A stretch of DNA of 64,000 nt from Lactiplantibacillus daoliensis (GTDB taxonomy: Bacteria; Bacillota; Bacilli; Lactobacillales; Lactobacillaceae): positions 186,001-250,000 of the forward strand of contig NZ_BJDH01000005.1 of the NCBI RefSeq assembly GCF_005405005.1, written 5' to 3'. Shown here piece after piece: positions 1 to 64,000 of this stretch (position 1 is the stretch's first letter; the number at the start of each line of letters is the position of its first letter). The position numbers and the translations under genes are program-made. The notes beneath the pieces were generated by a model. That model saw only the letters and a program-made list of their open reading frames with translations. It was not told the origin of the DNA and did not search any database.

Positions 1-1268
1 CGCAAAAACGGGTCGTCAATGAAATCTGTTTAGATTTAAAATCATCGAAGCATATGAATCGGTTGTTGCAAGGGGATGTTGGCTCTGGGAAGACTATCGT
101 GGCGGCAATTGTGATGTACGCTGCGATTACAGCTGGCTACCAAGCGGCATTAATGGCGCCCACAGAAATTTTAGCCGAGCAACATGCGAACAATCTGGCG
201 AAAGTCTTTGCGAAGACACCCGTGAATGTCGCCTTGTTGACCGGTTCCACCAAACCCGCTGCTCGTAAGACGCTTTTGGCTGCACTGGCGGCTGGTGAAA
301 TTAATTTGCTGATTGGGACACATGCCTTGATTCAAGATGGCGTCAACTATGCTAACTTGGGCTTGGTTATTACAGATGAGCAACATCGCTTTGGGGTCAA
401 TCAACGAGCCGCTTTTCGTCAAAAAGGTGGTCAACCCGACGCATTAGCGATGACTGCCACGCCAATTCCAAGAACATTGGCAATCACAGCGTACGGTGAA
501 ATGGACGTCTCTGAGATTGACGAACTGCCGGCTGGTCGTCAGCCAATTCAGACGACATGGGTTCGAAGTAATCAAGCTAACAATGCCTTGGATTTTGTCC
601 GCAAACAATTGGCTGCTGGGTCACAAGTTTATGTGGTGACGCCGCTGATTGAGGAGTCGGAAACGCTTGACGTTAAGAATGCCGAAGCGTTGTCGGAGAA
701 CTTACAGGACTACTTTGCGCCAGATTATACGGTTGGCTTGTTGCATGGTCGTATGAAGCCTGATGAAAAAGAAGCGGTCATGGCTGATTTTAAGGCTGGC
801 AAGACGCAACTGTTAGTTTCAACCACTGTGATTGAAGTGGGTGTCGATGTTAAAAATGCGACCGTCATGATGATTTATGATGCGGATCGTTTTGGATTGG
901 CACAGTTGCATCAATTACGTGGCCGAGTCGGTCGGGGTAAAAAGGCCTCATACTGTATTTTAGTGGCCGATCCTAAAAATCAGCAGGGGATTGAACGCAT
1001 GCAGATCATGACTGAAACGACTAACGGTTTTGTGTTGGCGCAAAAAGATCTGGAGCTGCGTGGCTCTGGGGAAGTTCTGGGTGTGAAACAATCAGGGATG
1101 CCATCTTTCAAGGTGGGAGATCCAATTGCGGATTTGAACGTTTTACAAGTCGCACAGCAAGATGCGCATGCAATTGTGGCGACGCCGGCTTGGGAACAAC
1201 AACCGGAAAATCAAGCATTAGCACGTTATTTAAAAGGAAAATTAGCAGCAGTCGGCACGTTAGACTAG
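1..1268 (+). CDS. recG: ATP-dependent DNA helicase RecG, 3' part
   Basis: C-terminal 421 residues of RecG, the helicase that reverses stalled replication forks and branch-migrates Holliday junctions. The frame is open to the left window edge, so the wedge domain and start lie outside; full RecG is about 680 aa. Visible in order: QKRVVNEI just before the Walker A motif GDVGSGKT, the DEQHRFG box (motif II), TATPIPRT (motif III), then the second RecA-like domain with [11 protein letters not shown] and the QLRGRVGRG motif VI, and the RecG C-terminal [14 protein letters not shown] stretch. The internal ATG at 54 is not the start because the homology continues upstream of it. plsX follows closely, as in other Firmicutes, although fapR, fabD and fabG of the Bacillus order are not here. 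Confidence 0.97.
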
Positions 1269-1296
1269 CTGAACTCGAGAGGAAATGGTGATAAAC

Positions 1297-2343
1297 ATGG
1301 TCAAAATTGCGATTGATGCGATGGGCGGCGATTATGCCCCGGAAGCAGTGATTGAAGGGGTCGAACAAGCTCGTGATTTATTTGAAGATACAGTATTCTT
1401 ACTTTACGGCAAACGTGAGGTCATCAATCAACACCTTAAAAATCGGGATCGTATTCAAGTAATTAATGCGGATGAAGTGATTACAATGGAAGATGAACCC
1501 GTTCGCGCGGTCCGGCGTAAGAAAAATTCATCAATCGTGATGGCGGCAACCGCAGTCAAAGAAGGTCAAGCAGATGCCTTTTTTTCAGCTGGGAATTCTG
1601 GCGCAGTTTTAGCGGCCGGTTTATTTATTGTTGGACGGATCAAGGGGATTGATCGTCCTGGCTTAGTGACAGCACTACCAGTTGTTCGTAATGCTAAGCA
1701 GTCAAATTTTGTCATGATGGATATTGGGGCCAATGCTGATAGCAAACCAGTTAATTTGCAACAATATGCCGTGTTAGGGACCTATTATGCTGAGCGGATG
1801 ATGAAAGCCCAATCGCCTCGAGTGGCTTTATTGAATAATGGGACGGAAGATGACAAGGGTAATAAGGTACACAAAGCTGCCTTTGAGTTGTTGCAGCAGA
1901 CCGCTGATATTAATTTTATTGGGAACGTTGAATCACGGGACTTATTAAACGGTGTCGCGGATGTTGTCGTGACTGATGGGTTTACCGGGAATGCGGTTTT
2001 AAAGAGTATTGAAGGTACCGCCCGCTCGATGTTGGGCTTGGTTAAAGATGCGGTTTACAATACGGGTGTTAGCGGTAAATTGGGTGGCTTATTGCTCAAA
2101 AATGGGTTTAATCAAATTCGTTCACAAATGGACTATTCACAGTATGGTGGGGCTGTTTTGCTTGGCTTGAAAGCGCCAGTCGTCAAGGCCCACGGATCTA
2201 GTAAAGCCACGACAATCGTGAACACAATTCGCCAGATCCGTCAGATGGTGGCAACGGATATTGTGCCCGGTGTCGCGGCTTACTATGCGAATCAGCAAGC
2301 AAATCAACAGGCAAGTGTAGACAAGTCCGTCGAAAACGATTAA
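1297..2343 (+). CDS. plsX: Phosphate acyltransferase PlsX
   Basis: 348 aa. PlsX converts acyl-ACP to acyl-phosphate, the donor for PlsY in membrane phospholipid synthesis; it is a peripheral membrane protein. The N-terminal KIAIDAMGGDYAP is the family signature, and FFSAGNSGAVLA, MMDIGAN and VVTDGFTGN are conserved internal motifs. ATG 1297 is preferred over ATG 1285: the purine-rich GAGAGG lies only two bases before 1285, and the family start is one or two residues before KIAIDAMGG. It sits 28 nt after recG and 38 nt before acpP, so it is probably co-transcribed with both. Confidence 0.96.
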   Translation: MVKIAIDAMGGDYAPEAVIEGVEQARDLFEDTVFLLYGKREVINQHLKNRDRIQVINADEVITMEDEPVRAVRRKKNSSIVMAATAVKEGQADAFFSAGNSGAVLAAGLFIVGRIKGIDRPGLVTALPVVRNAKQSNFVMMDIGANADSKPVNLQQYAVLGTYYAERMMKAQSPRVALLNNGTEDDKGNKVHKAAFELLQQTADINFIGNVESRDLLNGVADVVVTDGFTGNAVLKSIEGTARSMLGLVKDAVYNTGVSGKLGGLLLKNGFNQIRSQMDYSQYGGAVLLGLKAPVVKAHGSSKATTIVNTIRQIRQMVATDIVPGVAAYYANQQANQQASVDKSVEND

Positions 2344-2381
2344 AATACTTTAGTGAATTCAAGTTAGTGAGGGATATTTGC

Positions 2382-2627
2382 ATGACAAAAGAAGAAATTT
2401 TCAACAAAATTGCGGCCATTATTGCCGACCGTTTTGAAGTTGATCAAAGTACCGTAACCAATGAAATAAATTTGGAACAAGATTTAGATGCTGATTCAAT
2501 CGATTTCGTTGAATTTGTCTTGGAACTTGAAGACACCTTTGGCAGCGAAATTTCTGATGAAGATGCTGAAAAATTAAATACGGTTGGCGAAGTTGTTGAT
2601 TATATCGCAGCGCGTCAAGCCAAATAG
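2382..2627 (+). CDS. acpP: Acyl carrier protein AcpP
   Basis: 81 aa, acidic four-helix carrier protein that holds growing acyl chains on a phosphopantetheine arm. The attachment serine is in DADSIDFVEF (residues about 37-46), which differs from the usual DSLD by isoleucine. ATG 2382 is chosen because GAGGGA lies about seven bases upstream and the helix I sequence begins at TKEEIFNKI; an ATG 15 bases earlier lacks a well-placed ribosome site. It is the last gene of the recG-plsX-acpP unit and is followed by a strong terminator. The plsX-acpP pairing fits its role as acyl donor to PlsX. Confidence 0.96.
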   Translation: MTKEEIFNKIAAIIADRFEVDQSTVTNEINLEQDLDADSIDFVEFVLELEDTFGSEISDEDAEKLNTVGEVVDYIAARQAK

Positions 2628-2651
2628 GATGCCGATCTGAGGCATTATACT

Positions 2652-2684
2652 AAAAAGCAGGCCAATTCGGGCCTGCTTTTTAGT
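2652..2684 (+). terminator. Rho-independent terminator after acpP
   Basis: Twelve-base inverted repeat AAAAAGCAGGCC / GGCCTGCTTTTT around a five-base loop, ending in a T run. It separates the lipid genes from rnc, which has its own promoter. Confidence 0.9.
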
Positions 2685-2734
2685 TACAGTCAGTGTGACT
2701 GGTTGACGGAATCATGACCGCTATTAACAAAAAA

Positions 2735-2764
2735 TTGTTATTAAATGACCAATCATAGTATAAT
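2735..2764 (+). promoter_or_regulatory. Predicted sigma-A promoter of rnc
   Basis: TTGTTA, 18-base spacer, then a perfect TATAAT at 2759-2764. It lies after the acpP terminator and 42 bases before the rnc start. Confidence 0.75.
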
Positions 2765-2806
2765 AGTTCCACGTATCGGGTTTAACGAATAGAAAGGATG
2801 TAAGCA

Positions 2807-3505
2807 ATGATAACTGAATTAGCAGCAATGTTACAGGAACGTTTTGGGATTGTGTTTAAGAATCCAGATTTATTGGCTGAAGCGTTCACGCAAGCGTCAT
2901 ATGTTAATGAACACCAAGATCAAAAGTTAAAGTATTATGAACGAGTCGAATTTTTGGGGGATGCCGTCTTAGAATTAGCGGTTTCTGAGTATTTATACAA
3001 GCGTTATAAAGACATGCCCCAAGGCAAGTTGACTCGCCTGCGAGCGGCAATGGTTTGTGAAGATAGCTTTGCCAGTTTCGCGCGTGAGTGTGATTTTCCC
3101 CAGTATATTCGTTTAGGTAAAGGTGAACAGAAAGCTAAAGCTTGGGAACGGGACTCATTATTATGTGACATTTTTGAATCCTTTGTCGGCGCTTTGTATT
3201 TGGACCAAGGCCGTGAACCAGTCCTGGCATTCGTCCACAAAGTGATCTTTCCAAAACTGGATGAAGGGCGCTTTGACGGGGTTTTCGATTATAAGACAAC
3301 CTTACAAGAATATTTACAACAAGCTGGCGATGTTGAGATTGACTACGAGTTAGTTGAACAAGATGGTCCAGCCAATGAACGGTCCTATGAAATTGCCGTT
3401 TCGGCCAATGGTCGTCAAATTGGTGAAGGCCGTGGGCATTCTAAAAAGGAAGCCGAACAAAGTGCAGCCCGTCAGGCTTACACGAAATTACAACAAAGTA
3501 ACTAA
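2807..3505 (+). CDS. rnc: Ribonuclease III
   Basis: 232 aa. Endonuclease for double-stranded RNA, used in rRNA processing and antisense turnover. The RNase III signature ERVEFLGDAVLEL (residues 45-57) carries the catalytic acidic residues, and a second acidic cluster is in DIFESFVGAL (121-130). A double-stranded RNA-binding domain covers about 160-230, ending in KKEAEQSAARQAY. The ribosome site is GAAAGGATG a few bases before ATG 2807. Its stop codon directly abuts repeat element A, so the rnc transcript should carry that structured element in its 3' region before smc, an attractive substrate for the enzyme itself (inference). Confidence 0.97.
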   Translation: MITELAAMLQERFGIVFKNPDLLAEAFTQASYVNEHQDQKLKYYERVEFLGDAVLELAVSEYLYKRYKDMPQGKLTRLRAAMVCEDSFASFARECDFPQYIRLGKGEQKAKAWERDSLLCDIFESFVGALYLDQGREPVLAFVHKVIFPKLDEGRFDGVFDYKTTLQEYLQQAGDVEIDYELVEQDGPANERSYEIAVSANGRQIGEGRGHSKKEAEQSAARQAYTKLQQSN

Positions 3506-4009
3506 AGGTTGAGAGTTGAAAGTTGCCGGTCTGTGCCACTACGTCAATAATCAGACATTCCGGTTGTTACTGATAACATACGGACGAGGGACCGGTTCAA
3601 GCCTAAAAAACGTCTTGAACCTCGTCTGGAAGCTTTGCCAAAATCGCAAATCTCCCAGACCGTCCGTGGTGTAAGGCCGGCAAAAAGCGCCGGTCAAACG
3701 CCACTTACACGTCCGATGCAATCAGCAACAGCCTCCAGCTAATCAGTTATTTATTGCTTAGCGGAGTCAGTCAGAATCAGTGTGCGGTGTCGGCAAGATG
3801 AGTCGGCGTTTTTGGCTGACTAGTCTTGCGGGGCAATTCAAAGACGTGTTTTGTCGGCTTTGAATTGAGGTGTCAGACCGTACCTTGGCTGGCACCGTCC
3901 CCCACGGCACACCGATTCTGACTGACGGAGCGTTGAATTTGGACGAGTCTACTTTAAACGTAACAGTTACTGATACTGCGACAGATGTTTTTGAGACTTT
4001 CAACCTTTA
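3504..4009 (+). repeat. Structured intergenic element, copy A
   Basis: About 500 bp between rnc and smc, homologous to 48062-48539. It is bounded by the inverted repeat AAAGGTTGA (3504-3512) / TCAACCTTT (4000-4008). The core 3562-3733 (172 nt) can fold as a closing stem, GGTTGTTACTGAT (3562-3574) with 3721-3733 plus CGGAC (3581-3585) with GTCCG (3711-3715), around three hairpins: GGTTCAAG/CTTGAACC (3594-3601/3614-3621), TTTGC/GCAAA (3634-3638/3646-3650) and GGCCGGC/GCCGGTC (3675-3681/3689-3695). A second domain closes with GTCAGTCAGAATC/GATTCTGACTGAC (3766-3778/3914-3926) and contains CAATTCAAAG/CTTTGAATTG (3834-3843/3858-3867). The stretch 3861-4009 also reads as a peptide resembling a C-terminus, broken upstream by TGA. 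I see no convincing start codon. No named family recognised. Confidence 0.85.
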
Positions 4010-4122
4010 GAAAGTAACCAAAATCCGAAGGGTAAAAAATTAGTTGCCCACTTCTGGTTGCCACTGATCAAAGCTCGTTTTAGAACAAGTAACAATTAAT
4101 AATTACAGGAAGTTTGTGTCGA

Positions 4123-7100
4123 ATGCAACTTAAATCATTAGAAATCAGCGGCTTTAAGTCCTTTGCCGATAAAACAAAAATTGATTTTCAAGCCGGAATG
4201 ACTGGCATTGTCGGCCCAAATGGGAGCGGTAAGAGTAATATCATTGAAGCGATTCGCTGGGTCTTAGGTGAACAAGCCGTGAAGAGTTTGCGGGGCACGA
4301 AGATGACAGATGTGATCTTTGCTGGCTCGGCTCATCGTAAGCGACTGAACATGGCAAAAGTGACGATCACGTTTGATAACAGTGATCACTTTTTGCCCCT
4401 AGACTATGCGGAAGTCAGCATTACGCGGAAGCTATTCCGCAATGGTGACAGCGAGTATTTGATCAATAATCAAGCTTGCCGTTTGAAGGATATCACGACT
4501 TTAACGATTGATACGGGTCTGGGTAAGGACTCGTTTTCAGTGATTTCTCAAGGTCGGGTCGAAGCCGTTTTTAACGCAAAACCGGAGGAACGACGGAGCA
4601 TCATTGAAGATGTTGCCGGCGTTTTGAAGTACAAAAAAGATAAGCAGACGACCGAAACACGGTTGGCGGATACGACGGATAATTTAAATCGGATAACCGA
4701 TATTATCGCTGAATTAGACCAACAACGTGGCCCGTTGGAACAGCAAGCCAGCTTAGCACACGATTATCAAGATCAGAAACAGAAGTATGATTATTTAGAT
4801 CGGTCTCGCTTGGTTAAAAAAGTAACGATTGCGCACGATCAATTGGTCAAGGTTAATCAACAATTGAGCCAAGCTAAAGCGCTCGTCCAAAAGTATCAGG
4901 TTCAGGCGGATGCTGTTGCGACGCAGGTCAATCAACTGAAAAGTGACCAGGCAGCGCAGTTAAAAGCTAAAGATGAACTTGCGGCTCAAAATCTTGAGTT
5001 AACGAAAACCATTGAAAACACTCAGGGACGTCAAGGCATTGATGCGGAGCGGCGGCAAAACCAACAAGCAACGCAAGACCGTTTGACCGCAGCGTTAACT
5101 GCTGCCAAGGTAGCAGTTGGTGACTTGACTTCACAGAAGGCGCAGTTAACGAAACAGTTAGCGAGCCAACAAAGTCAGGTCAAAGAACTGCAAACCAGTG
5201 TGTCGAAATTAACCACCGCAACTAGTGAGGCTGGTCGAAAACAATTGGCCGATCAATTGGAAAAAGTTCGGGCTGCTTATGTGAGTGAAAAACAGACGGA
5301 AGCCTCACTAAATAATGAAGCCAAAAATCTGGTCAAACAGCATCAACAGGCGGACTCTCGTACCGATGCAACGACTCGTAACTTGACGACGGCACAATCA
5401 CAACTCGCTGCTGCTAAAACAGCGGTTGATGAGCAAAATCATCGGTTGAGTATGATTGAAAATCAGGTCCATGCGCAAACGCAAGACTTAGCTCAACAGC
5501 GGGCAGCGTATCGCGCAGGTGCCGAACAGTATGAAACGCAACAACAAAATTACTATGCGGCGTTAGGGATGCGGGAAAAGGCCAAGTCGCAATTAGAAAC
5601 CTTACAATCCGCACAAGAACGTTATACTAGCTTTTTTGCTGGTGTCCGAGCAGCGTTAGAGCATCGACAACAGTTTCCAGGTGTTGCTGGGGCGGTTTCT
5701 GAGTTGTTAACAATTCCTGCTAACTATACGAAAGCCGTTGAAGTGGCCCTTGGTGGGCAGGTTCAGAACATTGTGTGTGACACGCAACAGACGGCCAAGG
5801 CCGTTGTGGGCTTCCTGACGAAAAATCATGCGGGTCGCGCGACTTTTTTACCGGTTGAACGAATTGACGGTCGCCAATTGCCGGTAGCGACGGCTCAAGC
5901 GATTCAGCAACAAACGGGTGTTCTGGGTGTCGCGAGTGAGTTAGTGACCTGTGCACAGCCCTATGTTGCCATTAAACGCTATTTGTTAGGCACAACGGTA
6001 ATCGTCGACACGCTTGAACACGCGATGGCAATTTCGCGGACCCGTCGTTTTCACTGTAAGCTGGTGACCGTCGATGGTGAAACGATTGCTGCAAGCGGTG
6101 CGATCACAGGTGGTGCCACGATGCACGGCGATCGCGGTGTGCTGCAACAGCGTCAACGAACCGACCAATTGGCCGCTGATTTAGAAAAGATGACGCTTGC
6201 GCTGACCGCCAGTGAGAAACAACTGCAAGCGACTAAACTTGAAAATGCGACCTTAACCACGGCTGGTGAAGCTAGTCAGCAAAAGTTGAGTGAGTTAAAA
6301 GATCAAGCCAACCAAGTTCAAGCTAATTTGCAAGCTGCACAGCGGGAATTAACGCAACTAACGCGGCAGGTAAAGGCGTTAGATTATGAACGTTCACAGC
6401 GAGCCGATGAAGATAGTAGTTATGATGATCAGGTTGCCCATAATCAACAGGCAACGGCTGAGAATCAAGCCAAACTTGCAGATTATTTAGAACAAATTGA
6501 GATAATTAAGCAACAGCAGCAGGATTATACGGTCTACCAGCAAACACAAGCCGGTCAGTTGCAGACGCAACGCGAAACCTTGGTGACATTGCAGGAACGT
6601 TGCAAACAAGTTAAGCAACAACTTGAACAGTGTGACCAACAGTTAAGTACGCAACAAGCTACTCAACAGCAGGCTGCTGAAGAGCTAGAGACAGTTCAAC
6701 AGGCACTGACAAATGAACAACTGTCGGGTCAAGAGCGGACGGCCATTTTGGCCAAGGCTCAGGCCGCGCAAGCCGACGTGGTCGCAAAGCAGGCTGAGGT
6801 CCAGTCAAAACTGGCGACCGCGAATGATGCTTTAGACGACTTAACGACGCAACAGACCCGGACGCAGCAATTGTTGGCCGCTGCAACGGATGATTTCCGG
6901 CGACTTGAGTTGAGTCAAACGAAGTTAACCGGCGAAGTGGACCATGCCACCGCTGATTTAGGCGAAAAGTACAGTCTAACGATTGAAGCGGCGCAAGCCG
7001 ATCTGAGTGACTTAACGTTGCCAGAAATTACTGAGCAACTCAAATTATTGAAACGTGGTCTTGATGAGATTGGAACCGTCAACTTAGGTGCAATCGACGC

Positions 7101-7692
7101 CTTTGATGAGTTATCCAAACGTTACGATTTTTTGAGCGAGCAAGTGGCTGATTTAACGCAGTCCAAGGCTGATTTGCTGCAAACGATGGCCGATTTAGAT
7201 GAGACCGTCGTGACCCGTTTCAAGAACGCCTTTGATCAAGTGGCCAAGGAATTTAGTGCCATCTTCGGGCAGATGTTTGGTGGCGGGAAAGCTGAATTGA
7301 TTTTGACCGATCCGGAACACCTGTTGACCAGTGGGGTCGATATTATGGCCCAGCCACCTGGCAAAAAGTTCCAACGGTTAAGTTTGTTGTCCGGCGGTGA
7401 ACGCGCATTAACTGCAATTACACTGTTATTTGCCATCTTAGCGGTACGGCCGGTACCATTTAGTATTTTGGATGAAGCTGAGGCTGCCTTAGATGATGCG
7501 AATGTGGATCGTTTTAGCCAATATTTACAAGACTTTCAGACCGGAACCCAATTTGTCATTATCACTCACCGTAAAGGGACGATGATGCATGCGAATGTAT
7601 TGTATGGCGTGACGATGGAAGAATCCGGGGTCTCAAAGATGGTCTCGGTTTCATTGGATGATTTAAAAGCCAGTGCCGATACCGAAAAATAA
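4123..7692 (+). CDS. smc: Chromosome segregation protein SMC
   Basis: 1189 aa. ATPase subunit of the bacterial condensin that, with ScpA and ScpB, organises and separates chromosomes. Walker A GPNGSGKS is at residues 31-38. A long glutamine- and alanine-rich coiled coil follows, then the hinge around 515-660 (FPGVAGAVSELL, then AITGGATM), the return coil, and the C-terminal head with signature LSLLSGGERALTAIT and Walker B FSILDEAEAALDDANVD. ATG 4123 is chosen because AGGA at 4107-4110 is suitably spaced and LKSLEISGFKSF is the family N-terminus; a TTG nine bases earlier is possible. ftsY follows after 20 nt. Confidence 0.97.
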   Translation: MQLKSLEISGFKSFADKTKIDFQAGMTGIVGPNGSGKSNIIEAIRWVLGEQAVKSLRGTKMTDVIFAGSAHRKRLNMAKVTITFDNSDHFLPLDYAEVSITRKLFRNGDSEYLINNQACRLKDITTLTIDTGLGKDSFSVISQGRVEAVFNAKPEERRSIIEDVAGVLKYKKDKQTTETRLADTTDNLNRITDIIAELDQQRGPLEQQASLAHDYQDQKQKYDYLDRSRLVKKVTIAHDQLVKVNQQLSQAKALVQKYQVQADAVATQVNQLKSDQAAQLKAKDELAAQNLELTKTIENTQGRQGIDAERRQNQQATQDRLTAALTAAKVAVGDLTSQKAQLTKQLASQQSQVKELQTSVSKLTTATSEAGRKQLADQLEKVRAAYVSEKQTEASLNNEAKNLVKQHQQADSRTDATTRNLTTAQSQLAAAKTAVDEQNHRLSMIENQVHAQTQDLAQQRAAYRAGAEQYETQQQNYYAALGMREKAKSQLETLQSAQERYTSFFAGVRAALEHRQQFPGVAGAVSELLTIPANYTKAVEVALGGQVQNIVCDTQQTAKAVVGFLTKNHAGRATFLPVERIDGRQLPVATAQAIQQQTGVLGVASELVTCAQPYVAIKRYLLGTTVIVDTLEHAMAISRTRRFHCKLVTVDGETIAASGAITGGATMHGDRGVLQQRQRTDQLAADLEKMTLALTASEKQLQATKLENATLTTAGEASQQKLSELKDQANQVQANLQAAQRELTQLTRQVKALDYERSQRADEDSSYDDQVAHNQQATAENQAKLADYLEQIEIIKQQQQDYTVYQQTQAGQLQTQRETLVTLQERCKQVKQQLEQCDQQLSTQQATQQQAAEELETVQQALTNEQLSGQERTAILAKAQAAQADVVAKQAEVQSKLATANDALDDLTTQQTRTQQLLAAATDDFRRLELSQTKLTGEVDHATADLGEKYSLTIEAAQADLSDLTLPEITEQLKLLKRGLDEIGTVNLGAIDAFDELSKRYDFLSEQVADLTQSKADLLQTMADLDETVVTRFKNAFDQVAKEFSAIFGQMFGGGKAELILTDPEHLLTSGVDIMAQPPGKKFQRLSLLSGGERALTAITLLFAILAVRPVPFSILDEAEAALDDANVDRFSQYLQDFQTGTQFVIITHRKGTMMHANVLYGVTMEESGVSKMVSVSLDDLKASADTEK

Positions 7693-7712
7693 GCTAAAGG
7701 AGCAATCATAAT

Positions 7713-9080
7713 ATGGGATTATTTAGTCGCCTAAAACAGGCATTTAGTTTACCAGAATCTGACGACTCACAAGCAAACTCAGCTGCTAGTGCCGCTAGTG
7801 ACAGCACTGCCAGTCAGGCGGAAGTGGGGACGAGTGCTGCTGAGTCCACGCCGTCGACCGTGTCGACTGACAGCAAAGTTGCAGCAGTGACCAGTGAAGC
7901 CCCAGTCACTTCCGAAGCCCCAGTCATGACGGCTAGCACGGCACCAACTAGCACCGTAGCTGAGTCAAGTGCACCGGTGTCTGTGGCGCAGTCTGCTGAG
8001 TCCGAAGCGACTTCGGTTGCGCCCGTGGCAGAAGTAGTTAGCAGTCAGGCTCCAGAAAGCACGCCCGCTGAATCAGCTGATGCTGATGCGACAGTTGAGA
8101 GTGAAGCCACTGAAGCCGAAGAGACAACGGATACGGCTGAACCGACAGAAGCGGAACGTTATGATGAAGGGTTGAAGAAGTCACGGAAGACCTTTGGTGA
8201 TCGTATCAATGCCTTCCTAGCTAATTTCCGTCACGTGGATGAAGGTTTCTTTGATGAATTGGAAGACACCTTGATTGAATCTGACGTTGGTTACGAAACT
8301 GCAATGCGCATTAGTGATGAGTTGCGTGATGAAGTTAAACTCAAAAATGCGAAGAGTAAAAAAGAAATCTCTAGTGTCATCGTCGAAAAACTTGTTGATA
8401 TGTACGGTGAAGCCGGTCGTGGTGAAGATAACAGTATTCATTTAGCCAAATCTGGTCCAACCGTCATTCTCTTTGTCGGCGTCAATGGGGCTGGTAAAAC
8501 AACGACCATTGGTAAAATGGCGAATATGTATAAGCAACAAGGCAAGAAGGTCTTATTAGCGGCATGTGATACGTTCCGTGCTGGCGCGATTCAACAACTC
8601 CAAGTTTGGGGTGAACGTGACGGTGTTGATGTCGTTGCGGGTCCCGAAAAGAGTGATCCCGCTTCGGTTTGTTTTGACGCCGTTAAGAAGGCTAAAGCAG
8701 AGGATTATGATATTTTATTCGTTGATACGGCTGGCCGTTTACAAAATAAGGTCAACTTGATGAACGAACTGGAAAAAATCAAACGGATCATCACCCGCGA
8801 GATTCCAAGTGCGCCACAAGAGGTCTTGTTGGTCCTAGATGCGACAACTGGTCAAAACGCTTTGAATCAAGCTAAATTATTTAAACAATCGACGGCAGTG
8901 ACTGGCATCGTCTTAACGAAGCTAGATGGGACAGCGCGTGGGGGGATTGTGTTGGCAATCCGTAACGAGCTCCATTTAGCCGTAAAGTATGTTGGTCTTG
9001 GCGAAAAAGTGACTGATTTACGGCCATTTAACGCGAATGACTTTGTTTATGGGCTATTCAAAGATGTGATTGCCGGTTAA
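7713..9080 (+). CDS. ftsY: Signal recognition particle receptor FtsY
   Basis: 455 aa. Membrane-associated GTPase that docks SRP-ribosome complexes at the translocon. After a short amphipathic start (MGLFSRLKQAF) comes a low-complexity acidic A domain of about 130 residues rich in Ser, Thr, Ala, Glu and Val, probably a membrane and translocon contact that evolves fast. The NG domain follows: G1 GVNGAGKTTTIGK near residue 255, DTFRAGAIQQL, G3 DTAGRLQNK, G4 TKLDGTARGG, and the closing GLGEKVTDLRPF. Ribosome site AAAGGAG precedes ATG. It is followed by a terminator, so smc-ftsY form one unit. Confidence 0.97.
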   Translation: MGLFSRLKQAFSLPESDDSQANSAASAASDSTASQAEVGTSAAESTPSTVSTDSKVAAVTSEAPVTSEAPVMTASTAPTSTVAESSAPVSVAQSAESEATSVAPVAEVVSSQAPESTPAESADADATVESEATEAEETTDTAEPTEAERYDEGLKKSRKTFGDRINAFLANFRHVDEGFFDELEDTLIESDVGYETAMRISDELRDEVKLKNAKSKKEISSVIVEKLVDMYGEAGRGEDNSIHLAKSGPTVILFVGVNGAGKTTTIGKMANMYKQQGKKVLLAACDTFRAGAIQQLQVWGERDGVDVVAGPEKSDPASVCFDAVKKAKAEDYDILFVDTAGRLQNKVNLMNELEKIKRIITREIPSAPQEVLLVLDATTGQNALNQAKLFKQSTAVTGIVLTKLDGTARGGIVLAIRNELHLAVKYVGLGEKVTDLRPFNANDFVYGLFKDVIAG

Positions 9081-9086
9081 TCAACT

Positions 9087-9129
9087 TGAGAACGGTTTTT
9101 CGGGTAACGAAAGAGCGTTCTCATTTTTT
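9087..9129 (+). terminator. Terminator after ftsY
   Basis: TGAGAACG (9087-9094) pairs with CGTTCTCA (9116-9123), followed by six T. It ends the smc-ftsY unit. Confidence 0.85.
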
Positions 9130-9151
9130 GTCTGAAACTAGCGGCTGAGAG

Positions 9152-9180
9152 TTGACGTTTCAAGGAAAAATCGGTAATCT
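9152..9180 (+). promoter_or_regulatory. Predicted promoter of ylxM-ffh
   Basis: TTGACG, exactly 17 bases, then TAATCT. It lies between the ftsY terminator and ylxM, so the two halves of the SRP pathway are probably transcribed separately here. Confidence 0.7.
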
Positions 9181-9224
9181 AAGTTAGTGTGCAATTAGTT
9201 ATTTTGTACTCAAAGGAGCGTCCC

Positions 9225-9572
9225 ATGGAAATTGAAAAAAATTACCGCATTAACTCTTTATTTGAATTCTACGAACCACTGCTGACGAATAAGCAAAAAT
9301 CTTATATTCAGCTGTATTACGGTGATGATTATTCTTTAGGGGAGATTGCCGAAGAATTTTCGGTCTCGCGCCAAGCGGTATACGATAATATCAAGCGCAC
9401 AGAAAAGATTCTCGAAGGTTACGAGACTAAATTGCATTTGTATCAAGCATTTGTTGAACGTAATCACGAGGTTGACGCAATTTCTGCGTATATTAAGCAA
9501 CACTATCATGGTGATGCAACGTTAATTAAGATGATTCAACAACTAGTCAACTTAGAAGCTGACTCAGAATAA
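9225..9572 (+). CDS. ylxM: YlxM/p13 family helix-turn-helix protein
   Basis: 115 aa. Small DNA-binding-like protein always found upstream of ffh and reported in streptococci as an SRP accessory factor. The helix-turn-helix resembles a sigma-70 region 4: [14 protein letters not shown], then [27 protein letters not shown] 9225 is chosen over GTG 9189 because AAAGGAGCG lies just upstream and the family begins near [10 protein letters not shown]. The ffh start is 23 nt downstream. How it modulates SRP in this organism cannot be read from sequence. Confidence 0.93.
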
Positions 9573-9595
9573 AAATGAAGGTTAGGTGAACACTG

Positions 9596-11050
9596 ATGGC
9601 ATTTGAAGGCCTAACAGAACGTTTACAAAAAGCAATGACCAATCTCCGACGGAAAGGAAAAGTTTCCGAAAGTGACTTACGAGACACCATGCGTGAAATT
9701 CGCTTGGCATTACTCGAAGCCGACGTTAACTTTACCGTCGTCAAAGATTTCGTCAAAACAGTACGGGATCGTGCTTTGGGGGCGAAAGTTCTTGAAGGAT
9801 TGAACCCAGCACAACAAATTGTCAAGATCGTTAACGAAGAATTAACGAAGACGATGGGTGAAACCGCGGTTCCATTAAATAAGTCAGCCAAGATTCCAAC
9901 AGTCATCATGATGGCTGGGCTTCAAGGGGCCGGGAAAACGACCACGGTTGGGAAATTAGCTTTAAAGCTTAAAAATGAACAGAACGCCCGACCATTAATG
10001 ATTGCGGCCGATGTTTACCGGCCAGCCGCAATTCAACAATTGCAACAGGTCGGACAACAGATTGATGTACCCGTTTTTGAAATGGGCACGGATGTTGATC
10101 CTGTCGAAATCGTTCGTCAAGGGATGGTCGAAGCCGAAGCTAATCATAATGATTATGTCTTTATTGATACGGCCGGTCGTTTACAAATCGATGAACAATT
10201 AATGACAGAATTGGCTAATATTAAAGATTTAGTCCATCCTGACGAAATCTTGTTAGTTATCGATGCCATGACTGGTCAAAATGCCGTGAATACTGCGGAA
10301 GGTTTCGACCAGAAATTGGATGTCACCGGAGTTGTTTTAACCAAATTAGATGGGGATACCCGTGGTGGGGCCGCGTTATCAATTCGGGCCGTCACAGGTA
10401 AACCAATCAAGTTTGTTGGTCAAGGTGAAAAGATGACTGACCTGGATGTCTTCCATCCTGATCGTATGGCCGATCGGATCTTAGGCATGGGTGACATGTT
10501 GACGTTGATTGAAAAGGCGCAACAACAGTATGACGAAAAAGAAGCCGAACAGATGAACCGTAAGATTCAGGAAAACTCTTTCGACTTCAACGATTTCATC
10601 GATCAACTCGACCAAGTCGACAAAATGGGTAACATGGAAGATATTATGAAGATGATTCCTGGGATGGCGAACAATCCTGCGATGAAGAACTTCAATATGG
10701 ATCCCAAAGATATTGCCCATATTCGTGCGATCGTTTATTCAATGACGCCACAGGAAAAACAAGATCCAGATGTTTTGAATCCTTCTCGTCGTCGACGAAT
10801 TGCTGCTGGTTCTGGTCGGCCGATTCATGAAGTTAATCGGATGATCAAACAGTTCAATCAAACTAAAAAGATGATGAACCAAATGTCCAAAGGTAATTTT
10901 TCCGGTATGGAAGGGTTGATGGGCGGCGCCGGTGGTGGTGGCGGTTTTGGTGGCAAGATGCAACAAATGGCCATGAAGCGCATGGTTCGCACCACACAGA
11001 AAAATAAAAAGAAGCGTTTAGCCAAGGCAATGCGGCGTCGTAAACGTTAA
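9596..11050 (+). CDS. ffh: Signal recognition particle protein Ffh
   Basis: 484 aa. GTPase that binds signal peptides emerging from the ribosome and the SRP RNA, then delivers them to FtsY. The N domain is at 1-95. G1 GLQGAGKTTTVGK is near 107, DVYRPAAIQQLQ follows, then DTAGRLQID and TKLDGDTRGG. The methionine-rich M domain spans about 300-430 and includes the RNA-binding SRRRRIAAGSGRP helix. A Gly-rich stretch (GGAGGGGGFGGKM) and a strongly basic tail KKKRLAKAMRRRKR close the protein. The gene is separated from rpsP by a promoter. Confidence 0.97.
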   Translation: MAFEGLTERLQKAMTNLRRKGKVSESDLRDTMREIRLALLEADVNFTVVKDFVKTVRDRALGAKVLEGLNPAQQIVKIVNEELTKTMGETAVPLNKSAKIPTVIMMAGLQGAGKTTTVGKLALKLKNEQNARPLMIAADVYRPAAIQQLQQVGQQIDVPVFEMGTDVDPVEIVRQGMVEAEANHNDYVFIDTAGRLQIDEQLMTELANIKDLVHPDEILLVIDAMTGQNAVNTAEGFDQKLDVTGVVLTKLDGDTRGGAALSIRAVTGKPIKFVGQGEKMTDLDVFHPDRMADRILGMGDMLTLIEKAQQQYDEKEAEQMNRKIQENSFDFNDFIDQLDQVDKMGNMEDIMKMIPGMANNPAMKNFNMDPKDIAHIRAIVYSMTPQEKQDPDVLNPSRRRRIAAGSGRPIHEVNRMIKQFNQTKKMMNQMSKGNFSGMEGLMGGAGGGGGFGGKMQQMAMKRMVRTTQKNKKKRLAKAMRRRKR

Positions 11051-11085
11051 TTTGAAACTATTTTTAGCCTGTCAAGAAAAAAACC

Positions 11086-11114
11086 TTTACAAGCTATTGA
11101 TTTACTGGTATATT
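11086..11114 (+). promoter_or_regulatory. Strong predicted promoter of the rpsP operon
   Basis: TTTACA (11086-11091), 17-base spacer, TATATT (11109-11114). It starts the rpsP-khpA-rimM-trmD unit 33 bases before the rpsP ATG. Confidence 0.8.
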
Positions 11115-11146
11115 ATTACCTGTTAAAGAATTCGGGAGGTGTTTAA

Positions 11147-11419
11147 ATGTCAGTCAAGATTCGTCTAAAGCGGATGGGTTCAAAGAAAAATCCATTTTAC
11201 CGGATTGTTGTCGCTGATTCACGTTCACCACGTGATGGTCGTTTTATCGCCCAAGTCGGCACATACAACCCACTTACAGAACCAGCCCAAGTTAAACTTG
11301 AAGAGGAAGATATCCTCGGTTGGTTGAACAATGGTGCACAACCTTCAGATACGGTTAAGAATATCTTATCAAAAGCCGGTATCATGAAGAAGTATCATGA
11401 AGCTAAGTTCACTAAATAA
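11147..11419 (+). CDS. rpsP: 30S ribosomal protein S16
   Basis: 90 aa. S16 is a primary assembly protein of the 30S subunit. The N-terminal [33 protein letters not shown] is unmistakable for the family (seen here as two adjoining blocks, residues 2-17 and 18-34). GGGAGGTG is the ribosome site. khpA follows after 17 nt and the operon continues into rimM and trmD, the usual bacterial grouping of S16, a 16S maturation factor and the tRNA m1G37 methylase. Confidence 0.98.
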
Positions 11420-11436
11420 TAAAGCGGTAATAGATC

Positions 11437-11694
11437 ATGGCAGATATTAAAGCTTTAATCAAAACGGTCGTCACACCGTTGGTTCAATATCCAGCAGATA
11501 TTGCGATTGATTTCAAAGAAACTAATCGTTACTTAGAATATAACTTAACCGTTAATCCTGAGGATATCGGTCGGATTATTGGTCGACAAGGACGCGTTGC
11601 CTCGGCAATTCGGACGATTGTGTATAGTGTCCGAGTTTCAGGACCTAAACGAGTTCGTCTTACGATCGAAGATGGACAGAAAAAAAACTCTTGA
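11437..11694 (+). CDS. khpA: KH-domain RNA-binding protein KhpA
   Basis: 85 aa. Single KH-domain protein that partners with KhpB (Jag/EloR) in many Firmicutes and influences cell elongation and division through RNA binding. The GXXG loop is seen in IGRIIGRQGRVASAIRT (residues about 46-62). It lies between rpsP and rimM as in Bacillus (ylqC). The stop codon lies inside an inverted repeat that may act as an attenuator before rimM. Confidence 0.94.
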   Translation: MADIKALIKTVVTPLVQYPADIAIDFKETNRYLEYNLTVNPEDIGRIIGRQGRVASAIRTIVYSVRVSGPKRVRLTIEDGQKKNS

Positions 11695-11728
11695 GCGAAG
11701 CAGTAATGTTTTGTTCGAGAGCTTTTTT
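11688..11728 (+). terminator. Attenuator-like hairpin between khpA and rimM
   Basis: CTCTTGAG (11688-11695, overlapping the khpA stop) can pair with TTCGAGAG (11714-11721), two positions being G-U, followed by six T. Its position inside an operon suggests partial read-through that sets the rimM-trmD level below rpsP-khpA. Termination strength is inference. Confidence 0.6.
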
Positions 11729-11764
11729 ATTACAAAAATAATACTCAATTTTAAGGAGGGTCAT

Positions 11765-12289
11765 ATGGATTATTTTCGAGTAGGGACCTTAGTTAATACC
11801 CACGGGATTCGTGGTGAAGTCAAAGTCGTCGTTATCACTGATTTCCCTGAAAAACGTTTTGTTAAAGGCGCTAAGTTGGTGCTGTTTAAGGACGTGGCGG
11901 ACACGACCGGTGGTATTACCGTGACGATTGATAAGGCACGTGAACAAAAAGGGCTCTTTTTCCTGACATTTAAAGGGTTCGACAACATTAATGATGTTGA
12001 AAAGTATAAAGGCTGGACGTTAAAGGTCGCGGCAGAAGCGTTACAGGACTTACCAGCTGGTGAATATTATTATCATCAAATCATTGGGCTAAAAGTTGTG
12101 ACTATTGATGGCGAAACGGTTGGTAAGGTTAAAGAAATCTTGTCACCCGGTGCCAATGATGTTTGGGTCGTTCAACGCGATCATGGGCAAGCTGATGTGC
12201 TGTTGCCAAAAATTCCACAAGTCATCAAAAAAGTGGACCTGGATGCCGGAACAGTTACCGTTGAATTGATGGAGGGGTTGATCGACTAA
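11765..12289 (+). CDS. rimM: 16S rRNA processing protein RimM
   Basis: 174 aa. Assembly factor for the 30S head that binds S19 and the 3' domain of 16S rRNA. N-terminal barrel begins [20 protein letters not shown]; the PRC-barrel half contains [14 protein letters not shown] and [11 protein letters not shown] 11765 follows AAGGAGGG by four bases; the longer upstream frame through khpA is not real. Its stop overlaps the trmD start in TAATG, implying translational coupling. Confidence 0.96.
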
Positions 12290-13029
12290 TGCGGATCGAT
12301 ATTTTAAGCTTATTTCCGCACATGTTTGATGGGCCACTCCATGAATCGATGATCGGTAATGCTGTCGAAAATGATTTGATTGAGGTTGGTGTCACAGACT
12401 TTCGGGACTACACGACCGATAAGCATAATCATGTTGATGATTACCCTTATGGGGGCGGCGCGGGGATGTTATTGCAACCACAACCGATTTTTGACGCCCT
12501 CGCAGATGTGCAGACCAAGCATCCATCAAAGGGACGGGTCATCTTGCTTGACCCTGCTGGCTATCAGTTCAATCAAACGGTCGCCGAGGACTTTGCCAAG
12601 GAAGACCATTTAACGTTTATCTGTGGCCATTATGAAGGCTATGACGAGCGAATTCGTTCGCTGGTGACGGATGAGGTCTCCTTAGGGGATTATGTCTTAA
12701 CCGGTGGTGAATTAGGCGCGATGGTTATGATTGATGCAACAGTGCGGCTGATTCCGGGTGTTTTGGGTAATTCCGAGTCGGCGCCGGGAGATTCATTCTC
12801 CAGTGGCCTGTTAGAATATCCACAATATACGCGTCCAGCTGACTTTCGCGGGATGAAAGTGCCCGACATCTTACTGAGCGGCGATCATGGTAAAATCGAT
12901 GACTGGCGCTTAGAACAGGCTTTAAAACGGACCTATGAACGACGGCCAGATATGTTGAAGCAGCTGAAGCTCAGTGGCAAAGCCCGCCAGATGTTGGCAG
13001 ATATTCAAGCCGATGCCAGTGAGTTGTAA
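12289..13029 (+). CDS. trmD: tRNA (guanine-N1-)-methyltransferase TrmD
   Basis: 246 aa. SPOUT-class enzyme that makes m1G37 in tRNAs reading CNN codons and prevents +1 frameshifting. Trefoil-knot SAM motifs seen: [12 protein letters not shown] and [32 protein letters not shown] leads the C-terminal domain. The start overlaps the rimM stop by one base. No terminator is seen before rplS, but rplS has a strong promoter of its own. Confidence 0.97.
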
Positions 13030-13036
13030 AGAAACC

Positions 13037-13065
13037 TTGCACGAACGCAGGGATTATGTTAATCT
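13037..13065 (+). promoter_or_regulatory. Extended -10 promoter of rplS
   Basis: TTGCAC (13037-13042), 17 bases, TAATCT (13060-13065), with TG one base before the -10. It leaves a leader of about 75 nt before the rplS ATG. A leader of this kind could hold the autoregulatory L19 site known in Firmicutes; I cannot confirm that fold by eye. Confidence 0.65.
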
Positions 13066-13146
13066 ATTTATTGGCTATCATGCCCATTAACGACATTCCG
13101 CTGACCAAAGTTGTCACGAATATCGGCGAAAGGAAGAAACAAAACT

Positions 13147-13503
13147 ATGCGTCAAAACCAATTGATCGAAAAGATCACCAATGACCAACTCCGTACGGAT
13201 ATCCCTGATTTCCGCCCTGGAGATACTGTTCGTATTCACGCCCGTGTTGTTGAAGGCACGCGTGAACGGATCCAATTATTTGAAGGTGTCGTTATCAAAC
13301 GCCACGGTTCAGGTATCAGCGAAACCTATACTGTTCGTAAGATCAGTAATGGTGTCGGTGTTGAACGGACTTTCCCATTACACACACCTCGTGTTGCAGC
13401 TATTGATGTTGTACGTCAAGGTCGTGTCCGTCGTGCTAAGTTGTACTACTTACGCGACTTACATGGTAAGGCTGCTCGGATCCCAGAACGTCGTCGCGGC
13501 TAA
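13147..13503 (+). CDS. rplS: 50S ribosomal protein L19
   Basis: 118 aa. L19 sits at the 30S-50S interface. RQNQLIEKI at the start, the [20 protein letters not shown] block, and [18 protein letters not shown] near the end are diagnostic. The ATG at 13147 follows AAAGGAAG; a longer in-frame start at 13111 has no ribosome site. Followed by an intrinsic terminator. Confidence 0.98.
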
Positions 13504-13555
13504 ATCCAAGCAATTTAAACTTGATCAGGTGGCTTAGGTCACGGATTAAGTCCAA

Positions 13556-13593
13556 GAATCGGTTACTGATTAATTTCAGTGATCGATTTTTTT
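13556..13593 (+). terminator. Terminator after rplS
   Basis: GAATCGGTTACTGA pairs imperfectly with TCAGTGATCGATT around TTAATT and is followed by a run of seven T. It closes the ribosomal block. Confidence 0.8.
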
Positions 13594-13695
13594 GTTCACT
13601 TTGGTTAACATTCAATCAAATAATGCTATGATACAATCAAGGTTAAATTTATTTTGTATGAGACGATAATACTCATTGCAGGAGGCCGGGCATAA

Positions 13696-13818
13696 TTGAA
13701 AATCTTGTTAAATCTTGATCCAGATCTGGCAGCGTCAATGATGATCTGGTTGGCGGTGAGCATTGGATTAACCGCAATTGGTTATCTAGTCGTTTGGCTT
13801 GGTCATCGTCGAAAATAG
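13696..13818 (+). CDS. Small single-pass membrane protein (40 aa)
   Basis: TTG-initiated 40-residue frame preceded by a near-perfect AGGAGG at about 13680 with a 10-base gap. The product has a polar N-terminus (KILLNLDPDLA) and one transmembrane segment (about residues 16-35, MIWLAVSIGLTAIGYLVVWL), ending GHRRK, so a positive-inside C-terminus is likely. A TATGAT/TACAAT box lies about 50 bases upstream. I do not recognise a family. The strong ribosome site is the main support. Confidence 0.6.
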   Translation: MKILLNLDPDLAASMMIWLAVSIGLTAIGYLVVWLGHRRK

Positions 13819-13917
13819 GTGTTGCGCAGTCGGAGCTGTTTATGAATATATTTGTTTCGTTTTATCACTTGTTTCCCGGTAACGCATTATCTATACTCAA
13901 AGTAATTAAACAGAGAG

Positions 13918-14319
13918 ATGGAGTGGCGGAAAGTGACCAAACAGAGGCGTGAGTGGTTGATTGGCGCAGTGGAAATCATGTTGTTGATTGTAGTCCTAGG
14001 GTTGAATATCTGGTGGATGGTCTATCGCTACGGCGGTGAAACCTATTATGTGCAAAACGGGAAAGCACTGAATTCGTTTAACGTGAGCTTACCAACTGGG
14101 GTGACGAGTACTGGGCATACTTATTTAGGGATGGGAATTAATCGACATGGTGCGAAGCGGCAGATTAAGTTTAAAACGGATGCTGTGGCGCCGGCACCAT
14201 TTACACGTAGTAAGATTGTGAAAGTGACGGTCAATGCCCGTTATGGTGTCACAAATTATGAACCGGTTAAAAACGTTAAGCACTTACCGGTGCCGGTTAA
14301 AAATCAACTGGTGAGTTAA
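13918..14319 (+). CDS. YxeA family (DUF1093) secreted/membrane-anchored protein
   Basis: 133 aa. One N-terminal hydrophobic segment (about residues 13-35) acts as signal or anchor, followed by a small extracellular beta domain: ETYYVQNG, GHTYLGMGINRHGAKRQIKF, then RYGVTNYEPVK near the C-terminus. This layout, Tyr-rich strand then KxIxF then GVxxYE, fits the YxeA family of OB-fold-like exported proteins of unknown function common in lactobacilli. Start uncertain: ATG 13918 follows AGAGAG; GTG 13933 is an alternative. A terminator follows. Confidence 0.75.
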   Translation: MEWRKVTKQRREWLIGAVEIMLLIVVLGLNIWWMVYRYGGETYYVQNGKALNSFNVSLPTGVTSTGHTYLGMGINRHGAKRQIKFKTDAVAPAPFTRSKIVKVTVNARYGVTNYEPVKNVKHLPVPVKNQLVS

Positions 14320-14333
14320 ATTAAAATAATGAT

Positions 14334-14377
14334 GTCGCGGATTAGGAAGCTACTTTCTAAATTCGCGACTTTTTTTG
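14334..14377 (+). terminator. Terminator after the YxeA-like gene
   Basis: GTCGCG-GATTAG pairs with CTAAATT-CGCGAC and is followed by eight T (14370-14377). Confidence 0.88.
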
Positions 14378-14521
14378 ATCAATAATCAATTTGGTTAGTT
14401 AAACTAGCAGTGCAAGCTGGCATTCAAGTACGATGTGAGAGGTACGGAGACTATAATACTAATCGTGAATAGCTCTTCACTAGTTTGACGGGTATACTAG
14501 CAGTAACGGAGGGATTCAATT

Positions 14522-15388
14522 ATGAAGGAAAAAGAAGTATTTCATATTAATGGTTATCTGGGGCTTGTTTTAGCCATTCTATTTGTGATTTTTGGTGGTT
14601 GGCTGATTTGGCAAGGTAGTGTTGGAGATCATATTGTCAGCGTGTTATTGGGTGGCGTATTGATTATTGTGGCTGGTTTTGCCGCCAGTTCACTGACCAT
14701 TGTGGGGCCAAATGAAGCCCGTGTGCTGACCTTTTTTGGGAAATACATCGGCACGATTCGCGATTCTGGCTTATTTATGACGGTGCCACTGACAAATAAG
14801 TCTGCGATCTCATTGCGAGTACGAAACTTTAACAGTGCAATTTTAAAGGTAAATGACCTGCGTGGGAATCCCGTTGAAATTGCGGCGGTAATTGTTTTTA
14901 AAGTTGTCGATACTAGTATGGCGCTATTTGCCGTTGATGATTACGAACAATTTGTTGAAATTCAAAGTGAATCGGCGGTTCGTCATGTGGCATCAGAATA
15001 TCCTTACGATACGGCTGAAGATGATGAAAAGGTGACGCTGCGAAGTAATCCAACCGAAGTCTCGGATCGTTTGACCGAAGAGTTACAGGACCGTTTGAAT
15101 GTTGCTGGGGTCGAAATTGTGGAGACCCGTTTGACTCATTTGGCGTATGCGACTGAAATTGCCAGTGCAATGTTACAACGGCAACAATCTTCTGCAATCT
15201 TATCTGCACGGAAGGTGATTGTTGAAGGGGCGGTTTCTATTACCGAAGAGACGATTAAACGACTTGAGAAAGACACTGGGATGCAGCTGTCAGATGATAA
15301 AAAGCTCCAACTGATAAATAATATGATGGTGACCATCATATCCGAGCGTGGGACACAACCGATTGTTAATACTTCTAAGGTGGAGTAG
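14522..15388 (+). CDS. SPFH/Band 7 domain membrane protein
   Basis: 288 aa. Two adjacent transmembrane segments (residues about 12-32 and 38-60) form a hairpin anchor, followed by a Band 7 domain: VGPNEARVLTFFGKYIGTIRDSG, then NPVEIAAVIVFKVVDTSMA, then a helical tail with ATEIASAMLQRQQSSAILSARKVIVEGA. Proteins of this type scaffold membrane microdomains or regulate membrane proteases. No NfeD or protease partner gene is adjacent, which is unusual. Ribosome site GGAGGG precedes the ATG. The remnant of an ADP-ribosyltransferase begins right after the stop. Confidence 0.88.
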   Translation: MKEKEVFHINGYLGLVLAILFVIFGGWLIWQGSVGDHIVSVLLGGVLIIVAGFAASSLTIVGPNEARVLTFFGKYIGTIRDSGLFMTVPLTNKSAISLRVRNFNSAILKVNDLRGNPVEIAAVIVFKVVDTSMALFAVDDYEQFVEIQSESAVRHVASEYPYDTAEDDEKVTLRSNPTEVSDRLTEELQDRLNVAGVEIVETRLTHLAYATEIASAMLQRQQSSAILSARKVIVEGAVSITEETIKRLEKDTGMQLSDDKKLQLINNMMVTIISERGTQPIVNTSKVE

Positions 15389-15414
15389 AAACGTTTATGT
15401 GTCAGCGTTTATAG

Positions 15415-15654
15415 ACGCTACATTATGATAATGGTTTTGTGTCCACAAGCATGAGCTCAAAGGATATTTTTAAGAATTACGCTGTAAAAGTAGTCATAAA
15501 AGTCCAGAAAGGGTCGCATGTTCTCATTACGGATAACTTTGCGGAAAGTGAAATGATTCTGCCTCGTGGTCAGAATTACAGAATTATATCTGCACGGCAA
15601 AACGAAAAAAAACAAGTGGAACTAACGCTTGAATTCATGGAGGCCGAGAAGTGA
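15415..15654 (+). pseudogene. C-terminal remnant of an ADP-ribosyltransferase domain
   Basis: Open frame with no good start, coding on from a TAG at 15412. It begins HYDNGFVSTSMSS, matching the ART core strand that carries the S-T-S motif, and continues to FAESEMILPRGQNYRI, matching the E-x-E catalytic loop followed by the LPRG strand seen in VIP2/C3-type and phage head-associated ARTs. The upstream third that carries the NAD-binding Arg/His is missing. A GTG at 15439 could yield 71 aa, but an STS-to-ExE fragment alone should not be active. The next gene overlaps its stop as GTGA, so the pair arrived together, most likely from a phage head-protein gene (inference). Confidence 0.65.
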
Positions 15655-15875
15655 AAAAAAACTTTATTGAGCGGATGATTGAGCAAGAAGAAAACAACCC
15701 AATCGATTTTAGTCATTGGACTAAAGAACAGTTGATTCAAGGCGCTGATAAGGCTATGACAATGTCAAATCGTATCGGTATGTACAGACGTGCAAAGGAA
15801 CTTGGTTTACCAATGTTAAATCCTGAAACTGAAGATTTTGCTGATAATCCAGCAAATTTAAAAGATCCAAAATAA
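15651..15875 (+). CDS. Small phage-type protein
   Basis: 74 aa, charged and helical: FIERMIEQEENNPIDFSHW, then MTMSNRIGMYRRAKELGLPMLNPET. Its start overlaps the stop of the ART remnant (GTGA), which indicates translational coupling in the original operon. The sequence resembles small proteins encoded beside phage minor head genes; that is recall, not a search. There is no enzymatic motif. It is probably a passenger of the same phage fragment and may still be expressed. Confidence 0.55.
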   Translation: MKKNFIERMIEQEENNPIDFSHWTKEQLIQGADKAMTMSNRIGMYRRAKELGLPMLNPETEDFADNPANLKDPK

Positions 15876-16312
15876 AAATTACAAGTACCCAAATAGACCA
15901 CATTTTTAGATACAAAAGGCCTGCAGAATCAAATATTAGTGTTTTCAGATTTATTGAGTATTACCAAGAAACTGGAGTCAGGTTGCTTGGTAATACTTTT
16001 TTTGATTTTTCAAAAATGGTATCAAGCACTTTTTTCATTATTTTGAATCGCTCGTTCAGACCAGTTACTGTTTTTAACAACTAATCCAAAACTGTGTGAT
16101 TTTGAAAAGTAATGAAAAAAATGATGACTGTCGGTAGTATTATTATTGTATAGTAAATATGGACATGACAAATTTCTGCATGTTTGAGTTTAGGAACTTT
16201 AATTATCCAAGGGTGAAGTAATTCATGTCTATTTTTGTAAAGTAAGGCCTCAGCTGGCTGGGACTTTACTGTATATTATTAACTTTCTTTTAGATAAAAT
16301 GTTTTTAAAATT
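15876..16312. other. AT-rich intergenic stretch with a terminator and a hairpin
   Basis: No supportable gene in 437 bases. It contains a strong terminator at 15957-16004 and a weaker hairpin GTAAAGT/ACTTTAC (16237-16243/16263-16269) with a GC-rich interior. A TATAGT box near 16150 could start transcription towards the small gene at 16340. Confidence 0.6.
15957..16004 (+). terminator. Strong terminator downstream of the phage remnant
   Basis: Perfect 12-base inverted repeat AGTATTACCAAG / CTTGGTAATACT with a 17-base loop, followed by a run of T. Confidence 0.9.
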
Positions 16313-16339
16313 ATGCTTCAACGAAAGAAGATTGATGAA

Positions 16340-16513
16340 ATGAAGTTATGGTTATACGTTGGGAAAAACGTCAGGCTGGTTCTTAAAGATGGACAAGTTG
16401 TTGAAGGATTGGCATTGGACTGGAACGATTCAGAAGATGTTGGGGAAGATGAAATTTCTATTGGTTTCCAATATTATGGCGAATCACAGATAAGCACTAT
16501 TGAAGTTGTTTAG
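16340..16513 (+). CDS. Small beta-barrel protein, possibly Sm/SH3-like
   Basis: 57 aa from ATG 16340 (an in-frame ATG at 16313 would add nine residues). It begins KLWLYVGKNVRLVLKDGQVVEG and ends with SQISTIEVV. The pattern of a short strand, GKxVxLxLKDG, a charged loop (DSEDVGEDEIS) and closing strands is like Sm-like or SH3-like barrels that bind RNA or peptide, but no family is certain. The acidic loop and hydrophobic C-terminus are the only other features. It stands alone between the phage remnant and the ABC operon. Confidence 0.5.
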   Translation: MKLWLYVGKNVRLVLKDGQVVEGLALDWNDSEDVGEDEISIGFQYYGESQISTIEVV

Positions 16514-16690
16514 GTGGCTCAATCATGCCAGCTAATTCTGAAACCTGTAAGTTCATATACAGATGATGGATGATTCAGTGCCTATGACTAGGTAACCGGG
16601 CCATCTTTTTTCGACTACTCATAAATAAGTCATTGGGTTATTTACCATCAAACCGTCAACCAACTTCAAAGAATAGCCACAGTAATTAAA

Positions 16691-16704
16691 ACATGACATT
16701 TGTC
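16691..16704. promoter_or_regulatory. Palindrome upstream of the ABC/two-component operon
   Basis: ATGACA-TT-TGTCAT, a perfect 14-base palindrome, with a further ATGACA half-site about 15 bases downstream. It is 81 bases upstream of the ABC ATPase start, ahead of a TGCTAATACT -10-like box. It is a plausible binding site for the NarL-type regulator encoded in the same operon (inference). Confidence 0.5.
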
Positions 16705-16784
16705 ATCTAAAACTCATGACAAAGTGACCTACCGCCAACCTAGCCCTCCTGCTATGCTAATACTATTCAAAGGGGGATGAAGAG

Positions 16785-17666
16785 ATGCAACCAATTATTC
16801 AGGCAGAACATGTGAGTTTTAGTTATGGCGAGCAGGCCATTTTAAAAGATATTAATTTAACCATTAATCCTGGTGAAATTATTGGCCTAATTGGGAAAAA
16901 TGGGGCTGGAAAAACGACACTTTTGAACTTGTTGCTGGGGGTACGGGCGAAGAAAAGTGGTCATTTAACCTTGTTTGATCAGGTACCCGGGGGACCGTTA
17001 GCCAAGCGAAATATTGGCTCAATGTTACAAGGCGATTTGCCGATTCGCGGGATCACGGTAGTGGAACTGTTAACCATGGCAGCAACGCATTACCCGACAG
17101 CATTACAACCGAAGCAATTGATGGCCGATTTAGCATTGACTGAGCTAGCACAACGACAATTAACAACTTTATCAGGTGGTCAGTTACGGCGCGTCACCTT
17201 TGCGTTGGCACTAATTGGCAATCCGAAGCTATTATTTTTGGACGAACCAACAGTGGGAATGGACACCAATGCCCAGCAAGCCTTTTGGGCACGCGTCAAG
17301 GCGCTAAAAGAACTAGGCAAAACGGTGATTATTACGAGCCACTATTTACCCGAAATTGAACAAGTCGCTGATCGGATCTTGTTACTTCAAGATGGTCGCT
17401 TTATTTTTCAAGGAACGTTGGCCGAGTTGCAGCAACAATATCAACAGGTCGAGATTAGTTTTCAAACGTCACTCGCTTTGACAACTTTTGAGGCATTGGG
17501 CGGGGTGACGGCAGTGTCGCAAGTCAATCAAGTTGTCCAAATTACTAGCACAGATGGTGATCGAACCTTGCAAGCACTAGTCCCGTATTTATCACAATTG
17601 CGGCAAGTGACGATCAATCGAGAATCATTAGCCACTATTTTTGTCCACTTAACCAAGGAGGCCTAG
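16785..17666 (+). CDS. ABC transporter ATP-binding protein
   Basis: 293 aa. Nucleotide-binding subunit of an ABC-2 type exporter. Walker A GKNGAGKTTLL (about residue 38), signature LSGGQLRRVTFA, Walker B LLFLDEPTVGMD, and the H-loop SHYLPEIEQVADRI are all intact. The C-terminal 80 residues are the usual DrrA-like extension. It is the first gene of a four-gene operon with a permease, DesK-like kinase and NarL-like regulator, the arrangement used for antimicrobial peptide, lipid or solvent export. The substrate cannot be told. GGGGGATG is the ribosome site. Confidence 0.93.
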   Translation: MQPIIQAEHVSFSYGEQAILKDINLTINPGEIIGLIGKNGAGKTTLLNLLLGVRAKKSGHLTLFDQVPGGPLAKRNIGSMLQGDLPIRGITVVELLTMAATHYPTALQPKQLMADLALTELAQRQLTTLSGGQLRRVTFALALIGNPKLLFLDEPTVGMDTNAQQAFWARVKALKELGKTVIITSHYLPEIEQVADRILLLQDGRFIFQGTLAELQQQYQQVEISFQTSLALTTFEALGGVTAVSQVNQVVQITSTDGDRTLQALVPYLSQLRQVTINRESLATIFVHLTKEA

Positions 17667-17668
17667 TT

Positions 17669-18427
17669 ATGAAACCATTTTTAGCACAATTAAAGTTCGA
17701 TGGTCGGCGGCTGATTTTACGGAATTTTTCATTTCAATTTTTCTCAATCTTAATGCCCGCCGGTTTCTACTTACTATTTACCAAAGTGATGGTGTCAGGC
17801 ACGGTCCCAGTGAGTTTTAGTTTGCAGTATATGGCAAGCATGATTGTTTATAGTGGCACGATTAACGCGTTATTCGGGATTGCCTTAATCTTAATGCATG
17901 ATCGTGAAAAAGGGCTACTCCAATGGTATCAACTGACGCCATTGGGAGTGCAACCGTACTATTTGTCGGTGGGATTCTGGAGCATGGTGATGAATGGTAT
18001 TGCAATCGTGGTGTTAGGAATGCTCGCAGTCGTTGTCAACCATGTCAGCTTAACGCTTGGACAATGGTTAGCGGTGGCAGGGGTAGCGTTAATTGGTCAA
18101 ATTCCAACGTTGTTGATGGGTGTCGCAATTTCATTTCTCAACCGGCCAGAAACGTTAAGTATCGTTAGTAACCTCATTACATTTCCGATGGCGATTGTTA
18201 GCGGGCTATGGTGGCCGATGTCAATGCTACCAAGTTGGCTACAACCAATCGGTAAGTTAATGCCAACTTATTTTGTAAACAATTGGTTGGGTGCGGTGGC
18301 GACTCATGCTACACTTAAAACAACTAACATAATTGGCGTGAGCGCTTGGATCGGGGTCTTGTTAGTGCTCGTGATTTTGGAAACCCGCCAATTACTTAAA
18401 CGGGGTGATGGGGTTGTCAAAGCCTAG
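17669..18427 (+). CDS. ABC-2 type transporter permease
   Basis: 252 aa with six hydrophobic segments. After a cytosolic amphipathic start it shows segments near residues 24-45, 53-75, 100-125, 133-155, 165-185 and 220-240. Between them lies NRPETLSIVSNLITFPMAIVSGLWWPM, in which the G-x-W-P motif is common in ABC-2 permeases. Start GTTATG is two bases after the ATPase stop, with GGAGG at the ATPase C-terminus. The end overlaps the kinase start by 20 bases, so all four genes are tightly coupled. Confidence 0.9.
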   Translation: MKPFLAQLKFDGRRLILRNFSFQFFSILMPAGFYLLFTKVMVSGTVPVSFSLQYMASMIVYSGTINALFGIALILMHDREKGLLQWYQLTPLGVQPYYLSVGFWSMVMNGIAIVVLGMLAVVVNHVSLTLGQWLAVAGVALIGQIPTLLMGVAISFLNRPETLSIVSNLITFPMAIVSGLWWPMSMLPSWLQPIGKLMPTYFVNNWLGAVATHATLKTTNIIGVSAWIGVLLVLVILETRQLLKRGDGVVKA

Positions 18428-19517
18428 GTGGCTGGTTCGCGTTAAGAATCTTGAATGGAATAGTTATATTTGGCTTGGTTATTTGCCCTATTCAGTCGCT
18501 ATTTATTTACCGGCCAAAACGATCCAAGCCTGGTTTTGGCTGAGTTTATTGGTCGTTTTCTTAATCCTGTATATTTTAGTTGTCGAAAAAGAGACTTGGC
18601 GACCGGTGACAATTCCGCTGGAGTTACTCATCACTGGGGCGTTCTCAGTTTTTGGGGGAAATAATTACTTGATTATTTTTCCAGGTTGGCAAGTTTCATT
18701 TATTTTGGCGCAACATCCTAAAAAGTATTTTTATTGGTTCTTGACAGCTTACTATGGGTTTATTTTAACTAGTGTGATTGAAGTCTATCAATCGAATCCT
18801 AGTTGGCATAACGTTGAAATTATGGGATTAGTGTTCCCACTCTTATCACCATTAATGGCCTACACGTTTTCTCGGTCGATTATTCGACAGCGGCAACTTC
18901 GTCAAACCAATCGGCGGTTGCAGTCGGTTGTCCAACGTGATGAACGTGAACGGATTGCGCGTGACTTGCACGATACACTTGGTCAAAGCTTTTCGATGAT
19001 TACGTTGAAAACAGAGCTGGCCAAGAAGTTGCTGATCAAAGTACCAGAGAAGGTTGGCCCTGAACTTGACGATATTGCACGGACCAGTCGGGAAAATTTA
19101 CAATTAGTCCGCTCGATTGTGAATGACTTGCACCAGAAGTCGATTAGTGAGGTTTTACTTGAGCAAAATCGGAATCTTTTGGCGGCCAATGTTTGGTTGG
19201 TGACTACTGGTGAAAAGCAAGCGATTCAGTGGCCGACAACGGTTCAAGGGGTGTTCGCAGCGACACTGGTCGAGGCACTGACCAATGTGATTCGGCATGC
19301 GCATGCCCATCAGGTCCAGTTGGACTTTAGTGAAACGAGCGCACAGTATCAAGTTGTGGTTCAAGATAATGGCCGAGGCGGTTCATTAGAACGTGCTGGT
19401 GCGAATGGCATCACAGGCATGCGAGCCCGTTTATTAGAGGCACATGGTACGTTTGAAATTAAACAAGCAGGTCGGGGAACCAGATTAGTTTTAACATTAC
19501 CTAAAGAGGAGGCGTAG
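18408..19517 (+). CDS. DesK-like sensor histidine kinase
   Basis: 369 aa. N-terminal membrane domain of five or so helices (residues about 15-165), then a HisKA_3 dimerisation helix with the phosphoacceptor His in RDERERIARDLHDTLGQ, then a HATPase domain with an N box (EALTNVIRHAHAH) and GANGITGMRARL. Sensors with this layout, DesK and LiaS among them, respond to membrane state. ATG 18408 overlaps the permease; GTG 18405 is one codon earlier. Regulator follows after two bases. Confidence 0.92.
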   Translation: MGLSKPRWLVRVKNLEWNSYIWLGYLPYSVAIYLPAKTIQAWFWLSLLVVFLILYILVVEKETWRPVTIPLELLITGAFSVFGGNNYLIIFPGWQVSFILAQHPKKYFYWFLTAYYGFILTSVIEVYQSNPSWHNVEIMGLVFPLLSPLMAYTFSRSIIRQRQLRQTNRRLQSVVQRDERERIARDLHDTLGQSFSMITLKTELAKKLLIKVPEKVGPELDDIARTSRENLQLVRSIVNDLHQKSISEVLLEQNRNLLAANVWLVTTGEKQAIQWPTTVQGVFAATLVEALTNVIRHAHAHQVQLDFSETSAQYQVVVQDNGRGGSLERAGANGITGMRARLLEAHGTFEIKQAGRGTRLVLTLPKEEA

Positions 19518-19519
19518 CA

Positions 19520-20128
19520 ATGATCACAACTTATTTGGCGGAAGATCAGAGTATGCTGAACTCTGCTTTGACACAGTTATTAAAGCTAGAAGACGATTTG
19601 CATGTCGTCGGTTCGGCAGGTGATGGGCAAACTGCATGGGACGAGTTGCAACAATTACAACCCCAAGTCGCAATTTTGGATATTGAAATGCCCGGTTTAT
19701 CTGGTTTGGACGTCGCCGACCGGATTCAAAATGGTTACCTCACGACCAAGGTCATTATTTTGACGACATTCGCGCAAAAGGCTTACTTTGATCGAGCAGT
19801 TAAGGCCCAGGTCGCGGGGTATTTGTTGAAGGATAGTCCAAGTGATGATCTAATTGCGGCGATTCGAAAAGTGATGCTTGGACAGACGCTTTATGCGCCG
19901 GAATTAGTAGTCAATATGTTATCTGCCGACCAAAATCCCTTAACGGAACGTGAATTGGCCGTGTTGAAAGTGGCTGATCAAGGCATGCCAACGAAGGCAA
20001 TCGCGAGTGAACTCTATTTATCTGCCGGTACGGTGCGTAATTATTTATCGGCAATATTTAGCAAACTTGGCGTGCATAATCGACTTGAGGCAATTAGTGT
20101 GGCTAAGCATAATAAATGGCTGAGCTAG
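19520..20128 (+). CDS. NarL/LuxR-type response regulator
   Basis: 202 aa. Receiver domain with acidic pocket ED near residue 8, phospho-acceptor Asp in VAILDIEMPGLSG (about 54), and Lys in LLKDSPSDDL. The LuxR helix-turn-helix at about 140-195 is LTERELAVLKVADQG, then SAGTVRNYLSAIFSKLG. It should activate or repress its own ABC operon. A decayed copy of its DNA-binding domain lies at 23692-23871. A bidirectional terminator follows. Confidence 0.94.
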   Translation: MITTYLAEDQSMLNSALTQLLKLEDDLHVVGSAGDGQTAWDELQQLQPQVAILDIEMPGLSGLDVADRIQNGYLTTKVIILTTFAQKAYFDRAVKAQVAGYLLKDSPSDDLIAAIRKVMLGQTLYAPELVVNMLSADQNPLTERELAVLKVADQGMPTKAIASELYLSAGTVRNYLSAIFSKLGVHNRLEAISVAKHNKWLS

Positions 20129-20157
20129 GGAATGTCATTTTTACTAGCTACTGATAC

Positions 20158-20205
20158 AAAAGCATCGACTTGAATTTTTTAAATTCCGAGTCGATGCTTT
20201 TTTAA
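20158..20205. terminator. Bidirectional terminator
   Basis: AAAAGCATCGACT pairs with AGTCGATGCTTTT; A and T runs on both sides suit the converging regulator (+) and RpiB-family gene (-). Confidence 0.88.
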
Positions 20206-20218
20206 TGGAAAAGTCTCG

Positions 20219-20857
20219 TTAATTACAAGTTGTCATGATTGTTTTTAGTTGTATCACTAGTTGTCTATCTTTGCCATTTTTGAAGATATAGTCGAAGACA
20301 TCATATTTTTGATAAATTGGCGCCATAAAGTCAGAATCAATTTGGTTAATTGTGTCGATTAGATTAGTGTGAGTCAACCGCGTAATATTTTGCAACATCA
20401 GTGCGTCATGTTCTTTACGTTCAGAAGCTGCCCGCGGATAGCCAGTATTCATTGGACCATCAAAGAGCTTTTCCAACGTAAATTTGAGATTTAATTCACC
20501 CGCCCAACCGAAGTTTAACCCAAGCGGTAGTGAGACACAGTTGCCGTGATTGATGCGGCCAAATAAGTAGGCATCACTAGGTGTGGGCAAATAACCACAA
20601 ATGACATTGGGCAAACTATTGCAGGCAATTGCCATTCCATTGCCGGAACTACAACCAGTAATGACATAGTCAACGGTTTTAGTATTGAGTAATAGGCCAA
20701 CTAATAGTGAGACTTGAACGTAGGATAACTTTGGATTGTGTTCAAAAACACCAAAGTTAATCACCTCATTCTCAGCTCCAGCAGCTTGTTGGGTAGCTTG
20801 GAACAACAAGTCGTTTTTGTTGAGCTGTGTGGTTGCCTGAATAACTGCAATTTTCAT
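20219..20857 (-). CDS. RpiB/LacA/LacB family sugar-phosphate isomerase
   Basis: 212 aa. Family of ribose-5-phosphate and galactose-6-phosphate isomerases. Seen: KIAVIQATTQ at the start, VDYVITGCSSGNGMAIACN with the nucleophile-region cysteine, then GRINHGNCVSLPLG. It is longer than RpiB (about 150 aa), with an extra C-terminal helical region that matches the DUF2075-free 'RpiB-like' proteins of lactobacilli. No sugar operon surrounds it, so the substrate is unclear. AGGAAGCG is the ribosome site on the minus strand. An imperfect palindrome lies just upstream. Confidence 0.85.
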   Translation of the reverse strand: MKIAVIQATTQLNKNDLLFQATQQAAGAENEVINFGVFEHNPKLSYVQVSLLVGLLLNTKTVDYVITGCSSGNGMAIACNSLPNVICGYLPTPSDAYLFGRINHGNCVSLPLGLNFGWAGELNLKFTLEKLFDGPMNTGYPRAASERKEHDALMLQNITRLTHTNLIDTINQIDSDFMAPIYQKYDVFDYIFKNGKDRQLVIQLKTIMTTCN

Positions 20858-20885
20858 AGATAACGCTTCCTTTTTGTCAAAGTAA

Positions 20886-20902
20886 TTGTAACGCTATCAC
20901 AA
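20886..20902 (-). promoter_or_regulatory. Imperfect palindrome upstream of the isomerase gene
   Basis: TTGTAACGCTATCACAA, 17 bases with TTGT/ACAA ends, sits about 30 bases before the start codon. It resembles a LacI-family operator and is one base short of a standard cre. Sugar control is inference. Confidence 0.35.
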
Positions 20903-20958
20903 TAATAATTGGTGAGCGACACCAAATATTTAAGCTGATTTTTTCGACATACTGTCAT

Positions 20959-21003
20959 AAAAAAACTGGTGTTAATGTGAAAACCATCAATACCAGTTTT
21001 TTT
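20959..21003 (-). terminator. Terminator of the YhgE-like gene
   Basis: AAAAAAACTGGT(G)TTAATG pairs with CATCAATACCAGTTTTTTT around a seven-base loop. A and T runs on both sides allow both directions. Confidence 0.8.
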
Positions 21004-21033
21004 GAATTAGGCCCGAAATACGATGATAAGCTT

Positions 21034-22734
21034 TTAGTTCTCATACGAGAAAGACGCTACTTTTTTCATATTTAACGAAAAAGTGATCAACATTAGCAGG
21101 TTAAAAATGAGAATCACGGTACCGAAAATAATTGTCTCGGATAGGATACTGTTGCCAATCGAAAGGGTACTTCTAAAAGCATTGATTGAAATACTCATTG
21201 GCAAGTAAGGGTGAATGACTTGGAAAAAGTGATTGGACAATTGAATAGGATAAGTCCCGGCTGAACCGCCTAATTGGATGATCATAAAGATAAGCATGAA
21301 CCAAGCACCGGTTTTTCCCATAATCAAATTGAAGAATGTTACGATGCTCCCAAAAGCCCACATAGTGAGGATAGTGAATAGCCACGTTTTAATGGGTTGT
21401 AACGGTGTGAGCTGGTTAATGAACAGTAACATTAAGAACATGATAGTCGCGGCCGCTAACGTAAACGTGAAGAAGAAAGGAATCTTTTCACCCCACCAAT
21501 CAAAAGCATTTTTGGGGCGGCGATGGGGTGTAAACATGTCATAAATAATATTAAAGGTAATACAACCGACAAATAAGGCCACGGACATCAGGTATGGTGT
21601 CATCCCGGTCCCATTATTTTTAACGTGCGTGGTGTCCGTGTGAGTAAGCTTGACTGGTGTGACGATACTATTTATCTGGTGAGGCGTGTTTTGACTAGTG
21701 GCGATTAGTTGATGGCCACCAGTTTTAAGCCCGGTGGCAATTTTAACATTGGCTTGGTGGATCAATCCGGTACTTTGAGCTAATTTAGTCGTATCTCCAG
21801 TCAGACTTGCAGCCCCCATACTTAACTTTGACATGTCTTGATTAAGAGACTGAATGGCCGTCAGATCTTGATTGTTACCAGTGATTGCTTGTTTGGCAAT
21901 TACTGTGTTGGCAGTCAGTAGTCTTTCAGCTTTTTGTGTCAAATCAGATTGTGTGGTGTCCGTGTTTGCAGACTTTTGAGTTAATGTTGTTAGTATTTGT
22001 GCAAGCTGCTGATTGTTTTGTGCGATTTGTTCGAGTCCAGTAATTAATTTCGACGTTCCACTGGATAATTGTGTGAGGCCATTTTGAAGCTTGGTTTCAC
22101 GGTTACTTAGCGTTTGATCTGCGGTTGCAAGTTGTGTTTCACTTGTGGCTGTTTGGGCTAAGCCGGTATTGGTTTGCGTTAGGGCTTGGTTGGCAGTGGT
22201 TAATTTCCGCCCGGTAGTTGCGAGTGTCTTGTTCATGACTTGCAAGTAAGCGGTGGTGAGCTGCTGGTTGACGGATTTTTGGACACTTTCAGCAATTGTT
22301 GTCGACATTTTCATTGCAATAAAACTGAGGCCTGCATTAGTGTGATAATTTAAGTCAATATTTTTAAAATGATGTTGCCCTAATTCGGTCGCTTGTTTGG
22401 AAAAACTTTTTGGAATTGTAATGACCATATAAAGTTTTCCATTTTTTAGGTCGTGATTAGCGCGGGGCTGACTGAGTGCTTGGAAATCGGCAGTATTAGT
22501 TTGAGTTAGGCGAGTCGTTAGTTTTTGACCGAGTGAATAGCTAGTCTGGTGCTTGACAACCGTTACGTCGTCGTTAATGATACCGACGGGTAGATGTTTC
22601 ACATTACTATAAGGATTCCATAACGAGGCGAGAAAGATGACTGCGTAAAAGGTTGGAATCAGTAAAATTCCGAGAATAATTCGTAACAGTCCTTTGGTAC
22701 GAAAAATGTATTTCCATTCATCTAAAAACATCAT
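21034..22734 (-). CDS. YhgE/Pip-like ABC-2 membrane protein
   Basis: 566 aa. One N-terminal membrane helix (LLRIILGILLIPTFYAVIFLA), then an extracellular domain of roughly 330 residues rich in Thr, Gln and Leu heptads (long coiled-coil-like helices), and five membrane helices in the C-terminal 190 residues. This is the layout of phage infection protein (Pip)/YhgE family members, some of which act as phage receptors and others in export of ESX-like or lipid cargo. It has no ATPase of its own. Start 22734 is preferred to 22746 because GGGGG lies five bases before it. It follows its TetR regulator on the same strand. Confidence 0.88.
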   Translation of the reverse strand: MMFLDEWKYIFRTKGLLRIILGILLIPTFYAVIFLASLWNPYSNVKHLPVGIINDDVTVVKHQTSYSLGQKLTTRLTQTNTADFQALSQPRANHDLKNGKLYMVITIPKSFSKQATELGQHHFKNIDLNYHTNAGLSFIAMKMSTTIAESVQKSVNQQLTTAYLQVMNKTLATTGRKLTTANQALTQTNTGLAQTATSETQLATADQTLSNRETKLQNGLTQLSSGTSKLITGLEQIAQNNQQLAQILTTLTQKSANTDTTQSDLTQKAERLLTANTVIAKQAITGNNQDLTAIQSLNQDMSKLSMGAASLTGDTTKLAQSTGLIHQANVKIATGLKTGGHQLIATSQNTPHQINSIVTPVKLTHTDTTHVKNNGTGMTPYLMSVALFVGCITFNIIYDMFTPHRRPKNAFDWWGEKIPFFFTFTLAAATIMFLMLLFINQLTPLQPIKTWLFTILTMWAFGSIVTFFNLIMGKTGAWFMLIFMIIQLGGSAGTYPIQLSNHFFQVIHPYLPMSISINAFRSTLSIGNSILSETIIFGTVILIFNLLMLITFSLNMKKVASFSYEN

Positions 22735-22754
22735 TGATGCCCCCATACTTTTAT

Positions 22755-22769
22755 AATGAACGATTCATT
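22755..22769 (-). promoter_or_regulatory. TetR operator, YhgE-side copy
   Basis: AATGAACGATTCATT, a palindrome with half-site ATGAA/TTCAT, located 21 bases before the YhgE-like start. It matches the operator at 23551-23569. Confidence 0.7.
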
Positions 22770-22832
22770 TGTCAGCCGACTTAAAGAAAAAACGGCACGT
22801 TGACCGTATTTTCAAAGGTTTAACTAGCCGTT

Positions 22833-23504
22833 TCAGGTATAACTAGTCGTTAGTTGCTGAATGACGCACTTTTCCATTTCTTGCTGATCATAATGATTAG
22901 TCTGATGGTCAAAGGAGTCGTATTGTTTGTGGGCAGACCACCAGAAAACTTGATCAATAATCAGCAGTGCGTCATTTTCTGGGTGGCTGAGATAACGGAC
23001 TTCACCGGAACTGACTAAAGCAGCTAATAATTGGGCAATGTCCGTGTATAGTTGTTGTCGATAGCGTTTATATAATTGTAATAGGGCTGGACTCATTTGT
23101 GGGTTACGTTCGAGAATTAAAAAGTAGGCACCGTATTCATGAAAATTAGTAAACAGATAGTCTAACATGGCCGAAAATCGTGCATCGGTTGGATAATCTT
23201 TTATCAGCGTGTGTAACTTGTCATTAGCCTGTTGGTAAATTTCAGCAGTGTGTGTGACTAGCTCATCATCGGAAAGTGGTGCCACGGGTAAAGCTTGTAC
23301 ATGATCGATGACTGTTGAGTCCAGGGTGGTGGCAAACACAAACTGTAGTAGATCGTCTTTACTGCGAAACAAACTGTATAGCGTTCCAACAGCTAGATTA
23401 GCGTGTGTGGCGATGTCGGTCATCTTAGTTTCAGCATAGCCCGGCACAATAAATAAAATCTTAGCGCTTGTGATAACGCGTATTAACTTTTCGTGTAAAT
23501 CCAT
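22833..23504 (-). CDS. TetR family transcriptional regulator
   Basis: 223 aa. N-terminal helix-turn-helix with GYAETKMTDIATHANLAVG then TLYSLFRSKDDLL (residues about 20-52) is characteristic. The C-terminal ligand domain is unassigned. It is encoded just upstream of, and on the same strand as, the YhgE-like gene, with about 98 bases between them. Two copies of one palindrome flank the gene, one before each reading frame, so it very likely represses both itself and the membrane protein. Confidence 0.9.
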   Translation of the reverse strand: MDLHEKLIRVITSAKILFIVPGYAETKMTDIATHANLAVGTLYSLFRSKDDLLQFVFATTLDSTVIDHVQALPVAPLSDDELVTHTAEIYQQANDKLHTLIKDYPTDARFSAMLDYLFTNFHEYGAYFLILERNPQMSPALLQLYKRYRQQLYTDIAQLLAALVSSGEVRYLSHPENDALLIIDQVFWWSAHKQYDSFDHQTNHYDQQEMEKCVIQQLTTSYT

Positions 23505-23550
23505 TCAATCGCCTCCATGGAATGAGGCGAGTATAGCATCGTTCAGTTTT

Positions 23551-23569
23551 AGAATGAATCATTCATTCT
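23551..23569 (-). promoter_or_regulatory. TetR operator upstream of its own gene
   Basis: AGAATGAAT-C-ATTCATTCT, a 19-base perfect palindrome, just upstream of a minus-strand TATACT -10 box. Autorepression is the likely role. Confidence 0.75.
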
Positions 23570-23632
23570 TGTTTTGACAGGTTTCCTAACAAATGATGTT
23601 GCGTATGAAGGACTATATTTTCTAATATTATT

Positions 23633-23683
23633 AAAAGTGCCAGTAAATTAAGTGAGGTGGTCACTTGATTTGCTGGTACTTTT
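23633..23683. repeat. Long 23-bp fold-back hairpin
   Basis: AAAAGTGCCAGTAAATTAAGTGA pairs over 23 positions (three of them wobble) with its 3' partner around the loop GGTGG; I give this as arms 23633-23655 and 23661-23683. The A and T ends make it a possible terminator in either direction. It directly precedes the response-regulator fossil. Confidence 0.7.
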
Positions 23684-23691
23684 AAAGCTTT

Positions 23692-23871
23692 CCACTAACG
23701 GAACGTGAACTATCCGCGTTGAAAGTGGCTGATCAAGGCCTGCCAACAAAGGCAATCGTGAGTGAATTCTATTTATCTGCCGGTACGGTGCGTAATTATT
23801 TATCGGCAATATTTAGCAAGCTTGGCGTCCATAATTGACTTGGGGCTAAACATAATAAGTGGCTGAGCTAG
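23692..23871 (+). pseudogene. Decayed copy of the response-regulator DNA-binding domain
   Basis: Homologous at the DNA level to 19938-20128, the 3' end of the intact NarL-type regulator. It reads LTERELSALKVADQG, then SAGTVRNYLSAIFSKLGVHN, hits an in-frame TGA where the parent has CGA, and after a 12-base deletion continues GAKHNKWLS and the same stop. No receiver domain is present. It is either the relic of a second two-component system that once served the YhgE-like operon or a partial duplication. Confidence 0.85.
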
Positions 23872-24021
23872 TGTTGTGAAGACGATTCTGGATTTGGATA
23901 CTAACCTTTTAAAACGTCAAATGAGTCAATAAATGCAAACGCTAATAACTAGAACATTACACTTGATTTATACACACTAAATATGTATCTTTAAAACAAG
24001 ACGACTATAGAGGTGATTTAG

Positions 24022-24215
24022 ATGCCGATGAAGCCCCGGCAAATCGTAAAATTGCTCAAAGAGAATGGCTTTATTGAAAAATCACAAAACGGATCTTCAC
24101 ATCTTAAAATGTTTAACCCGAGCACTAAAGTGACAGTTATGGTTCCCATTCATGCGAAGGAATTGGCAAAGGATTAGAAACGGCGATTTTACGAGCAGCA
24201 AATTTAGAAAATTGA
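24022..24215 (+). pseudogene. hicA: HicA family toxin, frameshifted near the C-terminus
   Basis: Reads MPMKPRQIVKLLKENGFIE, then SQNGSSHLKMFNP with the active-site His, then VPIHAKELAKD and an early TAG at 24175. One base earlier in phase, the sequence continues KGLETAILRAANLEN and stops at 24213, which is the expected HicA C-terminal helix. So a single base is missing in the GGCAAAGG run. HicA cleaves mRNA in toxin-antitoxin pairs. The 51-aa truncated product lacks the last helix and is probably inactive, unless slippage restores the frame. GAGGTGA is the ribosome site. hicB is 61 bases downstream and intact. Confidence 0.85.
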
Positions 24216-24276
24216 TTGTTTATTTGGCATCGAGAATGCTTTTCCTGACAATCATTTAAGTTCAAAGGGGCAAACT

Positions 24277-24660
24277 GTGAAAAAAGATATTGTTATTTAT
24301 CCGGCTATTTTTAGTCAAGATGGTGATTACATTTTTGCGCGTATTCCAGACCTAAAGGGTGGGTTTACTCAGGGAAATGATACCGTTGATGCTGTACAGA
24401 TGAGTGGAGACTTGATTGGAAACTTATTGGAAGATCAAACGGAGTATCCCCAAGCTACAGAGGTTGATCCGTCGTCCCTAGGCAGTGATGAAAAGTTGGT
24501 TTATATCACGACTGATTTAAGTGCTTTTCGCCAAGAATTTTCACGTACTGTTCGAAAAAATGTCACGATCCCAGAGTATCTAAATGATATGGCAAAAAAG
24601 CAGAAATTAAATGTTTCGAAGGTATTAACGGACGCATTAAAGACTAAATTTGGTGTTTAA
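24277..24660 (+). CDS. hicB: HicB family antitoxin
   Basis: 127 aa. Partial RNase H-like fold at the N-terminus (IVIYPAIFSQDGDYIFARIPDLKGGFTQG, in two blocks) with the conserved Pro-Asp-Leu loop, then a C-terminal DNA-binding segment, VTIPEYLNDMAKKQKLNVSKVLTDAL, of the ribbon-helix-helix type. It should neutralise HicA and repress the hicAB promoter. GTG start, with AAAGGGGC seven bases upstream. The antitoxin is intact while the toxin is frameshifted, the usual path of TA decay. Confidence 0.9.
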   Translation: MKKDIVIYPAIFSQDGDYIFARIPDLKGGFTQGNDTVDAVQMSGDLIGNLLEDQTEYPQATEVDPSSLGSDEKLVYITTDLSAFRQEFSRTVRKNVTIPEYLNDMAKKQKLNVSKVLTDALKTKFGV

Positions 24661-24712
24661 ATTGTTTACACAACTTAAAATGACTATTGAAATTAATTGC
24701 TAAAAATTATGT

Positions 24713-24760
24713 AAAATAAGCACAATCAGAAAACGGTAGATTTCTGATTGTGCTTATTTT
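24713..24760. terminator. Bidirectional terminator between hicB and the acetyltransferase gene
   Basis: Eighteen-base perfect inverted repeat AATAAGCACAATCAGAAA / TTTCTGATTGTGCTTATT around an eight-base loop, A- and T-rich at the ends. Confidence 0.9.
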
Positions 24761-24786
24761 ATTGAGACTGCTGTTAAATGGGTATT

Positions 24787-25185
24787 TTAGAATGGCCGTC
24801 GTCGTTGCAAGAAAGCATTATCAATGTGCTCAAATTCTAGCTTGGGATAATATGTCATAGCAGCGGGGGCTGCTAACAAAACTAAAGAAACATCTGGGCC
24901 AATTTCCACTTTAAGTTGTCGAACCAATTCGCGACCAATTCCTTGATGCTGATAGTCTTGAGCGACAGCCAAGTCAGATAGGTAACAGGCATAGCTGAAA
25001 TCCGTTAACGCCCTTGCGACGCCCACCAAGTGTTGGCCGTCCCAGGCAGTCCAGAGACAATCTGCCTGGTCCAACATCCGCTGTAAGCGGGGTAAATCGG
25101 TCGTTGGCCGATGGATGCCAGAATTAGTAAAGAGTACGGCTAATTGCGCTGCAGTTAATTGTTTTCGATTGGAGTAAGTAATCAT
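24787..25185 (-). CDS. GNAT family N-acetyltransferase
   Basis: 132 aa, one GNAT domain. Motif A is LSDLAVAQDYQHQGIGRELV with the acetyl-CoA pyrophosphate loop Q-x-x-G-I-G. The sequence HLVGVARALTD forms the preceding strand, and LLAAPAAMTYYPKLEFE the motif B region. The acceptor is unknown. It is convergent with hicB, and its upstream side faces the MFS fragment. Confidence 0.88.
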   Translation of the reverse strand: MITYSNRKQLTAAQLAVLFTNSGIHRPTTDLPRLQRMLDQADCLWTAWDGQHLVGVARALTDFSYACYLSDLAVAQDYQHQGIGRELVRQLKVEIGPDVSLVLLAAPAAMTYYPKLEFEHIDNAFLQRRRPF

Positions 25186-25381
25186 TTAAAAGGCCTTTTA
25201 TCATTTTATTTTAATCTTAATATAATGTATCATATCATAGTCATCTTCAATATGAATTACTTTATTGGAAACTTGTATCCAACAACGGTTGTTAAGTGAG
25301 GTGACCAACATTCTGAGGTTGACAACCGAACTATAATGACAGATTATGAGACTACGATTATAAAACAATTCACCCTAAAAA
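25186..25381. other. AT-rich spacer without a gene
   Basis: Nothing supportable. It contains a short palindrome AACAAC-G-GTTGTT near 25280 and promoter-like AT runs on both strands. Confidence 0.5.
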
Positions 25382-25671
25382 CTGATCTTTTCTATCATTA
25401 GTTTTAATCTGATTATGGGAATGGTGTTGGCAGTGTTCGATACGCCTGTACTAGTATGGATGACGGAACGAATTCCAAATGAGCTACAGGACGAGTTTTC
25501 AATATTATGAGAACGACAGTGCAAGTTTTGATGCCAATTGGGATCATCATTGCCAGTTGGTCGTTTGACCACGTGGCGGCCGGCAGTGTCTTTTTAGTGA
25601 GCGGCATCCTATTCGTGCTGATTGTGGTTTTGTATCCGCGATTCTTTAACTTATCGTTGAAAGGAGTTTAA
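25382..25671 (+). pseudogene. C-terminal fragment of an MFS efflux transporter, frameshifted
   Basis: Frame one reads SFNLIMGMVLAVFDTPVLVW, then MTERIPNELQDEFSIL and a TGA. From the adjacent frame it continues VFNIMRTTVQVLMPIGIIIA and ends PRFFNLSLKGV at TAA 25669. Joined, these give the last three or four membrane helices of a drug-efflux MFS protein, with the common IPNELQGRVFN loop spoiled at the frameshift. The 5' two thirds are missing. No start is present. A clear gene relic in this accessory zone. Confidence 0.8.
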
Positions 25672-25711
25672 GTATGTTGGGCGTTGTATAGCTAATAAGT
25701 AGGAGGCTCAT

Positions 25712-26509
25712 ATGCAAAAATCAATTAAGACTGAGCTAGGTATGATTACTTATGAGAGCCATCCGGCCAGTGGGAAAGCATCGACGATTTTATGTCTCCC
25801 CGGATTTGGTTGGGATAGTTGTTATGGTATTTTCAAAAACATTCTGGATCAGTTACCACGAGAAATTGGATTTTTAGCAATTGATACGATTGGCACTGGT
25901 TTGAGCATTCAAGACCAAATGACACGAACGGCAGACCATATTTTAGCTAATTTAGTTTCAGTTTTGCAGGCTGAAAAGATTGATCACGTGATTGTGTTAG
26001 CACATAGTTTAAGCGGTGCTTACGCATTGTTATTAGCGAATAGCTATCCAGAATTAGTCAAAGCGCTAGTCCTGTTGGAACCAACCTATGCTGAAATTGG
26101 AAAGAAGTTATTTGATGAGGTACAGCCATTGATCGATCAGTACCCCAATTTAAAACGCCAACAAGTTCAGGGAAAATTAACGACCACAATGATGATGGCC
26201 GATGTTAATCCCAACAATTCATTAGCCGTGCGTCAATGGAATGCCAGTGTGTTACAAAAAGCCTATGCTAGTCAAAGTGTTTTAACTGAAGCACAACAAG
26301 TTTCGACTTTGATTGAACGTATGAAAACTTTAGAACAGGCTACTTACTCACAATTAATTTTGACGTTAGTAACCGATAAGCGTTATTCAGAATATTTAAC
26401 GTCACCATTTGTAAGACTGGGGAATATTACGGCTGCACCAGGCAATCATTATTTGCAGTGGTCAAATCCAGATTTTGTATTGGAGCAATTGTTATCGGTG
26501 TTAAGTTGA
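25712..26509 (+). CDS. Alpha/beta hydrolase
   Basis: 265 aa. Alpha/beta hydrolase fold with nucleophile elbow AHSLSGAYALLL (Ser near residue 98), oxyanion region LCLPGFGWDS, and a C-terminal GNHYLQWSNPDFV that supplies the catalytic His. It resembles proline iminopeptidase or esterase-type members; the natural substrate is unknown. GTAGGAGG lies about six bases before ATG. It stands alone. Confidence 0.85.
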   Translation: MQKSIKTELGMITYESHPASGKASTILCLPGFGWDSCYGIFKNILDQLPREIGFLAIDTIGTGLSIQDQMTRTADHILANLVSVLQAEKIDHVIVLAHSLSGAYALLLANSYPELVKALVLLEPTYAEIGKKLFDEVQPLIDQYPNLKRQQVQGKLTTTMMMADVNPNNSLAVRQWNASVLQKAYASQSVLTEAQQVSTLIERMKTLEQATYSQLILTLVTDKRYSEYLTSPFVRLGNITAAPGNHYLQWSNPDFVLEQLLSVLS

Positions 26510-26570
26510 TTCTCGTAGGAATGTTTTGGAATCAAAAAATGGGATAGAAACGATTAACATAGGAGGTTAA

Positions 26571-26984
26571 ATGATGCCTAAAGCCAAACGGTTTTACATT
26601 GCCGGCTCTTTCAGAAAAATAACGCTAATTAATAGCCTTTCAGAAGATTTGATGGCAAAGGGATATGAAAGAACTTTTGATTGGACCACGCTTCAAGCGA
26701 CAACTAACCTACAATTTTTACACGACATTGCCATTCAGGAGTTTCAAGCAGTCGTGGCATGTGACTTTCTGGTGTTTGTTTTTCCAGGTGGTAAAGGTGC
26801 AAATATTGAATTCGGTATTGCCGCTGCTTTGAAAAAGCCAATCTATCTTTTGGATACAACGAATCAGGTCAACAATCCAGAAGAGACCAGTACTTTTTAT
26901 CTCATGGACTACGTTCACCGATTTCATGGCACAGTAGCAGCTTTTGGTGAATTTATTTTAAATGAGGAGCCAACTATGTTGTGA
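26571..26984 (+). CDS. Nucleoside 2-deoxyribosyltransferase-like protein
   Basis: 137 aa. Rossmann-like fold of the nucleoside 2-deoxyribosyltransferase superfamily: FYIAGSFRK at the start, AVVACDFLVFVFPGGKGANIEFG with the conserved acidic residue near the active site, and AAALKKPIYLLD. Family members move deoxyribose or hydrolyse N-glycosidic bonds of nucleotides. Start may be the second ATG (26574); AGGAGG is 8-11 bases upstream. Not obviously in an operon. Confidence 0.8.
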   Translation: MMPKAKRFYIAGSFRKITLINSLSEDLMAKGYERTFDWTTLQATTNLQFLHDIAIQEFQAVVACDFLVFVFPGGKGANIEFGIAAALKKPIYLLDTTNQVNNPEETSTFYLMDYVHRFHGTVAAFGEFILNEEPTML

Positions 26985-27051
26985 TATATCAAACAATGCA
27001 TTTTAAAATAGTGGCAGTGAATTAAAAAATGTGAACAGCAGGGGGCACTAG

Positions 27052-27855
27052 ATGCAATACACATTTATCGGTGATATCCATTCAGCGGCGGATGATTTAA
27101 AGGTTTTATTACAGGCCAAATCGATTCAAAATAGTCGATTAGTCTTTTTAGGTGACTATATTGATGGCCGCGGGTCGCGAAATGGCAGCAACCACTCTGA
27201 TACGCTGGAACCTTTAGCGGTGCTTGACATAATCATGACTCGTGTAAACAAGTATGGTGATATTGCCTTATTAGGAAATCATGATGATTTTTGGTTACAA
27301 ACGGCTTATGGTGATGATCTGATCTACCAGAATTGGCGCCTGAATGGTGGTGCTCGGACTTGGCATCAATTAGGGATTCATTCGAGCAATTTGACGGTTA
27401 TTGCGGACGCCTTAAATCAGGAACCGCTGTCTCGGTATACCAAATTTCTCACTCAGTTACCGTTGACTTGGGAGAATCAGGCAATGATGGCGATGCATGC
27501 AGGGATTGACTGGACCTATCCACTTGATCAGCAAGTGCGTGATGATTTGCTGTGGATTCGTGATGACTACTATTTTGATCAAGCTACACAGTGGCATCAC
27601 AATTTAACGAAGAAAGTCATGATTACAGGCCATACACCTGTTCAGACCATTCAAGATGATGGTTATGGCTTGATTAAAATGCAAGCTGATGAACAAGATG
27701 TGCCACGTTACCTTATTGATGCTGGGAGCCGTTCAGGAGCTCAAAATGGCGGCATTTTTGCGTTGACCCTTTCAGAGAATGGCGATGTTATTGCTAAAAA
27801 TTGGGTTGTAAATGGACAATTACTGGATGGAAATTTTCCCTATTTACAAGCTTAA
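27052..27855 (+). CDS. Metallophosphoesterase
   Basis: 267 aa. Calcineurin-like phosphoesterase with motif I GDIHSAADDL, motif II GDYIDGRGSR, motif III GNHDDFWL, and GHTPVQ; all metal ligands are seen. It is close to the PrpA/ApaH-type Ser/Thr phosphatase family. It could act on phosphoproteins or dinucleoside polyphosphates. ATG 27052 follows AGGGGGC. Confidence 0.92.
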   Translation: MQYTFIGDIHSAADDLKVLLQAKSIQNSRLVFLGDYIDGRGSRNGSNHSDTLEPLAVLDIIMTRVNKYGDIALLGNHDDFWLQTAYGDDLIYQNWRLNGGARTWHQLGIHSSNLTVIADALNQEPLSRYTKFLTQLPLTWENQAMMAMHAGIDWTYPLDQQVRDDLLWIRDDYYFDQATQWHHNLTKKVMITGHTPVQTIQDDGYGLIKMQADEQDVPRYLIDAGSRSGAQNGGIFALTLSENGDVIAKNWVVNGQLLDGNFPYLQA

Positions 27856-27962
27856 AATGATTTAACTAGGCCTAGTTGGTATAGAAAAATAAGTTCTTAG
27901 ATGCTCAAGTGATTAATTCTCTAGTATAATAAAGTTATTAATGACAAGTGTCGAGGTGCCTT

Positions 27963-28469
27963 ATGGAAACCATTAAAGTTTCACAAACATTATCCGTCAG
28001 CAATCACCGTGTCTTTTCATCAGATTTAAACGAACATGATACGGTATTTGGCGGTAAAATTCTTGCAGCTATTGATGACAATTCTTCGATTCCCGCGTCC
28101 CGTGTGGCGCGGATTGAAACCGTTACGGCGTCAGTTGATCAAGTCAACTTTATTCTGCCGTTTCGATTGCAAGATTCGATGTGCACGGAGTCGTATGTTT
28201 CGGGTGTTGGTCATCGGTCAATTGAAGTCTTTACGAAAATTATCGGTGAACACTTGAAAACAGGTGAACGCTTCTTAGGTCTAACGTGTTTTTCATCTTT
28301 TGTCGTGATGGAACGTGATATTCAACTGCCAACAATTGTTCCAGATAGTGCAGAGTATCGCTTTGTTTGCGAAGGCTATGCGACACGTCAGGCTGAACGG
28401 ATGGCGAAACTTAAGCGGCAAGAACATTTCAACCAACAGATTAGTTTAGAATTTCCGTGGACGATTTAA
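27963..28469 (+). CDS. Acyl-CoA thioesterase, hotdog fold
   Basis: 168 aa. Hotdog-fold acyl-CoA hydrolase: DLNEHDTVFGGKILAAIDD carries the N-terminal helix and catalytic acidic region, ASVDQVNFILPFRLQD and SYVSGVGHRSIEVFTKI the strands. The family hydrolyses acyl-CoA to free fatty acid and CoA. ATG 27963 is chosen because GAGGTG lies six bases before it; the GTG at 27948 has no such site. TATAAT at 27925-27930 is a likely -10. A bidirectional terminator follows. Confidence 0.88.
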   Translation: METIKVSQTLSVSNHRVFSSDLNEHDTVFGGKILAAIDDNSSIPASRVARIETVTASVDQVNFILPFRLQDSMCTESYVSGVGHRSIEVFTKIIGEHLKTGERFLGLTCFSSFVVMERDIQLPTIVPDSAEYRFVCEGYATRQAERMAKLKRQEHFNQQISLEFPWTI

Positions 28470-28472
28470 ATA

Positions 28473-28515
28473 CAAAAGCCACTAACCGAGACAATTTGGT
28501 TAGTGGCTTTTGTTA
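28473..28515. terminator. Bidirectional terminator
   Basis: ACAAAAGCCACTAACC pairs with GGTTAGTGGCTTTTGT; serves the thioesterase (+) and the C69 peptidase (-). Confidence 0.9.
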
Positions 28516-28517
28516 AC

Positions 28518-29957
28518 TTATAGGTTTAAATCGGTGTCATAATTTAATGGTGAAAAATCAGTGCTTTTGGTGATTAAGTCAGCTGACAAATCTTGCATTG
28601 CTGTCAATGCGATTTTAGCCGCGGCTTCGTTAGCCTTTGTTAGCACTGCCGATAATTGAGCTGTCGGCGTGTTTGCTATTGTCTGATCCGTCTTAATCAG
28701 ATGGTGACCGAGTTTGATCATGGTCTCTTTCTGAACGTCATTGAGCAACACGTGCAGGTCATGGTAGTGAGCATCGACTAAGACGCCAGCAAGTTTAAAA
28801 ATCCAATAGGCTGACTGGTCATCGTATTTTTCAGTGGCCAGTTGATAGGCGGCGGGGGTGGTGTCGACGTTGGCGTAAAATGGCACGTATACACTTTCGG
28901 CGGCGACTCCCATTGCTAACCAATGAATCCCACGCGATCCGGCAGGCAGGTCGGGCCGAATTTGTAGGACGTGTGATTCTTGCGTTTTAGCCAAACTGAT
29001 TGGTCGATACGTGTGTTTTTCGGCGTCAGTCCCACTGCCGACAGGATCAAACGGCGTGCCTTCATAGTGTGAGGCCAAGTAATGTTGGGCTTCATCAATA
29101 TGAATTAAGCGGTTAGCTCGTTGCACGAATGGCAAGTTGAATGATTCTGGATCTTGTTCGATTTCCGGCGTGAAGTATTTTTGGCCATACCAAACGCGAG
29201 GTGTGTTGTAATGTTGGTCGGACAAATCGGCTGTGCCAAAAACGTCACGGAAGTTGAGTCCATTTGCCATGGAAGCCAATTGATTGTCAACGACAAAATC
29301 GCGAATTCCCTTAGCGTATAAAAAGTTTTCGTGGTCGGAATAGTCGACTTCCTGAATGGCCAGCTGATTGGCAACAACGGCATAGGCGTCATCTGGAATT
29401 CGTTGGGCCACCCAATAATGCCCAGCGCCGGTCTCCATGTACCAAACTTCATCAGCATCACTGAATAGAATCCCGTTGGTTTCATAAGTACCGTGGGTTT
29501 CGATAATTTTGCCCAACCGTTCTACGCCTTCACGTGCAGAAGCAATATAAGGCAAGGTGACGGTAACCATGGCTTCTTCACCAATCCCGTCTTGCACGTA
29601 AGGATCAGCGGCTAAGACACGGACATTGCAATAAGCACTTTCAGTAGCACTCATGGCAACACCATGTTCGTTGATCCCATCTTCTTCAAATAAGCCATAT
29701 TTGGGCGTCCATTCCGGGGTCGCGGTGTATTTGGCACGGCTCTTGGGTAACGTCATTGTAAATGGATGATCTTGGTCGTTGGATTTAAAAGTTTGTGGGG
29801 CATCGAATTCCGTGTGCGGATGCACGACGAATTTCTTGGCCCAAGCGGCCTTAGAATCTTCATTACGGCCAATCATGGTTGAGCCATCGGCGGTCGCGTT
29901 TTTACCGATTAAGATACTGGTACAAGCTGAGTATGGATTAAACTGATGCGTCAGCAT
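28518..29957 (-). CDS. C69 family dipeptidase
   Basis: 479 aa. Ntn-hydrolase dipeptidase of the PepD family, abundant in lactic acid bacteria. The nucleophile is Cys12 in SACTSILIGKNATADGST, after a short propeptide (MLTHQFNPYSA) that would be removed. GRNEDSKAAWAKKF and ETGAGHYWVAQRIPDD are family-conserved. It cleaves dipeptides in the cytosol for amino-acid supply. Start 29957 is selected for AAAGAAGG upstream and for the family N-terminus; the longer frame to 29987 has none. Confidence 0.93.
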   Translation of the reverse strand: MLTHQFNPYSACTSILIGKNATADGSTMIGRNEDSKAAWAKKFVVHPHTEFDAPQTFKSNDQDHPFTMTLPKSRAKYTATPEWTPKYGLFEEDGINEHGVAMSATESAYCNVRVLAADPYVQDGIGEEAMVTVTLPYIASAREGVERLGKIIETHGTYETNGILFSDADEVWYMETGAGHYWVAQRIPDDAYAVVANQLAIQEVDYSDHENFLYAKGIRDFVVDNQLASMANGLNFRDVFGTADLSDQHYNTPRVWYGQKYFTPEIEQDPESFNLPFVQRANRLIHIDEAQHYLASHYEGTPFDPVGSGTDAEKHTYRPISLAKTQESHVLQIRPDLPAGSRGIHWLAMGVAAESVYVPFYANVDTTPAAYQLATEKYDDQSAYWIFKLAGVLVDAHYHDLHVLLNDVQKETMIKLGHHLIKTDQTIANTPTAQLSAVLTKANEAAAKIALTAMQDLSADLITKSTDFSPLNYDTDLNL

Positions 29958-30080
29958 AAAAAACCTTCTTTCTATCGTATTTCTCAAAATTTCACTAAAC
30001 TTATTCTATCATTTAACTGTATAAATGGGGCTTTTTCGCTATAATAAGTGCAGCGAGAAAACTGTAAAGAAGGTTTGAGA

Positions 30081-30974
30081 ATGTCACATATTACAAATCC
30101 GCGACTAGCTTTTCTTTGGCAATTAGTGATCATGCTTGCTTCCGCGGTCGTTTCAGCATTTGCGTTAAATGAATTTTTGATTCCGGCGAACACCTTTAGC
30201 GGTGGGGTCAATGGGATTGCCCAGATTTTATATTCGGCTGGGAAACCGTTGGGGCTACATATCAATACCGGGTATTACATTCTGTTATTTAATACACCCA
30301 TTGCATTGCTCGGCTGGTTTAAATTAGGGCACCGTTTCACGATTATGAGCTTTGCCACGGCCTTTTTGACTTCCGCGGCGGCGGTGGTTATGCCAGTGAT
30401 AAACGTTGCCCACAATCCATTATTAGGCGCGTTGTTTGGCGGTGTCTTAACCGGCGTTGGGATTGGAATCACGATGCGTTATGGCTTTTCCACGGGTGGG
30501 TTTGACATCATCGTGCTGGTACTAGAACGGGCTACTGGTCGAACGGTCGGCAGTTTGATGTTTCTAACCAATTTTGCCATTATTATCATTTCTGGACTGC
30601 TATTTAGTTGGGAAAACGCGCTGTTCACGATTATCTCAATTTACGCGTCGACACGGTTAGTTGACCTGATTCATACGCGACATCAGAAACTTACCGCGAT
30701 GATTGTGACGACCCAGGCAGAGGCCGTATCGAAAGCGATTCAAACAGCGATTCTTCGCGGGGTAACGATTACTGATTCCCATGGTGGCTATTCCGGTAAA
30801 CCAAATGCCACTTTAATGGTGGTTTTAAGCCGTTATGAATTGTATGCTTTGCAGGCGGCAGTCCAACAGACTGATCAGCATGCCTTCATCAATATTTTAA
30901 ACACGGTCGATACGTCCGGGTTATTTATGAATGAGCGGCAACAGGCTGAACAACGCAAGAGTTTACAAAATTAG
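30081..30974 (+). CDS. YitT family membrane protein
   Basis: 297 aa. Five or six hydrophobic segments in the first 180 residues (for example VIMLASAVVSAFALNEFLIP and LLGALFGGVLTGVGIGITM), then a cytosolic DUF2179 domain (LTAMIVTTQAEAVSKAI through RYELYALQAAV). Function of YitT proteins is unknown. ATG 30081 follows AAGAAGG; TATAAT at 30040-30045 is a probable -10. Divergent from the C69 gene. Confidence 0.92.
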   Translation: MSHITNPRLAFLWQLVIMLASAVVSAFALNEFLIPANTFSGGVNGIAQILYSAGKPLGLHINTGYYILLFNTPIALLGWFKLGHRFTIMSFATAFLTSAAAVVMPVINVAHNPLLGALFGGVLTGVGIGITMRYGFSTGGFDIIVLVLERATGRTVGSLMFLTNFAIIIISGLLFSWENALFTIISIYASTRLVDLIHTRHQKLTAMIVTTQAEAVSKAIQTAILRGVTITDSHGGYSGKPNATLMVVLSRYELYALQAAVQQTDQHAFINILNTVDTSGLFMNERQQAEQRKSLQN

Positions 30975-31028
30975 AAAGTTAAGATATGATTAGATTCAAT
31001 CAAAGACTATCAGAGGAGCGTGACAACG

Positions 31029-31223
31029 ATGCCAATCGTACACATTGATTTAATTGCCGGTCGTTCACAAGCACAACTTAAAGGTTTGGTGAAGGATGTT
31101 ACCGATGCCGTCAGCAAAAATACTGGCGCACCGGCCGAACATATCCACGTTATCTTAAGTGAAATGCAAAAAGATCGCTATAGTGTTGGCGGTATTTTAA
31201 AGAGCGACGAGGAAGCTAAATAA
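31029..31223 (+). CDS. 4-oxalocrotonate tautomerase-like protein
   Basis: 64 aa. Tautomerase family enzyme, with the catalytic Pro1 exposed after Met removal (MPIVHIDLI) and Arg in [12 protein letters not shown]. Length is typical. It uses Pro1 as general base to isomerise enol-keto substrates; the physiological substrate in lactobacilli is not known. GAGGAGCG is the ribosome site. A terminator follows. Confidence 0.92.
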
Positions 31224-31236
31224 GTGCCCTCGTCTG

Positions 31237-31268
31237 AACCGGCCCGGAATTCACGGCCGGTTTTTTTG
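31237..31268 (+). terminator. Terminator after the tautomerase gene
   Basis: AACCGGCC / GGCCGGTT around a ten-base loop, then a T run. Confidence 0.9.
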
Positions 31269-31304
31269 AAAGTTGGCAAGTTGTCTGAAAAGTGAGGTTA
31301 GATC

Positions 31305-32630
31305 GTGAACGAACAAATTACAGCCGCAGACTTGAATGCGGAACAGCATTTAATGGTCGGCGGGGTCGATACTTTGGCGTTAGCTAAAAAATATCAAACA
31401 CCTTTATATGTTTATGACACGGGTGAAATCCGCGCCGAAATTAATGCTTTTAAGCAAGTATTTGAAGCAAATCAGGTCAAATATCAAATAAGTTATGCCA
31501 GCAAAGCCTTTGCGGCAGTTGCAATGTATCAAGTCATTGCAGAAGAAGGCATTCATTGCGATGTCGTTTCTGGTGGTGAGTTATATACTGCGAAGCAAGC
31601 CGGTTTTCCAATGCAGCAGGTTTCTTTCCACGGCAACAATAAGTCGTTGGCAGAACTGACGATGGCATTGGATTATGGTGTTGGCTGTATTATTGTTGAT
31701 AATTTTTATGAGTTAAAATTATTAGCAGATTTGGCTGCCGAACGGGAACAATTAACGACGATTATGCTCCGAGTAGCGCCAGGAATCTCAGCACATACGC
31801 ATGAGTATATTTCAACGGGCCAAGAAGATTCAAAGTTTGGTTTTGACTTGAATAGTGGGCAAGCTGATGACGCAGTCAAACAAGCTCAAGCAGCGCCGTA
31901 CTTAGATTTAGTCGGTGTTCACTGTCACATCGGGTCGCAGATTTTTGAACTTGACGGCTTTAAGATGATTGTGGATAAATTAGTGACCTTATTTGCCCGT
32001 TGGCAAAAGGATTTGGGCTTTTACCCACAGATCATCAATGTTGGCGGGGGATTCGGTGTGAAGTATACCTCGGAAGACCAACCCTTATTGCCAACTGAAT
32101 TTGTGGACGCAATTATTAAAGAAACGATTGCTCAAACACAGGCTAAGCAGGTGCCGATGCTCGAGATTTGGATTGAACCGGGGCGCTCACTGGTCGCAAC
32201 TGCTGGGATGACGTTATATACGTTAGGCGCTTCCAAAGAGATTCCGGGGATTCGCAAGTATTTGGCCGTCGATGGCGGCATGGGCGATAATATTCGGCCA
32301 GCCTTGTATGAAGCCAAGTATGAAGCGGTATTGGCTAAGGATCCCACCTTGCCGAGTGAACAGGTGGCTTCGATTGCCGGAAAATATTGTGAGTCTGGTG
32401 ACATGTTGATCTGGGATCAAAAGTTACCAGCGACCAAGCCTGGTGATGTACTAGCCGTGTTGGACACTGGCGCGTACGGTTATTCCATGGCCAGCAACTA
32501 TAATCGTAATCCACGACCGGCCGTAATCTTTTGCGAAGACGGCCATAGTCAAATGGTCGTGCAACGCGAAACCTATGCGGATCTCACACGTTTAGATGTG
32601 CCATTGGTGACCAAAACTGAAGTGAATTAG
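31305..32630 (+). CDS. lysA: Diaminopimelate decarboxylase
   Basis: 441 aa. PLP enzyme that makes L-lysine from meso-diaminopimelate. Lys in YQISYASKAF (about residue 66) binds PLP; HCHIGSQIFE, NVGGGFGV, EPGRSLVA and CESGDML with the cross-subunit Cys are present. GTG start after GTGAGG. It is alone, without other dap genes, and is bracketed by terminators. Confidence 0.96.
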   Translation: MNEQITAADLNAEQHLMVGGVDTLALAKKYQTPLYVYDTGEIRAEINAFKQVFEANQVKYQISYASKAFAAVAMYQVIAEEGIHCDVVSGGELYTAKQAGFPMQQVSFHGNNKSLAELTMALDYGVGCIIVDNFYELKLLADLAAEREQLTTIMLRVAPGISAHTHEYISTGQEDSKFGFDLNSGQADDAVKQAQAAPYLDLVGVHCHIGSQIFELDGFKMIVDKLVTLFARWQKDLGFYPQIINVGGGFGVKYTSEDQPLLPTEFVDAIIKETIAQTQAKQVPMLEIWIEPGRSLVATAGMTLYTLGASKEIPGIRKYLAVDGGMGDNIRPALYEAKYEAVLAKDPTLPSEQVASIAGKYCESGDMLIWDQKLPATKPGDVLAVLDTGAYGYSMASNYNRNPRPAVIFCEDGHSQMVVQRETYADLTRLDVPLVTKTEVN

Positions 32631-32640
32631 CAGTTTTTTT

Positions 32641-32669
32641 GACGAGAATGCAAATTTCTCGTCTTTTTA
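32641..32669 (+). terminator. Terminator after lysA
   Basis: GACGAGAA / TTCTCGTC, loop of seven, then TTTTTAT. Confidence 0.85.
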
Positions 32670-32700
32670 TTGAGACCAGTTGTGATTGAGAGGGATTTTG

Positions 32701-33486
32701 ATGGAAAAGTATGACGCACCCATTGGTGTTTTTGATTCAGGTGTTGGTGGGATTAGTACGTTACGAACCCTAACCAAGGCTTTACCGCAAGAAGATTTTA
32801 TTTTTTATGGTGATTCTAAGAATGCGCCTTATGGTGAAAAATCGGCTGCAACTGTTACCAGCTTGTCAACGCAGGTTGTTGAACAGTTACGGGCCCACGC
32901 TGTTAAAGCAATTGTGATTGCCTGTAATACGGCTACTTCGGCAGCGAAACCGGCGCTGGTGGTTGCTTATCCAGAATTGCCAATTTTGGGGATTGAACCA
33001 GCCTTAAAAGAAGCCGTCGATGCTGGTAAAAAGCACATTTTGGTCATGGCGACGCCGCTAACGCTTAGCCGGCCAAAGTATTTGGCACAACGCAATCGTT
33101 TTAGTGACCGAGCCATGATTCAGTCCTTGCCTTGTCCAGGACTAGCCGATTTAATCGAGGGCGGTGAAGCCCAACTACCAGCTATTCGTAAGCTTTTAAC
33201 GACTTTGCTTACACCGGTAAGTGATCAGCCGATTGATGGGGTTGTGCTGGGATGTACGCACTATCCGTTCATTGAAGGTCTAATTCGTGAAAAATTTGCC
33301 CCGGCAACGACTTTTTATGACGGTTATCGTGGGATTGCTGCAAATTTGAAACAGACGCTACAACAGGCTGATCTGTTACGACCAGATCGCCACCAACAAA
33401 CGGTCACCTTTTTAAGTAGTCGAGACACACCGGCGGAAATTGCCTTGTACCAACATTTGTATGCGCACGGTATTGATCTAGCATAG
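32701..33486 (+). CDS. murI: Glutamate racemase
   Basis: 261 aa. Provides D-glutamate for peptidoglycan. Both catalytic cysteines are seen: VIACNTATSAA (about residue 73) and VLGCTHYPFI (about 183). IGVFDSGVGGISTL at the start is diagnostic. ATG 32701 follows GAGAGGG; an in-frame codon at 32686 is disfavoured. Confidence 0.97.
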   Translation: MEKYDAPIGVFDSGVGGISTLRTLTKALPQEDFIFYGDSKNAPYGEKSAATVTSLSTQVVEQLRAHAVKAIVIACNTATSAAKPALVVAYPELPILGIEPALKEAVDAGKKHILVMATPLTLSRPKYLAQRNRFSDRAMIQSLPCPGLADLIEGGEAQLPAIRKLLTTLLTPVSDQPIDGVVLGCTHYPFIEGLIREKFAPATTFYDGYRGIAANLKQTLQQADLLRPDRHQQTVTFLSSRDTPAEIALYQHLYAHGIDLA

Positions 33487-33589
33487 GCTGTTTTCTTAAC
33501 AAAGTCCTAAGCTTCAATTGCTGTGACTAGTTAAATTTACCAGAGTAGCCTATATTATTAACTAACTTATGATTTAGGAGTCTGATTGC

Positions 33590-34357
33590 ATGGGGAAGCA
33601 ACAAAAATCAGTCATGATGACCTACCACCTGGTAGTCACTGGTTTGACACTGTGGTCGGTGGTAAATGTCTTGTTGATGATATTTCACATCGGTGACTGG
33701 CAGACCGAGATGCGAATCGCAAATGTTTTGCTAGCGTTATTTGCCGTCGATTATTTTATCCGTTTAGCAATGGCGAAAGATCGTAAGGCTTTCTTGATTC
33801 ACGCGGCGTTTGATTTAATGGGAATCATCCCAATGCATCCGGTTTTCGCGCTTTTCCGTTTGGGACGGTTGGCACGGATGATTCAATACCACCATCTTTT
33901 TTGGCGGTTCGGGATTGATGGCAAATGGACGCATGATTTTCACCGCTTTGTTTATAGTACGGGATTTATTTATTTGTTTTCAATCAGCATTGCCATCATT
34001 GTTTTGAGCGCCTTGTTATTCTCAGTGTTTGAACATCAAAGTTTATCGAATTCATTATGGTGGGCGGTGACCACCGCGACAACGGTCGGGTATGGCGATG
34101 AAACGCCGCACACGCCAGTTGGTAAAATTATCGCCGCAGCACTGATGTTTGGCGGCATTGGCTTTATTGGGTTGCTGACGAGTACGATTACGGACTTCTT
34201 TACGACCCAAACTAGCCAAGCAATAAGTCATGAAACGCAGAAAGAACAGCCGGATCTGACGTTGCTGCTGACCAAAATTGATCGTTTAACGAAGCAAGTG
34301 GATCAGTTGCAAGCAGAGGTTAAACGGCAAAATGACAGCAGGCATTCATCAAAATAA
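33590..34357 (+). CDS. Voltage-gated-like potassium channel
   Basis: 255 aa. Six-helix ion channel subunit. Segments near residues 15-35, 43-60, 75-95, 122-147 and 175-200 surround the pore helix and selectivity filter TTATTVGYGDETPHT (about residue 160). The fourth segment region has spaced Arg (LFRLGRLARMIQ), like an S4. The C-terminal 45 residues predict a tetrameric coiled coil (LLLTKIDRLTKQVDQLQAEV) and no RCK domain. A tetrameric K+ channel is the likely product. Confidence 0.92.
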   Translation: MGKQQKSVMMTYHLVVTGLTLWSVVNVLLMIFHIGDWQTEMRIANVLLALFAVDYFIRLAMAKDRKAFLIHAAFDLMGIIPMHPVFALFRLGRLARMIQYHHLFWRFGIDGKWTHDFHRFVYSTGFIYLFSISIAIIVLSALLFSVFEHQSLSNSLWWAVTTATTVGYGDETPHTPVGKIIAAALMFGGIGFIGLLTSTITDFFTTQTSQAISHETQKEQPDLTLLLTKIDRLTKQVDQLQAEVKRQNDSRHSSK

Positions 34358-34458
34358 TGTCGGTGTTTGTCAGTCTTCCAAATAAAACTTGGTTGTATGT
34401 ATTTTCAGTCAATTACGCTAAAGTTAGGCTTAAAAGCAGTCACTAAGGGGCGAGGGAT

Positions 34459-34788
34459 ATGAAAAGTCATCAACAAGTTTTGGTCTGGTTAACCGGGTTA
34501 AGGGCGAATGGTCGCAAGTGGCGTTGGCTGATTGTTTTGACAATGAGCGTATTGTTCAGCTTTGGTCAGTTTGGCTGGCAGGTACAGGCCAGTACGACGC
34601 CGGTTATGACCCAGCCACATTCGGTTAAAGCGGAACTATTTGATAGCCGGACTGGCGCCATGTTGTCACTAGCAACCACTCATGATGGTCATGCCAATCA
34701 GATTAATCAGTTGAGCTTAGTGTTACTGGTTTCAAGTGGGGTTATTGGCAGCTACTGCTGGTACCGTGCTAAACATTTACAAAAATAA
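34459..34788 (+). CDS. Hypothetical protein with signal-like start and C-terminal helix
   Basis: 109 aa. A basic N-terminus, a hydrophobic segment (LIVLTMSVLFSFGQFGWQVQA, residues about 24-45) with a possible cleavage site after QVQA, a polar exported stretch, and a second membrane helix near the C-terminus (SLVLLVSSGVIGSYCWY) followed by RAKHLQK. This resembles a small surface-anchored or double-spanning peptide. I recognise no family. GGGGCGAGGG is the ribosome site. Confidence 0.7.
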   Translation: MKSHQQVLVWLTGLRANGRKWRWLIVLTMSVLFSFGQFGWQVQASTTPVMTQPHSVKAELFDSRTGAMLSLATTHDGHANQINQLSLVLLVSSGVIGSYCWYRAKHLQK

Positions 34789-34790
34789 AA

Positions 34791-34826
34791 AAAGGCGGTT
34801 GGGATTAGTTTCCCAGCCGCCTTAAT
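34791..34826. terminator. Bidirectional terminator
   Basis: AAGGCGGTTGGGA / TCCCAGCCGCCTT around about seven bases, shared by the hypothetical gene (+) and HAD gene (-). Confidence 0.88.
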
Positions 34827-34837
34827 TGGTATTAGAG

Positions 34838-35647
34838 TTATTCTGCAAGGTCAAAATATTGATTAAGATACCTAGCAACGCCGTTTTGGTCGTTGTCGTA
34901 AGGTGTGATGTCGTCCGCCGCCGCTTTAATTGCGGCGGTACCATTGGCCATGGCAACTCCCAAACCGGCATATTGAAGCATTTCTAAGTCGTTATGTTCG
35001 TCACCAAAGGCAATGATATTGTTACGCGAGATGTGAAAATAATCTGCTAAGTAGGCCATCCCCTTGGCTTTATGGACACCTTTTGAGGTGACTTCTAAAA
35101 TAGCGTTTGGTCCGCCCCAGACGCCAACGTCCACTGAATCGCCAAAGTGGTCATTGATCCAATTGATAATGGCAGAACGCTTATCTAATTGCACTAATAA
35201 CACTAATGAGTTTGGGTTACGGGTTAGTGTTTCTGGCGTTAGTCGGGGACTGTTGGCGATTTGCGGAAAGAATTTCCCAGCAATTAAGTCCTGACCAGCA
35301 GTCATGGTACTATTTTTATTTTCGGCAATAATCTCATTGATTCCCAATTGCTCGCGGTATTTGACAAGTGCCAATACGATGGCTTTATTGAGGGTGAACT
35401 GGTATTCCGATGACCAGTTTTGATGGGGTAAATGCCCCAGTGAGCCATTGAAATTAATCATGGGACTCTGTAACTGCAAATCATCATAGATCGCCTGAGA
35501 GCCCTGATAAGAGCGACCGGTGATGATACTAACAATGTGCCCAGCAGCTTGCAGACGTTGCATAGTTTGGATGGTTGGGTCATTTAACTTAGAATCGGCA
35601 TTCAAAGTGGTACCGTCTAAATCTAAAGCAATTAATTTACGCGTCAT
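34838..35647 (-). CDS. Cof-type HAD phosphatase
   Basis: 269 aa. HAD superfamily subclass IIB. Motif I LDLDGTTLN (nucleophile Asp), motif II SIITGRSYQG, Lys in TSKGVHKAKG, and motif IV FGDEHNDLEML are present. Cof phosphatases hydrolyse sugar phosphates or flavin precursors with broad specificity. The gene is followed by its own terminator and is transcribed away from the rRNA methylase. Confidence 0.93.
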   Translation of the reverse strand: MTRKLIALDLDGTTLNADSKLNDPTIQTMQRLQAAGHIVSIITGRSYQGSQAIYDDLQLQSPMINFNGSLGHLPHQNWSSEYQFTLNKAIVLALVKYREQLGINEIIAENKNSTMTAGQDLIAGKFFPQIANSPRLTPETLTRNPNSLVLLVQLDKRSAIINWINDHFGDSVDVGVWGGPNAILEVTSKGVHKAKGMAYLADYFHISRNNIIAFGDEHNDLEMLQYAGLGVAMANGTAAIKAAADDITPYDNDQNGVARYLNQYFDLAE

Positions 35648-35794
35648 TGCAAAAAGTCACCTCAGTTTTCAGAATTAGCTTAAGTGCATTTAATTTAGCA
35701 TATTTTCTGAAAGAAAGCGAATTCTGATGCTGGCCGTGTTACTAAAATGTGTTAATCTAGTTGAGGAAGAATTTCGTTATAGGAGGAATTTGGG

Positions 35795-37162
35795 TTGAAC
35801 CTACCAGCAGAATTTATCACTAAATATCAAAAATTATTGGGTGACACCGCACCGGCTTTTTTTGCCGCATTTGATGAGCCAGTGGAAAAAGGGTTCCGGG
35901 TCAATCCGATGAAACCAGTCACCCCCGCCATGAAAGCCAAGATGACGATGCCAATTTCTTATAGTCCAATTGGCTACTATGGCAAAGTTAATGGTAACGC
36001 CCTCGAGCATCTGGCCGGGGCGGTCTACAGTCAGGAACCAAGCGCCATGACTGTGGGTGAAGTGGCCAAGCCAGCACTTAACGAGCGCGTGCTAGACTTG
36101 TGTGCAGCCCCTGGTGGGAAAACGACGCATTTGTTGAGCTATTTGCAACAGACTGGCCTATTAGTCACGAATGAAATTAATCCCAAGCGAGTCACTGCGC
36201 TCGGTGATAACGTTGAGCGGTATGGTGCCCGGAATACGGTCATTACGAATGAAACGCCGGCCCACTTGTCCAAAGCACTACCAGGTTTTTTTGACCGCAT
36301 TTTAGTTGACGCCCCCTGTTCTGGTGAAGGGATGTTTCGTAAGGACCCTGATGCCATGCAATATTGGACACCGGCGTACCCAGCTGAATGTGCGACTCGG
36401 CAACGTGAAATTTTGATGGAAACAGTCAAAATGTTACGGCCGGGCGGACATTTGATCTACTCAACTTGTACCTTTGCACCCGAAGAAGACGAGCAGATAA
36501 TTGCTTGGTTACTACAAACTTATCCTGAATTTGAGCTTGAGCCCATTGAAAAGGTGGCTGGCATGGTTGACGCAAAGCCAGAATGGGCCGACGGCAATCC
36601 AGAGTTAGCAAAGGCGGCACGACTATTTCCACATTTAATGCGCGGTGAAGGTCACTTCATTGCCAAATTAGTCTATCGTGGTTCAGTTGAGCCGAAGGAA
36701 CCGCGACTCGTTCGTGATGAGTTGAAGCCGGAACAACGCCAATTATGGGAGCGGTATGCCAAGCAGGCAAATTTAACCGATTTACCTGCTTGGGCGTTGC
36801 AGGCGCATGGCGACCAACTATATGGTGTGCCAGCAATGATGCCAGTCACGCGGCACCTTAAAATTTTCCGCGCTGGGATTCAATTGGGCACATTTAAAAA
36901 GAATCGTTTTGAACCAAGTTACGCCTTGGCACTAGCCAGTGCCGATTTAGCTTTGCCATCTTTGGCAATCGATCATCAGCAATGGGAGCATTACGTGCAC
37001 GGGGAGACTTTCCAGTTGGCAACTACTGGAAAGTCTGGTTTTACGGTGCTGACTTGTGCCGGATTACCAGTTGGCTTTGGCAAGGTCGTTGGTCGGACTG
37101 TGAAAAATTTCTTTCCAAAAGGGTTGCGTTTCTTAGCAACTGACGAAAATACACAATTGTAA
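35795..37162 (+). CDS. RsmB/RsmF-type rRNA (cytosine-5) methyltransferase
   Basis: 455 aa. SAM-dependent m5C methyltransferase of the NOL1/NOP2/Sun family. SAM motif LDLCAAPGGKTTHL (about residue 92), catalytic motif IV VDAPCSGEGMF with TC-x-catalytic pair, and motif VI YSTCTFAPEE are intact. The C-terminal third (from about residue 290) is the RsmF-type RNA-binding extension. Likely target is 16S rRNA. TTG start, TAGGAGG five to ten bases upstream. Confidence 0.93.
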   Translation: MNLPAEFITKYQKLLGDTAPAFFAAFDEPVEKGFRVNPMKPVTPAMKAKMTMPISYSPIGYYGKVNGNALEHLAGAVYSQEPSAMTVGEVAKPALNERVLDLCAAPGGKTTHLLSYLQQTGLLVTNEINPKRVTALGDNVERYGARNTVITNETPAHLSKALPGFFDRILVDAPCSGEGMFRKDPDAMQYWTPAYPAECATRQREILMETVKMLRPGGHLIYSTCTFAPEEDEQIIAWLLQTYPEFELEPIEKVAGMVDAKPEWADGNPELAKAARLFPHLMRGEGHFIAKLVYRGSVEPKEPRLVRDELKPEQRQLWERYAKQANLTDLPAWALQAHGDQLYGVPAMMPVTRHLKIFRAGIQLGTFKKNRFEPSYALALASADLALPSLAIDHQQWEHYVHGETFQLATTGKSGFTVLTCAGLPVGFGKVVGRTVKNFFPKGLRFLATDENTQL

Positions 37163-37199
37163 GTAGTAAAAATAAGCATGTTTAAGCCAGCCTTCAAGC

Positions 37200-37382
37200 C
37201 TAAACACGCTTATTTGTGGTTGTCTTAGCCCGTTGGACCTCAATACAATCAACACAATATGGTACGGCGTTATGGTTTAAGAATGCGTTGATTTCGGTCA
37301 GACCATGTGGTGGAATTTCCAACAAGAAGTAAGCCTTATCCCATTTTTGGAGTACTTTACCACAGTTTTGGCAGATTAACAT
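37200..37382 (-). CDS. Small zinc-ribbon-like protein
   Basis: 60 aa. Two CxxC pairs, LICQNCGK at the N-terminus and PYCVDCIEV near the C-terminus, 45 residues apart, suggest one zinc site. Between them lies FLLEIPPHGLTEINAFLN. GGGAGGT is eight bases before ATG 37382; the longer frame upstream is not credible. Convergent with the rRNA methylase. The function is unknown. Confidence 0.7.
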   Translation of the reverse strand: MLICQNCGKVLQKWDKAYFLLEIPPHGLTEINAFLNHNAVPYCVDCIEVQRAKTTTNKRV

Positions 37383-37597
37383 TAGCGATACCTCCCAATC
37401 GTTTATGATTATTATGAACGTCGGCTGTGCAATTGGGATCAGCTTGCGCTTGGTTAGGATAATGACCAAATTGGATAGGTGCAAGCTAATTTTCTAAAAT
37501 TTGGTTATAAGTTGGTAAAAATTGTTCTGAATGATGTCATTACTGGTATGCTAAATTTCGTTAGGTTTATTTATCAAGAGAAAGCGAGCAAGGGTGA

Positions 37598-37768
37598 ATG
37601 TTGAACAGAAATGGACGGCTTGCACTGGGCATTGCCGGTTTGATTGAAATAATATTGCTCTTTGGGCGTTGGTCGCTAGTTTTAACGATTTTGTATACAA
37701 TTGGATTGACTGCAGTGATTGTTTGGCTCAATCAAAAACAGCGTCAACATCATGACGACCATCAATAA
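37598..37768 (+). CDS. Small two-helix membrane protein (56 aa)
   Basis: Frame starting ATG-TTG with AAGGG immediately upstream. The product has two short hydrophobic segments, LALGIAGLIEIILLFG and LVLTILYTIGLTAVIVWL, and a basic His-rich tail QKQRQHHDDHQ. The histidines and aspartates at the C-terminus could bind metal. No family recognised. It is alone between the zinc-ribbon gene and the mevalonate operon. Confidence 0.55.
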   Translation: MLNRNGRLALGIAGLIEIILLFGRWSLVLTILYTIGLTAVIVWLNQKQRQHHDDHQ

Positions 37769-37916
37769 TAATGGCAGCTGATGGGAGACTGCTAGCGTGG
37801 ACAAATGACATTTAGTCAGTTAGCAATGAATTTGAGATTACAGTTGAACCCAGATTAGCAGCAATTTGTTCAAAATAGGTTGTTGTGTCTGTCGCCAATC
37901 GTAGTTAGTAAAAAAT

Positions 37917-37958
37917 AAAGTGCCGACCCAATGATCAATTGAGTTAGCACTTTTTGTA
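37917..37958 (-). terminator. Terminator of the mevalonate operon
   Basis: AAAGTGC / GCACTTT with inner CCAAT/ATTG-type pairing; on the minus strand a T-rich run follows. Confidence 0.7.
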
Positions 37959-38996
37959 TTAGACAAGTGTTTGTTGATAGGCGATTAATTGTGGTGAGTA
38001 GATTAATTTATCGGTCATTTTAGCCAAATCTGAAATCTTCCTGGCACCGACTAACGCCATTAGTAACCGTAATTGGTATTGCCAACTATTTAGCATGGCG
38101 ATGACTTCTTCGTCACTGTGGTGTAAGAGGGCGTGCAAAATCACGCCAGCCACACCCACAGCATCTGCACCTAGCATTAAGGCTTTGAGAACGTCCAACG
38201 GTTGGCGAATACCACCGGCAGCGAAGATTGTTAAGTCAGCTGGATGGTTTTGAACGGCAAGCAGTGATTCAACGGTGGATAGGCCAAATGAACTCAGGTA
38301 ACTCATTTCCTGTAGCGGACGCCGCCGATTTTCAATGTCGGCGAAATTGGTACCACCATGGCCACCTAGATCCAAATAGCGGACACCCGCAGCGTATAGT
38401 TGTTGCATGGTTGGTCTGGAAATCCCAAAACCAACTTCCTTAACAATGACAGGGCGGTCTAATTTTGCAACTAGTTGTTGAATATTATCGCGCCAGTGAA
38501 AATCTCGATCACCCTCTGGCATGACGATTTCTTGTACGGCATTCAGATGCACTTCCAGCGCGTCAGCCGCTAGCATGTCAATTGCGGCCTGAGCATCCTT
38601 TAACGAATGGCTCGCGCTCAAATTGCCAAAAACGAGGCCATCGGGATTATGAGTCCGCACAGTACTAAAGGTTTCAGCCAGTTTTTCATCCTTCAGGGCG
38701 ACACTTTGAGAACCAGTTGCTATGGGCAATTTGCAGGCTGCTGCTATCTTTCCGAGCCGGGTATTCAACTTGCCAGTTTGGCTCGAGCCACCAGTCATGG
38801 CCTCAATATATAGCGGTGATGACCAGTGCCAAGGCCCAATCGTGGTAGCGGTGGAAATTTCAGCGACTGTGGTCTCAGGCAAGGCATCATGACGAATCCG
38901 AACTTGGTCAAAGTCACTGGAATCAGTCGCATGGAAGTACTTCTCTGCAAGTGAAACGTGTTCGTCTTTCCGATGAGATTGTTTATTTTGTGGCAT
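37959..38996 (-). CDS. fni: Type 2 isopentenyl-diphosphate isomerase
   Basis: 345 aa. FMN- and NADPH-dependent enzyme that interconverts IPP and [19 protein letters not shown] at the start, [24 protein letters not shown] and [15 protein letters not shown] match the type 2 family. GGAGGTGGC precedes the start. It is the last gene of the minus-strand mevalonate cluster, after a terminator-like hairpin that may lower its expression. Confidence 0.96.
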
Positions 38997-39026
38997 GCTG
39001 CCACCTCCAATAGCCTTGATTTTGGT

Positions 39027-39063
39027 AAAACGCGTGCGACAACTTAGGCTGTCACACGCGTTT
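39027..39063 (-). terminator. Hairpin between mvaK2 and fni
   Basis: AAAACGCGTGCGACA pairs with TGTCACACGCGTTT around a seven-base loop. On the minus strand few T follow, so it may be partial termination or an mRNA stability element. Confidence 0.7.
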
Positions 39064-39071
39064 ATTTGATA

Positions 39072-40157
39072 TTACGCAACGGGGTTATCAGCAACAGTAT
39101 GAACGCTAAGATTCAAGCGCTCAATGCCTTCACTGGCCCAGTCTTTTAAGAGTTGTTGTGGATTGACGCTACGATCGATTAACACGATGCCACAATCGCC
39201 ACCGCCAGCACCGGAAGTTTTCGCAGCGGCGCCAGCATTTTCAGCGATGGTAATCATTTTTTTCAAAATTGGGGTCTCAATCGTCACGTGACTAAAGTCG
39301 CCAAGTGTCTGCAATAAGGTTCGATTTTGTCGCAATTCAGTTTGAATGGTTGATAAGTTACCAGCTTCAAAGCCAGCAATCATCCGTTTTAAACAAGCTT
39401 TACTTGCTTGTAAAAAAGTCTGGTATTCACCACGTTGTTTCGCCTTGACTAGCGCAACTTTGTCCACTAAGTGTGAAGTGGAGGCGGGTGAACCGGTCCA
39501 ACCGATCATCAAACGTAAATCGTGAGGCGGCGTTAACAAGTCGATTTTTAAATCTGGCCAATCCATTGCTAGTAAATCGGTGAGTCGTGACGTCTGGAGC
39601 CGTGTCTGGAGCCAGTCGCGGTCAAATGAATGATAAGCGATCCAACCTCCATAAACGCTGGCCGCAATGTCACCTAGTGAACCGTTACCTTGCACGGACA
39701 GGTGGGCGATGGCGGCTAGTTTGAATAATTTAGGCTTATCCATTGGTAGTTTGTAAAATTGACAGAGTGCCTTGACCGTTGCGACGGTGACGGCTGCAGA
39801 AGACCCCAGACCGTACTTTTTGCCGTCGGCGCTATCAAGTTCACTGTTAATACCAAGATGGTATACACCTAAGTTGCGGCCGAGTTCATGCGCATAATTT
39901 TCAGTTAAGCTAATGGCGGAAAGGATGTAATGAAATGGGTTGTCTCGATTGTCAAACACCATCTCATCTCCCTGACGACGCCAGAAGATTGAATTTTCTT
40001 GATACTGTTTTGAAACGATACTACCGTAAGTATCGCTTGGTGAAATCGTCGCCGTTACAAATTGGTTCAACGCCACGATAATGGCTGGAAAGCCATACTC
40101 AACGACTGCGTATTCCCCCGCAATGTAAAGTTTTCCAGGTGCTTTCACCGTAATCAT
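39072..40157 (-). CDS. mvaK2: Phosphomevalonate kinase
   Basis: 361 aa. GHMP kinase that phosphorylates phosphomevalonate. VKAPGKLYIAGEYAVVE at the start and KYGLGSSAAVTVATVKAL (glycine-rich ATP loop) are typical, with KTSGAGGGDCGIVL as motif 3. Start 40157 follows AAAGGA by nine bases. Followed downstream by fni. Confidence 0.95.
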   Translation of the reverse strand: MITVKAPGKLYIAGEYAVVEYGFPAIIVALNQFVTATISPSDTYGSIVSKQYQENSIFWRRQGDEMVFDNRDNPFHYILSAISLTENYAHELGRNLGVYHLGINSELDSADGKKYGLGSSAAVTVATVKALCQFYKLPMDKPKLFKLAAIAHLSVQGNGSLGDIAASVYGGWIAYHSFDRDWLQTRLQTSRLTDLLAMDWPDLKIDLLTPPHDLRLMIGWTGSPASTSHLVDKVALVKAKQRGEYQTFLQASKACLKRMIAGFEAGNLSTIQTELRQNRTLLQTLGDFSHVTIETPILKKMITIAENAGAAAKTSGAGGGDCGIVLIDRSVNPQQLLKDWASEGIERLNLSVHTVADNPVA

Positions 40158-40219
40158 GCCATCATGTCCTTTCATGGTAAAGCGGCAAACCACTTACCAG
40201 TCGATATAATCATTTAAAG

Positions 40220-41200
40220 TTAAGCTTCAGAAATCGAAATACCGGGTCCGGGCTGTGCCACGATTAATTGATCCGCCGCAAAGTGTTGGGACAATGCCCC
40301 AGTAATGGCAGCAGTGTCAGCACTTGCGCAAATAATTTTCACGTTAGGACCCGCATCCAAAGTATAATAACAGTTAATCCCATGGGCACGCAAGTCCTGC
40401 ACCGCATTAATTGCGGTTAGGGTGTCCGCGGTAAAATAATTGAAGGCTGGTTGAGCACTTAAATTAAGCGCATGCATGCGCATCGCATTCGTTTCAGCGA
40501 TTTGGCCCACACTTGTTAGATCATGATTGGCAATAGCTGTGCGCATCGCGACTAAATCAGCATTAGCCGTTTTGACCCAAGCCGGGTAGTAGGGTGACGT
40601 ATCCACGACACGCTGCATACCAGCTGTGGAACTGATGGGCTTTTTGCTGGCTTGAAGTACGACCGCAATCATTTGAATGTCCCAATCTACGGGATCTTGG
40701 ATGGGTTCAGCATAAGAACTAATGTCATCATGTCCAGCATGCCATTCAACGAAGCCACCAAAAATCGAACGCGTCGCCGAACCAGACCCGCGGCGTGCAA
40801 GGCGACTTAAGTCAGTCAAAGATAGGTCTAGCCCGGCTGCCCGACTACCGGCAGCGGCCAAAGCCGCAAAACCGGAAGCCGAGGAGGCCAGACCAGCTGA
40901 AGTTGGCACATGATTGCTAGTTTTGACACTGGCACGCGCAGTTTCACCACTTTTAGTCCGAACAAGATCTAAAAAGTGACTGATTCGGGTAGCCTGCTTG
41001 GGCGTCAAGTGTTGACCATTGAAGTCGACCTGATCTTCATTGAGACTAGCATCAAAGGTGACACTCGTTTTAGTATAGAAATGGTCTAAGGTTAACGAGA
41101 TGCTCCCATTTTGTGGCAACATCAATTGTGCGTCTTTTTTACCCCAGTATTTAACGAGGGCAATATTTGTATGTGCTTTAGCGATAATCGTTTTTGACAT
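40220..41200 (-). CDS. mvaD: Diphosphomevalonate decarboxylase
   Basis: 326 aa. Makes isopentenyl diphosphate from diphosphomevalonate using ATP. AKAHTNIALVKYWGK, SISLTLDHFYT and VPTSAGLASSASGFAALAAA are family motifs. Start 41200, with GGAGGAACC just upstream; 13 bases separate it from mvk. The longer frame to 41317 is a shadow inside mvk. Confidence 0.96.
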   Translation of the reverse strand: MSKTIIAKAHTNIALVKYWGKKDAQLMLPQNGSISLTLDHFYTKTSVTFDASLNEDQVDFNGQHLTPKQATRISHFLDLVRTKSGETARASVKTSNHVPTSAGLASSASGFAALAAAGSRAAGLDLSLTDLSRLARRGSGSATRSIFGGFVEWHAGHDDISSYAEPIQDPVDWDIQMIAVVLQASKKPISSTAGMQRVVDTSPYYPAWVKTANADLVAMRTAIANHDLTSVGQIAETNAMRMHALNLSAQPAFNYFTADTLTAINAVQDLRAHGINCYYTLDAGPNVKIICASADTAAITGALSQHFAADQLIVAQPGPGISISEA

Positions 41201-41213
41201 GGTTCCTCCAAAG

Positions 41214-42155
41214 TTAATCCGTAGGGCTGAGTGGCTCGACCCAGGTCGCGGTCGCTCCTGCAGCCGAAAGCTTTTGCGATAGTGTGTTGGCAATGGTTTC
41301 TTCTGGCGCAACGGCAATCATACAACCGCCTTGACCACTGCCGGTCAGCTTCGCCGCAATCGCGCCATTTTGGCGGGCGACTGCGAGTAGTTGTTCTAAG
41401 GCTGGGTGACTGACACCGAGTGAACGTAAATCATCTTGAGCGCCATTTAAAGCGGTTGCCAGCGCGGTCAGCTGTCCATCGGCTAACGCAGCTCGGGTCT
41501 GCCGAGTCAGGCGACCCAGATCATCGATGCGTGTTTGAATCGTTTCACCTTCAACCATCAATAAATTACGGACGGTTGCGACAGCGACCTTGGTTTGACT
41601 CTTGATACCGGTATCCGCGATAACGAGGTAACCTGGCAACTTAACTGGGATCGTATAATTTTCGCGACCTTTAATGAACCAGACAGGCGCCTTGGCACTA
41701 GTGGTTGCGACATCTAGGCCACTGGGCTGACCATGGGTGTAACTTTCTGCGATATTGGCGGTCTTAAGTAAGACTTGATGGGGCAATGGTTGTTCAAAGA
41801 AATCATAAAAAGCCCGCGTGACGGCCACCGCCGCTGCGGCAGAAGAGCCCATCCCACGTTCAGAGGGAATGTCACTGGTAATGTGAATGTCAAAGCCTTG
41901 ATCTGGTGCGTCAAAACGAGTGAGTAGTGTCTTGATTAAGGCTTGGATACCGCCTAAGTTAGCGCTCATCGTATTGAAATCACCATTAAAGTAACGGCTT
42001 TTGACGGTTTGGTCACCATCGCTTTGGCGATGAATGACGGCTTGCATTTGGATCGTTGAAATTGGGAGCGCAATTGCGGGTTGACCATAAACCACGCCGT
42101 GCTCGCCAATTAGAATAATTTTGGCATGACTAGTGCCGGTAGCTAGATTTTTCAA
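41214..42155 (-). CDS. mvk: Mevalonate kinase
   Basis: 313 aa if started at TTG 42155. First committed kinase of the route; ATP binding loop is PSERGMGSSAAAAVAVT and motif 3 is KLTGSGQGGCMIAV. The N-terminal KNLATGTSHAKIILIGEHGVVYG is the family start (seen from residue 2), so the 30 extra residues of the longer frame are not likely. AGAAAGG lies about 12 bases before TTG. First gene of the operon. Confidence 0.92.
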   Translation of the reverse strand: MKNLATGTSHAKIILIGEHGVVYGQPAIALPISTIQMQAVIHRQSDGDQTVKSRYFNGDFNTMSANLGGIQALIKTLLTRFDAPDQGFDIHITSDIPSERGMGSSAAAAVAVTRAFYDFFEQPLPHQVLLKTANIAESYTHGQPSGLDVATTSAKAPVWFIKGRENYTIPVKLPGYLVIADTGIKSQTKVAVATVRNLLMVEGETIQTRIDDLGRLTRQTRAALADGQLTALATALNGAQDDLRSLGVSHPALEQLLAVARQNGAIAAKLTGSGQGGCMIAVAPEETIANTLSQKLSAAGATATWVEPLSPTD

Positions 42156-42245
42156 TCGTGTCGCTGCCTTTCTAAATGGAATAATAATAGGATAATAATA
42201 CCGTATAATTGCGGCTTTTGCCATGTTTCTACGTGGCTGACTCAC

Positions 42246-42645
42246 GATTCAAGTCACTTTATGTCAAACTGGGTGAATTTAGTGATGAGTCAGAGGAACA
42301 GAAACGGGGCTATTTTTGAGTTGAGGCTGGTAGGCAAGCCTGCTTTCCTGTGATAAAATTAAAAAATAATAAAAGATTAGTGGTAATTTGCTGAAATTTA
42401 CTGACTCGTTGCCATTGAGAACGAAATTGGGCGACTTTTCTGGCGGTACCTCAATGGTTACAACCGGTTCTCACGGTTATTGCTAGGTTGATTTAGGCGC
42501 CGAATTTTGTTGGCCCATTCGATTGGCCTTGTGTGCGTAATTGTTGGGAGCGCTATGCTATAATTTAAGTCGAATCTAAAAAACGGTAGTGGTCCTATTT
42601 TGAACTGCTGTTTTAAATCTTAATCACTGATTTGGGGCAATAACC
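42246..42645. other. Intergenic region between mvk and dinG with two hairpins
   Basis: No gene. CCATTGAG pairs with CTCAATGG across about 30 bases near 42413-42454, and AACCG/CGGTT flank a seven-base loop near 42461-42478. AGGC-AA-GCCT near 42330 is a short palindrome. A TGTGATAAAAT box near 42350 could drive an RNA from here. The dinG promoter lies at its end. Confidence 0.55.
42556..42564 (+). promoter_or_regulatory. Extended -10 promoter of dinG
   Basis: TG-C-TATAAT, with no good -35. The leader that follows (about 42575-42612) contains AAAACGGTAG/CTGCTGTTTT, a ten-pair hairpin with two wobbles, ahead of the dinG start. Confidence 0.65.
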
Positions 42646-45453
42646 ATGAAACCAAACACGACCTACGCCGTTGTGGACATTGAAACCACCGGTACTAGTG
42701 TTAAGGATGGCGATCGTATCATCCAGATTGGCTGTGCGTTCGTTAAAAACAATAAAATAATTAATCGATTCGCCGCGGATGTGAATCCGTTGACGATCGT
42801 GCCACCCGTCATTGAAAATTTGACGGGGATTAGTAATGCACGAGTTCGTAAAGCACCACCATTTGATGACTTAGCAGGGACGATCTACAGTCTCTTACAA
42901 GGCACTGTTTTTGTGGCACATAATGTTAATTTTGACTTACCGTTCATCAATGCGGAACTCCAACGTGTGGGCTATCCAGAACTGCCGATTCAAGCGGTGG
43001 ATACGGTCTCGTTGAGTCAGATTTTACTACCAACGGCGCCAAGTTTTCGACTTCGTGACTTGAGCAGTCTTCTGAACATTGAACACGATCATCCGCATGC
43101 TGCGGATAGTGACGCGGTTGCGACAGCGCATTTGTTCATTTTCCTGCAAAAACGTTTGGCACACTTACCATTGATTACGTTGCAGCAGATGGTGCAATTA
43201 ACACCAGAACTACCACGTGAAACGGCGGAACTGTTTGCCTATGCCTTGCAACAAGGTAGGAAACAGCCAGGACGGTTACCAAAAGAGTTGATGATTCGCA
43301 ATGGTTTAGCTTTGCGGAAGAAGTCTATCCCGCAGCAGGCAGTTGGTCGACAAAAGCAACGTTATCCACTGACCAAAGCCCAAAAGATGCAGTTATTTGG
43401 GGAAGATCTGACATATCGGCCACAACAGGCCCGGATGATGAACCAAATTTATAGGCATTATACGCAAGCCACAACTGCAATTGAGCCGTTGATGATTGAA
43501 GCCCCCACTGGGACCGGGAAAACGCTTGGCTATTTATTACCGTTAGCTTATTTAGCACAGGAAGATCGCCAAGTCATTGTCAGTACTGCTACCACTGTCT
43601 TGCAAACACAGTTGCTGGATCAGGGGGTCCAGTTACTGAATACCTTATTACCAGAGCCAGTAACGGCCGTGGTCATTAAAGGTAATCAACATTACGTTGA
43701 CTTGGATCGGTTTGCGCGCGGGTTGGCCTTGCATGAACATTCCAAGCAAACCCAGCTCTTAAAATTACGGGTGTTAGTTTGGTTGACCACCACGACGACG
43801 GGAGACTTGGATGAGTTGCACCTCACGACTTATCAAGCACCTTACTTTAGTGAAATCGCGCATCATGGTGTGGCGTCATTGAAAGCCGACGACCCATTCT
43901 TTAAAGATGACTTTCTGCGCTTTCGCGATCAGTTGACGGCGCAAGCAACGTTTATCATTACTAATCACGCCTACTTGATTCAACATGTGGCCCAATTAGG
44001 CAGTCGCCAACAGCAGCCATTGCTTGTTCTTGACGAAGCACAGCATTTAGCTGATGGTGTCTTACATGAGTCACGGCAACGTTTTGACTTTAATCATTAC
44101 ATGGCGGCGTGCCACAGTTTGACCAGCCGAATCGATCAAGATCACGGTTTGAACTTGCGGGCACTTTTTGCGGAACAACCGCAAGCCGATTATCGCTTAA
44201 AATTATTAGATAATTCATTAAATGATACTGATTTACATTTTCAGCAGCTGCAAGCAGCTCTGGCGCGGACCTTTGTGCCACACCAAAAGGGCGGCAGTCA
44301 ACCTATTGAAATTGCGATTACCACGGAAGAGATCACGAGCTTTTTTGCTGAAAATAACGGCCTGGTGCGCCAATTGCAGACTGCCATTGAAAATTGCTTT
44401 TTACAATTTAAACAATTGAATGAGCAATATCAACATGATCAGGCCGAAGTCTTACCACCAGAACAACATGTGTTGGATGACTTTTTCAATCGAATGCAAC
44501 AGTTGCGTCAAGCCTACGACTTACTCCAGACCTGGTTGATTCCAGCTACTCGGGAACAACGGGTGTTCTGGCTCAGTCTCAATCAGTGGCACGATCGTGG
44601 TAGTTTGACACTATCCGGTAGCTTGATTGAGACGAAGGGGTACTTTGCGTCACAATTGTATCCTTACTTTGCAGCCCCATTATTCACCGGGGCTACGCTG
44701 TTTGCCACTGGAAAGTCTCAGTATGTTTACAGTCAATTGGATTTGGATCCACAGATGACGGTGCATCATCGCTTATCAACACCATTTGATCTGGCCAAGC
44801 AGTCTCGTTTGCTGATTGCGACGGATGCAACTGCTGCCGAAGAGCCGAGTGGCAAGCAACGAGTGGCTTATTTGACCCGTGCCATTCACGACATCGTCAC
44901 GGCAGCACCTAAACAGACGTTGATCTTGTTTAATTCCTTAAACCTGATTGAGGCTGTCTTTTATAGCTTGCACCAAACGGGCCTCAGTGCTGACCGTGAA
45001 TTGCTCGCGCAAGGTGTAAATGGGAGTCGAGAGAAGTTGCTACGGCGATTTGTCCAGGGCAATCAAGCCATTTTGCTGGGGGCGGCCAGTTTCTGGGAAG
45101 GGATTGACTTACCACAGGAACAATTGGAACTTTTGATCGTGACTCAGTTGCCATTTGACTCTCCGGACCAAACGACGACGAAAGCGCGCTATCAACAGTT
45201 GCGGCAGGCCAAGCTCAATCCGTTTTATAATGAAGCTTTGCCAAAGGCGGCCTTAAAACTACGTCAGGGACTTGGCCGACTAATTCGAACGGATCAGGAT
45301 ACGGGCGCGGCGGTTATTTTGGATGATCGGCTTGTCACGAAACGTTACGGTCAGACAATTTTGAAGGCCTTGCCTAAGTCGATGCCACCAGTGAATGGTT
45401 CCGTGGCAGAAATTGCGACGGAATTACAAAAGTTTTTCCAAAAGTCTGAATGA
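42646..45453 (+). CDS. dinG: DinG-type helicase with N-terminal exonuclease domain
   Basis: 935 aa. The N-terminal 170 residues are a DnaQ-like 3'-5' exonuclease: VVDIETTGTS, VAHNVNFDLPFI and HPHAADSDAVATAH give the D-E-D-D residues. Then an XPD/DinG helicase: Walker A EAPTGTGKTLGYLL, DEAQHLADG box II and C-terminal ASFWEGIDLP and GLGRLIRT motifs. As in other Firmicutes no clear four-cysteine Fe-S cluster is seen, so its activity may be more nuclease than helicase (family knowledge). First gene of the dinG-ypmB-aspB-dnaD run. Confidence 0.95.
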   Translation: MKPNTTYAVVDIETTGTSVKDGDRIIQIGCAFVKNNKIINRFAADVNPLTIVPPVIENLTGISNARVRKAPPFDDLAGTIYSLLQGTVFVAHNVNFDLPFINAELQRVGYPELPIQAVDTVSLSQILLPTAPSFRLRDLSSLLNIEHDHPHAADSDAVATAHLFIFLQKRLAHLPLITLQQMVQLTPELPRETAELFAYALQQGRKQPGRLPKELMIRNGLALRKKSIPQQAVGRQKQRYPLTKAQKMQLFGEDLTYRPQQARMMNQIYRHYTQATTAIEPLMIEAPTGTGKTLGYLLPLAYLAQEDRQVIVSTATTVLQTQLLDQGVQLLNTLLPEPVTAVVIKGNQHYVDLDRFARGLALHEHSKQTQLLKLRVLVWLTTTTTGDLDELHLTTYQAPYFSEIAHHGVASLKADDPFFKDDFLRFRDQLTAQATFIITNHAYLIQHVAQLGSRQQQPLLVLDEAQHLADGVLHESRQRFDFNHYMAACHSLTSRIDQDHGLNLRALFAEQPQADYRLKLLDNSLNDTDLHFQQLQAALARTFVPHQKGGSQPIEIAITTEEITSFFAENNGLVRQLQTAIENCFLQFKQLNEQYQHDQAEVLPPEQHVLDDFFNRMQQLRQAYDLLQTWLIPATREQRVFWLSLNQWHDRGSLTLSGSLIETKGYFASQLYPYFAAPLFTGATLFATGKSQYVYSQLDLDPQMTVHHRLSTPFDLAKQSRLLIATDATAAEEPSGKQRVAYLTRAIHDIVTAAPKQTLILFNSLNLIEAVFYSLHQTGLSADRELLAQGVNGSREKLLRRFVQGNQAILLGAASFWEGIDLPQEQLELLIVTQLPFDSPDQTTTKARYQQLRQAKLNPFYNEALPKAALKLRQGLGRLIRTDQDTGAAVILDDRLVTKRYGQTILKALPKSMPPVNGSVAEIATELQKFFQKSE

Positions 45454-45523
45454 AAGCGTTCCGGACTGAATGGAATTTGCTATAATGGGGCTATTGTTTT
45501 TTTGAAAGGATCGGTAAAAAAAT

Positions 45524-46024
45524 ATGAGAGTGCAACGCAGACGGCGACCAGAACGCTTGATTATGATTATTTTAATCGTTATTTTAGCGGTCATTGTTGC
45601 AGCCTATGGAACCTTATGGGTTGCGCAGCGACCAATGCATACCGCACAGAAGAATGCTTATAGTCTCGCCACGAGCAAAGCCAAGTTGAAGACAACCACA
45701 GCTTTTTCTCAGTATAACGGGACCGAGAGTTACTACGTGGTAACTGGAACCTCAAGCAAAAATGTTCCCGTCTATGCTTTAATCAATACGAACAAATCGC
45801 ATCAAACGACGGTAGTCAAACAATCCGCTGGGATCACGCGGACGAAGGCCTTGAAGACGGTCTGGGCCAAACGGAATCCTCGGAAAGTTATCAAAGCCAC
45901 GTTAGGCAAATATGATGGCGAGGTTGTTTGGGAAATCACTTATTTAAATCAGAAAAAAGCGCTCTGTTATGAAGTTTTACAATACTCGAACGGCAGCCAG
46001 TTAAAATCAATTATTAATATTTAA
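45524..46024 (+). CDS. ypmB: YpmB-like membrane-anchored protein (DUF5590)
   Basis: 166 aa. Basic N-terminus, one transmembrane helix (MIILIVILAVIVAAYGTLWV, residues about 14-33), then two PepSY-like exported repeats (QYNGTESYYVVTG and ATLGKYDGEVVWEITYL). Function unknown; always found between dinG and aspB. GAAAGGATC is the ribosome site. Confidence 0.85.
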   Translation: MRVQRRRRPERLIMIILIVILAVIVAAYGTLWVAQRPMHTAQKNAYSLATSKAKLKTTTAFSQYNGTESYYVVTGTSSKNVPVYALINTNKSHQTTVVKQSAGITRTKALKTVWAKRNPRKVIKATLGKYDGEVVWEITYLNQKKALCYEVLQYSNGSQLKSIINI

Positions 46025-46049
46025 GCTATAAAAAGGAGCTCGGTTGTAC

Positions 46050-47258
46050 ATGGAATTATCGCGTAAAGTTATGCAGATTCAGCCATCCGCGACGTTAAAG
46101 ATTAGCGCGCAGGCCAAACAAATGATTGCTGATGGCGTTGATGTGATTAATCTAGGCATCGGTGAACCAGATTTTCAAACCCCCGAAAACATCAAACAAG
46201 CGGCGATTGAGAGCATTAATAACGGGAAATCTAGTTTTTATACACCAGCAACCGGCTTACCAGCATTAAAAAAGGCCATTAGCCAACGAATTGAAGTGGA
46301 TCATGGTTATCATTTTGATCCTAGTCAAATTGTGGTTACCGATGGGGCCAAAATGGCGTTATTTACCTTATTCCAAGTCATTTTAAATCCAGAAGATGAG
46401 GTGCTCTTACCGGTACCTTATTGGGTAAGCTACTCTGAACAAGTTAAATTGGCGAGTGGTGTGCCGGTTGAAGTCGGGACTGACCGTCAGTTACGTTTTA
46501 CCGTGGCTGATTTGGAAGCACAACGAACACCAAAGACGAAAGCGCTGGTCTTAAATTCACCACAGAATCCTTCAGGCTTGGTATTTAGCCGCGCAGAATT
46601 GACCGCGATCGTTAATTGGGCAGTCCAACATGATATTTTGATTGTGGCGGATGAAATTTACGAGAAGCTGTTGTACAACGGTAATCATTTCACGTCAGTT
46701 TTGGAACTTGGCGATGATAACATGTCACATGTCGTTCTGATTAATGGGGTTTCGAAGGCCTATTCAATGACTGGTTGGCGAATTGGTTATGCGGCTGGTC
46801 CTAAGGAAATTATGGCTGAGATGGGAGTTGTACTAGGTCATGCGGCCAGTAACCCTGCGGCGGTCTCACAGTATGCGGCGATTGAAGCCTTTAGTGGTGA
46901 CCAAAGTTCTGTTGAAACCATGCGACAAGGCTTTGAACAACGTTTGAACGAACTATATCCGTTGATTGCCAACTTACCTGGTTTTAAATTGCCTGGTGGC
47001 AAACCAGCTGGGGCGTTCTATCTCTTCCCAGACGTGACTGAAACGTTACGGTTAACTGGCTACGCGGATGCACCAGCGTTCGTCACTGCAGTCTTGAATG
47101 AAGCTCACGTGGGATTAGTTCCCGGTGAAGCATTCGGGTTACCAGGCCACATTCGGATTAGTTATGCCACGGATATGGTTTCATTGCGGAAAGCTTATCA
47201 ACGGCTTCAGCAGTTTATTGAACACAAAATGGCGCAGCAACCAGCACCAAAATTGTAA
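46050..47258 (+). CDS. aspB: Aspartate aminotransferase
   Basis: 402 aa. Class I PLP aminotransferase: NLGIGEPDF, LNSPQNPSG, VADEIYEKL and the Schiff-base Lys in NGVSKAYSMTGWRIGY. Converts oxaloacetate and glutamate to aspartate. ATG 46050 is chosen; TTG 46044 has the better spacing from AGGAG and would add two residues. A hairpin of AGGGAGTGC/GCACTCCCT follows. asnS, which often comes next in Firmicutes, is missing. Confidence 0.95.
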   Translation: MELSRKVMQIQPSATLKISAQAKQMIADGVDVINLGIGEPDFQTPENIKQAAIESINNGKSSFYTPATGLPALKKAISQRIEVDHGYHFDPSQIVVTDGAKMALFTLFQVILNPEDEVLLPVPYWVSYSEQVKLASGVPVEVGTDRQLRFTVADLEAQRTPKTKALVLNSPQNPSGLVFSRAELTAIVNWAVQHDILIVADEIYEKLLYNGNHFTSVLELGDDNMSHVVLINGVSKAYSMTGWRIGYAAGPKEIMAEMGVVLGHAASNPAAVSQYAAIEAFSGDQSSVETMRQGFEQRLNELYPLIANLPGFKLPGGKPAGAFYLFPDVTETLRLTGYADAPAFVTAVLNEAHVGLVPGEAFGLPGHIRISYATDMVSLRKAYQRLQQFIEHKMAQQPAPKL

Positions 47259-47275
47259 AATATGAGTGACTAGAA

Positions 47276-47306
47276 AGGGAGTGCGCCCAAGCGGTGCACT
47301 CCCTTG
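47276..47306 (+). terminator. Hairpin between aspB and dnaD
   Basis: AAGGGAGTGC pairs with GCACTCCCTT; no T run follows, so it may be a weak terminator or a processing element. Confidence 0.5.
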
Positions 47307-47326
47307 GTTTAGCATTGGAGGATCAC

Positions 47327-48055
47327 ATGGACCAATTAACAGCAGCATTAATCAATGGTGGTCAAACGACCATTGCGAACGTTTTGTTACAACATTATCG
47401 AGAAGTTGGACTGACTAACGCAGAACTACTCGTTTATTTACAATTTAAACGACTCATGGATCAGGGCGAAGTCTTTCCAGATGCCAATCAGGTCGCACAG
47501 AGTCTAGGTGAGACGAGCAATACTGTCTTTCAACACCTGCATGAAATGTTAGCAAAAAAGTTACTGACGATTGAATCAGTAACCGCTGCCGATCAAAAAA
47601 TTCATGATCGCTATAATTTTGATGGGCTCTATGAAAAATTAGCGTTAGCAATAAAAAAGTCCGCGCACAAAGAAGTTGAGCCTGCAGTTGCTGATCAGGA
47701 AAACTCGCGGCAAAAGGTATTTAAATCAATTGAGACTGAATTTGGGCGGGCATTATCACCGATGGAAATGGAAAGTATCAGCAAATGGTTTGACGAAGAT
47801 CATTATGCCCCAGAAATCATTGCCTTAGCGTTACGTGAAGCAGTCTTACGTCAGGTCTACAATCTGACGTATATGGATCGTATTCTGCTGAACTGGCATA
47901 AACGCAATTTAACCACGGCGGCGCAAGTCGAGGCGGATAAACAGCGCGGAATTGAAAATCGTCTGAATTCGGCTCCTAAACCCCAACGGCAAACTGGCGC
48001 GAATGCCGGGCCTAAGATTCCATTATTTAAACTTGGTGAAGATCAGTCTAAATAG
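47327..48055 (+). CDS. dnaD: DnaD replication initiation protein
   Basis: 242 aa. Helicase-loading scaffold. The N-terminal winged helix (residues about 5-100: LLVYLQFKRLMDQGEVFPD) is followed by the DnaD/DnaB2 domain with the typical FGRALSPMEMESISKW and a C-terminal YNLTYMDRILLNWHKRNLTT helix. ATG 47327 follows GGAGGATC. Repeat element B starts just after the stop, where nth would be in Bacillus. Confidence 0.94.
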   Translation: MDQLTAALINGGQTTIANVLLQHYREVGLTNAELLVYLQFKRLMDQGEVFPDANQVAQSLGETSNTVFQHLHEMLAKKLLTIESVTAADQKIHDRYNFDGLYEKLALAIKKSAHKEVEPAVADQENSRQKVFKSIETEFGRALSPMEMESISKWFDEDHYAPEIIALALREAVLRQVYNLTYMDRILLNWHKRNLTTAAQVEADKQRGIENRLNSAPKPQRQTGANAGPKIPLFKLGEDQSK

Positions 48056-48061
48056 ATTGAT

Positions 48062-48539
48062 TGGATGGTATTTAGCTTTAAAACTAAAGGCTACAGGTAA
48101 AAATTGCCTGGCTGCGCTACTATTGTCAACCATTAGGTGATGAAAACTAGTTGAATACTGCCGTTTCCGGTTGTTGCTGATAACATGCGGACGAGGGACC
48201 GGCTCAAGCCTTAGGAACGCCTTGAACCTCGCCCGGAAGCTTTGCAAAAAACGCAAATCTCCCGAACTGTACGTGGTGTAAGGCCGGCAAAAAGCGCCGG
48301 TCAAACGCCACCTGCACGTCCGATGCTATCAGCAACAACCTCCAATTAATTAGTGGCTTTGAAGTTATTGACGCTTAGCGGCGCAATTCAAAGACGTGTT
48401 CTGTCGGCTTGGAATTGAGGCGTCAGGTCGTACTTTGACTGGGACCGTCGCCCACGGCACACCGATTTTGACTGACGGCCCGCTGAATTTAGACAAGCCT
48501 ACTTTAGATGTGACGGTTACTGATACTTTCAATCTTTAG
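48062..48539 (+). repeat. Structured intergenic element, copy B
   Basis: About 480 bp after dnaD and homologous to 3504-4009. The core 48169-48340 has the same 172-nt length as copy A with about 19 differences by hand alignment. The closing stem is perfect here: GGTTGTTGCTGAT (48169-48181) with ATCAGCAACAACC (48328-48340), plus CGGAC/GTCCG (48188-48192/48318-48322). The second domain has lost about 60 bases, including the 5' arm of A's long stem, but keeps CAATTCAAAG / CTTGGAATTG (48384-48393/48408-48417) with one mismatch. The frame ending TAG 48537-48539 is open for about 55 codons. A strong terminator follows. Confidence 0.85.
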
Positions 48540-48550
48540 CTGTGAAAATT

Positions 48551-48594
48551 AAAAATCGCTCAAATCGCAAATAACTGCGATTTGAGCGATTTTT
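48551..48594. terminator. Strong bidirectional terminator
   Basis: A 19-base perfect inverted repeat (AAAAATCGCTCAAATCGCA and its complement) around AATAAC. It ends both the dnaD/element B transcript and ponA. Confidence 0.95.
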
Positions 48595-48606
48595 GTTAGC
48601 CTAAGA

Positions 48607-50883
48607 CTACTGATTTTGATTGTTGTCAGCGGGCTGCTCAGTTGAACTAGAAGCGGCTGGGGCTGAAGATTCACTCGAACTGCTAGATTCTGAGCTACTT
48701 GAAGATGATTCCGAACTAGAACTCGACGAAGATGAGTCAGAACTGGATGAGTCTGACGATGAACTCGACGAGTCACTAGATGATGAACTTGAAGAACTAG
48801 CGGAATCACTAGATGATGAACTAGAAGCGGCTGAAGTCCCAGAGTTTGCTTCTGATGCTGAGAAGATGTGACCGACAACATACAACTCTTCGATCCCGTT
48901 TTTCTTAACAGTCCCAACTGAACTTGGTTTAGTCCAATCAGAATTTGGTGAATGTTCTTGCAGATAAGTCATCATTTCACGGTAAATAACTTGCGAAATC
49001 TTAGAAGTCGAGGAGTCGATATACCCATCGGCTTCACCAGGCTTGTCATAACCAGTCCAAACTGCGACTGAGTAATTCTTAGTATAACCAGCCATCCAGG
49101 AATCAATTTCTGCATTCGCTGGTTTGTTGGCATCCTTGGGATAATTATCTGTCCCAGTTTTACCAGCTTGATAGACACCACTGATTTTGGCGGTCTGAGC
49201 GGTCCCAGTCGAACTGTTAATGACGTCTTTTAACATGTCGGTAACCATATAAGCAGTTGATTTCTTCATGACCCGTTTGCCATTACTGCTATAGTTAGTG
49301 GTCCGGTTATCCTGAGTGACTATCTTGTTAATATAGTACGGCTTGTGGTATGTCCCACCATTCGCAAACGCGGCATAAGCGCCAGCTACTTGCAATGAAG
49401 AAACGTTGGCACCAATTGCATATGCATAAGGAATTGTGCCGGTGAAGCCCATTCCGAGGTCGTTGGCAAAGGCGGCTGCTTTTGCCCGACCGACTTGTTG
49501 TAAGGTTTTAACCGCCGGAATATTCCGCGATTGGACCAGTGCTTGACGCATAGTCATGTTGCCAAGCGTATTGTTATCAAAGTCATGAACTTCTGTATTC
49601 GAACCAGGATATTTATACTTTGTATCGGCGACGGTCTTATAAGTTGGCCAACTCTTGTACTCAATTGCTGGACCGTAATCTAAGATTGGTTTCATTGTGG
49701 AAGCATTTGAGCGATCTTGTTGAACCGCGTGGTTGGTCCCAAAGGTGACGTTGTCATTTTTACGCGCGCCAACCATGGCAGAAACTTTACCCGTGTACGA
49801 ATCGACAACGGAAACGCCTAATTGAAAGCGATTCTCGGCAGTGTCGTTCGGATAGGAAACGTACTTGTCAGTATTGGCGATGTCATACAAACGTTGTTGA
49901 GCGTTCGAATTCAAATTGGTGTAAACTTTCAAGCCATCTTTGTAGGGGTCATAACCCTTAGATTTCAAATCTGTGATGACTTCTTTCAAATAAGCATCAA
50001 TCACCGTATGTTTCTGTTGGGCGATAATGCTGGTCCGTTCAGAGGTCGATGCTAGATCCGTTTTAACATCTTCGTTAATCGCATCAGTTTCTTGTTGCTT
50101 TGTAATGACTTTGTTATCATACATCGCTTGTAAGACCAAGTTTCGGCGGCTAGTCGCGTACTTTGGATATTGGATTGGATCATAGTAGGTTGGCGATTGT
50201 GGCATACCGGCTAGCAGAGCCACTTGACTGAGACTCAATTTGTCGAGTGACTTACCATAGTAGTAGTGTGACGCGGTACCCATGCCGTAAATCCCATTAC
50301 CCATGTAAACTTTGTTGATATAGTATTCTAGGATTTGTGATTTACTAAAATGTTTTTCGACATTTAAGGCGAGCCAAGCTTCCTGTGCTTTGACCTTCAA
50401 GTTTCGATCTGAGTCTTTGGTTGAGAAGACGGAAAGCTTGACGAGTTGCATGGTTAAGGTACTCCCACCTTGCATTCCCAGCGAACTGCCTTTTAAGTTG
50501 CCTAAGGCCGCACCTAGGATCCGGTAATAATCGACCCCTTTGTGTTGATAGAAGCGACGGTCTTCAATTGAAACGACCGCACTTTTAAGCGCAGTGGGAA
50601 TATGGTTTGAACTAACATAGTCCCGATTGCTAGCCCCCAAATTGGCGACTAATTTGTCATTTGCATCGTAAATTCGAGTGGCATTTTCACTCTTTAAATT
50701 ACTCTCAGTAATTTTTGGCGAGCTTTGAGCGTAGTAAAAAAACAACCCAACGCCAGCTAAGCCGCCGATAACGATTAATGCAATGATGGTTAGAATGATA
50801 CGGCGAAACCAATGTTTTTTCGGTGGTTTCGGTTGGGTTCGATTACGTGCGACCCGTGAATGTTGATCATTGTTACCTGCCAT
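48607..50883 (-). CDS. ponA: Class A penicillin-binding protein 1A
   Basis: 758 aa. Bifunctional peptidoglycan synthase. A basic cytosolic start and one transmembrane helix (about residues 30-52), GT51 glycosyltransferase domain with SIEDRRFYQHKG and GGSTLTMQLVK, and transpeptidase domain with STMKP (SxxK), SRN, and KTGT. The C-terminal 100 residues are almost only Ser with Asp, Glu and Ala, a flexible extracellular tail that is a low-complexity repeat (bases 48620-48830). recU is 26 bases upstream. Confidence 0.96.
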   Translation of the reverse strand: MAGNNDQHSRVARNRTQPKPPKKHWFRRIILTIIALIVIGGLAGVGLFFYYAQSSPKITESNLKSENATRIYDANDKLVANLGASNRDYVSSNHIPTALKSAVVSIEDRRFYQHKGVDYYRILGAALGNLKGSSLGMQGGSTLTMQLVKLSVFSTKDSDRNLKVKAQEAWLALNVEKHFSKSQILEYYINKVYMGNGIYGMGTASHYYYGKSLDKLSLSQVALLAGMPQSPTYYDPIQYPKYATSRRNLVLQAMYDNKVITKQQETDAINEDVKTDLASTSERTSIIAQQKHTVIDAYLKEVITDLKSKGYDPYKDGLKVYTNLNSNAQQRLYDIANTDKYVSYPNDTAENRFQLGVSVVDSYTGKVSAMVGARKNDNVTFGTNHAVQQDRSNASTMKPILDYGPAIEYKSWPTYKTVADTKYKYPGSNTEVHDFDNNTLGNMTMRQALVQSRNIPAVKTLQQVGRAKAAAFANDLGMGFTGTIPYAYAIGANVSSLQVAGAYAAFANGGTYHKPYYINKIVTQDNRTTNYSSNGKRVMKKSTAYMVTDMLKDVINSSTGTAQTAKISGVYQAGKTGTDNYPKDANKPANAEIDSWMAGYTKNYSVAVWTGYDKPGEADGYIDSSTSKISQVIYREMMTYLQEHSPNSDWTKPSSVGTVKKNGIEELYVVGHIFSASEANSGTSAASSSSSSDSASSSSSSSSDSSSSSSDSSSSDSSSSSSSSESSSSSSESSSSSESSAPAASSSTEQPADNNQNQ

Positions 50884-50909
50884 GATGTTCTCCTTTAACT
50901 AGGTGATAA

Positions 50910-51518
50910 TTATCCCTCAATCAGTGGATCAATTGCATCCAAGTATGGAATGAGGGGATTGATGTGATAGTGTAGCTCGGTGGCTAATTTTTCAATATCC
51001 GTGAGTGGAATTGATTTTCGGCCACCGTCAGCTTGGTGATCCCAATAGTGGAAGAGGTCGGTCGCCGTCAATAAAAATAAGCGATTTAAGACCGCAAAAC
51101 GAATGATCACAAAACAAATGCCATCTTGAGCCAGACACTTACGCATGTGTTCAATCTGATGCTCATGAAAGTTTTTGAGGGGAAAGGCAGTTTTACTCTT
51201 AGTTTCCTTGGCCTCAAAATCTAAATATCTCCCACGATAAACCCCGTTGTAGTCGGTTGTTGAAGCTTGTTGAAAATAGGCTTCACGAATGACTGCGGCA
51301 CTACGGTTTGGATAATCAACCTTAACAATTTGAATCGGGATTGGCTTTTTATGAATAACTGCGATATCATTTTCCAAATAATAGGTATTGCTGCTATTGA
51401 GCTCTGCTTCTAAGCTCATTCCCCGATCACCGAAGTTAACGTTGGCAAACTTAGTGGACTTTGATTTAGAATGAGAGGGTTGGCGATATGCTTTGCCGTT
51501 TGGATAACGAATCGTCAC
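50910..51518 (-). CDS. recU: Holliday junction resolvase RecU
   Basis: 202 aa. Resolves recombination junctions in low-GC Gram-positives. Catalytic core YRGRYLDFEAKETKSK carries the D-E-x-K residues, with FHEHQIEHM after it. The N-terminal MTIRYPNGKAY is typical. It is in an operon with ponA on the minus strand. Confidence 0.96.
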   Translation of the reverse strand: MTIRYPNGKAYRQPSHSKSKSTKFANVNFGDRGMSLEAELNSSNTYYLENDIAVIHKKPIPIQIVKVDYPNRSAAVIREAYFQQASTTDYNGVYRGRYLDFEAKETKSKTAFPLKNFHEHQIEHMRKCLAQDGICFVIIRFAVLNRLFLLTATDLFHYWDHQADGGRKSIPLTDIEKLATELHYHINPLIPYLDAIDPLIEG

Positions 51519-51622
51519 ATTATCAACCTCCTAATAATTTCATATTCTACCATTAACTAGCGTAATGTGAAATAACTGTGACGGTTTGAAGACCTAATAG
51601 ATGGGAAAAAGGAGAAATTTTT

Positions 51623-52192
51623 GTGAGTCGATTATGGATGAGTGGTTATCGAAGTTATGAGTTAAGTGTTTTTAGTGACCAAGATGACAAATTAAAAGTG
51701 ATTAAATATGCACTAACCCGTTATTTGACTGAACAAATTGAAGACGGGATGGACTGGCTAATTACGGGCGGTCAGCTTGGGGTGGAACAGTGGTGCGCTG
51801 AGGTTGGCTTGGACTTAAAAAAGACTTATCCCGAATTAAAAGTTGCCATGATGCTCCCATATGCTGAATTTGGCGGCCGTTGGAATGAAAACAATCAGGC
51901 TAAATTGCAAACGTTATTAGCACAAGTTGACTTTCACGCGGCAGTTAGTAAACAAACTTATGAAAATCCACAACAATTAAAAAATTATCAAGAATTCATG
52001 CTAACGCATACGGATGGGGCCGCTTTGGTGTATGATCCAGATAACCTCGGAAAACCGTCGTATGATTACGACATTATCCGGTCGTTTAATGAGGAACATC
52101 CGTACCCATTGACCGTCATTGATTTTGATTGGTTACAAGAAAGTGCCAATGAGTATGCAGAAAAACAGAATAATGGTTTTAATTTTGAATAA
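51623..52192 (+). CDS. ypsA: YpsA family protein (DUF1273)
   Basis: 189 aa. SLOG-like Rossmann fold: GYRSYELSVF, then WLITGGQLGVEQWCAEV, and LPYAEFGGRWNE. YpsA of Bacillus affects cell division. It is next to gpsB here, as in Bacillus, and divergent from recU. GTG start after AAAAGGAG. Confidence 0.9.
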   Translation: MSRLWMSGYRSYELSVFSDQDDKLKVIKYALTRYLTEQIEDGMDWLITGGQLGVEQWCAEVGLDLKKTYPELKVAMMLPYAEFGGRWNENNQAKLQTLLAQVDFHAAVSKQTYENPQQLKNYQEFMLTHTDGAALVYDPDNLGKPSYDYDIIRSFNEEHPYPLTVIDFDWLQESANEYAEKQNNGFNFE

Positions 52193-52266
52193 AGTCTGCT
52201 ACAATGTTTTAAGTAATGCGGATGCCATCTTGGTGTCGCGCGAATAACAATGAGGTGTTTTTAAAT

Positions 52267-52608
52267 ATGGCTAAACGTAATTTTACTCCCAAAGACATCC
52301 TGCAAAAAGAATTCAAACCAAAGATGCGGGGTTATGATCCTGCTGATGTGGATGGTTTCTTGGACAATGTCATTAAGGACTATGAGTCATTTACTAAAGA
52401 TAACCAACAACTTTCAGATGAAAACGAACGGTTGCGGGCCAAAGTCGACGAACTCACGAAGCAAGTCGCTGTTGGTGCAACCAGTCCATCTTCACAACCA
52501 ACTAGTACGGTGACGAACATGGATATTCTGAAACGGTTATCTAACTTGGAACGCCACGTCTTTGGTGCCCAATTAGATAATAATCAAAACGAATCACATC
52601 GTCTATAA
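52267..52608 (+). CDS. gpsB: Cell division protein GpsB
   Basis: 113 aa. DivIVA-like coiled coil that shuttles penicillin-binding proteins between septum and side wall. [35 protein letters not shown] (seen in two blocks at residues 6-22 and 23-40) is the membrane-binding and PBP-interacting domain; [13 protein letters not shown] is the C-terminal trimerisation part. ATG 52267 follows GAGGTG. The rnpB promoter seems to overlap its 3' end. Confidence 0.96.
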
Positions 52609-52609
52609 A
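52604..52609 (+). promoter_or_regulatory. Possible rnpB -10 at the gpsB stop
   Basis: TATAAA overlaps the gpsB TAA and lies ten bases before the RNase P RNA 5' helix; the -35 (TAATCA at 52581) is weak. Confidence 0.4.
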
Positions 52610-52618
52610 AGTGATTCA

Positions 52619-53010
52619 ATGTAAATTCTGGGTAATCGCGGTCGGCTTATGTCGGCTGAGGAAGGTCCATGCCCGCACAAGCTGCGATGCTTGTAGTGTT
52701 CGTGCTCGGTGAAAAAATAAGCTGGGGAACCGATTTTATCGGTTACGGCGGAAAAAACGGCTAAGGTGCAAGCTATGCCCGAGTATTCCTGAAAAGTGCC
52801 ACAGTGACGATACTAAGTTGGAAACGACTAAGTTGGAACGCGGTAAACCCCTCGAGCGGGCAACCCAAACTACGGTAGGGGCGCTTCACATAAGTAAATG
52901 AACTAAATGTGGGGGGAGATCCTTGTGATCTCGAGATAGATGATTGCCGCCTAACTAACAGACACCTGTACTTTAGTTAGGTACAAAACATGGCCTACAG
53001 GAATTTACAT
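52619..53010 (+). ncRNA. rnpB: RNase P RNA, type B
   Basis: Catalytic RNA of RNase P. Ends pair as P1: ATGTAAATTC (52619-52628) with GAATTTACAT (53001-53010). Conserved cores are present: GAGGAAGGTCCATGC near 52659, ACAGTGACGATA near 52801, GAGCGGGCAACCCAAAC near 52853, and GATAGATGATTGCCGCC with ACAAAACATGGCCTACAGG at the 3' end. Length of about 392 nt is typical of Bacillus-type RNA. It has its own terminator. Confidence 0.97.
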
Positions 53011-53023
53011 TTAGACAGGAGAC

Positions 53024-53057
53024 TAGGACAAAAGCTTGCTTTTGCCCTAGTTTTTTT
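53024..53057 (+). terminator. Terminator after rnpB
   Basis: CTAGGACAAAAGC pairs with GCTTTTGCCCTAG around a very short TT loop (about 53030-53050) and is followed by eight T. Confidence 0.9.
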
Positions 53058-53100
53058 ATACGGAAAGTTTCCGAACCAGGAAATATGCTAAACTAGAGTG

Positions 53101-53260
53101 TGAAGGCCAGCGGGTTGGGTTCGAGCATTGCCTAGCTAAAGGTTAACTGCGGTGTTCGCAGTTGGCATTTAGCGTAGCAAGCGGAGTCCCCAGCTGGGCT
53201 GAGCACGTTTCGGAAGCAGCCAGGACAACCAGTCAAAAGAAAAACGACTGCCGGCCAGTA
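53101..53260 (+). ncRNA. Unassigned structured RNA candidate upstream of ypsC
   Basis: An RNA is suggested by an extended -10 (TG-C-TAAACT, 53086-53094) right after the rnpB terminator, then an extended hairpin: GGCCAGC (53105-53111) with GCTGG-g-C (53193-53199), a bulge, an internal loop TTCGA/GGAGT (53120-53124/53183-53187), then GCTAAA/TTTAGC (53135-53140/53168-53173) and the tip AACTGCG/CGCAGTT (53145-53151/53157-53163) with five-base loop. Downstream, GGCTG...CAGCC and GTCC...GGAC can form an alternative, mutually exclusive fold, and CAGTC/GACTG makes a last hairpin. It is either a small RNA (6S-like shape with a central bubble) or a ypsC leader. I cannot name the family. Confidence 0.6.
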
Positions 53261-53307
53261 AAAAATACGATAAACTTTAATTAAGAACAACAATTCAGGA
53301 GGAACCT

Positions 53308-54456
53308 ATGCAAGAATTTAGATTAATCGCAACATGTGCCAGTGGGATGGAAGCGTTAGTGGGTCGCGAATTACGTGATTTAGGCTACCAAACGCAAGTT
53401 GAAAACGGTCGGGTCCGTTTTAATGGCACAATTGAAGATATTTTACGCGCCAATATTTGGTTACGAACCGCTGATCGAATTAAAATTATTGTCGGTGAAT
53501 TCAACGCCTATACTTTCGATGAACTGTTTGAAAAGACCTTGGCTTTACCTTGGGATCAATTGTTACCGATGGACGCAGAATTTCCGGTAGAAGGAAAATC
53601 TCGCAATTCGAAGTTGCATAGTGTGCCGGATGTCCAGTCAATCGTCAAAAAAGCGATTGTTAACCAGTTAGCCGCAACTTATCATCGTAATGGGCATTTA
53701 CCCGAAACTGGGGCCTTGTTCCCATTAGAAGTCGCAATCAACAAGGATAAGGTCATGTTGACATTAGATACGACTGGGAGTAGTTTGTTCAAACGAGGTT
53801 ACCGGCTTGAAAAAGGTGGCGCACCGTTGAAGGAAAATATGGCGGCTGCTTTGGTCATGTTAGCTAAATGGTATTCCGATAATCCATTTGTTGATCCAGT
53901 GTGTGGTTCTGGGACGATTCCAATTGAAGCCGCGTTATTAGCGCGTAACATTGCTCCCGGGATCAAGCGCGCCTTTGCCTGTGAAAAATGGGATTGGGTG
54001 CCAGCTGGTTTAAGTCAAGAATTACGTGATGATGCTAAGTCAAAGATCAACAATGATATTGAACTCGATATTAGCGGTTATGATATTGATGGTAAGATGA
54101 TTGATATTGCGCGCTTGAATGCTCAAGAAGCCGGCGTCTTACATGACATTAACTTTAAACAGCTTGCCGTTAAAGACTTTACGACGGACAAGGTCAACGG
54201 TGTGATCATTGCCAACCCACCTTATGGGGAGCGGTTGAGTGATCGCGATACGGTTCGAATTTTGTATCGTCAGATGGGTCAAGTTTATGCCAAGTTACCT
54301 AGTTGGAGTAAGTACATTTTGACCAGTGATCTTGAGTTTGAAGATTATTTCGGTAAGAAAGCCACCAAACGTCGTAAGCTCTATAACGGGGCGTTACGGA
54401 CGGATTACTTCCAGTATTGGGGCAAACGCATTCGCCCGGCACGGACTGAAGCTTAA
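53308..54456 (+). CDS. ypsC: THUMP-domain 23S rRNA methyltransferase YpsC (RlmL-like)
   Basis: 382 aa. N-terminal THUMP RNA-binding domain (CASGMEALVGRELRDLGY) followed by a SAM methyltransferase domain with motif I DPVCGSGTIPIEAALLARNI and motif IV IIANPPYGERL, an N6/N2-type NPPY catalytic tetrad. Acts on guanosine of 23S rRNA (m2G) by family. AGGAGGAACC is the ribosome site. A strong terminator follows. Confidence 0.94.
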   Translation: MQEFRLIATCASGMEALVGRELRDLGYQTQVENGRVRFNGTIEDILRANIWLRTADRIKIIVGEFNAYTFDELFEKTLALPWDQLLPMDAEFPVEGKSRNSKLHSVPDVQSIVKKAIVNQLAATYHRNGHLPETGALFPLEVAINKDKVMLTLDTTGSSLFKRGYRLEKGGAPLKENMAAALVMLAKWYSDNPFVDPVCGSGTIPIEAALLARNIAPGIKRAFACEKWDWVPAGLSQELRDDAKSKINNDIELDISGYDIDGKMIDIARLNAQEAGVLHDINFKQLAVKDFTTDKVNGVIIANPPYGERLSDRDTVRILYRQMGQVYAKLPSWSKYILTSDLEFEDYFGKKATKRRKLYNGALRTDYFQYWGKRIRPARTEA

Positions 54457-54470
54457 TTAATCAATAACTC

Positions 54471-54529
54471 AAAAAAGCTGTCACACAGAAATCAAGTTTA
54501 GGCTTGATGGCGTGTGACAGCTTTTTTTA
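54471..54529. terminator. Terminator after ypsC
   Basis: AAAAAAGCTGTCACAC pairs with GTGTGACAGCTTTTTT; the long loop holds an inner ATCAAG/CTTGAT hairpin. The A and T ends make it usable from the minus-strand hydrolase as well. Confidence 0.93.
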
Positions 54530-54536
54530 TGCTGGG

Positions 54537-55292
54537 CTAGTCCGTCAGATAGTAGTCGAAAAAGTTAGCGATTTTTATCATTAGTGGCACTTTAACTAAG
54601 TGTTTAGCTTGGTAACCGGTAATAAATGCGACTTGATCCGCATAAGGTTCGCCGTGAATACGGTCAAAGAAATCGCGTGACTGTGCATATGGAATTCGTT
54701 CATCTTCAGTGCCATGCCAGAATAAGACCGGTCGGTGGGCAATCGTCTGTGGTTGCAGGTTTAAATCATAGTGATCAATCCAGCTGGTTAAGTTTGCCAT
54801 ATCTGCCGGTAAATACCGGTGCCATTTGGCTGCAGATTCTCGAACTAGTTTTGCATACGCATTCAGATTAGGTGTCCCCATAATGATCGTGGCCGCCTTA
54901 ATTTCGGGATGCTGAGTCAGTAATGCTCCGGTTGTCATGCCACCCATCGAATAGCCGCCAACGCCGATTTGGTGGTTTAAAATCAGTTGTCGTTGTTGAT
55001 AAAAATCCAGAATTAAGTCAAATTCAGCCAAGTTTCCCTGAATACTGTTCCAAAATGTAAATGAAGGTAACGAACTAACTGGTTGTTGCCGTAGCCCATG
55101 ATTCATCGCATCCGGCAGAATCACGCGAACCTTTTTTTGCGCAAGCTTGCGCGCTTGGGTTAGGACCAGTTCTTTTTCTGAACGCCAGCCATGATAAAAA
55201 ACAACCAGCGGAGTAGCTTGGTTCCTAAGCTCGTCATTGACAACTTCTAGAATAGGCACGTCTTGTATTTTTCGCTGCAAAATTTCAACCAT
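54537..55292 (-). CDS. Alpha/beta hydrolase, YtmA/prolyl oligopeptidase-like
   Basis: 251 aa. Alpha/beta hydrolase: VVFYHGWRSEK oxyanion region, nucleophile GGYSMGGMTTG, and GTEDERIPY with the acid; His in QAKHLVKVP. Resembles the YtmA-type esterase clade. The substrate is unknown. GCAAAATTT region upstream offers only a weak ribosome site. Confidence 0.87.
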   Translation of the reverse strand: MVEILQRKIQDVPILEVVNDELRNQATPLVVFYHGWRSEKELVLTQARKLAQKKVRVILPDAMNHGLRQQPVSSLPSFTFWNSIQGNLAEFDLILDFYQQRQLILNHQIGVGGYSMGGMTTGALLTQHPEIKAATIIMGTPNLNAYAKLVRESAAKWHRYLPADMANLTSWIDHYDLNLQPQTIAHRPVLFWHGTEDERIPYAQSRDFFDRIHGEPYADQVAFITGYQAKHLVKVPLMIKIANFFDYYLTD

Positions 55293-55515
55293 AATTATAA
55301 TCTCGCTTTATTATTTTATAAGTTAACTGTGCCAGAAATTATGACAAATGACAACTGAAATGCTTATGTGACGGTCGTAATTGAACTTGGTGTGCGAATT
55401 TTTCTCCTAGAGTCCATTGTTAACCATTACGTAAGTATGCCATAATCTTTGTAGTATTTTTGTAGTGAAAACTTCTCGCAACGCCAGCTGCGGTTTGCTG
55501 GAAAGAATGAGCTAA

Positions 55516-56307
55516 GTGCCTAAAAAAACTAGTGTATTACTTGAAAAGTTAAAAAGCGAATTGACCGGAATTTTGGCGGATAATTTGGTTGGCATCTATC
55601 TCCATGGCTCCTATGTGTTAGGATCATACAACGAACAAGTGAGTGATTTGGATTATATTGTGGTCGTCATACAGCCGCTGAGCCCGACGGAGAAACTAGC
55701 CCTAATGACCAAGACACTTACTGATTTGTGGCCGTTGGCACCCGCGAAAGGGTTGGAATTCCATGTCTTATTATTGGCTGATTGCCAACAGTTTAGCTAA
55801 CCGTTACCGTTTGACTTTCATTTTTCAAAAATGCATTATTCAGAATATTTGCAAGATCCACAGGGGTACATTAAGGCGATGACCGGCACAGATCCTGATC
55901 TCGCTGCACATTTGATGATTTTAACCAAAGCCGGTCAAGTCTTGACGGGGCTACCAATTGCAACGGGGCCACCAATTGCAGTGGTATTTGGACCGGTTCC
56001 TGCGGCAGATTATTGGCAGAGCATCTGTGCTGATGTGGCGAATGCCCCTCAGGAGATCGTTAAACAACCGATGTACACCATTTTAAATCTCTGCCAGGTA
56101 CTTGCTTATCGACGTGATCGATTGATCTTATCAAAGGCTGAGGGTGGTCAATGGGGGTTGCGACATTTGCCAAGCCAATTTTATCCGTTGATCGAAGCGG
56201 CTTTAGAGGCGTATTGTGAGGCGTCAAGCGTGAAACTGGCTCGATACACCGATGAGGAATTGAGTGATTTTGCTGCTAGGTTATTGGCACAAATTGAGTT
56301 AATGTAA
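55516..56307 (+). pseudogene. Nucleotidyltransferase of the AadA/ANT(9) type, interrupted by one stop codon
   Basis: One reading frame from GTG 55516 to TAA 56307 has a single in-frame TAA at 55798-55800. The first part holds the nucleotidyltransferase motif HGSYVLGSYN then SDLDYIVVV, the metal-binding D-x-D. The second reads HYSEYLQDPQGYIKAMTG, TDPDLAAHL and later NLCQVLAYRRDRLILSKAEGG, matching the C-terminal helical domain of aminoglycoside or spectinomycin adenylyltransferases. Everything before and after the stop is in the same phase, so one nonsense mutation, or suppression, separates two intact halves. An internal ATG at 55831 would only yield the C-domain. Confidence 0.85.
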
Positions 56308-56404
56308 GCGTTTTAACTATCTGTTGTATAATACAATTATAAAAATCGACTGAATTCTTGGACTGCTTGTTACACCCAATTACACGGTAGGAGGTATTTT
56401 TTTA

Positions 56405-56896
56405 ATGACACTAAGTGAAGTATTATTGGTGATTGATATGCAGAATGGTCTAAGCGATACGGTGGCTTTTGCCGAAGTTCTGAGACGAATTAACAACCGT
56501 CTGATTGCCTATCACCAAGCACAGCAACCGGTGATTTTTATGCAACACACGGATGACGAACTAGCTTATGGCAGTTGGGATTGGCAGTTGGCAACAGGGT
56601 TACAACGGCAACCGTCGGATCGTGTCATTTTGAAATATCATTCGGATTCTTTTTATGAGACCGGTTTGACCGAAGTTTTACAGCACTTGGATGCTAAGAC
56701 GGTGGAAGTTTGCGGTTTACAGACCGAGTATTGTGTGGACACCGCGATTCGAGTGGGACATTCACGGGGGTTTAAAATGGTAACCTTGGCTGGGCACAGT
56801 ACGACGTATGATGCCAATGGCTTAACTGCAGGACAAATTCGTCAACATCATGAAAGTATCTGGAACGGTTCCTTTGCGACTTTATTAACGGATTAG
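56405..56896 (+). CDS. Isochorismatase family cysteine hydrolase
   Basis: 163 aa. Catalytic triad is present: Asp in LVIDMQNGL (about residue 11), Lys in RVILKYHSDSF (about 79) and Cys in QTEYCVDTAIR (about 116). The family cleaves amides such as nicotinamide or hydrolyses isochorismate; this short single-domain version is of unclear specificity. GGAGG precedes ATG. Confidence 0.9.
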   Translation: MTLSEVLLVIDMQNGLSDTVAFAEVLRRINNRLIAYHQAQQPVIFMQHTDDELAYGSWDWQLATGLQRQPSDRVILKYHSDSFYETGLTEVLQHLDAKTVEVCGLQTEYCVDTAIRVGHSRGFKMVTLAGHSTTYDANGLTAGQIRQHHESIWNGSFATLLTD

Positions 56897-57032
56897 AACA
56901 AATGATGTTGAAATTGCTGGTCGGATGAAAGTTTAGCGTTTCGATGAAATGTGTTAATTTTGAGACAGTTGCCTACGTTTAATGTGCTATACTTTTACCT
57001 ACAGTAATTAAAAACTTTTGGGGGACGTTATT

Positions 57033-57359
57033 GTGGATTTAAGCACGCATCAGGCATGGTTGGTTGCCTTTTATCACCGCCGGCATTGGGATCAATATTC
57101 ACCGTTGATCCGATTGAACTTTTTGACCGAAGAAGTAGGTGAACTTTCGCGAGCAATCCGGGCACTTGAACTTGGACGAGATCATCCTGGAGAACAAGTT
57201 CCAGCTAAGCGAGCCTTGACTGCGAATTTAGAAGAAGAATTGGCCGACGTTTTAGACCAGGTGTTGATCCTCAGTGGTCAGTTTGAAATTAATCCAGAAC
57301 AATTATTGCAAACCAGTGAAACAAAATTGAAACAACGATTTAGCTTTGAAAAAGATTAA
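57033..57359 (+). CDS. MazG-like NTP pyrophosphohydrolase
   Basis: 108 aa. MazG-type all-alpha fold: LTEEVGELSRAIR (E-E-x-x-E) and LEEELADVLDQVLILS (E-x-x-D) form the metal site. It hydrolyses non-canonical or stress-related (d)NTPs to monophosphates. GTG 57033 is chosen for the GGGGGAC seven bases upstream; a TTG at 57018 is less likely. A terminator follows. Confidence 0.85.
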   Translation: MDLSTHQAWLVAFYHRRHWDQYSPLIRLNFLTEEVGELSRAIRALELGRDHPGEQVPAKRALTANLEEELADVLDQVLILSGQFEINPEQLLQTSETKLKQRFSFEKD

Positions 57360-57470
57360 GCTAGATTACTGATTTTAATGGTTATTGTATGCCACAATTT
57401 CTACAACTATGATGAGACAGCAGCTAATTGTAGCGCGCAATTCAGGATGCCACGCCACGAATTTGCTTTA

Positions 57471-57507
57471 AATGGCACACAGACTTCGGCCTGTGTGCCA
57501 TTTTTTA
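57471..57507. terminator. Bidirectional terminator
   Basis: AATGGCACACAG / CTGTGTGCCATT around an eight-base loop with T on the right and A-rich bases on the left; shared by the MazG-like and TetR genes. Confidence 0.88.
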
Positions 57508-58038
57508 AACAAAGCGAGTGACTTGTTGGGCTAAATAACTTGGCGGTTCGGGGAAGCCCCGCTGTAGCCAGGAGATTGCTAGATTCACCACGGCGCCGGA
57601 GAAAAATTCTAAATAATAAGGTGCGGTCAGAATTTGACTATGAGTGGCGATACGATTTTGATGAATCAAGGTCGCGAAGACCGTTTGAAAAGTGGTTGCC
57701 AGAATCAAACTTTTGCCATTTTGTATGAGCAGGCGATTATTAGTGGCGTCTTGCTGAATAATCTCAAAGTAATGGGTCATTAATTGTTCGAGAGTGACTT
57801 TCGAAGTATTCGGAAGACCGCGCAAGTATCGCAACATATATTGCTCCTGAAAGGCGACAATGATTTTATCAAAGTTACCAAAATTTTGATAAAAGTAGGT
57901 TCTTGAGACCTGGGCCTGCTGACATAGCTCTGTGATTGAAATTAAACTAAGTGGTTTGCGTGACATTAAGTTTAATAGCGCCCGATAGATGGCAGCTAGA
58001 TGGTGTTGTTTGCGTTCTTGTGGGCTCATAGTTAACAA
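57505..58038 (-). CDS. TetR family transcriptional regulator
   Basis: 177 aa from a TTG or 174 from ATG 58029. N-terminal HTH: MSRKPLSLISITELCQQAQ, then VSRTYFYQNFGNFDKII. The C-terminal domain is of the TetR_C_33-like type in lactobacilli. Divergent from the MFS transporter, so it probably represses that gene. GGAGCC on the minus strand fits the TTG start. Confidence 0.88.
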   Translation of the reverse strand: MLTMSPQERKQHHLAAIYRALLNLMSRKPLSLISITELCQQAQVSRTYFYQNFGNFDKIIVAFQEQYMLRYLRGLPNTSKVTLEQLMTHYFEIIQQDATNNRLLIQNGKSLILATTFQTVFATLIHQNRIATHSQILTAPYYLEFFSGAVVNLAISWLQRGFPEPPSYLAQQVTRFV

Positions 58039-58121
58039 AAAGGCTCCTTTTGTAATCTAATTATTTACGGCCAGGTGATGCCCCCTTATACTTCGTGTAT
58101 TAATTAAGGAGGTCTTGGTAA

Positions 58122-59840
58122 ATGGCAAAATCAACAAAAATCATTCTAACAATGGGAATAGGAATTTTTTTATGCATGCTTGATACGACCGTCATGAACA
58201 TTGCGTTACCAGCGATACAAACTGGATTAAAAACCGATTTGACGCACTTATCGTGGGCGTTGAATAGTTATACAATTTTATTTGCAAGCTTGACGATTCC
58301 ACTTGGTCGCATTGCCGATTTATTTGGTCGAACAAAAATTTATGTTATAGGATTAGGACTCTTCTTATTAGGTTCATTTAGTTCGGGATTTGCGAGCAGT
58401 GTGATTTGGCTCATTATTGGTCGTAGTGTTCAGAGTATCGGGGCTGCGATTGTTTTTCCAGCAAGCATGACGATTGGCATTCAAGCAGTGCCGATTGCTC
58501 GGCGGACTAGTGCGATTGCGATTCTTGGGGTGACGCAAGGCCTGGCTTCGGCGTTGGGGCCAACCATTGGTGGTGCGGTGACACAGGTTTTCGGTTGGCG
58601 AGGGATTTTCTTGATTAATGTCCCATTAGTGATTCTGGCATTGATTGGCTGTTGGCGTTTATTAGCTTGGCATCAGCCTATCACAGCCAATGCTAAGCTC
58701 GATATTTTTGGGAGCGGTCTAGCCATGCTGTCGTTAGCGAGTTTAACCTTGGCGCTAGTTAAAGGCAGTGACTGGGGCTGGACAAGTCCAAGAATTATTG
58801 GGCTGTCTCTAGGGAGCGGTCTAGCCTTGCTGGGATTTATCATCGTTGAACGGACGGTTGCACAACCAATGATACCGTTAGCCTTATTTAAAGACCGTCA
58901 ATTCAATGGCGCGGCAATTATGACGGTTGTTTCGGGGGTATTTTTGGTCGCGCTACTAGTGCTGATGCCTAGCTTTTTTACTAAAATTCAAAATCAGTCC
59001 GAGTTAATGGCGGCGTTGATGATCACGCCCGCATCAGTCATGATTTTCTGTTGTTCACCTATCAGTGGTTTTTTATTAGCGAAGGTTGGGCCACGTTTCG
59101 TGATTGGTTTGGGTGTTTTAGCAATGATTGGTGGGTACTGGCAGTTAAGTTCCATGGATCCGAACCGGTACTGGGAAGTCATGATAGCTACGCTTTTAAT
59201 TGGTGGTGGTTATGGCATCATCATTGGTCCAATTACGGTGTTAGCGGCTGCTGATTTTACGGGGGAGCTTCTCACAGCTTCACAAAGTGTGATTGGAGTC
59301 TTTCGCCAAATTGGCACGTCACTGGCGGTGGCAATTTTTGTTTCTGCATTGTCAGCAAACCTAGTTACAGCTAAAAAACAAATCTGGCAAACAGCGCAAC
59401 GTGATGTGGCCGTGCTATCAGTCTCAACCGCCGCCAAGCGCGATACGCTGCTGCAAGTTAAGACCCAATTGGCTACCGAAAAGACACCAGTGACGACGGA
59501 GCAACCACCGATTACCGCAGCCAAGGAGCAGCGGCTGATTGAGAATAATTATCAGGCGGTACTCAAACAGCGACACCTGATACAAGCGCCGAATACTGTG
59601 AAAAGCCAGTTGCATGAAAAAGTGAGTCGAACGGTACGTGCGCAAGTCGCTGACACCAACCAACAACTTGAACCGGTTGTTCAGTCAATTAAGTCTGAGA
59701 CTAAAAAACAACTCACATGGGCATTCATCAAGCCTTATCAGGTTGCGCTGCCAGTCACACTACTGATGTTGAGTGTCATTGGGCTATTTTCAAGGCGCCG
59801 TGATTATTTGAAGGCTCAATCATTGTTCAGGGATGTTTAG
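58122..59840 (+). CDS. DHA2-family MFS efflux transporter
   Basis: 572 aa. Fourteen-helix drug:H+ antiporter of the EmrB/QacA group. Motif A-like LGRIADLFGRTKIYVIGL, motif C-like GPTIGGAVTQVFGWRGIFLINVP. Between the last two helices there is an unusually long hydrophilic insert of about 110 residues (from KKQIWQTAQRD to TKKQLTWAFIK), rich in Lys, Gln and Thr, likely external. The gene is divergent from a TetR regulator. AAGGAGG is the ribosome site. Confidence 0.92.
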   Translation: MAKSTKIILTMGIGIFLCMLDTTVMNIALPAIQTGLKTDLTHLSWALNSYTILFASLTIPLGRIADLFGRTKIYVIGLGLFLLGSFSSGFASSVIWLIIGRSVQSIGAAIVFPASMTIGIQAVPIARRTSAIAILGVTQGLASALGPTIGGAVTQVFGWRGIFLINVPLVILALIGCWRLLAWHQPITANAKLDIFGSGLAMLSLASLTLALVKGSDWGWTSPRIIGLSLGSGLALLGFIIVERTVAQPMIPLALFKDRQFNGAAIMTVVSGVFLVALLVLMPSFFTKIQNQSELMAALMITPASVMIFCCSPISGFLLAKVGPRFVIGLGVLAMIGGYWQLSSMDPNRYWEVMIATLLIGGGYGIIIGPITVLAAADFTGELLTASQSVIGVFRQIGTSLAVAIFVSALSANLVTAKKQIWQTAQRDVAVLSVSTAAKRDTLLQVKTQLATEKTPVTTEQPPITAAKEQRLIENNYQAVLKQRHLIQAPNTVKSQLHEKVSRTVRAQVADTNQQLEPVVQSIKSETKKQLTWAFIKPYQVALPVTLLMLSVIGLFSRRRDYLKAQSLFRDV

Positions 59841-60011
59841 ACCGAAATTACATGGCCGTGTTCATCACGCTATCTAATTGTACATTGCCGGAAAGAGGAC
59901 TTCAATAAAATGCACTGAGTTAGGACGGTTGGCGTAAGTTTATCAGCAACAGATGATTAAAAAAGGCGGTTGACAATGACCACTGTTGAGACCTTATTTA
60001 ACAGAAAATAA

Positions 60012-60042
60012 AAGGGACAACGGCATTTTGCCGTTGTCCCTT
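60012..60042. terminator. Terminator of the membrane protein gene
   Basis: AAGGGACAACGGCA / TGCCGTTGTCCCTT with a three-base loop, a 14-base perfect stem. Confidence 0.85.
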
Positions 60043-60048
60043 CCGTGT

Positions 60049-61173
60049 TTAGTAAGCGTAACTGCTATAAACAGCCATTAAAGTGAGGTAATAGTAACTA
60101 CCTAGAATGACCAACCAGATCGAAAGCCAAATAATAATCGCTGCCACATGATAAGTCCGTAAATGCATTTTAAAGCGATGGAACGTTTCAGGCTCGGCAA
60201 TTTTGAATGGTAAGTTGGTCGTATCTAATGCTCGTAAGTAGTCATAATTTCGTTGTGGCCAGAAGAAGCCAACGCTTTCAACACAGCATAAGCCGATCAA
60301 AGCCACAATCGCAGCTGGGAAAACGGCTGTCAAATCAGTTGCGAAGGCTGGTGCAATAATATTTCGGAACAGAATCCAAATTGAGATTAGTCCGAGAAGG
60401 TAACCAATGCCTCGAATCACGTGGACTGTAATCACTTTGGTCTTCAAAGCTGGTTGGTGTTGGAGCAAGGCTTTAGTGGCTTGGTAATGTTGTTGTCCAA
60501 ACCGGACTTCTGGACTAGTGATCTGTAAATAGCGATTTTGATGTAAATAGGGTAACTGTACTAAACCAACGACTAGCGCAATAACTGGAATGCCAGCAAT
60601 TAGTGCCATTACTAAGTCCTGAATGGAGATGGTTGGATTAGTGCCAATTGCTAGAATTCGGATGGTCCAGAAGAGCAGCCCGGCAATGGCAATGGCAACC
60701 GTACCCCAGATTTGACGGCGTTGGAAGTTGTGGAATGCTTTTTTATCGCTGAGTACGAAAGGCTGTTTGGTGAGTGATTGATTTGTCCAGTAATGATAGC
60801 TGGCGCTTGACCAAATCAGTGGGTAAACCGTCAATAGTGCGGCGCCGGCGACCATTAAAATGGCACTGGTCCAGGAAATGGCGGTTGAGATAACAAGTAA
60901 ATCTAGTTTAGTTTCTACTAAGTAGCTACTAATCAACCAGAGGACGATTCCTAACCAGAGACTGATTTGGCTCGTTAAGAATAAGCCTTTCAGGCCAGGA
61001 TGGGCAGCGGTGGCAGTTTGACGGGCACGGCGTTGCAACTTGAACTGAGCCGTGAGATTTTTTGGTGCGGTGGTGGGTTGCAAATACGGTCGTCGCCAAT
61101 TTAGATAGAAGAGGCCACAGCCAACAATCAGTAAAACAAGTGTTGCGATGGTGAAAATAATTGACATAGTCAT
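60049..61173 (-). CDS. Multi-pass membrane protein of unknown function
   Basis: 374 aa. About eight hydrophobic segments: near residues 4-24, 62-85, 87-112, 150-175, 180-205, 235-260, 270-295 and 345-368. Short cytosolic loops with many Arg and Gln. No transporter signature is recognised. Lone gene with its own terminator; flanked by the MFS gene and a long non-coding stretch. Confidence 0.7.
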   Translation of the reverse strand: MTMSIIFTIATLVLLIVGCGLFYLNWRRPYLQPTTAPKNLTAQFKLQRRARQTATAAHPGLKGLFLTSQISLWLGIVLWLISSYLVETKLDLLVISTAISWTSAILMVAGAALLTVYPLIWSSASYHYWTNQSLTKQPFVLSDKKAFHNFQRRQIWGTVAIAIAGLLFWTIRILAIGTNPTISIQDLVMALIAGIPVIALVVGLVQLPYLHQNRYLQITSPEVRFGQQHYQATKALLQHQPALKTKVITVHVIRGIGYLLGLISIWILFRNIIAPAFATDLTAVFPAAIVALIGLCCVESVGFFWPQRNYDYLRALDTTNLPFKIAEPETFHRFKMHLRTYHVAAIIIWLSIWLVILGSYYYLTLMAVYSSYAY

Positions 61174-61567
61174 AAGTCCTTTAAAATAAGTTATAGTGTC
61201 ACGTCTATTTCAGTGTAAAACTAATTATCGCCCAAACTAAGACGTTTTGTAAACCTTGATATTTTCTTAAGCACTGTGAGCATGGCAATTCTCAAAGAAT
61301 ACGAGTGGGTTTTAATCGGAATAATCGGTCTGATAATTACAGTTAACGGTATTGATGTTTTTTGGTGTGACTGGTCGCGAATTTGTCTTTTTATCTGTAT
61401 ACTATCTAATTGACCACCGGAACACATTGGATTGAATTTGGGGAGTGACATTGATTGTGAAGACATTTTAGGAAGTCACATTTGTAGGTCCAATGTTTGT
61501 GGTAGCGTTAAACTTATCAGCGTAGTTAGGTGACGTGCATTTTTGGAGGATGGAGGATTAGCGTACG
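61174..61567. other. Long intergenic region with one doubtful small frame
   Basis: A frame at 61282-61413 (+) would encode 43 aa with one hydrophobic helix (WVLIGIIGLIITVNGIDVFW), but it has no ribosome site. Nothing else supportable except GGAGG-rich bases before the next gene. Confidence 0.4.
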
Positions 61568-61759
61568 ATGTTTGTCGAGTTAGATAGTGATAAAAACAAG
61601 CAATTGACTGCACTAGAATTGAGAAATTTTTTGGACAATTTGCCGGATGATTTATTAAATCGGGTTGCCGTCCAGCAAGATGAAGTTGTTTTTAGAAAAG
61701 CAATTTTACAACAAAATTCAGAAATTGAAGACCCAACGTTATTTTTCGAAGAGTATTAA
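61568..61759 (+). CDS. Mini-protein with a canonical EF-hand loop
   Basis: 63 aa. Residues 6-17, DSDKNKQLTALE, fit the twelve-position EF-hand calcium loop: Asp1, Asp3, Asn5, Gln7, Thr9 and Glu12. It is flanked by short helices (LRNFLDNLPDDLLNRV after it). The rest is acidic. A single EF-hand would need to dimerise or bind a partner. Ribosome site GGAGGATTAG. No family recognised; EF-hand use is inference. Confidence 0.65.
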   Translation: MFVELDSDKNKQLTALELRNFLDNLPDDLLNRVAVQQDEVVFRKAILQQNSEIEDPTLFFEEY

Positions 61760-62092
61760 GCTAATTAAAGCAGTAGTGACAGAGTTCCAGCCGCAGAAAT
61801 AGTGCACGACTGTGGTCTTAAATGCTGTTGAATCAACCTAGTTTGATGATGAAAAAGTGCTCATAATAATGTGTATTCCAGCGTTTGGTTGGGATGATTA
61901 TGACAATAACTGTTAAATGCCAACTTGATTTAGGGTGACTGAACTTCACTGGACAATTTAATATAGAGCAACAAATAGCTACCGTCGACGAATTGACGGT
62001 AGTTTTTTTAATTCATGAAGTTAAAATACTTTACTAACTAAAAGTAAGTGATATACTAAGCTTATTAAATCAAGTGAGGAAGATAATCATTC
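61760..62092. other. Intergenic region with terminator
   Basis: No gene seen in about 330 bases. A terminator lies at 61979-62009 and a TATACT box near 62052 probably starts the nitroreductase transcript. Confidence 0.5.
61979..62009 (+). terminator. Terminator upstream of the nitroreductase gene
   Basis: CTACCGTC / GACGGTAG with an eight-base loop, then seven T. Confidence 0.88.
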
Positions 62093-62695
62093 ATGGAAAA
62101 CCAATTCGTTCAACTACAAGCAAAACGGCGGACAATTTACGCCTTAGGTAAGACACTCAAACAATCAAATGCAGATTTGACCACATTAATTGAGACTGCC
62201 ATCAAAAATGCCCCTTCAGCGTTCAATAATCAAACGACCCGGGCCGTGATTTTATTCAATCAATACCATGACCAACTGTGGGATATGACTGCGGATCGCT
62301 TAAAGTCCGAGGTGCCAACCGAAGCTGCTTTTCAAAAAACGGTTGAAAAGTTGAATGGCTTTAAAGCCGCTTATGGCACGATCCTGTATTTTACGGATAC
62401 TGATGTTGTGAAGCAACATGAAGCCGATTTTCCATTATATGCTGCAAACTTTGCTGACTGGTCAGAACAGGCACAAGGTAATGCACAATACAGTGTTTGG
62501 ACCGCTTTAGCTGAAAATGGCATTGGGGCGAACTTGCAACATTACAATCCTTTAATTGATGACCAGGTTGCCAAAGCTTATGGTATTCCAGTCAACTGGC
62601 GACTCCGTGGAGAAATGCCATTTGGATCGATTGAAGCCGCTGCTGGTGATAAAGACTTTATGGCAGATGCCGATCGGTTTAAAATTTTTGAATAA
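62093..62695 (+). CDS. Nitroreductase family protein
   Basis: 200 aa. FMN-binding nitroreductase fold, of the fatty-acid-repression/YdgI-like subgroup: QLQAKRRTIYALGK at the FMN-phosphate loop, NAPSAFNNQTTRAVIL, and ENGIGANLQHYNPLID. Likely NAD(P)H-dependent reduction of nitro or quinone compounds. AGGAAG is the ribosome site. A weak hairpin AGTCAAC/GTTGGCT with T run (62712-62742) follows. Confidence 0.92.
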   Translation: MENQFVQLQAKRRTIYALGKTLKQSNADLTTLIETAIKNAPSAFNNQTTRAVILFNQYHDQLWDMTADRLKSEVPTEAAFQKTVEKLNGFKAAYGTILYFTDTDVVKQHEADFPLYAANFADWSEQAQGNAQYSVWTALAENGIGANLQHYNPLIDDQVAKAYGIPVNWRLRGEMPFGSIEAAAGDKDFMADADRFKIFE

Positions 62696-62711
62696 TCGTT
62701 ATTAAGATTGG

Positions 62712-62742
62712 AAAGTCAACGACTGCGGTGGTTGGCTTTTTT
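62712..62742 (+). terminator. Terminator after the nitroreductase gene
   Basis: AGTCAAC pairs with GTTGGCT (one wobble) and is followed by seven T. Confidence 0.7.
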
Positions 62743-62866
62743 TGTGCGTCGCGTTGGTCTTATTTAACAAGAGTCTAAAGAATCTCTCAAACCGATATTG
62801 TTCGCCAACGCAATCAAATGGGCGTATGCTAGAATAGAATTCAGAATGGTTGTGGAGGGTGTCAGG

Positions 62867-63976
62867 ATGCAAAAACAAGTAACGATTATTGGTAGTGGAA
62901 TTGTTGGCGCGGTCACCGCTTATTATCTAAGTGCGGACCCCACGCTCAATGTGACGATTTATGATGAGGGAATTGGTCAGGCAACCAAGAACTCAGCAGG
63001 AATCATCTCACCGTGGTTATCTAAACGGCGAAATAAGCGCTGGTATGAGCTGGCTAAGGCTGGTGCGGCACTATATCCTGAAATCGTGCAAGCCACACAG
63101 ATGGGTTATTCCGTGTACCAACAAGCGGGCACAATTGTGACGCGGCAGGCACCAGCGGATTTGGACGCTCTATATGACTTAGCGCTGGAACGACGCCAGC
63201 AAGCGCCACAAATCGGAACGGTTGAAAAGTTAACGGCCGCTGAAGTCCAGGACCGGATTCCTTTACTCACTAATCCAGAACCGGGAATTTTCATTAGTGG
63301 CGGCGCCCGTGTCGATGGTGATAAGTTTGCCCATAATTTACTGAAGTACGCGGAACAACGCAATTTGGTCCGGCATAAGGGCAAAGTTACGCTAGGCGAT
63401 CAAGGTCAGTTACTGACACCACATGGCCAGCAAGCCTATGACACGTTGATTTTAGCAGTGGGAGCGTGGCTGAAACCACTGCTGCTACCGATGGGAATCG
63501 TGGCGGATGTGCGGCCACAGAAGGGGCAGCTGATTGAATTACAGTTGCCCGAATCGTGGGGGGATGATGTTCCAGTCTTGATGCCAGAAGGCGAACGAGA
63601 CTTTATCCCATTTACACGCAGTAAACTGGTGGTTGGAGCGACTCATGAAGATGAGATGGGTTATGATTTGCAAACTTCTGAACTGGTTGAACAAGATCTG
63701 TTTGCCAGTGGTGTCAAATTGGATAGCAGGTTGACCACGGATCAGATTAGTCAAGTGAAGGTCGGCACGCGTGCCTACACGCGTGACTTTGCACCATTCT
63801 TTGGCCCATTACCGGATAATCCACACATTCTGGTTGCGAGTGGTCTAGGTTCGTCGGGGCTCACCACCGGGCCAATGATCGGCAAACTATTGGCTGATTA
63901 TGTGCAAACTGGCCAACAGACCGATTGGGATCGTTATCAATTATCGATTGAAACGTATTTGGAAGATGCCGACTAG
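62867..63976 (+). CDS. FAD-dependent oxidoreductase, DAO family
   Basis: 369 aa. D-amino-acid oxidase/DadA-like flavoprotein. FAD-binding GxGxxG is VTIIGSGIVGAVTAYYL (residues about 5-21). GGARVDGDKFAHNLLKYAE, LILAVGAWLKPL and the C-terminal HILVASGLGSSGLTTGPMIG are family motifs. It could oxidise D-amino acids, glycine or sarcosine; the specific substrate is unknown. ATG 62867 follows GGAGGGT by eight bases; a longer frame from 62798 is unsupported. It ends 24 bases before the window edge. Confidence 0.92.
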   Translation: MQKQVTIIGSGIVGAVTAYYLSADPTLNVTIYDEGIGQATKNSAGIISPWLSKRRNKRWYELAKAGAALYPEIVQATQMGYSVYQQAGTIVTRQAPADLDALYDLALERRQQAPQIGTVEKLTAAEVQDRIPLLTNPEPGIFISGGARVDGDKFAHNLLKYAEQRNLVRHKGKVTLGDQGQLLTPHGQQAYDTLILAVGAWLKPLLLPMGIVADVRPQKGQLIELQLPESWGDDVPVLMPEGERDFIPFTRSKLVVGATHEDEMGYDLQTSELVEQDLFASGVKLDSRLTTDQISQVKVGTRAYTRDFAPFFGPLPDNPHILVASGLGSSGLTTGPMIGKLLADYVQTGQQTDWDRYQLSIETYLEDAD

Positions 63977-64000
63977 TCAGTCAAATGTAAGCCTTGTTGT

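Follow-up and report, generated by a model that had tools for sequence, protein, structure and literature searches.

A strongly covarying, two-module repeat of Lactiplantibacillus daoliensis with the ends of an IS4-family insertion sequence is probably a MITE-like transposon

Two homologous intergenic stretches lie in the 64,000-nt stretch of Lactiplantibacillus daoliensis DNA that was analysed as a whole (hereafter the window), copy A between rnc and smc and copy B between dnaD and ponA. They are copies of a transposon that has IS4/ISPepr1-type ends and do not represent an independent RNA gene. The explanation that we favour, at a probability of about 0.75, is that each repeat is a non-autonomous, MITE-like transposon that was mobilised by an ISPepr1-type transposase and whose fold is kept as DNA. 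That the window element is a transposon is close to certain, and mobilisation by a transposase of the ISPepr1 type is very probable. The vehicle, a MITE of an ISPepr1-type IS, is ordinary and well supported; the cargo is unusual, consisting of two inverted, strongly covarying multi-helix modules that are common to several genera and look maintained in the propagating lineage, probably as DNA.

Covariation is usually taken as strong evidence of functional RNA. Here very strong covariation sits in a transposon, and a strand test based on G-U and A-C pairs points mostly to maintenance at the DNA level. If confirmed, the family would offer, in bacteria associated with food, a natural system of high copy number in which to test how selection or template switching keeps DNA hairpins, and a warning to structured-RNA surveys about mobile DNA folds. 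It explains roughly 1-2% of the genome (105 places, up to 0.5 kb) as intergenic DNA tied to a named transposase type.

A high-copy element with two inverted modules

The initial annotation had reported a structured element of about 500 bp that occurs twice in the window. The homology is real, the cores (3562-3733 and 48169-48340) being 172 nt long each with 19 differences. The boundaries, first placed at 3504-4009 and 48062-48539, were corrected to 3502-4010 for copy A and 48084-48539 for copy B, from terminal inverted repeat (TIR) to TIR; the outer part proved to be a second, inverted module (3759-3937 on the minus strand in copy A, a remnant in copy B). The count of two fell short: R1, a covariance model that rests on 45 modules, detected at least 145 module matches at no fewer than 105 places in the 2.63-Mb genome, which are lower bounds since 150 of 600 candidates were scored. 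Copy A alone as the query gave at least 49 aligned pieces and copy B alone at least 72, with 40 candidates scored for each.

The full element is about 0.5 kb long and is composed of the left TIR (CTAAAGGTTGAAAG), module I on the plus strand, the homologous module II inverted on the minus strand, and the right TIR; one module measures roughly 190 nt. The features of the two window copies are:

3495..3501, no strand: left target duplication of copy A, AAAGTAA, repeated directly at 4011-4017, the two 7-bp repeats abutting the TIRs
3502..3515, plus strand: left TIR of copy A, CTAAAGGTTGAGAG, from the genome pattern search, the ORF end and the sequence
3552..3740, plus strand: module I of copy A with the P1-P5 fold, containing the core 3562-3733 (R1, 170.5 bits)
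3759..3937, minus strand: module II of copy A, inverted homologue of module I (R1, 98.4 bits)
3997..4010, minus strand: right TIR of copy A, exact CTAAAGGTTGAAAG, from the pattern search and the sequence
4011..4017, no strand: right target duplication of copy A, AAAGTAA, direct repeat
48084..48097, plus strand: left TIR of copy B, degenerate, CTAAAGGCTACAGG, from the sequence
48158..48347, plus strand: module I of copy B (R1, 169.3 bits)
about 48376..48478, minus strand: module II remnant of copy B, with about 60 nt missing at one side (profile match, positions 63-165 of 167)
48526..48539, minus strand: right TIR of copy B, one mismatch, from the pattern search

All 40 paired clusters of the L. 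daoliensis genome were convergent, while 34 places had a plus-strand match only and 31 a minus-strand match only. Among the collected loci, adjacent module matches separated by under 400 nt were convergent in 110 cases, on the same strand in four and divergent in none. A protein-coding repeat was rejected: four short ORFs of the window had no Pfam match, and no coding frame of at least 60 codons spanned an element in 95 loci. The L. daoliensis genome also contains shorter module matches of about 142-160 nt and 44-65 bits (C8:91957-92101, C4:66486-66628 and about ten similar ones), perhaps a subfamily, and a TIR-bounded 239-bp stretch (L203:2403-2641) that is probably an internally deleted copy.

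Ends shared with an IS4-family insertion sequence

The 14-mer TIR CTAAAGGTTGAAAG had 129 matches in the genome at up to two mismatches, against 29 for the reversed control. At up to three mismatches, a count made without a shuffled control, 39 of the 95 element loci showed both ends, 19 the left end only, 18 the right end only and 19 neither. Target duplications were scored in the 36 of 89 copies with both ends, the other 53 being left out, with a score that took no account of repeats of 7 bp like the one at copy A; a perfect 8-bp repeat was present in 10 of the 36 and absent in 26. The mean score was 4.05, compared with 2.86 ± 0.16 for shuffled partners, whose maximum in 2000 shuffles was 3.43. 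Copy B has no clear target duplication.

A search of relatives for TIR pairs at IS-like spacing revealed an IS of 1567 bp in the congeneric genome G020 (L361:1427-2993). It is bounded by these TIRs, the left one with one mismatch, and flanked by the 7-bp duplication ATAGGAG; the product of its intact ORF of 456 aa matches NF049925 (IS4 family) at 460 bits, the cut-off being 250. IS homologues bounded by exact CTAAAGGTTGAAAG occur in two other genera, with three copies in genome G084 and one in G063, and a degraded IS copy in Companilactobacillus huachuanensis (L367) has exact CTAAAGGTTGAAAG at both ends. Other homologues have related ends (CTGAAACTTGAAAG, CTGAAATGTGAAAG, CTAAAGAGTGAAAG), and several homologues carry 6-8-bp duplications, e.g. 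ACAGTAAA. Beyond the TIR, the left MITE end has GTTAA in common with two of four IS left ends, and the right MITE end has TTTT in common with all four IS right ends. Because the same TIRs bound IS elements encoding an IS4-family transposase, we consider the window element to be a non-autonomous, MITE-like transposon: it is short, non-coding and high-copy, has TIRs and a target duplication, and relatives harbor an autonomous element with the same ends.

A candidate YREK motif (Y..R...E......K) is recognisable in the transposase stretch YARRWQIEGYFKIAK. Excerpts of PMC2266710 describe the ISPepr1 subgroup as 1500-1600 bp long with preferentially 5'-CT ends, 7-8-bp repeats and AT-rich targets, and the TIR fits seven of the eight fixed positions of the end consensus given there, YT-AA-YTT---A. 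By these features the mobilising IS fits the ISPepr1 subgroup of the IS4 family, and a transposase of this type probably moved the elements in trans.

An IS4 transposase of this type was not found in the L. daoliensis genome at E ≤ 1e-30. An autonomous copy beside the extra TIRs of this genome was likewise discarded: visual inspection of 12 stretches showed none, and a tblastn search of them for the IS4 transposase gave no hit. The 15 stretches inspected by eye in low-copy genomes held no transposase beside the modules except one ORF, which is presumably ISL3-like and whose stretch lacks the TIR at up to three mismatches. There is no module inside the intact G020 IS, which can thus do without one. 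Transposase and modules were not clearly associated across 121 genomes, modules being present in 3 of 9 genomes with the transposase and 19 of 112 without it, if both surveys are assumed to cover the same genomes. The G020 IS has a GC-rich hairpin with a T-run just inside its left end, and another T-run lies close before the IS.

Fold and covariation of the module

In both copies the core folds into a long closing stem enclosing hairpins, as annotated; the stem of copy B, described as perfect, is so over the outer 14 bp only and then has internal loops. The double change that had been pointed out, TGG/CCA in copy A (3627-3629/3655-3657) against CGG/CCG in copy B, is as described. The module comprises the closing stem P1 with a short outer stem, P5 (GGAC/GTCC) around the hairpins P2 and P3, and the hairpin P4, and some of its unpaired bases are invariant. 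An H-type pseudoknot in P2 was dropped; covariation backs nested P5/P2 pairs instead. Folded as DNA, module I of copy A gave z-scores of -6.1 and -6.9 on its two strands (none of 200 shuffles as good for either), and the whole element folded as RNA gave -13.0 (none of 100).

In the alignment of 45 sequences, 89.0% of the cells at paired positions were paired, compared with 69.7% after shuffling, and 511 cells were changed on both sides, compared with 130.9. The covariation score was 0.506, against 0.163 for shuffled and at most 0.103 for slid versions, the slide control favouring the structure somewhat because the structure was derived from the same sequences (RNAalifold, extended by hand); the effect is still very large, and in 500 shuffles the observed values were never attained.

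The initial annotation was also right in calling the element structured, apparently non-coding and unlike the RNA classes that it had considered, as the modules have no Rfam match and a known RNA family was rejected. At gathering scores the window matched RNase P only (class B, 52624-53002, RF00011, 329.9 bits), which then served as the RNA control family. Nine loci searched up to an E-value of 5 gave two riboswitches outside the modules and no module match; one miRNA row far below the cut-off lies beside a module at one of the loci (L037). A literature search that reached few subscription papers found no description of the element.

Maintenance of the fold at the DNA or the RNA level

RNA stems tolerate G-U pairs but not A-C pairs. 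Judging the strand by G-U content has a precedent in an excerpt of PMC2864571. In the best 150 of 207 module matches, which come from several genera, the stems had 7785 Watson-Crick, 264 G-U, 267 A-C and 362 other pairs, counted as cells and not as events. The stems of Lactobacillaceae RNase P, for which the 30 sequences that scored best among 61 were used on a structure from RNAalifold, a method that allows G-U, had 2055, 342, 17 and 49, respectively. For the L. daoliensis genome, where only pairs at least 70% Watson-Crick were counted, the G-U/A-C ratio was 98/142 in the sense of the module for module I (67 best rows) and 111/143 for the other 83 rows, mostly module II with some shortened module I. 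When these copies were divided by the orientation of the neighbouring genes, three of the four classes leaned to A-C (module I sense 29/45, module I antisense 22/29, module II antisense 20/32) and module II sense leaned to G-U (39/27), which is no consistent sign of upkeep as transcribed RNA. The consensuses of 11 subfamilies, which remove most of the decay after insertion, contained 538 Watson-Crick, 9 G-U, 7 A-C and 14 other pairs.

Since there is neither a G-U excess nor, in either direction of transcription, a consistent preference for G-U in the copies of this genome, the pairing appears to be kept in the propagating lineage, probably as DNA. The selection for RNA shape that the initial annotation read from the double change is therefore unsupported as it stands, and we regard maintenance of the fold at the DNA level as somewhat more probable than at the RNA level. 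A counter-signal comes from the element plus strand, on which the non-Watson-Crick consensus pairs are G-U at 10 positions and A-C at one (two-sided binomial 0.012). With clusters assigned to module I or II by score and species, all clustered cells amount to 819 G-U (491 + 328) against 506 A-C (392 + 114) on this strand, and helix P4a of module I has 123 G-U and 3 A-C cells. An excess of this kind at the consensus level is not predicted by a purely double-stranded function, and it weakens a fully strand-symmetric fold. It weakly favours a fold of the single plus strand in the propagating lineage, G-U still being rare. Folded single-stranded DNA would fit these data, as would RNA whose stems are rewritten by template switching, and a classical conserved RNA fits poorly.

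It is possible, if doubtful, that the covariation is mainly mutational, template switching copying one hairpin arm from the other without selection on the folded product. Such a mechanism has been described for RNA stems (PMC8794818, in excerpt) and would account for double changes with few G-U intermediates; in module I of the L. daoliensis genome, 76 double Watson-Crick changes were counted against 16.4 expected by independence, an excess that includes subfamily history. However, 298 changed pairs in the same set were single and unrepaired, beside these 76 and 5 other double changes, and the invariant unpaired bases and the helix arrangement shared by several genera need selection or repeated origin.

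A functional RNA, be it regulatory, ribozyme-like or for transposition control, that is made from the element plus strand and whose covariation reflects RNA selection is unlikely. The very strong covariation, the invariant unpaired bases and the fold of the whole element as RNA are what such an RNA would lead one to expect, and the plus-strand bias, helix P4a and the sense class of module II point the same way. The near-equality of G-U and A-C in the 150 modules, set against RNase P, argues against it, as do the subfamily consensuses and the three orientation classes that lean to A-C.

Under the favoured explanation of a MITE-like transposon with a fold kept as DNA, copies able to fold would propagate better, their folded DNA being exposed as a single strand or a cruciform. 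Folded DNA might aid excision, replication-coupled mobilisation or protection, and template switching at the hairpins could repair mismatched stems, copies drifting after insertion.

Distribution across Lactobacillaceae

A covariance-model search across Lactobacillaceae, the check that the initial annotation had suggested, did yield further copies at varied loci with covarying stems, and their dispersal with TIRs and target duplications bears out the mobile, amplified family that it had envisaged. With 21 candidates scored per genome and rough model E-values, R1 matched 22 of 121 Lactobacillaceae genomes in 9 of 40 genera at E ≤ 1e-5, and the best match was below 1e-20 in 11 genomes of seven genera. 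The same helix arrangement is found in several genera. Pattern matches, among those listed, were in Lactiplantibacillus, Furfurilactobacillus, Companilactobacillus, Levilactobacillus and a MAG. With the DNA of copy A as the query, 13 of 60 genomes matched, L. daoliensis among them; the 23 genomes from outside Lactobacillaceae gave no match.

The TIR is not always part of the element. The outer flanks lack it in F. milii, F. rossiae, L. fabifermentans, L. daowaiensis and the genomes G142, G035/G095 and G129/G155, where 1 of 136 flanks had it at up to three mismatches, with 4 in shuffles. L. xiangfangensis, the MAG, L. pingfangensis and L. nangangensis had it on 31 of 89 flanks (1 in shuffles), and intermediate shares were seen in L. 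herbarum (3 of 13), Levilactobacillus (1 of 3) and G014 (2 of 7), with none in shuffles. As the modules of Furfurilactobacillus, L. fabifermentans and some others lack this TIR, another vehicle must exist, and the module seems to predate its IS4 vehicle or to exceed it in mobility. A tentative and rather improbable extension is that the module is itself the mobile unit, its multi-helix fold selected as single-stranded or cruciform DNA and not as RNA, carried by several vehicles across Lactobacillaceae genera and recognised by a putative fold-binding protein.

In C. huachuanensis the TIR has 234 forward and 231 reverse matches at up to one mismatch, against 3 and 2 for the control; these 465 matches perhaps reflect a recent burst. 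This species (G161) also has a variant of about 320 bp in which exact TIRs flank one module only (L368-L370, L376). An origin from phages or plasmids was rejected, as the plasmid and phage sets, from which near relatives were possibly left out, had no match and the viral contigs had no module match by pattern. An 18-mer TIR pattern is present in five viral contigs.

Relation to known systems

The closest known relatives are the ISPepr1 subgroup and the MITEs derived from it, with which the element shares the 5'-CT ends, a TIR identical to that of a Lactobacillaceae IS4-family IS and the 7-8-bp duplications; it differs in having no transposase and in having two folded modules, no module having been detected in the intact IS. 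The bcr1 repeat is much shorter than this element. The bcr1-bcr3 repeats of the Bacillus cereus group are likewise high-copy, intergenic and MITE-like in the excerpted text of PMC3446304, whereas the present element has two inverted multi-helix modules, other ends and other hosts. GOLLD, named after Lactobacillales (PMC12286853, in excerpt), and ROOL are large structured Lactobacillales RNAs with an ornate fold of comparable kind; in contrast to them, the module has neither an Rfam match nor a viral-contig match by pattern, lies inside a transposon and has few G-U pairs.

A REP/BIME-like origin is very unlikely; on this view a tyrosine (RAYT/Y1) transposase moved the element in the form of single-stranded DNA, and the IS4 ends were gained later. 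The palindromic units that are paired in opposite orientation and mostly lie, as REPs do, between genes in convergent or tandem arrangement (excerpts of PMC3733652), and the modules without IS4 ends in several species recall such elements, but 190 nt of multi-helix module do not match the 20-40-bp palindrome with a GTAG or CGTC tag by which that text defines a REP, there is no single tagged palindrome, and the TIRs and 7-8-bp duplications of the L. daoliensis genome fit a DDE enzyme. REP/BIME units are similar in their opposite orientation near gene ends and differ in size, TIRs and duplications; the frequency of GT pairs in REP stems is remarked upon in the same excerpts, and few such pairs occur in the consensus stems here.

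Insertion sites

The element was found between tandem genes at 46 of the 95 loci, between convergent genes at 38 and between divergent genes at 10, one locus being unclear; the genes were taken as the longest frames, and the counts stand without a genome background. Terminator-like hairpins with T-runs faced the element on 12 of 72 flank sides, against 0.9 expected from simple shuffles; gene ends carry terminators in any case. The left TIR of copy A holds the rnc stop codon TAA at 3503-3505 (AGT AAC TAA), and the insertion thus sets the C-terminus of RNase III here.

The rnc/smc site could be measured in 19 of 20 other Lactiplantibacillus genomes. It is empty in 12 of them, with a remainder of 24-25 nt; the remainder is 45 nt in one genome and 70-85 nt in two, and two more (G015 and G019; L294, L296) have 245-247 nt of other sequence with no reported element match. 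The relatives G004 and G010 (L306, L305) carry a module there, the remainder being 325 nt in one of the two and 520 nt in the other. At the dnaD/ponA site, the matches listed include a module in the relatives G010 and G013 (L392 and L393), and the flanking matches are 18 nt apart in G020. When different species have a copy at one and the same site, these copies resemble each other no more closely than they resemble other copies. Simple inheritance is therefore insufficient, which leaves gene conversion or recurrent insertion at favoured sites; the two sites would be either hot sites or under concerted evolution.

Window positions 4018-4100, which separate the right target repeat of copy A from the usual smc leader, contain a third AAGTAAC and some 70 nt of otherwise unaccounted-for sequence, perhaps left over from a previous insertion.
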